DNA of 64,000 nt from Odontesthes bonariensis (taxonomy: Eukaryota > Chordata > Actinopteri > Atheriniformes > Atherinopsidae): NCBI RefSeq assembly GCF_027942865.1, contig NC_134507.1, positions 5,784,026-5,848,025 on the forward strand, read 5' to 3'. The notes under the pieces are model-generated. The model was given only the letters and a program-made list of their open reading frames with translations, made no database searches and was not told where the DNA came from. Shown in pieces: positions 1 to 64,000 of the stretch. A program made the translations under genes and the position numbers. The first letter of the stretch is position 1. Each line of letters starts with the position of its first letter.

Positions 1-127
1 AGTATTTATTAAGTCAAGTATTTTGAATCCGGCTCTGCCGCGCTTTTTGTTTTTTTTGTGAATAAACCCTTTACCTTTTTTTGAAAGTCCGCATCCGTGT
101 CCTCCCTTAAAAACACCACCCCTGACA
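1..127 (+). mobile_element. Ty3/gypsy LTR fragment (3' part of an LTR)
   Basis: An AATAAA-like signal at about 60-66 (GTGAATAAACCC) is followed by a short stretch with phrases such as TCCGCATCCGTGTCC and an end in CCCTGACA at 127. This arrangement resembles the R-U5 end of fish gypsy LTRs, which commonly carry the poly(A) signal and finish in CA. The rest of the LTR lies outside the window. The gypsy pol remnant at 737-2480 may or may not belong to the same insertion. Recognition is by general resemblance only. Confidence 0.4.
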
Positions 128-736
128 GTATCATAGGTTATCAGGTATCAGTACAAGTACCATTCAAACTTCTATCCAGAATTTATGCAGCAGTGATAAA
201 TCAGCTAATTTAATCTTAAAGAGAGCATAACATCTTCCAAAGCCAACATTTTATTTGGCAGTTTAAAAACAGAGGGCTTTCATTTTTTTTTTTTTTTATT
301 AGATCATTGACGGTTTATTCTGAAGGATTATATCTTTGTGCACATTCCTCATATCTATTCCTATTTTGAAATGTTCATTTCCTCCGTGCATTTCGGTCAC
401 TTTTGCTTCCTGTGCTTGTTCTGTTTGTGTTTAGTTATTATTGCCTCTAGGTCTATAGATTCAGTTTTTATGGTCCTTACCAAACTGTCACGACAGCAAA
501 GTAAAGGTATCCATATCCGCATTAGCCTGGTAAAAAATGACAAAGTGCTAAATTGTCTGTAGAAATGCAGTCAGTTCTACCTCGTTCACCTGTCTCTGGA
601 GTGCACTAAGCGGTCATTCATGGGACTGCTTCTTTCAACTCTGTTCATAAAGTACCGTATGGTCAACCAAACAAAATGTGAGTTTGCCAGAGAAACCGTG
701 ACCTACCTAAACTGAGTGCTTGGAAAAGATCCCGAT
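128..736. other. Intergenic, no gene recognised
   Basis: AT-rich sequence with a poly-T run near 284-297. A short open stretch at 338-562 has no recognisable protein character. Confidence 0.5.
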
Positions 737-1031
737 GCGTCCAGTTAGGGAAAAAATCCAGGCAGTCGAAACACACTCAGTTCTGACAACCAAGAAAGAG
801 CTAATGTGCTTTCTCTGCCTCATTGGTTACTGCAGGAGTTTCACAGGAACTTTGTAGAAGCACCAGTAACTGAACTGTTTGAACTGATCGTTTGAACCCC
901 AGAATGTCAAAAAGCTTTTGAACATGTGCAACTCTCCTGTGCGCTGCACCTGCTCTGGCTGCTTCACGTTTTGAACAACAGCACAAACTCTATGTGGATT
1001 CCAGCCATGTGGGTGCAGGAGCAGTCCTTAT

Positions 1032-2128
1032 CAGAGGTGGGGACTTGGACTCGAGACTTGAGACTTGACTTGGACTCGAGTCCCGATTTTGATGACTTGA
1101 GACTTGCTTGACCAAATCAAAAAAAGACTTGGACTTGAGAGCAAAGACTTGAGACTCTACTTGGACTTAAAGTGATACTCCGGAGTAGATTCAACCTGGG
1201 GTCATTTGAACCGTGATATCCAGCCAAGTAGCTCACCCGCAGTTTTTTATCGATATTGGCTGAACATCAGCTGAGTTACTGAGTTATCCCGAATAGCTTC
1301 GTACAAGGGTTAATGGATCCTGGTCCGTATCTCCAAAATTACCACACTAAAATCACATGCCATGACACCAAACTTCTACAGTAGTACAAATATGGTCTGT
1401 ACTCACAAAGCGATGCATTTGGAAGTTTGAAAATAGTCCAGGAGTTTATTATTATCAACACAAGCCTGATAGCTTTTCTGCTGCTAAAGCTGCATCGACG
1501 TCACTTCAGGGAGCTGGGAGCTTCAAAGTAAGATGAGGGTTGATCTACTACTGTAGACAACCGCCTGAACTTCACGCCGCCCGCCACGTCACGTCACTAC
1601 GTCACGTTACCTTACGCACAGCTAACAGACCAGTGGTTCAACCTGGTCACATCTGGGTGCAGCTGGTTTTGAATGGTGTTTTTTTTTTAAGTTTCAGCAA
1701 GTTTGTGTAGAAATCAAAGGAGAAATACCTCCCAAAGTCTATTGATTTACAAATGCACTCCTGTTATCAGTCTTGGCTGGATAATTAATGCCAATATACA
1801 CAAAAAAAAGATACTAAAGATATCGCCCAATTTTTTTAATTTCAAATAGCTTTATTGGCAGAAGAAGGCAGTGCTTACATTGACGAAGCATCTAAACACA
1901 ATATTAATAAAAATAAACAAATGAATAAGTGGCAGAACATTAACAATAAAATATAAACAACTTAATTGAGGCGTGGTCATGATCCGTATCATTAATTATA
2001 ATCGATTTGTTAGGACTTGGTTGGGACTCGAAAACAAAAATCCTAGGACTTGGACTTGACTTGGACTTGAGAGCAAAGACTTGAGACTCTACTTGGACTT
2101 GCAACATAGGGACTTTCTCCCACCTCCG
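1032..2128. mobile_element. hAT-type non-autonomous element with 8-bp target duplication
   Basis: The ends are CAGAGGTGGGGAC and GTC...TCCCACCTCCG, imperfect inverted repeats starting with CAG/CGG as in hAT elements. They are flanked on both sides by GTCCTTAT (1024-1031 and 2129-2136), an 8-bp target site duplication. Removing the element rejoins the gypsy RNase H region, so this is an insertion into that older remnant. The interior has repeated GACTTGGACTTGAGA-like words at both ends (about 1033-1165 and 2030-2105). No transposase is visible. A TTAA-linked sequence (1171-1560) is nested inside. Confidence 0.8.
1171..1560 (+). mobile_element. Single arm of the TTAA foldback MITE, nested in the hAT element
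   Basis: Follows TTAA at 1167-1170 and starts AGTGATACTCCGGAGTAG. It matches the left arm of the foldback element at 35621-36013 over about 390 bp, with scattered substitutions, up to the shared CTACTGTAGACAAC near 1560. The opposite arm is not found before the hAT element resumes, so either this family also has a one-armed form or the copy is rearranged. It interrupts the hAT repeat word GAGACTCTACTTGGACTT. Confidence 0.7.
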
Positions 2129-2480
2129 GTCCTTATACAGGATGATGATCTGTGAATAGAAAGATCTGTAAGCTTTCTCATGGAAAAGTTACACCCTTAC
2201 CAGTTCAGCCACTCTGTTATCAAAAGACAAGTCGTGGCTCTAATTACGGCTTCAAAACATTGTGACATTCATGTAGTAGGTAGCACAGTGATTGTATATA
2301 CTGACCACAATCCATTAACCTTAAACTTGTTGCGGTGTCAGAACCACAGGCTAATTCGGTTATCTCTGCTCCTGCAGTCCTTCTTCTTAGACATCCATAA
2401 CGTAAAGAGAACTGACCACATTGTGGTGGGTGGGTTTTCTCTGAGTCACTACGAACGGTCACGTCCAAATTCTGTGCCTG

Positions 2481-5400
2481 TCTTTTGTTCTCCTTTTTTT
2501 CTAATTATTTAAAAGCCTCCTAGGTGCACCGGTTCCTGAGATGGAAAGTATTAGAAGGAATGCCTGTCAGTGGGACTATAACACGATTATTTCACACTTT
2601 GGTCACGGTTTTGGTAGGTTAATTATTTCCATTTTACCATTATGTATGCAGAACTGTCATTTTTTTTGCTGGGAATGCCTTCTGGGCTTCAGTTCTTGAG
2701 GAGAAGGATGTAATAGTCATTTGATAGTTTGATGCTCTTCTATCAATATCAACTTATTCCATTTCTATATTGCGGCAGCTGGAGGCAGATCTAGGTGTTG
2801 CCTAAATGAGACACTATAAAACCCTGTCTGACCACTCTTTATTTTTTATGCCTAACTGTTAATGCATTGATTATCTGATTGCCATATCTCGTAGTTTTTC
2901 CTGTTCATGTTGCATAATTATATTGTTTTAAAATGAATATATTTATTCATTGCTTTCTATCTGCATCTCTCCTTTTGTCTTGGCTTCTGAGCTAAACTGT
3001 TACAAGACCGTGAGAAGAATCCATGTCTTGGAAATGGTAGAAACGTTCGCAGCACTGCTAACAGTCATGGCCTAAATCAGCTTTAAAGATACAGAATATG
3101 CATTTGAATGGTTTCTTTTAAAATCTTTGTTACATAAAATGAGGCAGATTCTGAGGCAGGCTGATCTGTCAGAACATAAAGCAGAACTGTAGCAAACAAA
3201 TATGTTTTAGTTCTACTATCTTTAACCTTCTAACACTAGCTGTCCCCAAAACTAGTGCAGAAAGTGTCCTTTGGTTGAAGCAGACTAAATATTTATGAAG
3301 CAAAGCAGAACTTTGGATTGTGCTTGAAAAATTGGCTGTAGCAGAGATATTCAAAAAGTTCTATACAAAACTGCACCCAGCAAGGGGCGCTCATGTTCCA
3401 GATATCAACACAACTCTTAAAAACCAACTCTTCCGAAGCCTAAAAAGAAGAATGGAAGCAGCATATAAAGTGCAATGAACAAAGCATGCATCTGTGGACA
3501 TTTAAAATGTGTTTTCATTCATATGCCTCACAATCTAATCAATGTCAACCTAGTGATGTCCGACCCATGATGAACACCAATGTCGTGTTTCCAGAAATAA
3601 ACTGAGCAAAAGTTATTTACACAAATTCACTCTGCAGCACATCTGACATTTGCCAAGTTAAACCCCCCAAGCCAGTTTATTGACACAGTAAACACATTTA
3701 TTGAGAAGAGAGGAGCATCACTGGCAGAATGCATTGGTGGCTGTGGCACTTAGGTCCTGGATCCTGAGGGTGGACCTTCACACAACATAAGCAAGCAAAA
3801 CTGTCGGAGAGACGAAGGCTGTTCACCCTGCAGTCGTCTCTGCTGCTCAAACAACAGTTATACAACACAGGCTGGGACGGAGAGCAGGAGCACCTTTTAC
3901 ATTAAAGCTTTAATTAATCATATCTAACAAATTCATAGTAAGAGTTGGCACCTTTGATTAACATATTTTTCAAAAAGTTTGAAAAAGCAAATAGAAATGC
4001 ATAAAAATCAAGAGGAACTGATGTAATTAATGTTTGGTTTGCAAGGAAAGTTAAGTCACAACCTTAAGTTTTCACCTATTGCACCTACGATAAACATGTA
4101 AGCTTGGAACCGTTGCATACGCTTTGGGGGATCATAGATATTTAAGCTACTCTCTAAATCCTAGTAAACTACTTATCTTTTCAGCATCTCTTTAAACTGT
4201 TGTAGAATGGGACTGTACTACAAAAATGAATGATTACTTATAGAATAACAGAAAATAAAATGTAAACAAACGTAAATTTGTTTGTGTTTCAACGTCTTGA
4301 TAACCACCCGCCCATTTTTCAAGTACGAATTAATAGCTGTTCCAATAAAAATGTTTATTTTTTTTGTAGAATATGATAGAGGGGACATCTGTAGAATGAA
4401 GGTTCAAAGGCTGTAACATAACAGCCAAAAAGTAAAGTTTAGAGGGGGGGGGTATATAATGCTTTATATGCCATAGTATTCTGTTTGTTTTCGGAAAACA
4501 GAATTTAGAATATTATCAATAAATGAATTATTCAACAGCATATTAATCAGTGTAAGGTCAGTTATGAAGAATCCACAAGCTAGCGTTAGCTTTGACACTT
4601 CTTTTAGCAAGCTAATGCTGCGTAACAGCTAAAGGCCACTAATGGGTGTAAGTAGGGATAAACCAATGTGTCCTTATGAACTGGTGTCTGTAATGAAACC
4701 TACTATAATGTTGTGTATATATTGTCTGGGAAAGACTCAAGACTGTAACCTATTAGTGGCTGGTGGAAGCAATAGTGTCCCTTCTTTTTTTCCTAAAATG
4801 ATGACATCTTAGACATACCAGGGAGTCTTGTACAAGGATTTTGGTGAAATGAGGAACTCCACTCGGATAATGTGCTGTGCTTGTTGTGCCTGATGGAAGA
4901 GTGTGCATCTTCTGTGCTTCAATGAGCCATTTCTGGGACAGGGAGAGTGTTTTGACAGCATGGGAATGTGCGTTGTTGTGCTCGGAAATGAAGTGGCACC
5001 GACTGTGCTTCATGTTGTGCATTAGAAATACAGTATTGGGTCATCTCAGCCACCTGATTCTGATGAAAGTGTGCATTTGCGTCTTTGGACATTTATAAAT
5101 CAAAATATGAATCAGAGTTTAACTTCTCTTCCGAAACCTTTTTAAAGGTGATAAAAGGATAATATTGCAGCATAACAAAATTCAAACCAAAAAAAGGAAG
5201 TAATAAGCTGATAAAATATTATTTGCACTGACTGCATAAGCTGCATTCTAAAGATACAGAATCGTAAACTCTAGATAATATAGATTTTAAAAATGAATAA
5301 TAATCTTCTTCTGTTTGTTATGAAGACCTCCGCTCCATCTTAACTTACAGTATATTTTGGCATGCCACACTATAAAACAATTAACTTTTTGTTAGGCAAA

Positions 5401-6118
5401 AAAAAAAAAAAAAAAAAAGACTCAAACTTGAAGTACAGTTGTAGGTCCTTAATCTGTCATTTAAATGGCAATTCACTTTTGTTGAATTGTATTGTGGAAC
5501 CACACAGGGTGAGGTTTGGTGGTTTAATCTCCAGGTCCTCAGGTGACAAATTACAAAAGACAGACTTAGAGGGCCTTAAAATCAAAGGTTAAGCTTGGCC
5601 CTTATGTCCAAAAATGTAAGTATACTGAGAGACAGAGTCACTCAAGACAGACTTTCATTCATGTTCATGTTTGCTTAGCTGTTGTCTCTTTTGTTCTGAT
5701 ATCATAAATCAACAAATCGACAATCTTTCTGAGGCCGTAGAAATAATCCCTAATATTTAGAATTTCTCTTAAACCTGAAATGTCATTTTGTGGTCTTTTT
5801 TTTTCATATGACTGCTGTCATATAGCGACATAGTAAAGAAAAAAGAAGAAAAAAGATTAAAAATGGTTATAAAATAAGGTACATTTGAGGCAAAAGTTTT
5901 TAGAAGAAGAGAATGGCCGGGCTTTGTGCTCCTTTGGTAGAAAACTGGATCCTCAACCCCGGCGTTGGACAGCAGGAGAGTTGTAGCCTTTCAAGAGCCC
6001 TGCAGCTTAAAATTAGCTCTTGTTTTGTCCTCTTTAGTCCTCTGTCTGGCTGCCTGTGCATTTTTCTTTTGTCTTCAGTCCAGGTTTGGTTTGTGGTTGG
6101 TTGCTCTGGGTTTATGGA
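2481..6118 (-). other. Downstream flank of rhoq, possible long 3' UTR
   Basis: No coding sequence was recognised. For a minus-strand transcript, AATAAA signals would appear here as TTTATT; two lie close together at 3676-3681 and 3697-3702, about 2.4 kb past the rhoq stop. RHOQ transcripts in mammals have long 3' UTRs, so 3670-6118 could be UTR, but nothing here proves it. A 19-bp A run at about 5400-5418 and a G run near 4444 are low complexity. Confidence 0.35.
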
Positions 6119-6280
6119 TCACGTGATCAGACAGCAGTTGATACAGCGGGGTCCCAGCCTTCTCTTCAGAGATCCTTTCTTTCTCTTGGGGGCCAGGATG
6201 GCAATGATGGCCTCATCGAACACCGTCTTCAGGCCCTTTTGGGTCAGTGCTGAACACTCCACATAGCAACATGCACCAAT
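6119..6280 (-). CDS. rhoq: rhoq coding exon 5 (C-terminus)
   Basis: Acceptor CCCATCAG before ATTGGTGCATG; stop TGA at 6121-6119. It encodes residues 155-207: [12 protein letters not shown], the GTPase C-terminal helix, the polybasic stretch and the prenylation box. The last residues set membrane targeting and are the most variable part among RhoQ, RhoJ and Cdc42. Confidence 0.95.
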
Positions 6281-9200
6281 CTGATGGGAAAGACAGAAGA
6301 TCAGTCACAATCCCAATTTTTGTCTTGTTCAAAGTATATTCAGAGACCACATTGGGTAGGAAGACAAAGTGTCTCTCTGTAACTCAATGCTTTGATTGGA
6401 CAGGGATAGAAGTGTAATGATATAAACTTTATAGGGCGGACCCAAATCACACTTTTTGCACTATTTATCGTATGCTTTATACAGTATGCTGAACCATATC
6501 TGAAATTACCTTATGTATGCCTATGTCTGACTTAAACTGGTTAGTTTAGAATTGAACTAAAATGACTGCCTCAGTGTATGACGTTGCAGTTTTCCTCTAT
6601 TTGGGAGTTATCGGGTCAAAGAATGGAAAGAAAGGTGCTTTTAGCGAAGTGTAGAGGGAATACATTTGATGCCGTCAGACTTTCATGTGACTATACTCGG
6701 GTTACGCCCACCGGGTGTCAAAAGCTGACAGCTGACTCCACGACTGTTTGACCGAGTGGAAAAGAAAAAGAAAGAAAAACACATCTGAAATGGAAAAGAG
6801 CTGTCATGCGATCAACTGTAGCAAGAGGACGGTTTTATCTTTTCACTGACTTCTAAAAAGCAAAGAGAAGACAGCCAAATGGATTGCTGCTATTCATGAA
6901 GACAAGTCCAGGCTTGGAAATGAAGATTTGCAGTGAACACTGTGTCCCTATGTTAGGTTAGTAAAAAAAATCATCAGTTAAAATCAGGGGTGGAAAGTAA
7001 CAAATTACATTTACTCACGTTACTGTAATTGAGTACTTTTTATGAGTGATTTGTAATTTTCTGAGTAGTTTTTGAAATTTTTACTTTTACTCGAGTACAT
7101 TTTGACCCAAGTACTTTTACATGACTCATCCTTTTTTGCATTAAGAAACTGAAAGTAATTAAGTAACTTTTACTCAAATTACATTTTATATTAAGTAATT
7201 TTGTACTTTTACTCAAGTAAATTTTGAGATGGGTAATTTTACTTTTACTCTGAGTAGAATTTAGGCAAAGTAAAGGTACTTTTACTTAATTACAATTTTT
7301 CAGTACTCTTTCCACCTCTGGTTAAAATCATGATTGTTCAAATATTTATCTAGCATTTGCCATTTCTAGTTGATGTAAATGAAATGTTTTTGATGGAAAG
7401 ATAACGAGGTAATATAAACTTTCATTTAAAAACATATTGAAACTATGCCTGCCTTGTATGAAAACTATGAGTACAAACTTGTCCGTATACAATGAGAACG
7501 TCTCTTAGGGTCTTTATTGCTATTATTTATATAATTTCCCCTTTTCGGATAAATGAAGTATTTTTTCATCTAATTTAACTGACTATTTAACATTTCATTC
7601 ATTTTCATCAGCTTAATTGCGCTGACAAATCCCTCTTTGAAGTATGACCAGATATCTAGACTTTTTCAAGCCTTCAGGCTTTGTTTGTGAATGCATAAAT
7701 GAAACACATATTTACATCTGGAAACCCAATTTCTTTTCCAGATGTTAATGTTTCTGGGATCTTTCAGTCGGTCCCTGTCAATACCGAAAGCCTTCTTTAG
7801 ATTCCAATCACTCGTTAAACTCTGGATCCCACAACTAGCGGATGCAGTCATTTTGAAGGCTTTTTGTCTGGACAGAACAGTGACTTCACTGGATTCCCTC
7901 TATACTGCTGTGGCTGTAATATAAAGCTTTAGTACATTGTCGTGAGCATCAATTGTTGAGTTGTGGAAAAAAATATGCATTTAATAGGACTGTGAGTTTG
8001 AGCCAAATGTGAAAAGTTTCCTTAAGGCACTTTGCATTCATGATAATGTACAACAAAGAGCGCCAAGAGCAGTTTCCATAGGGGTAAACTTCTCACATCT
8101 GTCTGCAGAAACGTCTACATGTGCCATTAAAACTTGCTCTATCATTTCTCTGGATGTGTTATAGTGGTGTAGGCTTCTGCGAAAGCGAAAGCAGAACTCA
8201 GCTTTATTAGATGACCATGACTATTTTGTAAGACAAGTCGTCTATGGCAACAGTTGCTCATGATGGCCAACATAAAATATTAAGAGAAACAGCACGTATT
8301 TCAGCTGATTTTCCTCTCCTGAGGCTCCTTCTTGCTTCAGAATAGTTGGTCACTCCACGAGACAAGAATTAAATTTGGTCTTACTTTGCTAAAACTTTTA
8401 AATGAATGCGCTTTGTGGGTCTTGAAAGGTTGATTTTTATACCTGCTCTTTGCCTGACAGAAGTGATAAATCCCAGACCACATTTGGTGTCTGTGTCCTA
8501 CAGACCCAAACTGAGCTGGACGTCCACGTTGACCTAGAATGCATTTCTGGACTCATTTCAAGGCACTGATTCCAAGCAATTCACTGAAGACATTACATTC
8601 ATACAGAGTTATTCCTGACACAGGAATCTAACGGGGCCCAACAGCTCAATTTGACTGAAAGTGAAAATCCAGGCTTCGCACACGGCAGCCGTAAATGATT
8701 ATTTCAACAAACGAACCTCCTTCGCTAGTTTCTGCCCTTGCTCAGTGGTGATGGTCTTCTCCTTCATGTCATTCAGTTTGGCAATGGTCTTGGGGTCATC
8801 ACGAAGATCAATCTGAAAAAAGAAAAGGGACACTTTTAACTTGATTTGTCAACACCAGATCAGACACTTTTTGGATTACTCGCTGTGTCACATAGTTGAA
8901 CGGCACAACCGACAGTGCGGTTGGTTCTTGTCCTGTTGACCCACACTTCCTGCTCTTGTGCAAAGCAATTTCACAGCCAGCCACAAGGTTCCTCACTCTT
9001 CTTTCATTCACTGCAGTGCCCAGCAAACTCGCACACCCCATTTACCAATAATAATAATAAGCAGGCAAAGTGAACGCATCCGTCTGCTGCAACCTTCATT
9101 AGCCCTTTTTCCTTACTGGTGACTCGCTGTCTTAAAGCTTGTGTGCACATATCTGCATCCAGCCGCTGAGCAGCGGCTGAGTTATGACGGGAACTGATAA

Positions 9201-12200
9201 AAGAGCAGAAAACATCAGCTGACACGAGATATAAATCAGACACCCACTATATCCTCCTCATCACCGCTGGGCCTTGGCTGCACTGGCATTTGGTTGCCAG
9301 GGAACACAGGCCGAAAAAATAAATAAATCGCCCACAAGTCTGTGAGGAGTTTTTAAAGGGCATTTGGTATTAGGAGAGGGTTTTAGGGTTCGAGATATAA
9401 CCTAATCCTAGAAAGTAATGTCAGCTCTTAAAACCTTCATGCATTTAGTAATGCATCAGTAAAACAAATAACATTGGTCCAGATGTTCTGCAGCTTCAAT
9501 GAAAAGTGAATTTGGAAGTTCTGATTTTACCTTTAAAGCTGGGAGGACTTTAACATCAGACCACAGACCTTCTACAGCGATATGAGCCGGATCAGCCTGA
9601 GCTTCCCACGAGGTTTGCACTGTTTTATTCTTATTCTGACAAAAATGTGAAAGTGAAAACTGGCCCCCTTGTTGTTATGAATCCATAGAGAATGATCACA
9701 ACATTATTGAACAGAGGTCAGCTTTTTGTTTTTGTTTTTTCAGCAAAGTCTAATACTTTACTAGTTTGACTCTGTGTCATAGAGTTCGTCAACATGTAGA
9801 ACCACAAAATAACGGACATACTGTAGTTATCAGCCAGCTGGTGAACCATGCAGAGCCACAGGGGAAGGTATGTCCCTCGGGAGGGTACAAACCATTAACC
9901 GTGAGGGTCTTAAAAGTGAAGTCAGTGCAGATGTAGCATGAACATTGGGATGCAGCGACTGCTAGTCTGGTCGATCAGCTCTGACCAGTGACCGGCATTA
10001 ATCCTGTAATATAACAATTTTTTTTGTTCAGTTCAATCAAATTAATGAAAAATCAAAAATGAATGTATGCTGTCCATTATACTTCTACGAGAGAGAATTA
10101 AAAACGTCAGATCAGACCTTAAAAAAGAAAAAAAAGTCAAATCAGAAAGCGGAATCGACCAAGAAAATTAACATTAAATTGAAACCTGTATTCTTTCCAA
10201 CTGCCAGCAGGTGGTGACCCCTGTGATTACACTTGAAAGAAGTCTGATCGCATGGAGGTCTGGGAGAAAATGACCTCATTCGATTAGCCAAACCCATAAA
10301 CATTTGATTAAAATCCTTAATTCAGCCAAATTCAAAGCTCCACAAACTATTGCTTAAGATCACAATGTGACGCCCATTTAACCAAGACCGAATATTGGAC
10401 ATGGGGCAGCACGATGCATAATTCCAGGTGAAAAATTATGTGAACAACAAATGTTAGCAAGCAAATTCCCCCTTCCGCTTTGTGAGATGATACTATTTCA
10501 CAGGTACAGTCGAAATAAACAGCCTTAATAAACAGCCTGGAATTCTTAAACATATTAAATTACCAAGCCAAAGAAAGATTTATAGAAAATGCAGTTTTAC
10601 TTTTGCCAAATTCTAATAACTCTAAACTGGATATCTGCCAAATTTGTTGCAACTACAATTAGTATTGTTAAAGTGGTGCCAGAAGCAGTGGGTGGTAACG
10701 CAGTATGTTTTCACAAGTACTGAAGTATTACTACTTAACGGTAGGGTGGGAGATCCTGGAGTTTGAGTCCAGCGAAGCTGCATTTTGAAAATACACAGGT
10801 CAAAAGTCCCAACCCTTTTCTTCACTTTCCCCCCGAAGCCACACCTTTAGAGTACATGAACGCGCAATGCTTGTTCACGGGCACGAAGGTGCACGAGCGC
10901 CGTTCTGACAGCAAGCATCGATCGTTGCTGTATTTAGTATTTAGTATATGCTAACTATACGTTTAATAATGCTAGGTGCTAGCTAAGCTGGCTCTAGTTT
11001 AGCTTCCTGCCAAGCTTCTGGGCGCGTAATTCGTTCACGGAGCAGGGTACGCACACAGGGGGGGGGGAGGAGGGGGAGGGAGGAGCAGATCGCAGTTTGA
11101 TAGACGCATCAGAATCCAATCATCGTTAACGGTCCGTTCAGTATGATTGGATAGTGTTTTTCCTAGATTGTACGTTCTAGAGGCCACTAAAACTTTTCAT
11201 ATTTGTGTCAAAACTTTTAATTAATTGGTTGCAATGGGGGTGTGAAGAGTATTTCAAGCAATATGTAAAAAAATGCTCCAGAAAAAGAACCCCTACCCCA
11301 CCTTTAAGAGAGCAAAATTATTTTGCATGTCAAGAGCTAACCTGGGTCCCAATGAGCAGGTAGGGGACGCTGGGCGCATACTCCTGCAACTCAGGCACCC
11401 ATTCCTCACGCACATTCTGGAAACTGGCCGGGTTGACCACCGAGAAGCAGATTAGGAAGACATCGGTCATCGGATAGGACAAAGGCCTCAGGCGGTCGTA
11501 GTCCTCCTGGGAGAAGAGAGAACAAGTTATGTTAACATCCGAGATCAGAAACCAGACATCTGCTTCTTGACATGTCAGAAACTATCGTACATCAATTATT
11601 AAAGCGTGAAAACAGATCAGTTCAGAACGGAGAGGCTTCTGCTCCTCACTGGTGAGCTTAGCTCGCCGTTCCATACGAATGAAGAGGGGTGTTATGGCTG
11701 GAGTTATACGCATTAAAAAGCTGCAGGAGAAGAACTCTGCGTGAGAGTTGTGCTTTGCCCTTTCTAGCGAAGGCGCTTCAGGATTATTTAAGGTTTTCAG
11801 TCCTTTAATACGGGCTGAGCACATGACAGTGCCACGAGACGCCGACAGCCAAACACGCTGTCGCCTCCGATATTTAGGGGTTTGAAATGGGTAACTCACA
11901 GATGCCAGACTGCCCCTTTGTGCATGGGATCAGGCTCTTCCTTGTTCTCACCAAAGATAAACCCTTTTCAACACTGTCTGACTTGCACGCATATTAATAT
12001 TCATGACCCATCTCATTTCTTCTGCTGACGGTACATGGCCTTTAAGCCTCTGGCATGCAGACACATAGAATCAATGGATCTCTAGTAATTACATATGACT
12101 CAACCAGACCAAGTAGATCATCCTCACTTTCTTGCCTTGGAAATGTTCTATTAGCAACCCAAAAATCAAAGCAAATTGGATACAATGACTGACTGTGCTG

Positions 12201-15200
12201 GAGTGGGCTGCACGGGGCCAACCTCACACTTACATGACACTTTTTCGGTCTAAAGCGAGTCCAATTCCAATTCGCTCCCCACAAAAAGAAGGCTTTCTTC
12301 CACAATATTTGAAAGATAAATGATGTCAGTAAAAAAAGAAACAGGTCGTAGTGTCCTGTTTTTTTTCCCCGTGCAAAGGATTTAATACAAACTGACTTCA
12401 TACAGCTTTGGGGTAGATGATGAACGCAAATATTTACACCTGAGCTCACTCATCAGTAGGGATGGGAATCGAAAACCGGTTCTTGTTGAGAACCGGTTCC
12501 CAGTGTTTCAATTCCTTGGAATCGTTTGCCGATTTTGCAAACGATTCCCTTATCGATTCCAGTGGGCGCGAATGACGTCCGGTGCAAACGCTCCAAAGTT
12601 TGGTTACACTTCCCTAAAAAAGACGACAACAGGGCAACTTGCAAAGTGAATATTTCATCAAAGGGAGGAAATACTACCAACATGCAGAAACTATGAATGA
12701 ATGTCGCGTTTTCGATCTGCTCCGGACTAACGTTCGTGAATCTGAACCCAGCAACGTTAGCAATGTTAGCATGTCCTCGGCTAACACTGCAGGTAACTAA
12801 CTAACAAACACTGCCTATCATGTTAGCACCATTTGCCTCATTGTAAAACCTGCTGTTAGTAACGGTTAAGGTTAAATGAATGCCTTCTCATGCATTACAT
12901 TTAGATGACCATCACTTGAGACAGAGCCTGACTGGCTCAGAGCCAGAGGCTGGTGGTACTACCCCCAGTTCACCTCTACCTCCAGCTTCTCCTTTCACCA
13001 GAGCAGGAAGAGTTAAATTACCCAGGCCATGATAGACCAATGTGGACCTCACCGTTGTTGGGTTTGTAAGGACATGACTCGTGTTACTTCTAAACTAAAC
13101 AAAGTGGATGCTAATCGACCGGTTTGTTTCCAAATGAGAATCGATAAAGAACCGAATCGCTAAGCAGAATCGAAAATGGAATTGGAATGGTAAAAAGCTT
13201 ATCAATTCCCATCCCTACTCATCAGAGTCAGCTACGCATCACTGGAGTGGATCAAGAAGATGTGTTGAAAACAAATGCAACCCCAATTCCAAAAAAGGTT
13301 GGGATGTTGTATCAAATTAGACTTCTCAGATTGTCAGGTGTCACGATTGAGCATTTTGACAGCACGCATGAGGTAAGATGAGGTTCCACCTCCCGAACTC
13401 CTCGTTCTGATACGGGTGCTCTAAGCGAGCTGAAACAATCAATAAGGATGTTTTTTTTAGTTTCATAAACTTCAGACATCGAGCTTGAAGAACTCACCGT
13501 GTAACAGAGATATAGTTTGTCAGCTGTAACATTCTGCAGTGGTTTTTGTGTAATTTCAGCTATTGCTTTTTACATGTAAAACTCAGTTGGATAACATCCA
13601 AAAAGGTTGTAAAGAATAACTCCAATGATGCCGTTTGGTTTATCACACATTCGACTTTCAGATCTAAGTTTGCTTTACAAAATGGAGGATTTAAAGAAAT
13701 GGCCATTTGGGACACAGGGTACATCTTAAGAAAGATATTAAGGAGCTGCATTGTAAGACATGTAAGAACCAGCGTGTCTGAGCCTCACCCATAAGAGGGG
13801 ATGAAGCCAGCTCGCTGCTTTCACTGTGAGCATTCTGTTCTGTTCAAATCGCTGTCTTGTGAGAACATCGGCCTTCTGAAAGTGGAACGCTTGAGTCACA
13901 TTGGAAACGCTTACATCTCAGGGCGAAGAGTTCACTCCGGGCAATGCTGCAAATCAGCGCACAAGACTGACTTGGAGCAATATTGGATTTTGGCATTTTT
14001 ATGCTTTACATCAATATGACGAAGGGCCGCGACTTGTCGGTACTTAATTCAGAGGGTTAGCCAAAGCATAAACATTCCTGTCTGGTCATGTTCATCCATT
14101 AATAAAGACTCATTGGATTTTGGAGAAGGAGATTTTATTCATAAAGGTGCTAAAAACCAATCAATTTTCTTTTTAATGCGAGCAGCTTTTTCCTTCAAAA
14201 ACATCATCAGTCCTGTGAGGTTCACTTGAAGGAAGTGGTCATCTTTAAAAACTTCCAACAGTTTTGTGTCATTTAATCCATGATGATGGTGTTAAAGGCA
14301 ATGTTATGTAGGCTGAACAGACATCCATAAGAAATGCCGGACAGCAGGTTAGTCTTCCTACTGTTTCTTCCTCTCACACATTGTACAGCCTTTGACGAAC
14401 CAGTTGAACGATACTGCACACGTACAAACAGCTCACTCGTGGGTGCTACAGCTCACTGGCTGCACAATGATACGTGCAGATAGTCTCTAAATCTACCCCC
14501 AAAGCTGCTGGTGGAGGTGAACAAATGTGTAATAATCAACGGCTGCGAGTAACAGGTTGTCAACTGAAAATAAGCATCCCAATGCAAAGGTTTGGAGAAA
14601 AAAAGAAAAGCATATACAAACCTAGCAAACATATTTCCAATACAAGAGAAGAGTTTTAGAAAAACAGCACGTGTTTAATATTTTAGACTTTTAATAATCT
14701 GCTTTATTTAATCCCACAGGGAAGTTATACTGTCGCTGTACTTTCTTTTAAGCTTAAGCTGTCAATGTGTATGTGTCTGATGAATCGAAATTTTAATTTT
14801 TGGTTCAGGTTAAAAACATTTCTTTTCTCATGTGTCTATGCATGAAATCTGCACGGTATCTTTGAACTTATCTGGACTGTTGCTTGTTTTTAAGTTCATT
14901 TAAATTATTTTATTTGTTTCTCTTTATATTCTTTTATGTATCTTTAATGCTTCTTCCACTCCCTGCTGCAATGCTTTTATTTTATGTAAATCACTTTGAA
15001 TTGTTTGTACATGAAATGTGCTATATAAATAAATTTGATTTGATTTGATTTTGATTTGATTCTATTTCCCATGCGTTTTCAAGACGCATGCACAGGGAAT
15101 GGGTGGTATCTTGCATGTGTGGATCCCACAGTGAAGCGTGTTGGAGGAGATGTGATGGTGCGTGAGTACTTAGTAAACTAGACACGGTGAAGCAGCTTTT

Positions 15201-18200
15201 AGCTGTTATGCTGCACACAACTGGAACAAACTACCAGCAGAACTGAAGTCAGCCCCAACTGTAAGCACTTTTAAATCCAGGTTAAAAACATTTCTCTTTC
15301 GGTGTGCTTATGGTTGAGTTCCTTTAAATAATTTTAAAGCATAATGCTATAAATCCTCTTAATTGTTTTAAATTTTTCTTTTTCCCCTCTTCTGTGATTG
15401 CTTTTAACTGCATGTTTTAATTTTTATTCTATTTTTTTATTCTCTTTAAATTGGTTGTTTTTATGCTGATTTATGCTGTTCTTTTAAATGTTTCTTTATG
15501 TAAAGCACATTGAGTTGCCCGTGGTATGAAATGCGCTATATAAATAAAGATGCCTTGCCTTACTTTGCCGGTGATGTCGCTCCCCATTTTTATCTAAATT
15601 GAAGGCATTTAACTAGCACGTAAGGACAATCCACCTGAGAAGAAGAGTAAAGGAGCGCTGCATCACAGGCCTCCACGATCACCGTACTAAAACCCACCTG
15701 AGATGGTTTGGGATGAGCTGGACTGCAGATTGAAAGAAGATAAGCAGCAAACAGGTGCTCAGTGTATCTGGGAACGCCTGCGAGACATTTAAAAAGAAGC
15801 TTTCAAGGAGATGACGTCGTGAAGCTGAGAAAGAGAACAGAAGTGTGGAGAGCTGCCATCAAAGTAAATGCCGGTTACTTTGAAGAAACTAAAATATGAA
15901 ACACATTTGAAACCACATGATGTGAGATACCAGATGTGTTATTTCATGGTTTAAACCTCTTCTGTATTGTTCCACAATGAAGATAACAATTGAAAGAAAA
16001 GAAAATCTATGCATGAGAAGATGGAAAAGGTGTCCACCCTCCTAACTGGTGCTGTGTGTTATGGCTCCAAGCCACGTGTTAGAGTTAAGGGCTCATGCCT
16101 TGTCCCAAACATCAAGCACCACCTTTGATGTTAGAAACATAATTTGTGGACATATAATATTTCGCTTATCAAGCTGTTATAGTCCATATCGTGATATAAA
16201 TCAGCCTTGATACAACATGAAATACCGTGCATTTAGTGAGCGAGGTGTCTGTTAAAGCTGAAATCTACCAACATCTTACCAACATCTTCATGGACAAATA
16301 TCACTGGCTGACACTGGCTTATCTTATAGAACATAAATCAGAAAAATTCCCTTCAGGTGATTTAGAAACAGTGCCATCAGAGAGTTCCCTAAGCAGAGAG
16401 CCTCTGGTTCCATAGTTTTTTTATCCTCATCAATGTCTGCAGCACATGTAGCACAGTGCTCAGTGATTTGTCTTCAAAGTAAACGGCTCAGTGGTTTGTG
16501 TGAAATACGTCGGTTTACAGTTACCACTCATCAGCTTCTCTTTTTAAATCTAACTCAAGGAGAATTTAACTGAACTAAACCATACTCTATTCATCCCCAA
16601 AAAGAAAACATATCTTTGGCAGTAAAAATGAATAAGAATAAATATGCGAATGAATAAATAAATGAAAACATGAATAAATAAGTCTATTCAAAACTGATGG
16701 AAATTTGGAAGTGTGGCAGAGAGAGAGAGAGAGAGATGTGTGGTGAAATCTTAAGAGTTTGACAAGAATGGGGTGTTGCGTTTGCAGCTTGGCAACAACT
16801 GAGCTGATGATGTCACATGCAGCCTGGGCAGGTAAAACGGGCGAGTTCTCCCAGTTCACCTGTTGTCCAGCGTCTCCATTGAAAACACGGGCAGAAGCTC
16901 ACAGCCAACAGTACAATATTACAGAGACATGCCTTCTCAGTAACATGTCCAGGATTACACTGATTAACAAGAGTTGCAATCCCTCCACCTTTACTCTTAA
17001 CTCTCTTTCAGGAGTCTCTGTCTGCCCGTCGTGTTAAAGCCCGGTAGAGAGGCGTTGGGAGTAGGAAAAATGTTTCCACAGTCTCAGTGACACACTCAAT
17101 ACTGCATTCCAGATGTTCTAGTAGTTAAAAACTTCCTCCTGCTTGCTGTCTGTTGTGCACCTGCCCTACATCCTAGACGTCATCCTAGACTCATTTGATT
17201 TAGGGAACTTTCCAGGCGTAACTTTGCCTTTGGAAAACTCAATTAGTTTCCTCCATGGTTGGCATGGTTGCTCATCATAAGATGTTTAAAAAGAGCCAAA
17301 ATTCTCTAAATTAATTGTCAAAGCAAACCAACATGAAAACTGTTTTAGAAACCAGTGTGTTCACCAAAAAAAAAAAAAAAAAAAGCTCACTGTAAAATCG
17401 AAAGAAGATCAAAAGAAAAGTGCATGGCCAGAGCTTCTGCAACAGCCTGCTCCTCATGCGATGCCAGTCTAGTGCAAGAAAAGCCTCATGTATGTATGTA
17501 TGTATGTATACATTACAACATTACAACGCTGGCCACTAATATAATAAAATCTGTAAAATAAAACCTTTTACTCCCTGAAAATTTGTATTGGCTTTGACTC
17601 CAAAAATCCATTATCCAACAGGCTCCAGTTTATTTCCAGGACACACCTTAGTAGGTGTTACTTGACCTGCTTAAAAAACATACAAAAGTTTGGTTTTAGC
17701 CAATTAAATTCTGTTAAACACCGAACAGCTCAAAGTGCAACACTCTTAAGGAGCCATTTAAGTTAGTTTGGGACACACAATCCACTCTGCTTTGTGATTT
17801 ACAACATTGCTCACGCTAATTTACATTACTATTTTGCAAAATACATCAGTATGACCTCATGTTTCCCTCCTCTGTTAGATGCTAACCTTGGCTCTATGGC
17901 TCTATGTGCTTTCCACAGTCCCCATACACAATATCTGTCACGCAGGATCCAGTGCACGGTGTCTTTATGAGCCAGTGTGCGTTCATGACCTTCACTCGCA
18001 CATGTCTGAGCTGCAGACGCAGTATAAGGCGCTCAGCAGTTTACTGTAAACAGGTTTGTTTATAACTCGTCTGAGACCGTATTCTGACACATTACCAAAG
18101 ACAGTAAAGCAGCCGCTCAGAGTTTCTTCCAGCATGGCTCCGCCCCTCAGTCTCGATTTTAATCAGCATCTCGTCCAGATATGTTTACACTCCTGCCGCT

Positions 18201-21200
18201 TCGGATGAAGATTTCCAACAGAAACAAGTCCCTCAGTTTTATTAGTGTAGTTCAATAGTTCATGAGTATATCACCGACACGTTGCATGACACTCTCTCCA
18301 AGGTTGTCAGCGCACAGTAAATATTATGATCAGTGGAAAAGAAAGACAGAAATAACGCAGCATGCATGGTAAACCATAAACTCTAACTTCTCTCCATACA
18401 TGTCCATACATTTCCACCAGGGCAAGGCTGCAGTGTGAGCTCAACTGTGTGGCTGTGCTCTGTTGACTCAGTGACATATGAGTGCTATGATATCAGTGAG
18501 TCATTCCCTCCTCCCCTTCCTCACCTCCCCCACCCCTCCCCGTCTCTAACACTCTCCCTTCTCTATCTTTCTCCCTTTCTACTCCTATCGCCTCCTCGGG
18601 GGCTCTTGTAAGCCGTCTATATCAACAGAGTCAGAGACGCCTGCACTAACATGGCCGCCGGGTGAGAACACAAGCCCAGACACAGACGCTTCTGTTGAAA
18701 AAAAACGTGGCCTCTGATCTGCGAATCTGCACGTTTCAGTGAAATGGATTCAACCACAAGAATAGGAAAACTATACCCCACTCTGCTCTGTTGGTCTCTT
18801 TATGGTGATTAATGATGATTACTTCTAGCCGGGGCTGTAATGAACTCTGTCTGATCATGGTGAGAACATCCAGTCAAAAGTCAAGCATTTCAGTGTTGCC
18901 ACGAATGGTTTTTAATGGTAGTGGGCATCAGACAACTTACTTTTTATGAAGGATTAGGAGCTGATACTCTACAACGCTTTTAGCTAAAATGTTTCCCCAA
19001 TAAAACAAAAGTAGCTGCTCTGCTTAGTAGGGATGGGGAATAAGATTTATCAGCAAATATCGATTGATCAGCAGGAAATACATCAACGATTGCATCCATG
19101 AATTTCAGTTCATTCTTCATGGAAAGTATTACACAGCCATTGGAGCTCTGGGGGAGCTTTGTTAAATCCCCGATGATATCATTAGAGGTTGTGTCAGATT
19201 CAGTGTGTAGACTACAAACTGCCAAAGCTGGAAATTCGCTATTTCTCTCAAGCTGACAGGAAAAACAAAACAATACACTTTCTTGTCAACTGGTTCTTTC
19301 TGCGTAGCTAACACCTGATACGCATTATTTTGTTTGGCTTTGCTCTCTACAGCTCATCTGCTGTCCAAAAAAAATGTTAAAGACACACAAACAAGGCAGC
19401 AGGCACCGCGCTGCTGCCAGACGCTCGCAATAAATACGGGCCCAAATGTGTGCAAATCTGCAGCTGCAGACAATCCCCAACAAGTGTTTCGCTAACATTT
19501 GCTGAGAGAAAAAGGAGTCAATGTCCAGCTGTATGAATGCAATTCTGTTAGCTTAGATTTTAGCTTCCACTCGGAGCAAATAGGCTCAAAGCGAAGTGCC
19601 TGAGTCAGAAGTTTTAGTTTACAGGAAGGAAAGTACAGCGTAAATGTCAGCTCCATCTTTTGACAGAGAGTTTTGATCACACACTCGGGAGTAGAATCGG
19701 AAAAATGTGAATTCGCCATGAATAACACACCTGTGACTGCACTGTGTAAGATGGGATCCAGCATCTTTGGAGCTTGACCCGCTCTACGCCTATAAAATCC
19801 AGTCAGGTCTTTGTCTCTGCTGCTCAAAGTTCAGCTGACGTAAAATAAATTCTGGTTCCTCTCAACTTTTTAGCGGTGACACATTAGAGTGTAATTTATC
19901 AAATTAACATGAGAAACTTCCATTAGTTGCCTCATCTCAGATAACTGGATATCAGCCCTTTCCTCTCACTGATCCCTTCAGTGTTTCACTAATTCATATC
20001 ACAGTCGTTATAATAAGCAGAAACTGGTTGGCAGTCTGCTACATTTTTTTTACAGATTTATATCCCTAATAAATAACACCTAGTCCCAGGCTTGAATTTG
20101 TCCCTTTGTTGTAATCTAAAGTCCCAATTTGATGTTTTATGCTGGGATTAGGTGACATTTTGTGGACAGGACCCTACCGGGTCTGAGCCGGTTTGCTATT
20201 ACACTTGGTTTTCTTTTTTCTTTTTGGAAAACAAAAATTGAGCTTTAAAGGGACAGGAAGTAAGATTTTCTGCAAGACGGAGCCACAGTTTCCTCTTTAT
20301 TTTCCATCCCAGTCTGACCAGAAATGGTCAAATATGAACATTTGTCCAACATGTCCAACATACTAGTTTCACAAAACAGTGAGATGACAATGTTTTGTGT
20401 CTGGTAGCGTCATGTCACACAACAGAAACTGTGACCACTGAGAATGTATATTTTCCTAACCCTAACCATAGGTTTTTAACATGTAGACATAACCATGCAC
20501 CTAAATTCCCAATGTATTGCTTTAATTCATTATGTGCTTGTCAGGACAATATCAACTGAAATATTAGAGGTATCCTTGCAAAAAGGTTCTGATTCTTCTT
20601 TCTGCAGTATAAAAACATGCACATCAGGTTGATTAATTCTACTAAAGTGGCTGTAGAAGTGCTAGTGTGCATGGTTGTCTGTCTCTGTGTTGGCCCTGGT
20701 GGACTGGTGACCTGTCCAGGGGTGTACTTTGCCTTTTACCCAATGGTTGCTGGAATGGGCTCCAGAGGCCCCCCACTACACTGAACAGGAGAAAGCAGGC
20801 ATGGGAAATGGATGGATGGATTCTCTGAAAGCCCGACGGGCAGTTTTCACAACTGTGACGTCCAGTTAGACAAAAGGTGGATCGAATTATTTGTATCCCC
20901 CTTGACGGATCAGTCAGTTCTAATCTTTGGCTGGAGTTCTCTCTGTACAAGAGAAGACTTGGTGCTACATTCCCTCATGCTGAAAGTGTCAGGTGATGCA
21001 CGTCTACAGTGTTCTTGTAATTGGCTGTGTTCGAAACCGCCTACTACATACTCATCGATCAGACAGTATGCAGAGCGTTTACCCACAATGCATTTCGCTC
21101 CTGCATTTCGGCTCGGGCTATAAACTCTGTAAATATTTAACTTTAGCAACATTTGAAACATTTTCAGGTGAGAAAGTAGTCGTTTAGATCCCCAACGTGT

Positions 21201-24200
21201 TGAAAACCTGACAAAATACCGGCTATTTACCATTTTGTTCCCACGAATTCGGCGCTACTAAAGCTAGCCGCAGTGAGCAACGCACTTCCGGTTATTTTCA
21301 CAAAATAAAATACCTGTTGCCTTTTATCGTAGGGAAAGCCATTACGATACAATTGGTGCTTTTGTTTTGAAAACAGGAAGTGAACCTACCCTCATTGTAG
21401 CCAGAGCTATAGAGTTATAGCTAGCTTGAAACTGCCGTTTTGACAGGAAATGACGATCGGCGATGTCAAGTTACGTTGCATCTTGGGTAGTTTGAGTATG
21501 AGTAGTAACCTCATGATGAATACTCAACATTTCGGCGAATCTAGTATGCATCCGGGAACTTAAAAAAGTTAAAGTTAGTATGAGTAGTAGGAGTAGTATG
21601 AGTAGTAGGAGAAGTATGCGGTTTCGAACACAGCCAATAGCCGCTTTCGGACTGTAGGAACCATTGGCAGTTCTAATAACCTTTTAATCCGCGGGGCCGT
21701 TTTCTCCCGTGTTCGGACATACAGGAACTCGGGACCATCTCCCTCAGTTCCTATAACTATTTAGCTCCTTCTCCTCAGCTGGGTCTTTTCAGGGTTCTAT
21801 AGAACACATCTGACGGAGGTGTGTGGTGGTCGGTAGCTACGGCCCATGTCATGCTATCACGGCTGAAATGTTTCCTCATAGACACAGACACAACCGGCGG
21901 GTGTTTAATAAATTAAACTTACACTTGTCTCCTTTGTCTGCAGTGCTCTGCTCTCCTTTCTTACTTCATGAAATGAAAAAGTATGGCCTGCGCTCGATCC
22001 TTCATCTCCTGACTCTCTCTGTGAGCTCTTCCAGCATCGATATTAGACGCCTGATGTGATCGTCCACGATTAATATCACCATCATGCAGACCATGAACAC
22101 GGTGGCCTCCCCGCTCTCCATATTAGCTTCTTGGTGGTGTTTTTTCTTCTCTCCTTACTTTTACCGGGTTTTGTTTTGTTTTGTTGTTGAATGTGGCGCT
22201 AAACGGCTAACGTAACACGTCACTGACGCAGACGGCTGCGTGCAGCGCAAAGTCCCGACTCATGTGCGAATGCAGACTGAAACAGTTCCGCTGGGGAAGG
22301 TCAGTTATCAGAACGAAATTCGAGTAGGACAGTTCTGATAACTGCGTTCTTATAACTACTCTGTCCGAAAGCGGCTATTGTGTGTCTGAGCAGCTGAGTG
22401 GTGACAGGCTCCCAGCTGGGTGAAACCATCTCCTGCCCCGCCCCACCCCTCTGCTGGGACATCTGAGGGTCACTAGGCCACTTTGGGCTGCTGAGTCAAA
22501 AGAAGAAAAAAAAAAAAAAAAAAAAACAGACTGCAGACTGCAGACCGGAGGGGGAGAGTTGAGTAAATGGGTGAAGTGAAGTGGTAAAAGTGATTACAGG
22601 ATGTGCAGTTGAGTGTGAGAGCATCTGAGGTGCTGAGCAACGGAACAGTCCAAAAATCAAAGTGGAGGTTAATAGGGCAGCAGGACAAGAGTGGCAGCAC
22701 CTGGGTTCCTGTCCCCAAAGCGTTCCAGAACCACGGCACTTAGCATCCACTTCCTGTTCCCTCCTACTCCTCCTTGGGCAGTGATGCTAGACTTTGTTGA
22801 GTGCAGCTACAGCAGGAAGGGGGGCGAATGAATAAGTAAAGGCTTTCCCCTCTGTTCCCACATCATATTCAGCTAAACAGACCTTCCATATGGAATAATT
22901 AAATAGGCGATAGTAGGCAGGAAAGCAGTTTCAAGAGCAGGCAAAGCACAGTCCCAGCGTGTCCCCGCCATGATTACGTGACCCTGACATGCGACACCGA
23001 TGTGACGGCAGGGAGCCGCATCAGATGAGGGCGCGACCGCCGCCTGTGTACATTATGCTGCTGATACCTTTGTACAGAGCAGCAGAGCATTGTGGGAGAT
23101 CTGGCTCTGCCAGGGGGTGTAGATATCAAAGAGAATCATGAGCAGCACAAGCCAGTTGCAGAGATGATGAAAGGAGAGTTTTAAAATTCACAAGAATGAG
23201 GGAAAGAAAAGTGAAACCAAGAGGACCAAATGTATCCACTTCAGAATAATTCCACCCCCTCCTCCACTCTTTCCTCCCCCCATCTGTCTCTCTCTCTTCC
23301 TCTTTCTGCCTCCGTCTCGCTCTCTCCTTCTCTCTTTGGGGCACCAGCTCTTTGATCAGAAGCTGAAGCTATAAACATTACCAGCTGGCCTTACGCTCCA
23401 CATGAAGAGGTCAGCCGAGTCAGGGGCGGAGGGGGCCGCATTTTTAAGGAGCGGTAACTCTACTCTTGGCGACTGGCGGCATCCACAGCAGACATCTGGG
23501 AGGACTTCTCCATTTCAGAGACACTCTGATTCAGCTAAAAACAAACCTTCCTCTTACAGACACACATTCAAACACGCTAGAATAGACAATTAGGTTGTGT
23601 TCCTCTTTTTTTTACAAGTGAGCGGTAACACTTCTGCCATCTGTTTTCATGGGGGAAAAATGACACAGCCACAGGTAGCAGGCTGGGTGGGTGGAATAAG
23701 AGAGGGTGGATGTGATTTACCACTCACCGAATTCATCATTCGTGAATGAAAACTACAACACATTCTTCAGGTGACCTTTAGGAGCATACCGTTTGTCTTT
23801 TAGGCGATATCACATTTCAGTTTCGGTCTGAAATGTGACTTCACACAGTTAAAAAAGTCTCAGAAGAAAGTGTTAACTATTCAACATTCGACATATGAAG
23901 CTTAAGATTGCAGGACGGGCAGGAGGTTAAAGGTCTCGGGGCAGAGAGTGCGTGCACCACTCTTGGCGAGTACTGCGGCACATCTGAAATGACTGCAGAT
24001 TTAATAATGCTTGTACATCTTTGGTATTTCCCACCAAAGCACACGGATCCTTTAGGTTGAAAAAAAAAATGCTGAATCAAGTTCCTTCCTCATGCTCAGT
24101 TGGAAAGCTTATTTTTCAAAATCTTTTTAAAGTTGCACAATGTTCACTTATGATATTTTTCATCTACTGCTGCGCTGTTGGTTCCCTGCTCAGTGCCTTT

Positions 24201-27200
24201 GTATTTTTTATTTTTTTTTAGCTGACAGCTGTCGATCACCCAGATAGAGTCTCAACCAACTGCAGGAGCGAGTATCTGGTTACCTTCGTGCTCAAAGTCC
24301 TCTTGTGCTTGTGCACAAAACAAACCAGTGAAGGAACGCCGCTCTGCCACCGGTGGTTGAAAACTTCACACGATGCCTTTAACAGCCTGACTTCCAATAG
24401 ATGTCTTTCTGTGCAACGTCATCACAGGCGTCTGTGCGCAGCTAGAGAGCAGAAAGTAGCACTCATCTTGGTTTGTTTGGCAGAGCCAAGCTCCTAAACA
24501 GAGATGACAACTGAACCAATCCCAAGAAAAAAGAAATATTTCAAAGGGAATAGCTTTTTGCCATGAGTCAAAGCTTGTGGATCCAGGCCAGAAAAAGGGT
24601 ATATTGGTGCACCGCGAGTCCCAAATTGTCGGCAGTGGCCTCTTCGTATCTCAAAATGCAAAAAAAACTCTGATCCTGTTTGACCAGACTTTATGTCCTG
24701 TAACTACACAATGAAGAACTCCAGATTTATTTGTCTGCAGATTTTCCTTTGTAGAAAACTCTGGGCTTCTGTGCAATCACTCACTTTGAAATGTCCAAGC
24801 AGTCACGAATAATGACGGTGATTTGTCTGCCCATTTGAAAACAAATGTATTTATAACACTGGCATGTCCTAAGCTGATAATGTGATCCCTTCCAGCGGTC
24901 CAAGATAGCTGTTAGTGTCTACAGTACGCCTGAAATCGCTGTTACATTCAGCAAGTAAAGGAAAACGTATTGTGAACATTTTTACAGATCGAGCCCATTC
25001 AAACTACCGTTACTACCATGCTTCTGATTTGATCAAAGAAGGAGAGCAGAAACTTCAAACCAACAAAACAGGTGAGATCGTTCAGAAATATTGCCAGTTT
25101 ACATTTTATGCAAATAAAATGCTGTGCAAGAGTATTGACCCACCCCTTGTTTTTCATGTCTTTCTGAGAAAACGATTTATTGAAACATTGACAAACACGA
25201 TTGGAAATAAGGCAAAAACTGGCTTTGAACAATTCTAGCCCGCTTGATAGTCAACACTTGGCATGAGCACCTTTATTCTCCAACACAGCCTGAACCCCCT
25301 TAGGCAAGCTTTCTTGGCATCTATTTAAATAGTCTTCAGGAATAGTTCTCCAGCTTCCAGGCTCTCGTTGCCACTGTTTTTCAGTCCACTTTTTGTGTCA
25401 TTTGGCATACCTCTGCCTTTTCTCCCTATTGTCCTTCCTTAAGAACGGCTTCTGGACAACCACCCTTCCATGGAGACCATTATCTAATGGATCATCTGAA
25501 AGACCAGGTGCATCTTTCAGGTCCTGTGTCAGGTCTTTACTGGATTTTTTCTTATTTCTTAAGGACATCACTCTCAGAGACTGCTCTGCTGTAGATAGTT
25601 TATTAGGTCTGCCACCTCTTATTTTGTTCTCCACGTGTCAGTTGTCCTCATATGGTGAAGGACGCACTGCACACCAAGCTACGATACACCAAGTTTTCAG
25701 CCGATAGATCTTTGGAAATCCATTTGGTGGCACAAAAATACAATTTCACGTCTGTCAAACTGAGTTATCTTTGGCATTTATCAGCCGCAGCACTGCTCCC
25801 TGGATGTGTGAGCATCCTGCAATGTTTTGTCAGCAAGAAACCTATTTATCTCAAAAATTAGAAAATCACTATCAGGGCTGTGTGCTCTCTAAAAGACGAG
25901 TATTAGCACAAGTCTAATAGAGGTCTGTTTTGGCCAGTCAACCTCCTGATGATTTTCTCTATTTCTCATATTTGAAAAGCATGAAGCAGCCAGTGTGTTG
26001 TTGGCACTTTTGCAGACACTTTCTCATTAAGTTTGTATCAACTCACCAACTAACTCCGGCTCTAAATGATCCCGCAGACCAAACTCAATATAAATAATTA
26101 AAAAATTAAAAAATAAAATCTCACTATGATGCCCTCAATGGTCTAGTGTCTGTCTTGTGTTTCCTCCATCTGTGTGTGTACACTGGCTCTTCTGCTGAGA
26201 GGAAACATTACCACGCGTGGAGTGTGCGTGGGTGTATGTGTGAGCGTTTGTGTGCAGGCGAGTGCATTTTGAGAAAAAAAGTTTTAACTCTTGCCCACTG
26301 AATGACACATTGTCACGAAAAAGTCCAGGCATTAAGCAGCAAAATCTGTGACATCACTACTGGACATAGGAGCCCTGTTCTCCACATAATAGAACTATTG
26401 AAGCCCCCTCACTGCCATCACTGTCCATGGTACACCAGACTCTGGCAGTAAACCCATGTGCGAAAACCATCACCTGTTGCAGCTTAGTGTCTGGCCTCAG
26501 TATGAAGCCCGTGGGCGTTTCAGAGGCGCTGCCGGATAGTTACAGGTCCCAGGAGCGCATGTGGAGACCCGAGACGCAGACGAGTGCAAGACACACAGAG
26601 AGTATACGTGACTGTGTGTCCTTGGCGTGTTTGGCATGGAGCCAGAGTAAAAAATAAACTGTACCTGACCAGCTGTGTCATACAGTCCCAACAAGTACTG
26701 CTTCCCTCCGACGTTGACACTCACTGCAAGGAAATGACAAAGAGCAGTTAAGAGGAGGAAACGAACGAGGGGGGGCAGGCAGAGAGTTGTGGTAAGGAGG
26801 GGAGGGGGTCTCAGGGACCCCAACCCCTCTGTGCTATGAAGAAGGCAAACAAGTGGTTTTGATTATAGCAACAGATGCAATGCAGTTTGAGCAAGAGTGT
26901 TGGAGGAGCCGGGGATTTCACATTATCTGACCCCCTTTTTCAGATTTCAGTCTGGGAAATCATCACCAAACACAGAAAAACAGCAGTTCAGCACGTCACC
27001 ATGTCATTATTACATGCTTATTGTAAAGTGGTAAGACTTATAGAGCCATTATACCCCTACCTGCATAATGATCAAAGACTGTGGGCACATACTCCTCGGG
27101 AAAGGCGTCATTGGCATAGCTCATCAGAAGACACGTTTTGCCCACTGCACCGTCTCCAACCACGACGCATTTTAACATGATGGTACCGGTTCCGTTGGCC

Positions 27201-27202
27201 AT
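6119..27202 (-). CDS. rhoq: RhoQ/TC10 small GTPase, complete, five coding exons
   Basis: Join of exons (minus strand) 27202-27061, 26723-26665, 11506-11342, 8812-8717 and 6280-6119, all with GT/AG ends and compatible phases, giving 207 aa plus stop. The protein has the P-loop GDGAVGKT (16-23), switch [10 protein letters not shown] (38-46), switch II DTAGQ (63-67, with the catalytic Gln67), the base-recognition TQID (121-124), ECSAL (162-166), a basic tail [10 protein letters not shown] (about 186-195) and a CCLIT C-terminus. The CLIT box is a prenylation signal and the nearby Cys200/203 are possible lipidation sites. Human RHOQ has 205 aa with the same exon pattern as I know it. RhoQ/TC10 is a Cdc42-related switch acting at plasma membrane and endosomes, linked to insulin-stimulated GLUT4 traffic and actin control. 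The N-terminal MANGTG and the CCLIT end favour RhoQ over RhoJ. ATG at 27202 is chosen because it matches the family N-terminus. Confidence 0.96.
6281..8716 (-). other. rhoq intron 4
   Basis: 2,436 bp, GT at 8716 and AG at 6282-6281 on the minus strand. It contains the hAT-type MITE at 6985-7320 and nothing else I can name. Confidence 0.85.
6985..7320. mobile_element. hAT-type MITE with perfect 8-bp target duplication
   Basis: 336 bp. Ends are CAGGGGTGGAAAGTAAC and GTACTCTTTCCACCTCTG, flanked by GTTAAAAT at 6977-6984 and 7321-7328. The interior is made of repeated words like TTTTACTTTTACTC and AAGTAATT, with no coding capacity. The CAG..CTG ends and 8-bp duplication are hallmarks of the hAT superfamily. 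The intact duplication indicates little decay since insertion into rhoq intron 4. Confidence 0.88.
8717..8812 (-). CDS. rhoq: rhoq coding exon 4
   Basis: 96 bp, residues 123-154, phase 0 on both sides. It begins [19 protein letters not shown], completing the TQID guanine-recognition motif split across the exon 3/4 boundary, and includes the Rho-specific insert helix. Polypyrimidine tract and CAG acceptor are clear; donor is GAG|GTTCG. Confidence 0.95.
8813..11341 (-). other. rhoq intron 3
   Basis: 2,529 bp between good splice sites. It holds the TTAA-flanked MITE at 10739-11303, whose right end is only 34 bp from the exon 3 donor; the rest shows no recognisable feature. Confidence 0.85.
10739..11303. 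mobile_element. TTAA-flanked MITE (GGTGGGGTAGGGG ends)
   Basis: Ends CGGTAGGGTGGGAG and CCCCTACCCCACCT are imperfect inverted repeats directly flanked by TTAA (10735-10738 and 11304-11307), the target duplication used by piggyBac-like and some other transposases. The right 310 bp (10991-11303) recur nearly unchanged at 32085-32393. No transposase. It contains a G-rich tract near 11058-11082. Confidence 0.72.
11342..11506 (-). CDS. rhoq: rhoq coding exon 3
   Basis: 165 bp, residues 68-122, phase 0. It encodes [15 protein letters not shown] (switch II and following loop), [14 protein letters not shown] and the end LLIGTQ. Acceptor CTCCCAG and donor CAG|GTTAGC are canonical. Confidence 0.95.
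12457..13217 (+). mobile_element. hAT-derived element with BED-finger remnant, 8-bp duplication
   Basis: 761 bp. Ends TAGGGATGGGAATCG and AATTCCCATCCCTA are flanked by CTCATCAG at 12449-12456 and 13218-13225. Inside, plus strand near 12593-12694, the frame reads [16 protein letters not shown] then [10 protein letters not shown], which matches the BED zinc-finger pattern (W-x-F ... C ... N-M-x-K) found at the N-terminus of hAT transposases. The second Cys and the final His of the finger are lost and a stop follows. So this is an internally deleted descendant of an autonomous hAT element. Confidence 0.82.
13278..13320 (+). repeat. TIR fragment of the 59-60 kb transposon family
   Basis: The phrase CAACCCCAATTCC followed by AAAAAAGGTTGGGATG matches the terminal repeat of the element at 59079-60282 (reverse complement of its right end). 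Only the end is present here. Confidence 0.6.
14801..15060 (+). mobile_element. L2-like LINE 3' end
   Basis: The sequence corresponds to the 3' tail shared with the copy at 41944-42190 (opposite strand). It has the last codons of the LINE reverse transcriptase, [12 protein letters not shown], then a 3' UTR ending in CACTTTGAATTGTTTG, GTGCTATATAAATAAA and a TTTGATTTGATT tail, typical of fish L2/CR1-type LINE ends. Confidence 0.65.
15120..15557 (+). mobile_element. L2-like LINE 3' end with C-terminal RT codons
   Basis: One frame reads [20 protein letters not shown] then [10 protein letters not shown], the conserved C-terminal part of L2-type reverse transcriptases. It is followed by a tail with AAAGCACATTGAG and CGCTATATAAATAAAG. 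The copy is 5'-truncated, as is normal for LINEs, and abuts a Tc1 fragment. Confidence 0.75.
15640..15905 (+). pseudogene. Tc1-like transposase C-terminal fragment
   Basis: The translation gives [30 protein letters not shown] and [11 protein letters not shown] with stops between. This follows the C-terminal end of fish Tc1 transposases (NP.E..WDEL..R, then K..GYFEESK). The N-terminal DNA-binding part is absent. Non-functional. Confidence 0.78.
20641..20825 (+). repeat. Dispersed repeat ending in ATGGATGGA
   Basis: GGTGACCTGTCCAGGGGTG, a segment around GGAATGGGCTCCAGAGG and a terminal GAAATGGATGGATGGA form a very common fish dispersed repeat. The same unit occurs in inverse orientation at 47216-47320 plus 47722-47880. 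I cannot say whether it is a LINE or SINE tail. Confidence 0.6.
21023..21635. mobile_element. TIR element with GGCTGTGTTCGAAACCGC ends
   Basis: The 18-bp ends GGCTGTGTTCGAAACCGC and GCGGTTTCGAACACAGCC are exact inverted repeats, 613 bp apart. The right subterminal region has several GAGTAGTAG words. No coding sequence. It abuts the next TIR element at 21636 without a spacer. Superfamily uncertain. Confidence 0.7.
21636..22379. mobile_element. TIR element with AATAGCCGCTTTCGGAC ends
   Basis: Ends AATAGCCGCTTTCGGAC and GTCCGAAAGCGGCTATT are exact 17-bp inverted repeats, 744 bp apart. A second inverted stretch near the ends (CAGTTCTAATAACC against TTCTGATAACTG) extends the symmetry. No transposase is recognised. 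Superfamily uncertain. Confidence 0.7.
25240..25640 (-). pseudogene. Tc1-like transposase N-terminal remnant
   Basis: On the minus strand the frame near 25634-25398 reads [23 protein letters not shown] and [19 protein letters not shown]. These match the linker and second helix-turn-helix of Tc1 transposases (GRPRKLS..., ...L...G..GRVARKKPLLS..NR). The remainder is degraded. The inexact flanks suggest an old Tc1 copy covering roughly 25.1-25.9 kb. Confidence 0.75.
26665..26723 (-). CDS. rhoq: rhoq coding exon 2
   Basis: 59 bp; with the last base of exon 1 it encodes [20 protein letters not shown] (residues 48-67). It ends exactly after the catalytic glutamine of switch II. Acceptor TTGCAG and donor CAG|GTACAG are good. 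Confidence 0.95.
27061..27202 (-). CDS. rhoq: rhoq coding exon 1
   Basis: 142 bp, residues 1-47 plus one base. It encodes [16 protein letters not shown], the P-loop and switch I to DHYA, then donor GCAG|GTAGGG. An in-frame open stretch continues upstream to about 27313, but it begins at a GTG and encodes a Gln/Glu-rich run not found in the family, so it is treated as 5' UTR. Confidence 0.95.
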
Positions 27203-27720
27203 GATCCCGACCTTACCACCATCATCATCGGCTCCCCGACGCCCTGTTGTTCCGACCTCCTCCTCCTCCTCCTGCTGCGGCTGCGGCTGCTGCTGCTGGG
27301 TGGGGATCCCCACGCGGCGGGCATCACCAGCCTTGGAGGCGGACTGAGCGGCGCACCGAGACGGACTTGAGCAGCATCTCTCTCCCCCTCCTCCTCCTCC
27401 TCTCCAACACTCCTAGATTTCTTCCTTCTTCTGTTCAATTTTCACCGCAGACAAGATGACTCACTCCAAAGAAGTCTCAACGCAGTTTCCCGTTAAACAA
27501 AAGAAAAAGGGAGGAAAAAAAGAAAAAAAAAGAAGAAAGAAACCGTGTTTTGCTCCGCCGCTGCAACTCCGGCTGCCCGCTCCTCCGTGCCCGCTCCCCG
27601 GTGTGTCCTGCGCCTGAGCTCCCTCTCGCTCCCTGGCGCACTCTGCTCTACTGGTGGACAAGGTGGGTGCGCTTGCTGGAGAGGCGGAGCTTGGACTTTA
27701 AAAACCAAGGGGCTCTGGAT
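27203..27720 (-). promoter_or_regulatory. rhoq: rhoq 5' UTR and GC-rich promoter region
   Basis: GC- and CpG-rich stretch directly upstream of the rhoq ATG, including GGCGGAGC boxes. A TTTAAAG motif at about 27696-27702 (minus strand) could position transcription near 27.67 kb, giving a 5' UTR of around 450 bp. Inference from base composition and position only. Confidence 0.45.
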
Positions 27721-28179
27721 AAAGTAGCCTGCACTCCGCCTGCTGGGGATGCGTAAATTAAGGACCGCGAAAAATTACATCATTAGAAAGACATTGTAAA
27801 AGCAGGAGAATTCTCTGAAACTGGCTGTCCTATTAGAGAGGTACAAGAAGTGGTGCGGAAATAAAGGAAAACAGGGATTTGTGAGATCATAAATTCTCCA
27901 ATACTGCTTGTAATGATACCGGTACAATGTTCAATAGTCTCATGTGGAATATCAATGAGACTCAAGCCTGTCGGCATTACTTTACAAAGTCTTTATATTC
28001 ATCAGTCAACTGTAATGTAAAGATAAATAGATCTGACTTCCTTAATGTGTCTCTATCTCACTGTACAGTGTAGAATCTAATGCAAAAACACACCCCATCT
28101 GCTTGTTTAGGTCCTGAACTGGAGTAACTTATTCACATGACTTTGTGTTTCAGATAAGTGGATGATTCACCCTCATGGA

Positions 28180-28183
<4 letters not shown>
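27721..28183. other. Intergenic, no feature recognised
   Basis: AT-rich sequence between the rhoq promoter and a TG microsatellite. No coding or repeat signature seen. Confidence 0.5.

Positions 28184-28257
<74 letters not shown>
28184..28257. repeat. (GT)n microsatellite
   Basis: 74 bp of uninterrupted GT/TG dinucleotides. Confidence 0.98.
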
Positions 28258-28259
<2 letters not shown>

Positions 28260-28396
28260 GATTGATGGGATATGTGCGATGGGACCACGGAGCTGCAGAT
28301 GGAGACGCCACAGGAGGAGGTGTGTGTTTGTGGAAGGAAGGAGTAGGTGGAACGGAGATTTGACCTCTGCGGTGCAGTCGGCCAGGTGTGGGCTGA

Positions 28397-28896
28397 NNNN
28401 NNNNNNNNNNNNNNNNNNNNNNNNNNNNNNNNNNNNNNNNNNNNNNNNNNNNNNNNNNNNNNNNNNNNNNNNNNNNNNNNNNNNNNNNNNNNNNNNNNNN
28501 NNNNNNNNNNNNNNNNNNNNNNNNNNNNNNNNNNNNNNNNNNNNNNNNNNNNNNNNNNNNNNNNNNNNNNNNNNNNNNNNNNNNNNNNNNNNNNNNNNNN
28601 NNNNNNNNNNNNNNNNNNNNNNNNNNNNNNNNNNNNNNNNNNNNNNNNNNNNNNNNNNNNNNNNNNNNNNNNNNNNNNNNNNNNNNNNNNNNNNNNNNNN
28701 NNNNNNNNNNNNNNNNNNNNNNNNNNNNNNNNNNNNNNNNNNNNNNNNNNNNNNNNNNNNNNNNNNNNNNNNNNNNNNNNNNNNNNNNNNNNNNNNNNNN
28801 NNNNNNNNNNNNNNNNNNNNNNNNNNNNNNNNNNNNNNNNNNNNNNNNNNNNNNNNNNNNNNNNNNNNNNNNNNNNNNNNNNNNNNNNNNNNNNNN
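28397..28896. other. Assembly gap, 500 N
   Basis: Exactly 500 N, a round length usual for a scaffold gap of unknown true size. It cuts the integrase gene after residue 156 and probably hides much of the Maverick/Polinton element. Confidence 0.98.
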
Positions 28897-29364
28897 TTCT
28901 AGTAAAGCCTTAAATTTCTTGTTAAAGAATTCTTTACCAGCATCTGTTTGAAGTTTTTTAGGGGTCTTACTTTCTCTAAAAACAGATTCAAAACCCTTCA
29001 CCACCTCTGCAGCGGATTTTCTCTTGAGAGCACGAACGTACGCCTTTTTTGAAAATATGTCAATGACGGTTAATAGGTAATTATAACCATCGTTATGTTC
29101 CACCAGGGCCTGCATGTCGCAGAGATCTGCCTGGAATTGTTTTAAAGGGCTGGTGACAAAAACTCTGTTTCTCGGAAAACGGATTCTTGCAGGCTTATGT
29201 AGAGTATAGGCGTCTTGCCCTGATAAAAACTCTTGAACTTTTTCGTACATAACTTTCCTACCACTTTCATCCTGCACTGCTTTACGTAAACTCTCTACTC
29301 CCCCAAAACTACCTGGTCGACCAGGATCGTAGTAAACCTTTTTCATTAATCTCATTTCAGTCAT
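28897..29364 (-). CDS. Maverick/Polinton-type integrase, N-terminal 156 aa, cut by gap
   Basis: ATG at 29364; the frame runs open into the assembly gap. Residues 1-60 carry a leader ending in HKPARIRFPRN; the catalytic core follows, with the first Asp at about residue 80 (QADLCDM), a strand LLTVIDIFSKKAYV and the second Asp at 141 (LQTDAGKEF). The third acidic residue (Glu) would fall about 35 residues later, in the gap. The 61-residue D-D spacing and the motifs fit the rve integrase core of Maverick/Polintons, which joins element ends to host DNA. No stop or frameshift is seen in the 468 visible bases. A possible alternative is an integrase of another virus-like transposon. Confidence 0.82.
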
Positions 29365-29433
29365 CTTATCTTATGCAGGTTCAGACTTGTACTGATGAAA
29401 AAACATAAAACGCATGTATATTTCAATCTTATC

Positions 29434-29439
29434 TTTATT
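29434..29439 (-). terminator. Candidate poly(A) signal of the 295-aa gene
   Basis: AATAAA on the minus strand (TTTATT on plus), about 155 bp beyond the stop at 29595 and 70 bp before the integrase ATG. The position suits 3' end formation, but it is only a hexamer. Confidence 0.45.
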
Positions 29440-29594
29440 ATATACACACATACACACGTTTATATATTCATGAACAATGGATAAATGACAGTAATTTAAG
29501 AAGTAGAAAAAGCTAAATGTTATAACAACATCGTACGTGATTACATCATTAGTCTAAATACTTATAAAATGAAAAAATGTTACATCCCTCTTCT

Positions 29595-30482
29595 TCAACC
29601 CTCCCAAAACTTTGTCATGGTTTGAAGTTGTTGCAGTTTCTCAGCATCCTCTCCAATCAGGTGTTCGTACATGTCCTGAATAGCTGTATTGATTTGTTTC
29701 ATTACCGTCAGTTCGTACAAGTAAGCTTCAGCCACAGCCGTGACTCTCGCGTCATCCTCACGAATCCTACGTGCAGTCAAAAGATGCTGAATAGAAGCAA
29801 CGAATCGTTGATTATAAAGTTTCCGCATCAGTCTGTAGTAATGGACATGGAAGAAGTCCTCCTCCATCACATCCATACATTGATGTTGTCGTAAACTAGG
29901 ATGGTCCACGGTGCATCCATAGCAGCATTCTACCATGAATTTTTTGATGGTCTCATTCAAGAGGTGTAACACTGCAGTTTTTACAACTTTGATAAACCCC
30001 GAATGTACCCATCCATCAAATTCATCCTCACCCTCATCCCCCTCTTCTCCTTCATCCACGTCCTCCACTCCTCGGTCATCCCGAGTGCCAGCCGATGTAC
30101 CCTGGCCTGGTGGAATCTGAGAGTCCTCCAAGTTGTCAGACTCAGCTTCCTCCGGTATTACGGCCATGGTGTTGATGCTAGATCCTACCCGGCAGAGCGT
30201 TACGAGGCTGTCATCGGGTGCCGTGGGGGAGAACTCAATCTCGGGTGAAGAGGATGGTAAGTACTCGGGTGATATTGATCGTGAGGGAGGGTGGTACGGC
30301 TCCAGGTCATAGTCTGGTGATCGACACTGCGGCGATACGGATGCCTCAGATGGACTCCCTGGTTGCACCAAGAGCGAGGGAGAAGTATCCACCGAACAGC
30401 AATCAGGGATCTCCCCGCACGTGGTCTTCTGAATATTAGTACTCATCCTGCTCTCGGTGTTGGTTGCTGAGTTCCTGACCAT
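29595..30482 (-). CDS. Unassigned Maverick-associated protein, 295 aa, Cys/His cluster
   Basis: Uninterrupted frame from ATG 30482 to TGA at 29597-29595. Residues 30-90 are rich in Ser and Pro with repeated SP dipeptides; 139-156 is a Glu/Asp/Gly-rich acidic run; from about 160 onward the sequence looks folded and helical. A compact metal-site-like cluster lies at 186-202: Cys186, Cys187, Cys190, His194, His200 and Cys202, reading CCYGCTVDHPSLRQHQC. The C-terminal third (210-290) is probably helical. The TATA-like motif at 30501-30496 would place transcription after the first ATG, so Met13 (30446) may be the real start. The location and metal-site pattern suggest an accessory or regulatory protein of the element; I do not recognise its family and assign no function. 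Confidence 0.72.
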   Translation of the reverse strand: MVRNSATNTESRMSTNIQKTTCGEIPDCCSVDTSPSLLVQPGSPSEASVSPQCRSPDYDLEPYHPPSRSISPEYLPSSSPEIEFSPTAPDDSLVTLCRVGSSINTMAVIPEEAESDNLEDSQIPPGQGTSAGTRDDRGVEDVDEGEEGDEGEDEFDGWVHSGFIKVVKTAVLHLLNETIKKFMVECCYGCTVDHPSLRQHQCMDVMEEDFFHVHYYRLMRKLYNQRFVASIQHLLTARRIREDDARVTAVAEAYLYELTVMKQINTAIQDMYEHLIGEDAEKLQQLQTMTKFWEG

Positions 30483-30495
30483 GCTGCAATGTCTC

Positions 30496-30501
30496 TTTAT
30501 A
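30496..30501 (-). promoter_or_regulatory. TATA-like box upstream of the 295-aa gene
   Basis: TTTATAAAG on the minus strand. Transcription would begin about 30 bp downstream, near 30471, just past the first ATG (30482) and before the in-frame Met13 codon at 30446. Confidence 0.45.
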
Positions 30502-30582
30502 AACCTAAAGGTTAGGGGGTGTGGTTAATGTCTAGGGGGTGGAGGATGAGGAGGAGGAGGTAGTACTTGATTGGCGGTATGT

Positions 30583-31362
30583 CTATACAGCCAGTGTTTT
30601 CTTGACTGCCAGAATTTCAACCCAATTCTGACAGCTGCGGAAGAGCGAGGAAATCCGCTCCGCTATTTCATCCATCTTCTCCATCCATGCTGCGTGAGGT
30701 AGTGCTAGCATCGTTCTAAACACACCACAGTCAGAGTTAAAACACTCAAGAACAAAAAGATCCCCGTCTATCTTATCACTAGATTCCCGGGAGCTTGCAC
30801 GAAAGAACCAGCGACCACTGACTGCTGTTTTCGATTGCCACACCGCACTGAAAGCCATCCTTGTTTGGGCTATCTCGGTGTCATTTAGAGGAGTCATCAC
30901 TCTCGGGCGTTTAACAGGAGGTCCCTGGCTTTCTCCTGATTCTACCTTCACTGGTGCCTCTTCCCGAAATCCTCCAGGACGACGACGAGGGGTTGCTAGC
31001 TTCAACACTCCCCAGTCGTTGGAGGTTAGCATACCCACGCTGGTCAGAGGCCCCAGAGTCTCATCATTTTCGTCGAGCTGATACAGACAGAGCTCGCCTA
31101 TTTCATACCTGAACACATACCCCCATTTTCCACGCATTCCATAGGGCTCCAACGACCATTCTTCCTGTAGAGATTCAGGCGGAGGCTGCTGCGTTCTACA
31201 CAGGAACACCGTACACCTTTTGGGAGCATCTGGCACCAATGGAGGATCTTGATATAAAGTTACCGGAGTCTCACAAATGAGAGAGCGCCGAGTAAATAAC
31301 CTCTCCCCCATCTGCGAAGATTTCTCTTCTTCTTCTTTCACTCTGCTTCTTGTCCTAATCAT
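30583..31362 (-). CDS. Unassigned Maverick-associated protein, 259 aa, probably nuclear
   Basis: Uninterrupted frame from ATG 31362 to TAG at 30585-30583. The N-terminus is basic then acidic (RTRSRVKEEEE). A middle region, about 45-125, looks folded, with WGYVFRYEIGELCLYQLDE. Residues 125-158 are a charged linker with PRRRPGG and a nuclear-localisation-like PVKRPRV (149-155). A second folded region follows (165-255), with AVWQSKTAVSGRWFFRAS and LFVLECFNSDCGVFRTML. VKEE (8-11) and VKVE (138-141) fit the SUMO consensus. No known domain was recognised. Its isolated TATA box and position next to the presumed end of the element suggest an early or regulatory gene; this is inference. Confidence 0.72.
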   Translation of the reverse strand: MIRTRSRVKEEEEKSSQMGERLFTRRSLICETPVTLYQDPPLVPDAPKRCTVFLCRTQQPPPESLQEEWSLEPYGMRGKWGYVFRYEIGELCLYQLDENDETLGPLTSVGMLTSNDWGVLKLATPRRRPGGFREEAPVKVESGESQGPPVKRPRVMTPLNDTEIAQTRMAFSAVWQSKTAVSGRWFFRASSRESSDKIDGDLFVLECFNSDCGVFRTMLALPHAAWMEKMDEIAERISSLFRSCQNWVEILAVKKTLAV

Positions 31363-31418
31363 CCTGAATCAGTTATCTTCACACTGATATTGCGCTCTAC
31401 ATACAGATTCGTTCAGGG

Positions 31419-31425
31419 TTTTATA
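31419..31425 (-). promoter_or_regulatory. TATA box of the 259-aa gene
   Basis: TATAAAA on the minus strand, 57 bp before the ATG at 31362. It predicts a start near 31395 and a 5' leader of about 33 nt. The spacing is good for a real core promoter. Confidence 0.6.
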
Positions 31426-31495
31426 CATTACCAAAACCCCACCCTTCTATCATCTCATTGGTCCTCAAAGTCACGGGCTATACATGACCTTTATC

Positions 31496-31849
31496 CTATT
31501 TTACACCCATACAGGGATCTGCAAAGCCGCCAAACAGCTATTTTTTCGTCATTTCTAGTCCCGAGGATACTTCAAATTGTTGTCAGCTTTGCTCCTAAAA
31601 CTTAAACTTTCCCTATTCCGTCATTAAACACTCTTTCATTTATACACTCAATAAATATTTAGACTTACCTAATTACTTTATACTATTTTCACCCATACAG
31701 GGATCTGCAAAGCCGCCAAACAGCTATTTTTTCGTCATTCCTAGTCACTTAGGATACTTCAAAATGTTGTCAGCTTTGCTCCTAAAACTTAAACTTTCCC
31801 TATTTTGTCATTAAACAATCTTTCATTTTACACTCAATAAATATTTAGA
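31496..31849. repeat. Two tandem copies of a 168-bp unit (187-bp period)
   Basis: Copy 1 at 31496-31663 and copy 2 at 31683-31849 share CAGGGATCTGCAAAGCCGCC, GTTGTCAGCTTTGCTCC and CACTCAATAAATATTTAGA, with about ten differences. They lie upstream of the 259-aa gene's promoter. They could be a regulatory or subterminal repeat of the element, or an unrelated local duplication. Confidence 0.85.
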
Positions 31850-32028
31850 TCCATCCCTTAACCACTCCCCACCTAAACTCCTTCCCATAACTCCTCCCCT
31901 AACACCACTCCCCTAACCCCCTCCTCCCCCTCCCCCCCCCCCCCCCCCCCCTATAGCCCCTCCCCCCACACCTCATGACCAGGGGTCACTAGAGTTCACC
32001 TCGTGACCAGGGGTCAACTAGAGTTCAC
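31850..32028. repeat. C-rich tract and duplicated 28-bp word
   Basis: Strand-biased sequence (many CCCCTCC and CTCCCC words) with a run of 20 C at 31932-31951. It is followed by a 28-bp word, CCTCATGACCAGGGGTCACT..., at 31971-31998, repeated at 31999-32028 with an extra base and few changes. The word contains the near-palindrome TGACCAGGGGTCA. It may be the subterminal part of the Maverick element or a simple flank. Confidence 0.7.
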
Positions 32029-32084
32029 CTGTCACATCCAATTAACTCATTAAGTTTGACGAAAGGGTGTTACTTTAAGTGTGT

Positions 32085-32393
32085 GCTCTAGTTTAGCTTC
32101 CTGCCAAGCTTCTGGGCGCGTAATTCGTTCACGGAGCAGGGTGCGCGCACAGGGGGAAGGAGGGGGAGGGAGGAGCAGATTGCAGTTTGATAGACGCATC
32201 AGAATCCAATCATCGTTAACAGTCCGTTCAGTATGATTGGATACTGTTTTTCCTAGATTGTTCGTTGTAGAGGCCACTAAAACTTTTCATTTTTGTGTCA
32301 AAACTTTTAATTAATTGGTTGCAATGGGGGTGTGAAGAGTATTTCAAGCAATATGTAAAAAAATGCTCCAGAAAAAGAACCCCTACCCCACCT
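32085..32393. mobile_element. Partial copy of the TTAA MITE at 10739-11303
   Basis: Nearly identical to 10991-11303, including CAAGCTTCTGGGCGCG and GAAATACTC-type words (reverse strand), ending CCCCTACCCCACCT then TTAA at 32394-32397. The left half of the element is missing; the break lies just past the C-rich tract and the short spacer 32029-32084. Confidence 0.82.
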
Positions 32394-32397
32394 TTAA

Positions 32398-32640
32398 GTC
32401 CTATATATTGCAAGATTAGATTGAAGTCTGGAGAATATGAAGGCCAAATTAAAATGTCATCAGTGAATATCATTTCCATGAAAGCGTGTATTTGGTCAGC
32501 AACAGTGTTAAGGTCGGGTGTCAAAGTAAGATCTACGTGGCAGGACGCAGAGTTTTCCAGCAGAACATAGGCCAAAGCATCACTCCAGGACAAAATGTTC
32601 ACCGGTTTTCTATTTTTTTCACCTGTCACAGGTCATAATG
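32398..32640 (-). pseudogene. Probable Tc1/mariner transposase C-terminal fragment
   Basis: The minus-strand frame reads YVLLENSASCHVDLT and then IHAFMEMIFTDDILIWPSYSPDFNLI. The WPSYSPDFN stretch resembles the WP.YSPDLNPIE motif just before the last acidic residue of Tc1/mariner transposases, and ENSASCH resembles their DNA.CH block. The match is partial and the NPIE part is degraded. Confidence 0.5.
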
Positions 32641-33780
32641 TCATGTCTGATGGGTGTAAATTGAGTCTATGGTCCACGATTGCTTTTTCAAATTACCTGA
32701 CCCACTCACACATTCATTCTCTCTATACTTAAGAACATTCTTATTACTTCCCTAAAGAACATTTTACAATATTTTCAAGGGCATTTGTACTGAGCAAATA
32801 CTGCATTGAAGCCATATATCCAGTTCCTTGGGTTGCTATAGCGTAAGCTAGTGCTGATAGGTACCAGTGGACTTCGCTACCCTTGCATTTGTCAGTGAGA
32901 TCCTGAACTTATTTCCCAGGTGCAAGATATTTAATATCAACTGTCTGACTCTATTTCTGTATGGAGCTAAGATGAAAGCTGGAGGCTTCATTAGAAAATA
33001 CTGCTCTGCATACTGAAGCGCATCATTTCCACATATCAACTGTAAATCTAGAAAAGATGTACATTCCCTATAAGGATAACCATGATATTGTGTTTGGTTA
33101 TATCTTTTTGTGTACTGAAAATGAATATTCAAGCGGTATAGCATTACATCAGCCTATTTACAGAGGAGTGCAGTCTGGCTGGCCAGAGGTTAGCTCTTCT
33201 ATTTTAAGAAAGGCAACAAACGCAAGAGCTCTTTACTATCACGCCTGCAATCCACTCGCCTGAAACTATCTTCTAGATTGTGGAGTATGAGTGCAGGCAG
33301 GCAGGCAGGCAGGCCGACACACACATGCACACACCCATCTTCCCTGTCACTGACCAAGATCAATCGCGCAGCCTGGGAGTGCAAAGTGAGGGTGAGGCAG
33401 TAGACAGGGGAGAGTGGCCCAATGCAATCACAAAGCACTCTGATGACCTCCTAAATTAGCCGGCGTGGACTCCCTGAGAGGGTTTGGTTAAATTACAGGC
33501 CATATTTTTAGTGAGGGCTAGGCTTCATCCCTGGAACTGCCAGCAGCTGAGGGCCATCACTCACATGCCCGTCTGCTACCAGTTTGTCTGATATAGAGCT
33601 AGCAACACTTGTGAAGGCACTTGATGACAAGGAGCAAAATGAGAGCATTTCTTAAAACGGTTTCCTTCTTTGATCGCTTCATTTATGTAAGCACGGGGTA
33701 GTAAGTCATCACAAATACTGTATTGATTTACCTTAAAGATTTCTGTCTACACAGAATGAGAAATACTTTGTTCTTTCCCT
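32641..33780. other. Intergenic, no gene recognised
   Basis: Holds only a short (GGCA)n-type run near 33294-33313. No coding signature seen on either strand. Confidence 0.5.
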
Positions 33781-34200
33781 GAGGCGTCTCCTGCCTCAGG
33801 GAGGGGTCTCCTGCTGGTGCCCAGAGTCAGGACTAAACAAGGTGAGGCTGCGTTTCAGTTTTATGCTCCTAAACTCTGGAACAGTCTTCCAGAAGATGTG
33901 AGACAGGCCTCAACTCTGACAATGTTTAAATCCAGGCTGAAAACAGTTCTATTTAGCCGTGCATATGACACCTGAAAGTATTTTATCTGCACTCTTCACT
34001 TTTAAATTAATTAATTAATGATTATTTTTCATGTTTTTTTATTTATTTTTATTTATTTATTTATATTTATTTATTTATTTGTTTTTGTTTTTGTTTTTTT
34101 AATGATTTTATTGCCTTCTTGTGATTTTATGTAGCTGTAAAGCACTTTGAATTACCTTGTGTACGAATTGTGCTCTACAAATAAAATTGCCTTGCCTTGA
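33781..34200 (+). mobile_element. L2-like LINE 3' end
   Basis: The frame gives VPRVRTKQGEAAFQFYAPKL, WNSLPEDVRQAS and MFKSRLKTVLFSRAY, the C-terminal end of an L2-type reverse transcriptase. It is followed by a 3' tail with AAAGCACTTTGAATTACCTT and CAAATAAAATTGCCTTGCC. The same family lies inverted at 52745-53162. Confidence 0.8.
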
Positions 34201-34275
34201 GTCAGGGCAGAAATAGACAAACTGAAAAACAGAGTGTGGGTCCGAACAAAACGCCACCAGACCTCGGCAACCTCA

Positions 34276-34276
<1 letters not shown>

Positions 34277-34349
<73 letters not shown>
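34277..34349. repeat. (AC)n microsatellite
   Basis: 73 bp of uninterrupted AC dinucleotides. Confidence 0.98.
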
Positions 34350-34350
<1 letters not shown>

Positions 34351-35616
34351 CCCTCTTCACGTGAAACGCTCAGCTGATTGCAAGTAAAAGACAGCATGTC
34401 AGGAAGTGGGCCAGTCGGTTAAGTAGACAGGCCCTGGTATTATTTAGTAATCCTGAAACACATGATAAACCTCATGATGTTACACACACCGCACGTTGAA
34501 GGCTGATTCACTATAACTATGCACAGAAAATGTTTCTGTTCTGTAATTCCTGCTGAGCACAAGATCGAGTTACACCATTTACACCAAGCAAGAGCAGCTA
34601 ATCAGGAGCAGAATTCTTTCTTTCAAGCCTTTATATGAGGCTATGACAGGTAATGTTTTTGGTTGTTGATGCATATTATTAAGGTTGTTCAGTGCGTTAT
34701 GTCACACTTTGTTGAAGCTTGGTTTTCACTCAAACAGGAAGGAGGACAAAACAGGTCACAGCTGTTTCAGGTGACCAAGCCATCTGCTTCAGTGTGGATT
34801 ATGCAATTCAACCTTTATTTAATCCATAAAGATACAAGGATACAAAGAAAGAAAAAAAAACCACAGCCAAAAGTGAGATGAGATAAAGCAACAAGCACAT
34901 TGAAGTCTACTTTAGAAAATATATTTCAGCTCGGTATGTTTTCCCAAATTAAAACAGCCACGTGAAAACCATGGCGAGGATCTGTTATGGAAGGAAAAAC
35001 CTTTCTTTGGCATCGGGATCTAGAAATATGTTAATCTGGCCCCACCCATCCTGTTTCTACACCCCAATGTGGCCAGGACCAGCATCTGGTGTGATTCAGA
35101 TCCACGTGGTTGAATCACATTATCGATCGATTTCCACCACTTTGGAAAATAACAGTCGTCCCTCACACAAACAGGAAACATATCAGCAGGTCCTCAGCAG
35201 GTCCTTTCTTCACCTTGGAAAGTTAGATTTCTCTTGCTGAATCTTTTTGTTTTACATATCTGGTTAAGTTGATCCATTGTAAGTTTTTTTTACTTGATGC
35301 TGACTGCTCAAGTCCTTCGATGTTTCAGCCTGTGGCTCAGCTTGGGCTGGTGCCAGCATCCATGTCTGTTTTTAGAGCTGCAACTTCAGTCGCTCTCAGG
35401 GCAGAAATTACAGCTCTGAATCTTGTTACAAATTGTTGATTTTTCAAGTAAACAACTCGGAGCACAGGGGTGTGATAGCTGCCAACATATTGTTTCATTC
35501 AGATCACCTGTATCCATTTCCCTGGCCTCTCCTCAAGGCACGCAACCGATCGCAACAGTGTCCCTCCTGCTGATCTGGCCTATCACCAGACCTTTGGCTG
35601 CAATATTTTCACTGAC
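34350..35616. other. Intergenic, no gene recognised
   Basis: Nothing beyond short open frames without protein character. Confidence 0.5.
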
Positions 35617-35620
35617 TTAA

Positions 35621-36495
35621 AGTGATGGTTCGGAGTAGATTCAACCTGGGGTCATTTGAACCGTGACATCCAGCCAAGTAGCCCACACCGAAGTTTTTCC
35701 GATCTTGGCTGAACATCAGCTGAGTTCCTGAGTTATCCCGAATAGCTTAGTACAAGCGCTAACGGACCCTGGCAGTATCTCCAAAATTACCACACTAAAA
35801 TCACATGCCATGACACCAAACTTCTACAGTAGTACAAATATGGTCTGTACTCATAAAACGATGCATTTGGAAGTTTGTACATAGTCCAGGAGTTTATTAT
35901 TATCAACACAAGCCTGATAGCTTCTCTGCTGCTAAAGCTGCGTCGACGTCACTTCCTTGATCTGGGAGCTTCAAAGTAAGATGAGGGTTGATCTACTACT
36001 GTAGACAACAAAGCAAGGCTGCTCAATTTCTCCATTGATAAAATAAATTCATAACTCTACAACATAAAAATTCATAAAAAAATCATGTAGAATATAGCAT
36101 ATACTTTGTTGTCTACAGTAGTAGATCAACCCTCATCTTACTTTGAAGCTCCCAGATCAAGGAAGTGACGTCGACGCAGCTTTAGCAGCAGAGAAGCTAT
36201 CAGGCTTGTGTTGATAATAATAAACTCCTGGACTATTTTCAAACTTCCAAATGCATCGCTTTGTGAGTACAGACCATATTTGTACAACTGTAGAAGTTTG
36301 GTGTCATGGCATGTGATTTTAGTGTGGTAATTTTGGAGATACTGCCAGGGTCCGTTAGCGCTTGTACTAAGCTATTCGGGATAACTCAGAAACTCGGCTG
36401 ATGTTCAGCCAATATCGAAAAAACTGCGGGTGGGCTACTTGGCTGGATGTCACGGTTCAAATGACCCTAGGGTGAATCTACTCCGGAGTATCACT
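35621..36495. mobile_element. TTAA-flanked foldback MITE, about 390-bp arms
   Basis: Left arm 35621-36013, spacer 36014-36103, right arm 36104-36495. The arms are inverted copies with about 15-20 differences. Each end reads AGTGAT(A/G)(C/G)T(C/T)CGGAGTAG next to TTAA (35617-35620 and 36496-36499), so the insertion used a TTAA target. The whole unit is nearly one long hairpin and has no coding capacity. A single arm of the same family is at 1171-1560. Confidence 0.88.
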
Positions 36496-36499
36496 TTAA

Positions 36500-38123
36500 G
36501 GCGAAACACTACAGGTGAATAGGGTAATATTTTTAAATAATAGATATCACCATGAAACTTCCTCAGTTGATTACTTATACAAGTATGAAAAAAAAAGTAT
36601 TACAAGTTTTCGATATTTGTATGTTTAATTATGCAAATGAGGCATTATCTCATTAAATATGCGCACATTTGCATATATTTCCGGAAGATGGATCTGAACA
36701 TATGATAAAGCCAGGTGCAAAATTCTTTTTTCATTTTGTTTACACACAGAATGAAAAGAAAATTACAGAGGAGTTTCAGGAAATCTGCTTTCATTTCCTA
36801 GGAAATCAAAATATACTGCCCATAGCCTATAAAAAAACATCAATTTTCGCCATATTTTTTTTTTTTATAATGTCACATAAATCAGGCCAGGAATGATTTA
36901 TCAAGAAATCCTTCTGTAAATATCTTCAGAATACTGCTAAGTGTCTAACTGGAAAGTTTGGTGTTAGTAGGTGCTCCATAGGCTGAGATATTGATACTGG
37001 AAAAATACAAAAAACTGATTTTCAGAAAACGGCATTTAAAGATTTAAATAGGGGAATTCACTTTGGTAAATTTGGGCGAAACGTACTGCCGCGATTAAAC
37101 AAAATGTGATGAAATAAACATTTTCATTTATGTTTTGAAATAACACATATTGAAGGAGTAGACTAAAAATTGACCACTGCATGAAAAATCATCGTTTTTG
37201 CCCGCCGTGTCTCGCCTTAAAGCTAACCTGCCCAAAAGTGATTGACCATAAAACTATGACATTATCTTTCTCCCTTGTTTTTAACCCGTTTCGTGACACT
37301 TTTGGCTTGTGCATGTATTCACCTTTATGGTGGACGTGTAATCACGTTAAGTTCACAGGTTTGCAGGGGCTCCACATTCAGATCTTGCTTAAAGGTTCTC
37401 AGGTTTGCTGCATCCACTGCTCTGATCCCCTGAGAAATAAAGAAACATTTTACATGACTGCCCCCCAGTGTCAGTGTTCTGGGGGATGGTTGCCTCCAGT
37501 CTCTCTAAGGGATTTGGGATTGTGGTACCACTGTCACCTATCATATTATTATTTATATGATTTCAGATTTAGTTTAAGTTGTTGATTATTTCCATGGATT
37601 TCATTATTGTTTTCTGTTTATTTGATCTTGGTGATTACCTTATTTACTACTTGCTAATGTATTTGCTTTTCATTTTATGACATGTTCTCATTTTTTATTT
37701 TCTCCTTTTGTATAAAAATATCTTGAATAAAGAAAAATTTGATCACAAAAAAATGAAACATTTTACACGTTGTCACTTTCTCTGCAGAAAATGTTTTCTG
37801 CTGTGAGAGAAGCCATCAGGATATTGTGTGCCTGAAACGTGCACAGCGTTATTTAGGGTGAAAGTGACAGGGTAAGACAAGGAGATAAATGTGAGTCCCC
37901 TTCTACCAACTCTGGCCACGTGGCGACCAGGAGTCAAAGTCAAGGCTTGACCCAGGATGACAGTGTGGGGGGGTTGCCAGTAGTTACTGTAAAGGTTTAC
38001 CCTACTGTGTCATTGGTGGAGTCCGGTTGTGATGAGTTTTTGAGGAGAGATGATGAAAGACAGTAGTACTGATATTTAAGCATGGTTATTATGTGGGACC
38101 ATCTATGTGTATTGCATGTTCAT

Positions 38124-38124
<1 letters not shown>
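36500..38124. other. Intergenic, no gene recognised
   Basis: AT-rich. A 134-codon open frame (37181-37585) has no recognisable protein features. AATAAAG near 37724 followed by a short A run at 37746 hints at a reverse-transcribed 3' end, but no source could be named. Confidence 0.4.

Positions 38125-38206
<82 letters not shown>
38125..38206. repeat. (CA)n microsatellite
   Basis: 82 bp of uninterrupted CA dinucleotides; a short (GTTT)n run follows at 38316-38345. Confidence 0.98.
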
Positions 38207-38207
<1 letters not shown>

Positions 38208-38386
38208 TCATTAGCCCAGTAGCATGCTCACTATGCTCACTAAGCAGTTGTTGTGCTGTCCTGTGGTTTAAGGTCACCTGTGTATTATGAGATTGCTGCT
38301 GCTTGTGTTTTTTTTTGTTTGTTTGTTTGTTTGTTTGTGTGTTTGTTCTCTGCTTGTCTGCTTACAGGTGCTCCTGGTGCTTTTAA

Positions 38387-38748
38387 AGCTATAATGTGTA
38401 ATATTTCACGGACAATGAATGTCTCCATGTCGCTCCGCCATTTTAAAACTACGGGATTTGTAGAAGGACATGTCATCAGCTTCGCATTTTCCGTTTCCAA
38501 TGTGTAAACGGAAAATGCGAAGCTGATGACATGTCCTTCTACAAATCCCGTAGTTTAAAAATGGCGGAGAAACATGGCGACATCCATTGGGGTGTAACAC
38601 TCTTATGTACATTCGCATGCTGAATATAAAGAATATAAGAACACTGCACTTTTGTGATGGAGGTAATTAATAACAATTGAGGTAATACTTGTGAATGATA
38701 AGACTCAAATTTGTTAATAGACAACGTGAAATATTACACATTATGGCT
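38387..38748. mobile_element. TTAA-flanked MITE with internal 61-bp-arm palindrome
   Basis: 362 bp. Ends AGCTATAATGTGTAATATTT and AAATATTACACATTATGGCT are near-exact inverted repeats flanked by TTAA (38383-38386 and 38749-38752). Inside, 38436-38496 and 38506-38567 form a second inverted repeat around a 9-bp loop with only one or two differences. No coding sequence. Confidence 0.85.
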
Positions 38749-38752
38749 TTAA

Positions 38753-40475
38753 GGCTGGATTCCCACAAAAGCCGAGGATTGTCTTCAGTTTTGTTTTTAC
38801 AGGTGTAGCAGCTGGTTGTCGGATTTTTCATTGTTTTTTTCAAAAATAAATAAATTAAAATGAGGAGTTGATGGGCATCAAGGGGAGCTTTACATTCATG
38901 AAGCTTCCCTTGGCATAGCAAATGTGTTTAGCATAAACGGTATTCAGATTACAATTCTGCTGCCATAATGCTGGACAGGACAAGGGGTTAAAAAAAAAGA
39001 AAAAAAAGAAGAGAAAGAACAAATACAACCTGTACAGCAAACATTGATAAGAATCAATACACCAACAAATCTAACTACAAATAATATGGATTATAGTAGA
39101 AGGAATGCACATTGGAACTGTGGTGGATCAAGGATTTTTCCAAGTTTGGGGCAGTATAGGGGCAACATTTAAAAAAGAGGGTCCCTTTCTGAAGAAGCTG
39201 TATGCACATTTCTTATGCTATTCATTGTTTGTTGTTGGCTAAAGTTTGAGATGTTTGACATGAAGCTGTATGACATCCCATACTAGCAATATCATTTATT
39301 TAGCAGCTTGTGTATATTAAAAGAGGTTTAAAGGAAAATACATGTTTTTAATAGATGGAAAGCTATGCTGCCTTTCCGTGCATTGGAACAGTTTGTCACT
39401 TTTAAATACCCTTATGTCAAAAAAAAAGGAAAAAAAAGAAAGAAAGAAAGACAGTAGCATACACGCACCTGCTGATCAAACTGAAATGGAAACATTTTCA
39501 AAAAAGGAACATCATCGATAACAACAAATGGAAAAGTCACAGTTATCCCTTGATTCCAAAGCAAAATGTGCTATAAGTAAAAGCTTACCTCAGACGGAGC
39601 AGCTCTTCCTGAGGAGGTCACATAGTGAACAAACGCAGGCGGTGTGAATGTGAGAGGAACAGACACATCTGCTTTAAAAATGGTTTTAGTGTTCCCATTT
39701 CCCCGGACACTCTGGATCCCCACTGATAGATAGATTTTGTACAAACATCCTCCTGAGCAGACGGATAAAAACAGAAAGCATGGACATGGATATGATTTTA
39801 AAAAAAAGGAAATACACACACAGCAGAGCTCACTGTCAAAATGAATCAACGTTGTTGTTGTTTTTAGAGGCTATGCTTGATGAATTATCAAAAGACATCA
39901 GGAATATGACGAGAAAGGCCTTTCACTGTTTTACTCGGGGAGCTTTGCTTGGACTGCACACAGAGAGAGAATGGATGTCAAACACTGGAGATCAGAGAGA
40001 AAATATTCAATTCAGTGAGTTTTCAGTTCAGCTGAAGTTCTCATGACTGCTTTGGCTCCGCTGTTCTCCACCCATGGGGTGTTTGTCGGTGGAGCTCTGT
40101 TTGTAGAATATCCATCCTCGAGTAATCTGGAGAGAATTCACTACATTTGAATTGTTAAAATGGAATCTGCATTACAGAAAGAATGTTTTTTTTTTTTATC
40201 CTAAGTATGATCGTTTTAGAACCCTAACCAAGGAGTTCTGAATCCGAACACCGATATACTGAAGCTACTGGCTAAGTCTGACTAGGAAGCTTACATGTGC
40301 TTACATGTAACCAAGGCAACCAGCAAAATGTCCATGAGGGTGAGGTTTTCATGTATTTTAGCCTAAACTGTGATCTCTGTCTGGCTCCAGTTATTGACTA
40401 AACCAAACCAGGAAGTGACAAAAACGTAACTCAGATTTACAAAAGCTCATGTTGGTTTTGAGCTTGTGTCCTGTC
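38753..40475. other. Intergenic, mostly featureless
   Basis: Contains a 48-bp fragment (39255-39302, TTGACATGAAGCTGTATGAC) of the terminal repeat of the MITE at 40480-40946, and A/GA-rich runs near 38990-39010 and 39420-39450. No gene recognised. Confidence 0.55.
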
Positions 40476-40479
40476 TTAA

Positions 40480-40946
40480 AGGGATAGTTCGCCTCTTTTG
40501 ACATGAAGCTGTATGACATCCCATATTAGCAATATCATTTATGAACATTTTCTTATCAATGCGTCCAGCCACCTAGCGATAGCCGCACCTGTTACGGTGT
40601 TTGCTGCTCGGAAGCAGGGGAGTGCTCTTCGGTCTGCACGGTTTACATTGGACGCATTGATATCAAGGGAGGCAAAAATAGCGCCAAGCGATTGTGAGGT
40701 CTGACATTTTCTGGACGGACAATTTTGTGATGCGGATGTATTACTCTTTTGAACAAATATTGTTTTGAGAAGCAAGACGCTTTATTTGTTTAGCCCCAGC
40801 CAACTAGCCGGACTACCTTCGTTAGCGCCAAAACTCGCCTGGAACTCGGCTCACAGGACGCAGCAGGGGGTAAGAAGATGTTCATAAATGATGTTGCTAA
40901 TATGGGATGTCATACAGCTTCATGTCAAAAGAGGCGAACTATCCCT
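40480..40946. mobile_element. TTAA-flanked MITE with about 75-bp terminal repeats
   Basis: 467 bp. Both ends read AGGGATAGTTCGCCTCTTTT inward, continue as near-identical inverted repeats for about 70 bp and are flanked by TTAA (40476-40479, 40947-40950). The central part has no coding capacity. Confidence 0.88.
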
Positions 40947-40950
40947 TTAA

Positions 40951-41943
40951 AAGAGCAGTGCACGTGCACACTATCCAAACCCTCCATATCTTGCTTACGT
41001 TGCTCGAAAACCTGTATATATGCACCTTTATAGATGTGCAGGTCGAGAGTTCAGGACAATTACAGGTCTCTGCAGAATGGATGTGCACGTTTGTCAATGA
41101 AAGTGGGAGTTTCTCAATCAGTGGACCTTTTTCTGATGCAAGACACGGTTGGCTAATTTAGGGATTGCTGCTTGCATGTGCTGCTAACGGGATTTTTGCT
41201 AGTCGCTTATACCTCCTTATTCCTTTTTTTTTCTTTTTTTTTAAGGCAACTTGGACAAACCTTTCCAGTCTCAGGGACAAGAGATTCATCAATATTGTCT
41301 GCTGTTTGGGCGCCTCGTGGTGACGTGAGTGAAGAAGCAGGACGGCCCACTCACCCAGCTGCAAAGCCCTCCAACACAACGGAGAGGAGGAAGTGGAGCA
41401 ACAGAGACTCTCTGCAACTTCTAACTTTCTCTTTGAGTGATCATCGTACATGTAAATAAAGTAATATATGAATATGTAAATAAAAATGAATAATCTGAAT
41501 TTACATTTCCTTTAACTCAAAGAAGACATATTAAGGAAGGAAGATGTACTTTTTTCTGTTCTTGGGAGAATATATTAAGGTGTCTGAAGTTACCAGCAAG
41601 TGTAAAACTCCCCAAAACCACAACTCTGACATTTTTTTTTTTTTAAGTGTCCCTCTATTTGAAAGTTCCTCATTTCAAGAAGCCATTCTGATTTCCATTT
41701 CAATATTACGCCACTACTCTTGTTCACGCCACCTCTGCTCGGCCTCGGCCTCTGAGCCCGGCCTGCTTGCATCCACCCTGCTAGACCGATGAAGCCAGCT
41801 TCTGGTGGAAATGTTCTGTTGTCAGCTGCACCGAGGAGCGCGCATCTTACACCTACCACCGGCCTCAGAGGATAAAAGAGTCCAGATACAGAGGGTAACT
41901 TTCTAGCAAGAGTTATGTGCAGCAACCATTTCTCATCTGACTA
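40951..41943. other. Intergenic, no gene recognised
   Basis: Several short open frames on both strands with no recognisable product; T runs near 41226-41242 and 41632-41645. Confidence 0.45.
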
Positions 41944-42190
41944 TCAAATCAAATTTATTTATATAGCACATTTCATGTACGAACAATTCAAAGTGCTTTA
42001 CATAAAATAAAAGCATTGCAGCAGGGAGTGGAAGAAGCATTAAAATACATAAAAGAATATAAAGAGAAACAAATAAAATAATTTAAATGAATTTAGCAAC
42101 AGTCTAGATAAGTTAAAAGATATTTCATGCATAGACACATGAGAACAGAAATGTTTTTAACCTGGATTGAAAAATGTCTCCATTTGGTGA
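41944..42190 (-). mobile_element. L2-like LINE 3' end
   Basis: ATTTATTTATATAGCAC, then GAACAATTCAAAGTGCTTTA, a GCAGCAGGGAGTGGAAG segment and GTTTTTAACCTGGATT: the inverted counterpart of the copy at 14801-15060. 5'-truncated. Confidence 0.75.
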
Positions 42191-42525
42191 AAGTTTAATC
42201 TCCACTGGTTCAACAACTTGGTCCAGTTCAACGCTGGACTGAAGAAACTGAGCCTCAAAGAGGGATCAGTTCCAACTCTCAGTGTCTGAAGGGAAATGTA
42301 AATATCTGAGAAACTATTCACTATTGTTACTTTTTGAAAGTTTAACGTTATTGTTATAGCATTACTTTGTTAACTGAAGCTTTCTAGTTGAACGGTTCTG
42401 TAGATAACCTGCAGCTGTGTGGATAAGGTGTGTTTTCTCCTTTAAAAAGATAAATAAATCAGGATCTTACGTGAACAAAGCAGAAGCCATTCGATAGCTT
42501 TATCATGTGCTCTTTCAGGCCAGTC

Positions 42526-42948
42526 CATGGGCGATTTTAGGATCTGGTCTTTAGGGGGGCCCAGCCCCCCCAGTGCTCACAGAGGCACATTATTTCTCAC
42601 TAATTGAGGTGAACTAGTACATTTATAAATTTTGGAGCCGTATTAGTCTTGCTTTGAGTAGTGTTTTCCCCTACAACATTCAATTTTCAACTCTTCATTT
42701 CAAAAGACTGTGGCTCAGCAGGGATAACAGAGAGCCTGAGACAAATATTGAAGATAACTCAACATTTATTTTGGGAGTAAAGAGTTAAAACAAAAACAAA
42801 TGCTAGAAAATAAATAAAATGGTCACAAAATAATGCATCCTTGAGCAAAAAAAAATGTGTTTTTGCGTAATATAATATTTTAAAAATGTGCCGAGCTATC
42901 TCACGGTGTTGCCTTGGCACCACTAAAAATACCCTAGCCTCGCCCCGG
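42526..42948. mobile_element. hAT-type MITE with 8-bp target duplication
   Basis: 423 bp flanked by GGCCAGTC (42518-42525 and 42949-42956). Ends CATGGGCGATTTTAGGATC and CCTAGCCTCGCCCCG are imperfect inverted repeats. The interior includes a GGGGGGCCCAGCCCCCC palindrome near the left end. No coding capacity. Confidence 0.72.
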
Positions 42949-43625
42949 GGCCAGTCATAGTTTGATATTAATTCGCTGCTTTACTGGAACAGGATGTCTT
43001 GAATCTGTGCAGGACACACACTTAAATCGCATGACGCTCAAACATTCTTTCCCATTGTCTGTTAGTTTGTTTCAATTGTAGATCGACTGGCTCCTGACGT
43101 AATAGACCTAATCATAACCATTTTTTTTATAAAGTGAAGTTGCCAGGGAGGTCAGCTTAAGTTCATCTGAGATTCATCAGTCACAGACGCAGAACAAATG
43201 TAGCTCTGAGAATCATTTAAAGCAATGCTTTTTTTAAGCTTGTCATATTTCATAATTAGAGCACACTGTCACAAATACTCTTAAAACTAAAAGTTTCATG
43301 AGGCCAGAGATTTTAATCCCAGTGAAAATCCCCTTTGGAAGAGACTGTCCTCCTCGAAAAAAACGACCACATAGGTCGTTTGAACAAGCAGCGTATTATG
43401 ACCAATTGTTACATTTCAAAGTTAAGCGACCTCTAGCGGTTGAGTAAATATCGACACTCCGGTGTCTCACGTGACCCGTCACCATATGTTTTACAGTAAT
43501 TGATTATTTCGGCAATTCATATGTAGCTGAGTTTGTTTAGTTTGACGTTTTGGCTACAGAATCAGTTAATTATATTAAAGGCATGTGATTTTACCAGTAA
43601 GAAGATAACGTTAGCTCACATGCAA

Positions 43626-45115
43626 ATGTCTGAGCTAGTTAGCCTAAATCTATACATACAATCCCTTAATGACCCTGCATCTGAAATAACTGTATATGCA
43701 AAATTGAAGGTGCCTCAAAACAGAATTAGTACCACGTGACTGTGTTACTGCCCCCTTATGAGCAGAAGAACGCAACATACTGTAGATTAACTGAATGGTA
43801 TAGAGAAATTGAAGTTTATTTTTACAGTTATTATATATTTTTACAGTTTTTTGAATGACTTAAATTCTGTGACCCCATCGCTAAAAGGAGGAAAAAAATG
43901 AAAATATAAAAGAAAATTGCAGGTGCAGCACTGGCTAGATTCTCAAATCAGTTGCACAGAATCAGGTTAATGTTCCTTGTTATTGCTGATTTGATAGCCA
44001 CACAGAACATGATCCCATTAGACCATTAGACTCTTGATACAGAGTCGAGGTTGTTTGATAAAGATGCTTTCCGTTTAGCTTTTGTACATACAACGTATTC
44101 CCCTTGGACCTTTTTGAGATAATTTACTTTGCATTTAGCTAAATGTTTATTTCAGTGGCATCAAATAGAAGACATGGTTGCACAACTAATCCGAGTTATC
44201 TGTTTTGTTGTTGTCATTGTTTTTCAGGTCTTTCGAACATCAAGCATTTATTACTGGATTTATTACTTCTTCTCTCTCTCTTTACGTCTCCAAATGGCAT
44301 CTGAGTCCCTCAGACAGTGGCTGGAGGCAGATGAGTTGGAAGCAAAATAAGTTATATTTTCATATATTTTTCTCTATTACTGCACCTAAATTTCTCTCAA
44401 AATACTTTTGCAGACACCTGGAAAGGTTGTGTGTGCCCCAGTAAAGGCAAATATATTATTTATTTATTTTTTTTAAACTTTTAGCCATCAAAGAAAAGGG
44501 TCAGAAGCAGAAAACAGAAGGAGACTGAAGGCTCCAATGTTTCCTGGAGGACAAGGGACCGGAATGGATACATTGTTCCGAAATACGTCCGGAAGAATCG
44601 ATCTGGCCAGTAAAATATTATAGTTATTATTTAATAAGATTTAATTGATATTTAATAATAAATAAAGTTAATGCTGTTGGTCAGCAGTAATCTCTCTTAT
44701 GTCATTGTTTGCAGTCAAACCCACCGGCACTACGGAGGAGCCAGAAGTTGATGACTCAGGAGGTCCAGAATCTTGGTATGCATATTGAAATCTGACAGCT
44801 TAAATAAAGTCAACCTTAATCTTTGAATTTGGAAAATGTCAAGTAAAGGCATCTGAATATTGTAAGTACTGTAGCGGCCGTGTATATGATGCATTTGCAG
44901 TGGCAAAGCCATGCAGGCCTTTTTTTGTTTTATTAAAAAACGCTACGCGTCCTGGAACATTTCCTCTGCTGTTCTATCTTTGGTGAATACAGCAGGGTGA
45001 AGAGCCACATTGCCTCCTACGTCTCAGCCTATTGTGTGTTTCTTTTTATTTTCTTTTTGTTTTTACTTGTAGGGACAGGAACCCACACCAGACACTAACA
45101 AAAGACCAACACCCT
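43626..45115 (+). other. Weak candidate for an unidentified spliced transcript
   Basis: Several segments have splice-like borders: 44414-44440 (TTTTGCAG before, GTAAAG after), 44485-44609 (CTTTTAG before, GTAAAA after), 44715-44775 (TTTGCAG before, GTATGC after) and an acceptor CTTGTAG at 45072. Two frames remain open across 44485-44609; one (PSKKRVRSRKQK..., RDRNGYIVPKYVRK) and the other (KAPMFPGGQGTGMDTLF) cannot both be real. A separate 37-codon ATG frame at 43626-43739 starts MSELVSLNLYIQSL. I recognise no family and no first or last exon is certain; it may be a lineage-specific gene, a non-coding RNA or chance. Confidence 0.25.
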
Positions 45116-47215
45116 TCCTCTCAACATGAGGCCAAAACAGCATAAACAACACAAGTATGCTTCACGCAAAGCCTCACGCATATAATATCCTGTGAGCTGT
45201 TTTTGGCTTTTTCCATTGCACGTTTGATAAATTAATTTGAGATGTCAGGTTAGGGGAAAAACACAGGGTTGATACACAGACTCGATGAAATAATTTAGTC
45301 TTGACCTGACAATGTAATCTTTCATACCCTCAGGGGGGGGGGGGTTGACCAAGGTTTGTCCGTTATAAAAGAGAGAAGTGTAACACTACAAAGTTGATAT
45401 AGCTCTCAACAGTACAGTAATTCAGATAGATGACCAACATGCTTGGTTAACCTGAAAAGGTATGTACCACGGGACTGATTACTGGAACAGAAACAGCTGA
45501 GCTGATGATGAAAGAAGAGAAAATGAGGTGAGCATGGAGAGCTGGATCCAGGCGGAGGGAGGGACACTGAGGACCTCTAGCGGCTTGTAATGGTAACGCA
45601 GCGAACAACTGGCTCTCTAAAGTTAGAGAAAAAATCTGAAACACTTTTAACATCACGTGATTTTATTCAGAGCTGCGGGGTATATATAATATATCAATTC
45701 TGTAAACGTTTTACCCTTTAAAAGTGTAAAACAAGGGATTTTATGACTGCACTGCCACTGTGTCAGCACTGTAAGATAACGTTACCGGAAACACTAGAAT
45801 CAGTGATTAACCAACTTAAACAAAATAATGATACAAAGGGTGGGGGGGTGGAGGCTTGCTGGTTGCCGAGCTAAACTTGACACTATGCTCTTATAGCTGA
45901 AGACCAGATAGAAATGTAGTATATACCGGCTTTTTGGGGGATTCTGGTGGGTTTACTTAGAAAAAGCTGTGTCATAAATACAAAAGTCAGGGAACAGGAT
46001 TACCATTCCACAGGTGACAGGTAACTTAATTTTAGAAACAGTGTCAATTAGTTGAACCACAGTAAGCAATTTAGTTCAATCTGATACAAAGTAACTGTTC
46101 ACTGCTACATGTGTGTTCAGTACAAGCTAGGTTAGCACAAAAAGAAAACCTAGCTATGAATGATTGATCAAATATATTTCCATTTTCATTGAACTAATTC
46201 TTAATTGGAAGTTTTGCCATATATGTCATTGTGGTAAATTATATTTAAATCTAAACTTTGTAGAATTAATCTGTTCTTGGTTCAGTTATTAGAGGAAAAT
46301 TACTGAATGAAAGTAAATGTTAAAGCATTAACAGGCTCCTATGAGCGTGTTGAAGGCAGCTGCAGTAACTGGACACTCTGCTGTATCACACATCCATACG
46401 CTGGACCACAACACTGCATAACCAAATGAAACCTCTCAATCCTTTTTGGATAGGAAGCTGAGGCTACAAACTCAATGTGGACATTCATGGACACTTTTAC
46501 TCTCAAAACAACAAATCTGCAGATTTCTTGTTCCAGGAGTACATTTGTTTTATTTTTTTTTTAAATTTTTGACTGATAAAACAACCTTTGAATGTCATTT
46601 TTAAGGAAATAAATGCAGTTCATTCATGTTGCTGTTAACTGTTCCGTATGTAAAGCCTGTTTTAACGGGTTACACTATTTCAGTGTGGCTAATAAGTGTG
46701 GTCTTAAATAGACATTTATAAATAAACAACCTGAATTATTACTTATTCCTTCATTCAGTGTGGATAATTGAGAAAGTTGGTTGCTGATATTTGCAGGAGA
46801 TACTGGCACCAAAAGCTGAATTGACACACAAAATAAAGTATTTTTAAACTTGTTCTTTATAACTGCTGTATGCTTTACTGTTTCTTGAAATAAGCGTGTT
46901 ATCCCTCGTGATTACTCTCTGTTGTTACCAGCGTCTTCGTTATTTTGGCAATCTGTGTTATTTCCAGGTTTAAACTCAGTGACCAGGGTGAGGGTCATCG
47001 TCTCATTTTACTTTACTTTTCATTTCAAACCGTCATCAGACATCAGTTGGGAAAGAATTTGTTTGGGTTTGTATGTTACAGTGTGTATCCATTCTGACTA
47101 TTTCCTCACTTTAGTTGTTAGAAGGTTGTAACAGTATTAAACTTTTACACTGTCCAGCATTTTTCTTTCTTTTTTTTTTCCTCCTTAAAAATGAGAGGAG
47201 TGTCACCAATAGTCA
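45116..47215. other. Intergenic, no gene recognised
   Basis: AT-rich with short G runs (45335-45344, 45842-45847). No protein or repeat signature that I can name. Confidence 0.5.
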
Positions 47216-47880
47216 TTTCCATCCATCCATTTCCTGTACCCGCTTGAGCTTAATCCAGTTTAGGGTTGCAGGGGGGGCTGGAGCCTATTCCAGCTGTCAT
47301 TGGGCGAGAGGCGGGGTACACACTGGAAAAAATGCCCCTCCAAAAACAAGTAAGAAAAACAACAAATACAAGACGTTTTTGCTTGAAATAAGCAAAAAAA
47401 TCTGCCAATGGAACTAGTGAAAATCGGTTTGTCAAGATTTCTTGAAATAAAATGTGATATTTGGGACTTTTGAGTTAAAAGTAATCTTGAAATTAGCTTA
47501 AAAACCTCTTCAAATGAAAAAAAAAAGCTTGTTTCATGTGAAATATGACTCAAAACAAGATGTTTTCAAGACTTTTTCAAGATATTCAAGATGTATTGAA
47601 TTAAAACAAGTCCCTATATCTGGCTGAAATGGTACTTGTTAGGCAGTTGTGTCTTATATCAAGTGTAATGAGATACTCAATGAGACAGATATACTTGGTA
47701 AGATTTAGATTTTTTCCAGTGCATTCTGGCCAAGTCACCAGTCCATCACAGGGCGACACAGAGACAAATGAGACACACAACCATGCACGCTCACACTCAC
47801 TCCTCGGGACTATTTAGAGTCACCAATTAACCTAACATGCATGTTTCTGGACGGTGGGAGGAAGCTGGAGTACCCACAGA
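47216..47880 (-). repeat. Dispersed fish repeat, split by a MITE
   Basis: TCCATCCATCCATTTCC, CTGGAGCCTATTCCAGCTG and GGGCGAGAGGCGGGGTACA up to 47320, resuming at 47722 with ATTCTGGCCAAGTCACCAG, CAGGGCGACACAGAGAC and GAGTCACCAATTAACCTAAC. This is the reverse orientation of the family at 20641-20825. The break between 47320 and 47722 is the MITE insertion. Confidence 0.72.
47321..47721. mobile_element. MITE with CACTGGAAAAAA ends
   Basis: 401 bp, ends CACTGGAAAAAAT and ATTTTTTCCAGTG as inverted repeats, with CA at each flank (47319-47320 and 47722-47723) and a clean rejoining of the host repeat. The interior is rich in words like AAAACAAG and TTGAAATAA on both strands. No coding sequence. Superfamily not determined. 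Confidence 0.75.
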
Positions 47881-48407
47881 GTAAAAAAAGCTGATATGCA
47901 TTCACTCTGTGCCTGTGTGAAACTTTAGATCACACACCTGCATACAGTATTCGCTGATGAAATATCCAGGTTTCTACATGATAGACAATGACTGTCTGTG
48001 TATCAAGCGGCACACACTATCATAAGATTATCCACTTCAGTGTTTCAGCTCGTCTTTATGAGCATTGGTTATTGTTTAATCTGGACCAAAAGCATTCATT
48101 TCTGCAGTCGCATCCCAGCAGGAATTACGGTCTGAAAGATGTTCAGATTGTTCTCAATCTGTCTGTGAGAGTGAGAACACAAGAACAATCGTCTTCTCTC
48201 TCAACTCTAAGGACTCATGTTAGGGGGAAATACATTGACCTACTTTCCCTTCTGCGCTTGAAATCACGTCGGTCACATTTCGATACCAGAGGAATTTGTG
48301 TCATGGATTTGCTGTGTAAATGTCAACAGAGCCAAATCTTTGGTTGTGAATCCACAGCGTGGAACGAACAAAGCGTTGACAACAACGTTACACTTTACAG
48401 CTCATGA

Positions 48408-48413
48408 TTTATT
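48408..48413 (-). terminator. Candidate poly(A) signal of the mxtx-like gene
   Basis: AATAAA on the minus strand, about 240 bp beyond the stop codon at 48653. It is the nearest such hexamer downstream. Confidence 0.45.
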
Positions 48414-48652
48414 TTATAAAAGTGCAGAACATCATAAATAGAGGTTATAAATAGGGAATTGATGAATAAATACACTAACCAAAGCAAACTAGCCGTTGTA
48501 GGAGTAAGAACATAAGCTAAGAAAGAAAAAAACACATTGCAGGATTGTCCAAAATCACAGCAGAATCTCTGTAAGCAATATACAAATGCCTAGAATTTAA
48601 AATGATACATATGATTCTTAATTGTCTTTTGTAGATCATTATCACAGAGTCC

Positions 48653-49390
48653 TCAGCAGAGAGATGATTTCTCCCCAGCAAAGGAGCCATCCAAACCTCC
48701 TCCCAGCCAGTCCTCATTCAGCTCCCCCAGAATCTCCTGCAGGGACAGGACGGGCAGGGAGGCTTTCTGCGCCGGCTCCGGCTGCCCTGACGCCCTGCAG
48801 TCCTCCGTAGCAGCCCCGCTCCACGAATCCTCCATCTGTACGTACTGACCTTCCACTGGTGGGCTACTCTCCAGGCTCATGTCCCAGTATCCAGAATCGG
48901 GTGTATCTGGGGTGGAGGTGTGAGAGGTGGAGGAAGGCATGAACATCTGCTGCTCTGCAGATCCGGGATACATGAAGGCCGTCTGGTTGGGGATGGAGCC
49001 GAAGCCTCCCAGGGGAGAATTGCACCACACAGGGGGTACAGGGGAGCTTTGGCTGCTTGGTTGAGGCCAGTAACCCCTGAGGGGTGGGCTGGCTGAGCTG
49101 CCCACTTGTCTCCCTTGTTGGAGTCCATACATGGAGCTGTACTGTCCACTCTCCTCAGAGGTGGAGTAGGCGGGAGGACACCGCTCATAGTAGCTGACTT
49201 CCTCGTTTTCCTGCTTCACCTGAGCTGGGTAGGCTGGTGGGGGTCCCTGAGGCTGCACCGGGACACCGAGCGGCCCCCTGTTGGCAACAACATGAGGTGG
49301 AGGAAAAACATCATGGCTGTCAGATTGCCACAGGGCTTTCTTGGCTCCCCTGCACTTCAAGGTGCGAGCTCTTCGGTTTTGAAACCAAAC
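48653..49390 (-). CDS. mxtx2: mxtx-like exon 3 (homeodomain helix 3 and C-terminal tail)
   Basis: 738 bp including stop TGA at 48655-48653. It starts [20 protein letters not shown] after a CTTCACCAG acceptor and continues into a Pro/Gln/Ser-rich tail containing a [17 protein letters not shown] segment. This long terminal exon is characteristic of Mix-like genes. Confidence 0.88.
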   Translation of the reverse strand, partial: VWFQNRRARTLKCRGAKKALWQSDSHDVFPPPHVVANRGPLGVPVQPQGPPPAYPAQVKQENEEVSYYERCPPAYSTSEESGQYSSMYGLQQGRQVGSSASPPLRGYWPQPSSQSSPVPPVWCNSPLGGFGSIPNQTAFMYPGSAEQQMFMPSSTSHTSTPDTPDSGYWDMSLESSPPVEGQYVQMEDSWSGAATEDCRASGQPEPAQKASLPVLSLQEILGELNEDWLGGGLDGSFAGEKSSLC

Positions 49391-50723
49391 CTGGTGAAGA
49401 AGTTCAAAGAAAGGAGTTTAGACTGAAGGCAGAGCTGATAACCCACACACTCTGTTAATCATTGTTCATCAGCGGCCAAACAGGCACCGGGGGGGCAGCT
49501 GCAATGGTTGTCAGCTAGCAGAGTTGTACATTCTGTGTTGAGCAAATGTTGTCTTTGAAGATAAAGGAATAAAGTGATAAACAGATAATGGTATCTGCAG
49601 TTGTGTGCAGGATGCATTTGAAAACAAAGTATTTTTCCCAAAGGTGCAATACACGCTACAACACAAATATATTATGTCTTTATGTGTATTTGTTCCTCGT
49701 GCATGTGTCCTATCAAAATCCAACTCCGCAAGTAGACACAAGTCCTGATTTTATCAGAAGCAACCTTACAATTTCACAGATTCTACAGAGTTTGCATTTA
49801 AGTTGTCTCGGGACTTTGGCGAAACGTACCTGGATGCGGGACTCTGGAAGGCCTGTGGTCTGGGACAGGCTCTCCCTGAGGCTGATGCCGGGGTACGGGT
49901 CAGTCTCGAAGGTGGCCCGCAGGAGCTCCACGTGTTCTTTGGAGAAGCTGGTCCTCTTCCTGCGGCTGGCGCTGCGAGAGGACCCGCCGCCGCCGCCGCT
50001 GGAGGCCACGGACCTGGAATCATCTGAGGGCAGAGGAGAGAGCGGGCTCTACGTCAGACAGGATCCTTAACCCTACTGCTCAGTGCAACTCATGACTTTT
50101 GGAGCTGTTTGGTGTGTGCACACACAGCTGGAACCAAACAGGAGATGCCACTTATCCAATTTGCAGTTGAAGAATGTGCTTTTTCTCTTTGTGTGGTTTT
50201 GACACTGTACTATCTCAGCAAGTAAACAGTAAAATGAAGATAGCACTGTTATGCAGCTGATTATCTGTACGGACAAAGTGCTCATTATTGCACATTATTG
50301 CAGAGGTGCAGTGATATGCAAATAGCAATTTTTGGGTAATTTACTTCTCTGAACTAAATTACACACTACAATTAAATCTCTGATTAAACTGAACCTGGTG
50401 CCAAAATGTGTACATTTTCTGCAGGTTTTACTTTTCTGGGTAATTTTTTTTTCTGTCACTGGTGCAGTCATACCCTCTGCACACAAACAGAGTATTTGCA
50501 ACCATTTCATCTCTACTGCCACTATTTGCCACTATCCAAATTGAATCCAAATACAAAAACCTATGTCTACATACAGCAGCAGAAGGATTTCATTTGATTT
50601 AAAAAAAAAAAAGAAAGAAAAAAAAAAGTTTGGTTTCCATTAACACAACAAGCAAAATCCCTTGTTTTCCTATATCTAACAGATCATAAAACAAATCTTA
50701 CCATTGCTGGAGTCCTTCCACAT
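48653..50723 (-). CDS. mxtx2: Mix-type (mxtx-like) paired-class homeobox protein, three exons
   Basis: Join of 50723-50702, 50023-49830 and 49390-48653 gives 317 aa. The homeodomain covers about residues 27-86: Arg5, Phe8, Leu16, Phe20, Trp48, Phe49, Gln50, Asn51 and Arg53 are in their expected positions, with VWFQNRRAR in helix 3. The intron between homeodomain positions 46 and 47 is typical of paired-like genes. [20 protein letters not shown] and LPESRIQ fit the Mix/mxtx group rather than Otx or Pitx. The C-terminal 230 residues are Pro/Ser/Gln-rich with an acidic, hydrophobic end ([12 protein letters not shown], about 289-300) that may activate transcription. Zebrafish mxtx genes act in the yolk syncytial layer and early mesendoderm. 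Which paralogue (mxtx1, mxtx2 or mixl1) this is cannot be decided without a tree; the symbol is provisional. Confidence 0.85.
49391..49829 (-). other. mxtx-like intron 2
   Basis: 439 bp with GTACG donor and CCAG acceptor. No feature inside recognised. Confidence 0.85.
49830..50023 (-). CDS. mxtx2: mxtx-like exon 2 (homeodomain positions 1-46)
   Basis: 194 bp. It encodes DDSRSVASS, a short Gly run, [14 protein letters not shown] and on to GLPESRIQ. Acceptor GCCCTCAG and donor CAG|GTACG are canonical. The antisense strand is also open because of high GC, but that frame has no meaning. Confidence 0.9.
50024..50701 (-). other. mxtx-like intron 1
   Basis: 678 bp, AT-rich with an A-rich run at 50600-50628. 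No feature recognised. Confidence 0.75.
50702..50723 (-). CDS. mxtx2: mxtx-like exon 1 coding part
   Basis: 22 coding bases, MWKDSSN plus one base, then donor ATG|GTAAG. Context GCTGCCATGTGG is a fair Kozak site. The start is supported by phase, by the TATA box about 110 bp upstream and by the absence of another in-frame ATG before the homeodomain. Confidence 0.72.
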
Positions 50724-50830
50724 GGCAGCAGTTGAAGTGAACAGATCTCTGGACAGGTCAGGCAGGAGGTCAGTGTGGCAGTGTGCTCTCCTCACTGTGA
50801 GTGTCTCAGTGTCTGTGTGGACCAGAGTAC

Positions 50831-50838
50831 CTTTTATA
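50831..50838 (-). promoter_or_regulatory. mxtx2: TATA box of the mxtx-like gene
   Basis: TATAAAAG on the minus strand. Transcription would begin near 50805, leaving a leader of about 80 nt before the ATG at 50723. Confidence 0.65.
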
Positions 50839-52744
50839 ATGATCACCTGCGACCCCCTGAAGGATCCATCGGGGCCAGAACAGAGGTGGGGTGTTGCTTT
50901 CCTTTGAGGATGGATGGCTGAAAGAAGTACTCTGACCCCGACAGCATCCCCCACCCCCCTACTTCCCCATTATCACCTACTCCATTTCAGAGTGGTGGCA
51001 AGGTCAACGGCAAATATGATGACACATTACTGGATGATTTTGGGCAGAGACAAAGGAAAGTCTCTCTGGGATTGATGGCCTCGTCGATACCACTTTGGGA
51101 TTATTTGTGTCACATGTTGCTGAATATGTCACACAAAAGACATTAAGGCAAAGTTGAGAGTCAGGATACACGTTTCTGTGTCAATTACTTTGTTTTTGAC
51201 AGGTTTGTTTTTATGTTACTGATGGCATGAGCTGTTTGAGTGTGTGTTAGAGTTTTGTGGTTCTTAACATATATATGTTTTAATATCAATGCATGTTATT
51301 CTAATGCATAATAATAGACATAAAGCCAGGATACAATGTTATGCAGAGGTCTGTGAATGTGCAATAGCAGAACATGAAGGTAAAGGAAGACGAAAGATGA
51401 AATAATTCAAATGATGCCACTGTTCATCATTAGTGGCGCATACACAGGCAGCTCTGCAAACTGTTTAACGTTGATCGGCCAACAATAGCCTGAAAGAAAT
51501 ATTTAACTTACAGAGTTTGGCTAACAGCTAATGGTTTGAGCTGAAGCCTATCAGCGGCTTTCATATGCAGAGCAGCTTCCTTCTGTCACATGGGGCAAAA
51601 AAAAACAAAGGGGACTTATCCAGTGATTAATGGGACATTTAGCTGCTGCCACACAGCAGCCTCGTTTCTGTGAAAGGATGCCTCAAAGTGAGTGGCAAGC
51701 TTGGTCTAACATGCCCAGGCCTTTTTCTCTGCTTTTATTTTCTTATATTTACAGTTCTGACATATGGTTATTTACCCCTTTGACCTGTCCCCTTGTTGGC
51801 TGCATTAATTATTTGTCAAAATCAGCTAAACGTGAAAAGCATTGACTATGTAAACACTCCCATTCAATGGTGAGCAAAGTGCAGGAGCTGGTTTACAGTT
51901 TTTTTTTTTTTAAAGGTGTATTAGAACACAATGCAGCTTGAAGTCCAGAGTTATCTGATGTGAGCACAACAAGCCGATGCGGTTTATCTTTATCTGGACA
52001 AGGGGCAAAATCAATGCCCCTGTGTGCGTACGCGGCTCCTGAAAGTCCCAGAAGCTCCCTCTCTGTGCTTTATTGAAATCCCATCAAAGATCCTCGGGGA
52101 TTTCCCAACTGGTGGAAGCTTTCAAACTTTCGTTTGTGCAAACTGCCGATTTTGATGAATATTGCGTATTTGCTATAAAAAAAAAGAAAAAAGAAGAAAA
52201 TACTTTAAACACGCATCTCATTCTCTAAGATTAATCTGGTGACATAATAAAAAGGGAAAGAGTGCTATCAGTAAACCCTCTCATCAGATTACTTGTTATG
52301 CCCAGGTTTACATACAATGAACGAGTGATTAAAGATAACTAAACACTGTTTCAGCCAATAGGCTAATGCAAAATCACTATAAAGTCTTGTTTGGTTCAAT
52401 CTCGCTGCCATCTGGTTAAAAACAAAAACAAAAAAGCCATCTGATCAGCTTATCACTTCCTGTGAACTGTAAACCATAATCCTCCAGGGAGGAAAACAGT
52501 GATGCTGAAAGTGTATGAGCAGCAGTGGAGCAGTTTGGGACAGGATGGACGGTGCATGTTTGCAGTTTCAACCCCAGGAGGAATGAACCAGAGAGACATG
52601 TTTTGCTTTAGCTACGATTGATTGTTGTTGATCTTAAAAAAGATTAATAAATACTGCAAAAAAAAAGGTAGTTTGTCAGTTGAATTAAACAATCCTCACA
52701 AAAAGACCTGGTGGTGTTACTCAGTAGAAATAAAGGACATCACA
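50839..52744. other. Upstream flank of the mxtx-like gene, no gene recognised
   Basis: AT-rich intergenic DNA that should include the gene's regulatory region. No clear repeat or binding-site cluster could be identified by eye. Confidence 0.45.
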
Positions 52745-53163
52745 GGCAAGGCAGGTTTATTTATAAAGCACAATTCGTACACAAGGCAATTCAAAGTGCT
52801 TTACAGCTACATAAAATCACAAGAAGGCAATAAAATCATTAAAAAAAACATGAAAAATCATCATTAATTCATTCATTAAAAAGTGAAGAGTGCAGATAAA
52901 ATACTTCCAGGTGTCATTTGCACAGCTAAATAGAACTGTTTTCAGCCTGGATTTAAACATTGTCAGAGTTGAGGCCTGTCTCACATCTTCTGGAAGACTG
53001 TTCCAGATGTTAGGAGCATCAAACCGAAACGCAGCCTCAGCTTGTTTAGTCCTGACTCTGGGCACCAGCAGGAGACCCCTCCCTGAGGTTCTCAGAGCCC
53101 GAGTTGGTTCATATGCTCTAACATGTCAGAGATGCACTTTGACTTGTACACAAGCAGAGCTGT

Positions 53164-54608
53164 TTTACAGTTTTTCTCAGTCGCTTTGGTACAATTCTCG
53201 AATCATCCTCGCCATTTGCAAAACAGTACGCCATTTCTCAAAACTGTTTGGACAAATAGCAAAACACCATGGATGACCTGCAAAAGCCACTCTCTTGCTC
53301 AAAATCCTTAGTTCATCTCTCAAAACTAAATATCTGTGTCAATGAACATGTCAGTGCCATCAGAATGTCAAGTCCTTGTGTCATTGTGTACGGATAAGAC
53401 AGTCAAATTGCTTAGTCATGTTGTCAACATAACAGTGTACTCTGGAGGGATGTTCTGATGTAAACTATGGCTAAGTTTTGATGACAATTATTGTAATTTA
53501 CACCTTAGTGTATGTGTGAGATTGATTACAAGAGACAAGATTCACAATTAACCTTTTACTGTTTGTAATTTGTACAAAAAAGAAAAGACAGCACTGTATA
53601 GCACAAAGAAAAAGTAGAAATGTGAACCTACAATCTAGTAAGGGAAAACTGTACATACAGTGCTGTAGGAATTACAGTGCAGACAGTCTTCCTAGACCTG
53701 TTGACGTTCCTGTCTGTTGGGCCACATATTCTCATCCACGTCACATTGAATATTATCTCTTGCGATGCAGCGTGGAAAGAATCTTCTTGAGTGTCTTATC
53801 CAGCCTCTGCAGGCCTCTGCTGTGATGTCCTCATACGCCGCATCCATGGCAGCCAGAAGGGTAATTTGTGTATGTGGCTGGCGATCATACACTTTCCAAC
53901 GCCACGCAGAGAAAAACTCTTCAATGGGGTTAAGGAATGGGGAGTAGGGTGGGAGGAACTCCATCAGCATCCTATTGTGAGCTGCAAACCATTGCCTGAC
54001 GATGTTTGAGCGATGGAAGCTGACATTGTCACAAATTACCACATGCTTTGGCAAGTCATCTCCAATCTGACCTCTCATGTTCAGGGATGAGATCCCCGTA
54101 AAGAGCGTCTAAAAAGGTGACTAGACGCTCTGTGTTATATGGACCAATAAGGGGAATATGCGTTAGCACACCATTTTCTGAGATGGCAGCACCCATTGTT
54201 ATGTTCCCGCCCCGTTGGCCTGGCACATCAACTGTCGCTCTGTGCCCGATGATATTTCAGACAGATTTTGAACAAAAGTCTAATGGAAATGTATTGAAAT
54301 ATGCTTGACATATTATGACAACTTGTTCAACCATTTTGCAAGTAAAGACCTATACGATGAACTAATGCCTTAATGTTGTGGGGGGTGAGACTATTCAACA
54401 GAGACCTGTACAATACATTTTGATCAACATGACAAAAGCAATTGATAATGTAGGATGTGCCAAATCATTGGCAACTTGCTGAAAGAAATGAGAAACTGCT
54501 TGTTTGATGTGCACAAGTGACACAATGATGTGACAATTGAACACGTAGTTTTGAGAATTACAACTCTGATCTGAGAATTGTCCAAAAGCGACTGAGAAAA
54601 ACTGTAAA
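53164..54608. mobile_element. IS630/Tc1/mariner-group transposon
   Basis: Ends TTTACAGTTTTTCTCAGTCG and CGACTGAGAAAAACTGTAAA are inverted repeats; symmetry extends inward through TTTGG(T)ACAATTCTC. The element contains a DDE-type transposase gene on the minus strand (53692-54245) and interrupts an L2 copy. Target duplication is not obvious. The family is common in fish genomes. Confidence 0.82.
53692..54245 (-). pseudogene. DDE (DDE_3-type) transposase, frameshifted
   Basis: The 3' part, 54078-53692, is an open frame with VVICDNVSFHRS (second catalytic Asp), LMEFLPPYSPFLNPIEEFF (with the Glu after NPIE), WRWKVYDRQPH and the end DVDENMWPNRQE. The 5' part, about 54245-54080, is in another frame and reads VPGQRGGNITMGAAI, then LIGPYNTERLVTFLDALYG. 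A frameshift near 54075 separates them. The N-terminal DNA-binding region upstream is not readable. Confidence 0.8.
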
Positions 54609-54889
54609 GTCTATTCTCTGAGCGACAGGAAGCCAGTGCAGAGACCTGAGCACTGGACTAATATGGTCGTATTTCCTGGTTCTGGTCAGGACTCGAGCAG
54701 CAGCGTTCTGGATGTACTGCAGCTGTCTTACAGCCCGTTTAGAGCCCAGTGAGCAGGCCGTTACAGCAGTCTAACCTGCTGGAGACAAACGCATGGATCA
54801 GTCTCTCTAAGTCTGGTTTGGACACTATTAATTTGATTCTGGCAATGTTTTTTAGATGGTAAAAAGATGGTATTAGCTGGCCTAATGGA

Positions 54890-55310
54890 AGCATAATAAC
54901 AATTTACATTCTATTCATGTTCATGCTGCTACTCTGCACTCTGCACTTTGCCATACCAATTGCACATGTTTTGCTGTCTGTTGAACTCAATATTATTTGC
55001 ACTCTAGTAACATACTCAACTGACCTTTTTCTGTACACTGGACAGTCTGAAAATGATGCTCACTGTTGTCTACTTTCTGTGTTGACTGTTGTGTTGTTAC
55101 TGATATTTATCTGCACTTTATGTCATATACTAGTTTATGTGTAAGTTTTTATCTTTAGTGTAAATTTTAGTTCATGTCTTAGTTACGTGTCAATTTTAGC
55201 TTTCTGCACACTTGGAGTCTGGGGAAACGCAATTTCAGTCACTGTGCATAGAAGATTGACAATAAAGTTCACTATGACTACGACTATGACTACAGATTGA
55301 ACAATAGGGG
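54890..55310 (+). mobile_element. LINE 3' tail with CTATGA repeat
   Basis: A hydrophobic-looking open stretch and CTCTGCACTTTGCCATA-like words end in GACAATAAAGTTCACTATG followed by ACTACGACTATGACTAC. This is a frequent 3' tail of fish non-LTR elements that end in short tandem hexamers. The family could not be fixed. Confidence 0.55.
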
Positions 55311-55651
55311 TCCCAGGATTGACCCCACAGCTTTAAAAACGTTTCAGAATGTATCCTTTAAAGTATGGAAAACATTGTACTTTCTGTTGAAATGAGAAAA
55401 TTCTCAAAGTTTGCGGTTTTTACAGTGTGATAGTACTTTTTATTTTATTTTTATTTTTTTACAAAACCATAGCTTTCGTCTTTTAAAAGATATTTAGAAT
55501 AATAAGTTAACTGTCTGAAAATTCTAATATCCCATTGATTTAATCAAACATTCCATGAAAAGTTTTTATTTTATTTTTTTAATCAAATTTAGCCTACATT
55601 GTAAGCCACGCGGGGGCAACACTGCGACACAGCAAATGCTGGTCTGTCCTC

Positions 55652-55719
<68 letters not shown>

Positions 55720-55760
55720 CTTTATTAATCCCGAGGGAAATTTAAGGATCCAGTAGCTTA
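55652..55760 (-). repeat. (GATA)n microsatellite at a retroelement tail
   Basis: 68 bp of GATA repeats (55652-55719), followed by CTTTATTAATCCCGAGGGAA, a widespread fish retroelement 3' end in minus orientation that is habitually joined to ATCT/GATA repeats. Confidence 0.8.
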
Positions 55761-56292
55761 TACAGACAGAATACAAAATACAAAACAGAATACAAAATAC
55801 AACAGACAACCACACACAACACAGCAAACTAACATCACAGATCACAGTTCACATACACAAAACAAGGAATGAACAAAACTGTACAAGAAGAGGAGTGGGA
55901 TGCTTGTGCTGAATGTGCAAAAACAAAGTGTGTGCGTGATAAAGTGTGAGCAGTGCAAATGGGAGAGTGCATGATGATAGAGTCTGTGCAAATGGCTAAT
56001 ATAGCAAGTAGAGGAGGGTGTGTTGAATAATTTAATGATTTTAAAACAAAAATAACTATTCGGAAGTCCCACCGTTGGAATACCTCACATGTTGATATGC
56101 AGCTGTGGTTTGTTGTGTGTTTTGTTTCAATGTGCTTGTCCATTTATGTACAAATCTGTACTTAAGAGGGAAAAAAAGATGCCAGCACTCTACCAACGCC
56201 CTCTCCCTCTCCTCGCCTTCTTTATATTCCTCTCACGGTTGTTCTCACACGGTCACATTTGACAGCGGGACCAACGTGAGAGGACAGCAGCT
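55761..56292. other. Upstream flank of tmem254
   Basis: The first half is probably the rest of the retroelement (AATACAAAATACAAAACAG). The tmem254 promoter and 5' UTR must lie at roughly 56.15-56.29 kb; no TATA box seen. Confidence 0.45.
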
Positions 56293-56379
56293 ATGGCTAA
56301 AAGTGATGGGAGCGATTACTTTAAAAGGACCAGCCTCTTCTGGATTGTCACCGTTACAGTGATGGTTGCATATTATACT
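56293..56379 (+). CDS. tmem254: tmem254 exon 1 coding part
   Basis: 29 codons, MAKSDGSDYFKRTSLFW..., ending ATTATACT|GTAAGT. The ATG context is CAGCTATGG. First transmembrane segment. Confidence 0.93.
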
Positions 56380-59300
56380 GTAAGTTTATAAAAAAAAAAC
56401 CGTTTGAATAGTTACCCCTAGAAATCGGCTAACTGCTATTCTGTTTCTTCTCTGTACACGTCACCGTTCTGTGCTGCTTAAAACATCGTCCGGGTCTTCA
56501 GAAATTACATGTTTATAAATTATATATTGTGGGGTTTTTTCCCCTCTGTTGCTGTGAAAATGCTGTCGTCGTCATTGCTACCATTTTCTTGATGATAGAT
56601 AATCTTATCGGCATTCAGTAAACCCTCAGTGGGAAGACAGATTAAACAAACTTTAGTGCAAAGTCCAGTATTTCTACTGGTACAACTTATCTGCCCATTA
56701 GAAGAGTATTAGGGCCAGGCATAAGAAAAAATAATAATATGTTGCCTTTCGAGATTAAAGTCGTGGACTTTATTCTCGACAGGTAAAATAAAAATATTTT
56801 TTCTTATGCCTGGCCCTAATACTCTTCCGTATTTTAATGCGTCTAACTTGACGAAAATATAGCAACGTAATGTTCCCCATTCTTTGGCAGGTGTCCTCGT
56901 TAAAGAGTACAGTAAAGTTAACAGGGAAGCAAATAAATAGATATTGCGCTGCAGTTTTAAATACAGGTGCTTAATTAATAGATACTGTTTGCTGCACCCA
57001 CTAACAACAAATATATTTAAAACTGTTGTCGAAGAAGTCAGAAATGCGTTGCTGTGCGGGTCAGACGGGCAATCAACCAAAGTGCTATTTATTTATTTAT
57101 TTATCTTTTAATACTGGAAAATGTTGCAGTTCTTCATACATATATTAATTTCATTACCACTTTCCAGGCGTTTACCAGGGGGGGCACGAAGGAAATGGTA
57201 AAAAAGTTGTCAAGTACTTATTTTAAGTTGGAGAGTTTGAGCATTTTTGGTGTCAATCCAATAACTAGACTCCAGCCTTTATCTGGGGCCCTGCAACCGA
57301 GTCCCTTTGTTTTTCTCCATTCACGTCATTGGTGCGACTGTGACTGTTAACAGGTGGACACGGGGAGGCAACAGCAAAAGAGCAAAAAAAAAAACGGCAA
57401 AAGAGCAATGCCATTTCAGTTGGCTGACGTGTTTGTACGAATTTGGTCGTTGTAATTTCTTCTTTTTTTTTCCCCTTTGGTGTGCAGTCATGCGAAAAAC
57501 ATTTTTATCAAGGCAAGGCAAGTTTATTTGTATAGCACAAGTAGACTACAAGGCATTCAAAGGATTCAAAGTGCTTTACAGATCCATTAAAACAGTAGAA
57601 ATAAAAAGCATGATTTAAATTTTAAACAAAAAAGAAAGAAATAAGAACAATAGATAAAATCAGTAGTTAAAATGTGATTAAGTTTTGAGCTTTATTCAAA
57701 CGCAGCTGAAAATAGGTGTGTCTTCAGCCTGGACTTAAACACACTGAGTGTTTCAGCTGATCTGAGGCTTTCTGGGAGTTTGTTCCAGACATGTGGAGCA
57801 TAGAAGCTGAATGCAGCTCCTCCATGTCTGGTTCTGACTCTGGGAACTGATAGAAGACCGGATCCAGATGACCTGAGGGGTCTGGAAGGTTCATACTGGG
57901 TCAGGAGGTCACTGATGTATTTTGGTTTGATATCAGTCATCAAACAAGGAATAACAACGAGACTGTTATCATTTGTCCATTAAATGACCTTCAACTTTAA
58001 AATGCTCGTTATGTTTCATGTGACAAAAGTTTGAACGACAACCACAACATGACACGTAACTTTATTAAAGTCGATGCTTGTTCTCACAACAAGGCTGCAC
58101 TTTGTGGAGCATACAGATGCTACAGTCATGATCCAAAGTGCTCCAAAGAGTCATTCATAGAGCCAAAGCAGCTGTCTTCTGCGGGGAAATCACACCAACC
58201 ACCCCTGGACTTCCCAGTATTAGCTAAAACTGCCAGTGTGGGCTTTCAAAAGAGGAGCCAGGCGTGCTTCTTCTGGTCAGTATACCATGCTTTTTATACC
58301 ACCATACCACCATATTCCATTTTTTATTTTATTTTTTTGCAGTGCATAGTGTTTGCACCAGAAAAAATCCCATTCGGGTCCCTCGGCGCGTTTGGCAGCT
58401 TCTGTGAATACCTCGTGGAGAACCACGCCGGCTTGATGTACAAAGGGTAAGTGAGTAGATGCCGCTGGTGCTCTGCAGGCATCAGGCATACGCTTCCCGA
58501 GGAAAGACATGGAATTAAGGGACAATGCTTAGATGCTTTAATACTACAACATTTTCACATTTTTTGTTATTTTGGTTAAGAATATTTCAAACTTTGATCA
58601 GGATTGCAACAACACAGCCAGTCTCACATATTGTGAGAGTTTAGACTTGAATCAGGCGTAAATTGAAATGCTCGACCATTTTGCAACTATTGGATTAAGC
58701 AGAACAGCTTCAAATGACGTGCAAAGCACCTGTACAATGCTTCAATACAGCGTTTAATCAACAAGAGCCTGAATGGTTTTCCTCACTGACGGATCGTTAC
58801 CACTACTCCACAGGTCCTTAGTATTATTATTTAGCCCTGCGAGTCACATGACGCACCGTCAGACAGCAATCAAAGCTTTTTGTTTGACTTCTTCTGAAGT
58901 CACGTGACATGCAGGGTTGTTTCTAAGCTGCACATTTTATCCAATAAAGAGGGTAACTTGAACCCATTGCCCAATGTTTGGTGTGGAATCATTTGTGAAG
59001 AGGTTGACCTATTTTCTTTTTTTCTTTTTGAATTGTCATGTGACCTCAGCTTGCAGTGATGCAGGTGGATGTTGCCTACGACCCCAGTTCCTAAATGTTA
59101 GGATGTCGTGTAGAATGTAAATGAAGACAAAATGCAATGTTTTTCAAATCCCATGAACCAATGTTTTCATTCACAATAGAACATTTCGAAGTTTGAAAGG
59201 GAGACACTTTACTATTTGACGAAAAGTATCGGCTCATCTTGAATTCGATGGGCAAGGCAACACGTAGTAAAGTTGGGACGGAGCCATGTTTACCACTGCG

Positions 59301-60837
59301 TAGCATCTCCTCTTCTTTCAACAACAGCCTGTAAACGTTTGGGAACTGAACCAACAGTTGTTGGACCTTTGGGAGAGGAATGTTGTACCAATCTTTCCCG
59401 AGAAAAGTTTCTAGCTGCTCAACAGTCCTGTCCACTCCAGCAGCCACACTCTGCTACTACGAAGCCATGCTGTTGTAACATCTGCCGTATACAGTTTGTC
59501 TTGCTGAAATATGCAAAGCCTTCCCTGTAAAAGACGTCATCTGGTTGGGAGCGCGTGTTGCTCTAAAACCGGCATCTACCCTTGAGCAATGAAGGTGCCT
59601 TTCCAGATGTGCAGGTTGCCAGTTCTAGAAGCGCTAATGTACCCCCATAACATCACAGATGCAGGCTTTTAGAACCGAGCGCTGATAGCAAGTCAAATGG
59701 TCCCTTTGTGTCTTAGTCCGGAAGACTTGGCGTCCATGATTTGTCTGACCACAGAGCCGTTTTCCGATTTGCCTCGGCCCATTTGAAATTAACTTTGGTG
59801 ACGTTTCCAAGTCATGTTTCCATCTGTCTCATGATATAGCTTTTAACCGGAGGGCTCGACAATCACAGGCATCCAGTATTGACTTTTGGCCGTGTACCCT
59901 GCGCACAGAGAAGTCTCCAGAGTCTCTGAATCTTTTGATGATACAATGTACTGTGTATGATGGAATATTTAAAGGATTGAACATTTTACTTTGAGGAAGA
60001 TTGCTGAACCCCTGCATCTCTAAGGTGCACATCTCTGTTGCTATTTAGCCTAATCAGTCTTTCTTTCTTGTGTCACTTAATTTTCTAGCCTTTTGTTGCC
60101 CCATCCCAACTTTTTTGAGACGTTCAGAATGAGCTCCTATCTTGTATTATGCAACACTAAACCGTCTCTCATTTCTATTTTCTATCATGAATGAAATACT
60201 GGTTTGAGAGATCTGCAAATCATTGCGTTCTGCTTTTATTTACACTTTACAGAGCGTCCCAACATTTTTGGCATTGGGGTTGTGTTTTGGCATGAAGTCA
60301 GTGAGATTACTGTCACTGTTGCCGTGTTTTTAGACCACGGTTGTTTTCAGGTTAAAGATAATTGCATTAATCTTTTTTTTTTAAAGGGGATGTCACATAA
60401 AAATGCTTTTGTTTTTTCCCAGGTGGTGGGCGGCCCTGGTTATTCATGTCTTTGAGTCCTGCGTTGCACTAAATGTGTGCAGGTAAGAATGATGTCCACA
60501 AGGTGGTGCTATACCCTAATATGACCATCTGAACTTGTAGTTTGACTTTTTGGACACTCAGGTTCTCCACATAACTTGGGTATCTTGTAACAAACCTTAA
60601 AGTTCATCACGAACACCCATTCGAATTGCAATCAATATGCTACTCTACGGATCAGCAGTGACTGCACAAGCAGTGAAACATTTGAAAACTTGGCTCCATC
60701 TCTTGTTTCCTTGCAGCAACAAAGGCATCACCGACACGACCACTCGCCGCCTGTGGTTTGTCCAGACCCTTCTGTTTGGCTTTGCCTCCCTTGGCCTTCT
60801 ACTCAAGTACGACCCCAAGCGTCCCAAACAGCACTGA
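56293..60837 (+). CDS. tmem254: TMEM254 small membrane protein, complete, four exons
   Basis: Exons 56293-56379, 58343-58446, 60423-60482 and 60717-60837, all GT/AG with matching phases, encode 123 aa, equal to the human length as I recall it. Hydrophobic segments: about 13-29 (TSLFWIVTVTVMVAYYT), about 63-83 (GWWAALVIHVFESCVALNV, across the exon 2/3 boundary) and about 96-113 (LWFVQTLLFGFASLGLLL), so three transmembrane helices are likely. The C-terminus KYDPKRPKQH is basic and cytosolic in style. YF.R.SLFW, E..A..L and NKGIT match TMEM254 (C10orf57). Molecular function is not established. Transposons lie in introns 1 and 2 without disturbing the exons. Confidence 0.93.
56701..56827. mobile_element. 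Short palindromic MITE (127 bp)
   Basis: GAAGAGTATTAGGGCCAGGC and GCCTGGCCCTAATACTCTTC are exact inverted ends. The symmetry continues through ATAAGAAAAAATA, so about 35 bp of each side pair. The central 50 bp include AAAGTCGTGGACTTT. Confidence 0.82.
57515..57960 (-). mobile_element. L2-like LINE 3' end
   Basis: Minus-strand frame YISDLLTQYEPSRPLRSS, LLSVPRVRTRHGGAAFSF, YAPHVWNKLPESLRS, FKSRLKTHLFSAAFE: the C-terminus of an L2-type reverse transcriptase, in the best preserved frame of this family in the window. The tail includes AAGGCAAGTTTATTTGTATA. Confidence 0.85.
58343..58446 (+). CDS. tmem254: tmem254 exon 2
   Basis: 104 bp, CIVFAPEKIPFGSLGAF to GLMYK plus two bases; acceptor TTTTTTTGCAG, donor AAAGG|GTAAGTG. 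Confidence 0.93.
58447..60422 (+). other. tmem254 intron 2
   Basis: 1,976 bp, more than half made of the TIR transposon at 59079-60282; no other feature. Confidence 0.85.
59079..60282 (-). mobile_element. Degenerate TIR DNA transposon, Tc1-like interior
   Basis: 1.2 kb. The left end, CGACCCCAGTTCCTAAATG, and the inverted right end, CAACCCCAATGCCAAAAATG, are alike over about 75 bp. On the minus strand near 60000-59840 the frame reads IPSYTVHCIIKRFRDSGDFS then GQKSILDACDCRALR. This resembles the helix-turn-helix region of Tc1-like transposases (TV..IIKRF...G, GRKS.LD). The rest is not readable as transposase, so the copy is defective. Confidence 0.7.
60423..60482 (+). CDS. tmem254: tmem254 exon 3
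   Basis: 60 bp, GWWAALVIHVFESCVALNVC with phases 2 in and 2 out; acceptor TTTTCCCAG, donor CAG|GTAAGA. Confidence 0.93.
60717..60837 (+). CDS. tmem254: tmem254 exon 4 coding part
   Basis: 121 bp, (S)NKGITDTTTRRLWFVQTL to PKRPKQH and stop TGA at 60835-60837. Acceptor TTTCCTTGCAG. Last transmembrane segment and basic tail. Confidence 0.93.
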
Positions 60838-61407
60838 TGTCAGCAGGAGGAGCTTACAGCTGAATCGCTCTCTCCCCAGTGCCTCTTCCTCTTCCACCAT
60901 CTCTTTCCCGTTGATATGAATCAGTGTCGAGGTGCGCAGAGATTAGGAAAACACTTGAGCCTTCAAGTGTTAACGCAATAACATATCTCTGATTGAGACA
61001 CTACGTATTTTTCTGACTTAGTTTCTGTTGTAACCTCTGCCCCCGTGATAGGACAGATACTGGTCTCGTTCCGTGTATTTTCTAAACAAAAAAAAGCTTA
61101 AGGGGGGTTGTACTATCTTGTAGAATTAAAATTGTAGTTTTTCTAAAAAAAAAATTTTTTTAAAAGTAATATAACTGACTTGTTGACTCTGCCTAGAGCC
61201 AAAATGTCTGTGCAGTAGAAGGGGAGTTTTAAATTTATTTGCTCTGCGCTCATGATGTTTACATCAGCTCCCAGGATAACTCTAGGGATATTCTTTAAAT
61301 TTGCTCCAGGATCAAAAATAAAGCGGCCTGCCGTCAGGTTTACTTGGTCTTGAGCCTTTAAACAACAAACTGAAAGTCTTAATGCTATCGATTTATACTG
61401 TATTAAC

Positions 61408-61413
61408 AATAAA
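61408..61413 (+). terminator. tmem254: Poly(A) signal of tmem254
   Basis: AATAAA about 570 bp beyond the stop codon, followed by GT/T-rich sequence. The first clear signal on the plus strand after the gene. Confidence 0.6.
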
Positions 61414-64000
61414 GCATGATTTCTGAACTTTTTGTTTACCCAAGATTGCTCAAGCGTGAATTATTTCACCCTGCGTGTCCCTGAATTTAACAGAAGAATA
61501 TATTCAAACCCATATACATGTATGTATGTATGGGAAGCGGAAATCTAATATCTCCGCTGTTTTGCCAGTGTGTTAGGGGTACAGTAAATTTGGTCAACAG
61601 AAAGGGGATGCAGGGCTCTGAGTATGTGCTGCTGAATTACTCCTTAAAGGTTTCAGTTGTGCGTGAGCTGGAAAACCGATATGGACACTGAATATTAAGA
61701 GGTGAGGGAAGACGCTCATGAATACCTGAGGTACCTGCATTGATGCAGTTTTTCCTCGGACAAAAGACAGTTTATTTCACCCTGAATACCTGTTTGTTTA
61801 GATCCACTGTTTATGTGTGGAATGTGTTATCCGTGCAGAGTAGAAAATGCTGAAAAGAACAACGGCGTGCTTTGCAAAGAAGTATGAATAAGGCACAAGT
61901 CTGCAGCTAGATAAATGACCCAGAAATATCTAACTATGAGCCATAAGAGCAGGTTGATGTTTTCCCTCTCTTTCTGTTTATTATAGAGCTTCTTCTAAAT
62001 CTTCCTTTATTGTCTAACCATTTTTTATGAAAAGAGAAAATTCCTTGTGGCCGCAACGTTCAAAGCAACGTCGACTGGTTTAATCTCGTCACACTGACTG
62101 GGATTCATGTAAATAAATATGTGTGAGTGTGAGCATCCACTGAAAACATAATAATTCACATTTGAAGGTTTTTTTTTTTGTTGTTGTTCGATTCCCAATC
62201 TTGGGGACATATACCATATATTGTACAGTATATACTTTATTTCTAAAATATACCCTCCATTAGAACAACACAAAAGTAACACGAGGCAACGCATCTAATG
62301 TGCTTTTGGAATTTTTGAACTGCTCGCTTAGTGGAAGTGTGGTTTGATTCTCATTGGCGCCTCTTTTGCTTTTCCTAAGTCCATACAAATTTGCCCTGCC
62401 ATTCTTCCTTAAACTCATGACATTTACCAACAAGGTCAGAGTGAAGTGCTTAGGAAAATACATCTCATCTCTTTCAACTGGATCCACTTTATTTGCCAAC
62501 TAGCATGCAAATTAGCATGCTAGCTTAGCCCATGCAATACACCTTTGTATAACTACAGTACTGGACAAATTAAAACCCATGAACTGATGATATGTGCTTG
62601 ACAAAATGATAAAGGGAGAATTAAAGTTGCTACTGTTGTGATAAACCCTACGGCCATAGTCTCAACAGTTAATTCTCTGGGGCCGTGAACGTTTGTCAAA
62701 TGAGGCATTTCATTCTGAACCAAAACTGTTTGGAGGATCAAAACTGCCAAAGCAACAACAAAAAAAGAAGTAATGATAATGGTTATATTTTTAGCAATCA
62801 CTGTAAAGTCTTTTGGAAAGCAGTGTATAAACTGAAAGACTAGCAAAACCATCTATGCATTCACTTCAGGCCAAAAGGATCAACCTTTTGAAGCAACACT
62901 GACAGTTTCACATGTAACTAAAAAGTTTAGCATGTAATTTATGATGGTGCATTAGCAGAAATGCATTATCTCAATCAAACCTATTGGTGCAGAAATGCCA
63001 GAAAACAATGATAACTGTGTTTTCTTTACCATTGATGCAGTGGGTCGCCTCTCACCCATCTGCCATCTTAAAATATAGTCAATAGTTAAGAAGGGGAATA
63101 AACATCAAACTCAGACTCTTGAATGTGCTTTTCATGATTTTAGAGGAGGGTGATGCATCGGATATTCTGTTGGTTGCAATTCTTGTGAGGTATCATGGAA
63201 TAAATTATTAAATGAAGACTTGAATTTATGTTCAGAAAGTCTAAATCTTCATTCAATTTTTTTATCAGATCTTGGAATTGAAATACCCCCAATCCAATTC
63301 AAAAACCACAAAACTGAATGTTGTTTCATGACTCCGAACAACGAGGAGGAGCGTGTATCATCCGTTTGACACGGGCTGAATGAGGCAGTAACACAGGGTC
63401 ACAATGTCCTCTGCTGATAGCCTTAAGAGCATTAACTCGTCTTAACTTTCCGAGTCTACATTGGAGCATCTCAAGCCGGTAATCGGGTGGATAGTGTACA
63501 CACAACCTACCCTAGTGTTATGCGTCACTTTTATTCTTAGGGAATATATACCACAAAGAAAAACTCAAGCTTTACCTCTATGCAGAAAAAAAACAACACA
63601 AAATAAATCCACGAACAGGGCTAATTTACTTCGGTTTTATTTAGAGAACACATTTTCACTATCATCTCATGTAATATATATATACAGAAATATATACAGT
63701 ACTTTATAAACATCCTTCTTTGAAAAATAAATCTCATATTCTGCTGTTATGTGGATCTGTGCCGCATTCATCCATGCAGTCCATCCTTCAGCTAATGTAG
63801 TGATTCAGATAAGAACTAGATTCCTCCTGGATGCGAGTTAACCACTTCACAGTAATCAGTGAGCCATGATGAACAAGAACAGCGGCAGAAATAAAGGAAG
63901 TAATACAAATTATATTTGCTCTATAATCTCACAGCTTTTCTGTACGCACACAGCTGAACAAGATTGTATCAAACATGTTGGTATGACGTGACGGAGCTCT
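61414..64000. other. Intergenic, no gene recognised
   Basis: AT-rich. An imperfect repeat of AGCATGC around 62502-62522 and several short TA runs (63676-63684). TTTATT at about 63636 could be a poly(A) signal for a minus-strand gene beyond the right edge, but nothing supports it further. Confidence 0.4.

What the first reader, a model, noticed from the sequence alone, without database searches (positions are those of the whole stretch)
28897..32028. Maverick/Polinton (adintovirus-like) fragment with uninterrupted reading frames next to an assembly gap
All three visible frames (integrase start, 295 aa, 259 aa) are free of stops and frameshifts, unlike every other transposon in the window, and two have TATA-like sequences at sensible distances. 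This suggests a young or selectively kept copy. The gap of exactly 500 N sits where the rest of a large element would be.
Basis: partly seen in the sequence, partly recalled or inferred. Interest (0 to 1): 0.75.

Follow-up and report, generated by a model that had tools for sequence, protein, structure and literature searches.

The report
End of a young fish Maverick
The sequence is the integrase-side end of a recently inserted virus-like Maverick element in what appears to be a fish genome, cut off by an assembly gap; near-identical sister copies carry the remaining genes, and some relatives are palindromes that look like integrated replication by-products.

Summary
Window 28897-32084 is the integrase-side end of a Maverick/Polinton: 156 codons of an rve integrase running into a 500-N gap, two accessory frames, and a 646-bp terminal inverted repeat (TIR) ending at 32084. 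It interrupts a 543-bp dispersed repeat whose other half is absent left of the gap. The rest comes from the same genome. Four other loci share the integrase stretch at 100%. Sister copies lie between paired TIRs with 6-bp target-site duplications; several hold PolB, and the one interior read has a packaging ATPase and an adenain-like protease in the published order. The closest sister differs by at most 1 substitution and a 9-nt gap in 3,188 bp, so the family is young. Integrase and ORF295 show purifying selection against a sister group about 83% identical (dN/dS about 0.2). ORF295 probably starts at codon 13. What the gap holds cannot be read here.

By-product: four copies carry one end of the element twice, in inverted orientation; one is a 13.0-kb palindrome with a target-site duplication. 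Integrated fold-back products of protein-primed replication explain them best.

The parts
28397..28896 (.). Assembly gap, 500 N; by inference hides the rest of the element, its second TIR and the left half of the host repeat
28897..29364 (-). First 156 codons of a Maverick integrase (rve match from residue 74); 364 aa with C-terminal chromodomain in a sister copy
29461..29466 (-). TATATA(AA) box about 100 nt upstream of the integrase ATG
29595..30482 (-). Accessory ORF295; probable true start M13 at about 30446 (283 aa); C-terminal half most conserved, with KFMVECCYGC.VDHPSLRQHQC invariant in the 8 copies compared; no significant Pfam/PHROGs/PDB match
30496..30501 (-). TATA box of ORF295, kept in the 5 group-B copies printed
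30583..31362 (-). Accessory ORF259; no Pfam/PHROGs/PDB match
31420..31425 (-). TATA box of ORF259
31439..32084 (.). Terminal inverted repeat (646 bp), integrase-side end; recurs in inverted pairs at other loci
31500..31849 (.). Two tandem copies of a roughly 186-bp unit inside the TIR
32079..32084 (+). Terminal (GT)3 motif = (AC)3 at the element's 5' end
32085..32090 (+). GCTCTA: host bases expected as the 6-bp target-site duplication; present once in an uninterrupted copy of the host repeat
32085..32398 (+). Right part (positions 230-543) of a 543-bp dispersed host repeat interrupted by the element

Best explanation
Window 28897-32084 is the integrase-side end of one copy of a young, multi-copy Maverick/Polinton family (adintovirus-like), probably in a fish. 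Shown: right TIR, two accessory frames and the integrase start, with near-identical sister copies whose other genes and ends make a standard vertebrate Maverick about 16.7 kb long. Inferred: the element replicates as linear DNA by protein-primed synthesis with its own PolB, and its chromodomain integrase inserts the ends into host DNA, duplicating 6 bp. Inferred: the assembler broke at this copy because a long stretch is nearly identical to several others, and the 500 N stands in for the missing part of the element plus the left half of the target repeat.
For: rve match E 9.7e-10. In the host genome 5 places including the window are 100% identical over all 156 residues; 27 places including the window align over at least 154 residues at 83-100%, 18 of them with an uninterrupted 364-aa frame. 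TIR found as inverted pairs 16.7 kb apart on C6 and on C26. PolB frames of 1397 aa inside both, on the strand opposite to the integrase. ATPase (Pox_A32, 5.8e-7) and adenain-like protease (3.2e-4) in the C6 interior. Chromodomain in a sister integrase (2.4e-7). 6-bp target-site duplications in 5 of 5 long group-A copies read, C6 if one more GT is counted to the end. Window versus C6 sister: at most 1 substitution and one 9-nt gap in 3,188 bp. Host repeat interrupted at 32085. dN/dS about 0.2 for integrase and ORF295 between groups. Gene order equals the published order.
Against: No PolB match and no second TIR is visible in the window, and the C6 interior has no blastn match there. One sister with the same integrase end (C19) is about 11.2 kb and has no PolB match, so this copy may be shortened too. 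9 of the 27 good integrase places lack an uninterrupted 364-aa frame (one of them the window, cut by the gap). Capsid proteins were assigned by position and size only; the 435-aa frame has no Pfam match and only chance-level PDB matches. The protease score is just under Pfam's cut-off. No reference Maverick or adintovirus protein was compared here, and no viral contigs relative was found. A scaffold misjoin at the gap is not excluded.
Confidence: 0.93

Rival explanations
1. The window holds a shortened or rearranged derivative (internal deletion, or inverted duplication of the integrase-side end) rather than a full-length copy; the gap is then a few kb only.
For: Such derivatives exist: C19 about 11.2 kb without PolB match, C24 2.8 kb and C25 2.2 kb, C23 13.0-kb palindrome. 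A palindrome is also hard to assemble (inference).
Against: Three of the four other copies with an identical integrase stretch (C6, C26, C2:34.8 Mb) have PolB. Nothing in the window itself points to a derivative.
Confidence: 0.25
2. Scaffold misjoin: the contig starting at 28897 carries a real Maverick end but belongs elsewhere, not beside the RHOQ-like exon.
For: The left half of the interrupted host repeat is not found left of the gap, and the gap length looks like a placeholder (inference). Contig ends inside near-identical repeats are prone to misjoining (inference).
Against: The left flank has a single match in the genome, itself, so no second copy or haplotig offers another neighbour. 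No other evidence either way.
Confidence: 0.12
3. The integrase belongs to an LTR retrotransposon (chromovirus) and the neighbouring frames are unrelated.
For: rve plus chromodomain occurs in chromoviruses (recalled); the genome holds many other rve places (150 scored of 2,233 candidates), some of which are weak matches of this piece in long frames.
Against: The closed 364-aa frame in sister copies is a stand-alone integrase. Paired TIRs, 6-bp target-site duplications, PolB and ATPase between the same TIRs.
Confidence: 0.01
4. A domesticated host gene or genes derived from a Maverick, kept by host selection.
For: Open frames with purifying selection between groups.
Against: Near-identical multi-copy family with target-site duplications on several chromosomes; selection is explained by element replication.
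Confidence: 0.03

Closest known systems
Vertebrate Mavericks/Polintons (Nino Barreat & Katzourakis 2021, PMC8097293; abstract, Results part 1, Discussion part 1 and passages seen)
   Same: Two convergent modules, int-mcp-PW-MCP-pro and PolB-ATP-PM-PZ; accessory genes flanking the modules; TIR 46-1,447 bp; 6-bp target-site duplication; about 17 kb; repeated end motif.
   Different: Group A end motif is AC-type, (AC)3 followed by T; the paper reports an AC-type motif, (AC)3A, as new in Monopterus albus and speaks of 14 defective copies with it. ORF295 and ORF259 were not matched to anything named. No palindromic derivatives are described in the parts read.
Adintoviruses (Starrett et al. 2021, recalled; definition read in PMC11071296 section 16)
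   Same: rve integrase with C-terminal chromodomain and PolB in one element; adenain-like protease (weak match).
   Different: OTU-like domain of PolB and reciprocal BLASTp recognition of Hexon not tested.
Symmetric end-duplicated defective genomes of protein-primed linear DNA viruses such as adenovirus (recalled)
   Same: Both ends derive from one end; hairpin-like centre with a short asymmetric spacer.
   Different: Here they are found integrated in genomic DNA, three of four with 6-bp target-site duplications.

Membership tests
Maverick/Polinton | rve-type integrase, stand-alone | tested here: met
   Window piece E 9.7e-10; sister L010 364 aa, rve 1.6e-11
Maverick/Polinton | Protein-primed type B DNA polymerase in the element | tested here: met
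   Met in sister copies (DNA_pol_B_2 in C6, C26, C2:34.8 Mb, C27); in the window copy it would lie in the gap and is not visible
Maverick/Polinton | Packaging ATPase | tested here: met
   Sister C6 interior only, Pox_A32 5.8e-7, 29.7 bits over cut-off 22.8
Maverick/Polinton | Adenain-like cysteine protease | tested here: inconclusive
   Sister C6: Peptidase_C5 E 3.2e-4, 20.9 bits against cut-off 21.3, right position
Maverick/Polinton | Major and minor jelly-roll capsid proteins | tested here: inconclusive
   435-aa and 256-aa frames in the right order in sister C6; no Pfam match; 435-aa frame only chance-level PDB matches
Maverick/Polinton | Terminal inverted repeats | tested here: met
   Paired in sisters; only one end visible in the window
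Maverick/Polinton | 6-bp target-site duplication | tested here: met
   7 of 8 copies read by eye (C25 without; C6 and C24 if one more GT is counted to the end); window: one side only, plus an uninterrupted repeat copy
Maverick/Polinton | Two convergent gene modules, integrase outermost in its module | tested here: met
   Sister C6; published order
Adintovirus | Integrase with C-terminal chromodomain | tested here: met
   Sister L010: Chromo 2.4e-7, residues 324-362; this part lies in the gap for the window copy
Adintovirus | PolB with OTU-like N-terminal domain and BLASTp-recognisable Hexon | not tested
   No adintovirus reference proteins at hand

The most novel reading that the evidence does not exclude
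In this genome, Maverick copies exist whose two ends both come from one end of the element: C24 integrase side twice, C25 PolB side twice, C27 integrase-side end also on the PolB side, and C23 a 13.0-kb palindrome of the integrase-side half with an asymmetric centre of about 68 nt. Three of these four sit between exact 6-bp target-site duplications. They would be integrated fold-back products of a protein-primed linear replication intermediate, that is, a genomic record that vertebrate Mavericks replicate as free linear DNA before integrase inserts them.
Probability: 0.6. Interest if true: 0.6.

Novelty: new member of a known kind. Interest (0 to 1): 0.45.

Why it matters
The fragment identifies a Maverick family that moved recently in a vertebrate: copies at distant loci are almost identical, and there are two sister groups with different end motifs. 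Intact vertebrate Mavericks are a small minority of those described (134 of 3,511 loci in PMC8097293). The inverted end-duplicated copies could make an inferred step, protein-primed replication outside the chromosome, testable from genome sequence alone. It also shows how such elements can break assemblies: the gap is probably caused by the element.

Tried and rejected
Searching viral contigs with the three window proteins gave no relative. Phage records gave two weak hits, E 0.3 and 0.5, one annotated as transposase, one without annotation. PHROGs gave transposase and unknown-function families for the integrase and nothing significant for the two accessory frames. PDB sequence searches of the accessory frames gave two weak matches for ORF295 (E 0.8 and 2) and none for ORF259. 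Single-sequence AlphaFold models were too poor to search (mean pLDDT 44 and 39), so no fold search was made. Looking for ACTACT, CTCTCT or TGTGTGT end motifs near 32 kb gave no clear end; the end came from sister copies. The minisatellite-like stretch at 31969-32030, first suspected to be the end, lies inside the TIR. An LTR-retrotransposon reading was rejected (paired TIRs, PolB). A missed-adapter sequencing artefact for the palindromes was considered and thought unlikely, because the flanks beyond the duplicated 6 bp differ on the two sides. A second copy of the left flank in the assembly was sought and not found.
Full report
WHAT IS THERE. The window is part of a 945-Mb genome of 187 contigs, at C2:5784026-5848025. 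The single gap, 500 N, lies at 28397-28896. Right of it, on the minus strand, are 156 codons of an integrase (Pfam rve, 9.7e-10), a 295-aa frame and a 259-aa frame. The two closed frames are the longest of the window, and 0 of 500 dinucleotide shuffles of each reached their length; for the integrase piece 1 of 500 did. CpG observed/expected is 0.65, within the range of the other 3.2-kb stretches (0.32-0.69), near its top.

SISTER COPIES. A search of the same genome with the 156-aa piece gave 106 places; 150 of 759 candidates were scored, so this is a lower bound. Five, including the window, are 100% identical. 27 places, including the window, align over at least 154 of 156 residues at 83-100%. 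Of these 27, 18 have an uninterrupted 364-aa frame; two carry one stop; the window's frame runs into the gap; six have shorter frames. At DNA level the window stretch 28897-30864 is identical over 1,968 bp to copies on C2 (34.8 Mb) and C6, and differs by 2 bases from those on C19 and C26. Over the whole 3,188 bp the C6 copy differs by at most one substitution and one 9-nt gap; C26 by two to four substitutions and a 1-nt gap; C2:34.8 Mb by 11 mismatches and 17 gap positions, all in the outer 1.2 kb; C19 by at least 5 mismatches and 14 gap positions; C27 is further off. A second group, here called B (L019-L028), is 82-83% identical in DNA over the longest aligned piece in nine of ten (81.5% in L026) and 87-90% in the integrase piece.

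THE ENDS. DNA 31370-32120 was searched in the genome (40 of 356 candidates scored, 48 matches). Positions 31439-32084 recur as inverted pairs: C6 2515918/2532666 and C26 18998808/19015537 (both 16.7 kb), C19 (about 11.2 kb from 20506683, where the last 32 bp of one TIR stand apart, to 20517859), C2 34780003/34802145 (22.1 kb), C27 (15.4 kb), and two mini-elements on C24 (2.8 kb) and C25 (2.2 kb). This is a TIR of 646 bp. The 10 sister ends printed all reach AAGTGTGT, which ends at 32084 in the window. Reading the flanks by eye, the 6-bp target-site duplications are TACATA (C26), TTTATG (C19), CAGTAC (C2:34.8 Mb), CATGTA (C27) and AAGGAC (C6, if one more GT is counted to the end). C24 has GACCAC, again with one more GT; C25 has none that I could read.

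THE TARGET SITE. The window's right flank from 32085 is positions 230-543 of a 543-bp dispersed repeat. In the genome, 40 other strong matches (89-98%; 40 of 2,711 candidates scored) begin at query 97-110 and end at 647-652. The window has another complete copy at 10735-11308 at 90% identity, but no match to positions 1-229 beside the gap. In the uninterrupted copy L047 the expected GCTCTA stands at this point. So the element interrupted this repeat, and its left half must be in the gap if the scaffold is right. The left flank 27450-28396 is unique in the genome (1 match, itself), so no second haplotype could be read.

WHAT SISTERS CARRY. A PolB search (PF03175; all 44 candidates scored, 64 matches) puts 1397-aa open frames inside the C6 and C26 copies, on the strand opposite to the integrase; C2:34.8 Mb and C27 have matches too, C19 has none and none lies in the window. 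The C6 interior between integrase and PolB has frames of 256, 142, 435 and 180 aa in integrase direction, then 266, 113 and 226 aa in PolB direction. A 146-aa frame there is, by its coordinates, the PolB C-terminus (inference); two further frames of 113 and 82 aa overlap these genes. The 180-aa frame resembles adenovirus endoprotease (3.2e-4, just under cut-off) and the 226-aa frame the packaging ATPase Pox_A32 (5.8e-7); the others scanned from this interior had no Pfam match. One whole sister integrase of 364 aa (L010, C6) has rve and a C-terminal chromodomain. This is the order published for vertebrate Mavericks: int, mcp, PW, MCP, pro against PolB, ATP, PM, PZ, with accessory regions flanking the modules (PMC8097293, Results part 1 read).

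THE ACCESSORY FRAMES. ORF295 has 54 places and ORF259 69 places in the genome, with full-length open copies in both groups. Against group B, dN/dS (Nei-Gojobori, pairwise) is 0.17-0.21 for the integrase piece, 0.20-0.23 for ORF295, and 0.63-0.74 for the 91-108 C-terminal codons of ORF259 that could be compared. Within group A the counts are small: ORF259 gives 0.07-0.39 in copies with five or more differences, but integrase and ORF295 range from about 0.2 to above 1, so no selection can be claimed for recent copies. The pairwise values share ancestry and are not independent. The 5 group-B copies printed and L014 lack an ATG at the first codon of ORF295, but keep M13 and the TATA box GGTTTATAAA, so 283 aa is the likelier product. 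KFMVECCYGC.VDHPSLRQHQC (dot: variable) is invariant in the eight copies compared and may bind zinc (inference). ORF259 has an NLS-like PPVKRPR stretch (read). Neither has a significant Pfam, PHROGs or PDB match. Single-sequence structure models are poor. A role as early, host-directed regulators, as in other DNA viruses, is a guess.

HOW IT MOST LIKELY WORKS. Linear DNA with terminal repeats is copied by the protein-primed PolB. Short repeated end motifs permit the jump-back start (PMC8097293 Discussion part 1). Varying numbers of GT at the ends, (GT)3 and (GT)4 in different copies, fit that, but they are few. The integrase joins the ends to host DNA with a 6-bp stagger. Shown: genes, ends, target-site duplications, copy identity. 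Inferred: replication mode, integration by this integrase, current activity. With at most one substitution in 3.2 kb to the closest sister, and a neutral rate of about 5e-9 per site and year (assumed, recalled), insertion lies within some 10^4-10^5 years.

WHY THE GAP. The contig begins inside an element nearly identical to several others, and 500 N looks like a scaffolder's placeholder (recalled practice; only one gap here, so not tested). This is an inference.

PALINDROMIC RELATIVES. C24: a 2,809-bp element with two inverted copies of the integrase-side end, arms 1,342 bp at 99.6%. C25: 2,234 bp, arms 920 bp at 99.5%, matching the PolB-side end of C26 at about 94%. C27: ORF259 and ORF295 at both ends, PolB inside. 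C23:24471126-24484148 (group B): TIRs of 610 bp with one gap and no mismatch, AG-type end, target-site duplication ATAGTG; integrase, ORF295 and ORF259 at both ends; no PolB match. Its fetched 2.5-kb centre is a palindrome whose arms differ at 2 positions in about 1.2 kb, around an asymmetric centre of about 68 nt; the stretches between ends and centre were compared only through protein matches. Three of these four have a 6-bp target-site duplication and different flanks, so they were probably inserted in this form; C25 is the exception. How frequent such copies are was not surveyed. Searches for such Maverick derivatives in print (listings only, no paper opened for this) showed none that I recognised; this is no proof of absence.

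VERDICT. A real, correctly recognised Maverick end; ordinary in kind, uncommon in youth; the by-product about palindromes is the more interesting part.

Noticed in passing
G000 C24:14907246-14910056 (L079), C25:27394250-27396483 (L080), C27:30601873-30617232, C23:24471126-24484148 (L081-L083): Maverick copies with one end of the element duplicated in inverted orientation, from mini-elements to a 13.0-kb palindrome; three of four with 6-bp target-site duplications.
   Followed up: partly
Group A ends (window 32079-32084) against the ends of one group B copy (L081, L082): Two sister groups in one genome use different end motifs, AC-type and AG-type; group A copies differ in the number of GT at the end.
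   Followed up: partly
window 31500-31849: About 186-bp tandem duplication inside the TIR, present in sister TIRs too.
   Followed up: partly
window 10735-11308 and 32085-32398: 543-bp dispersed repeat with sharp boundaries, at least 40 strong copies in the genome; unnamed.
   Followed up: partly
window 35688-36429: 326-bp inverted repeat, 97% complementary with 90 nt between the arms; a possible fold-back element.
   Followed up: no
window 48653-50048, minus strand: Homeodomain gene, apparently in two exons (Pfam Homeodomain 1.5e-10 in 49713-50048), perhaps Mix/Sebox-like (recalled).
   Followed up: no
window 27038-27313, minus strand: RHOQ/TC10-like first exon about 1.1 kb left of the gap; the Maverick would sit upstream of this gene.
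   Followed up: partly
window 53692-54108, minus strand: Fragment of a DDE transposase (DDE_3, 3.5e-13).
   Followed up: no
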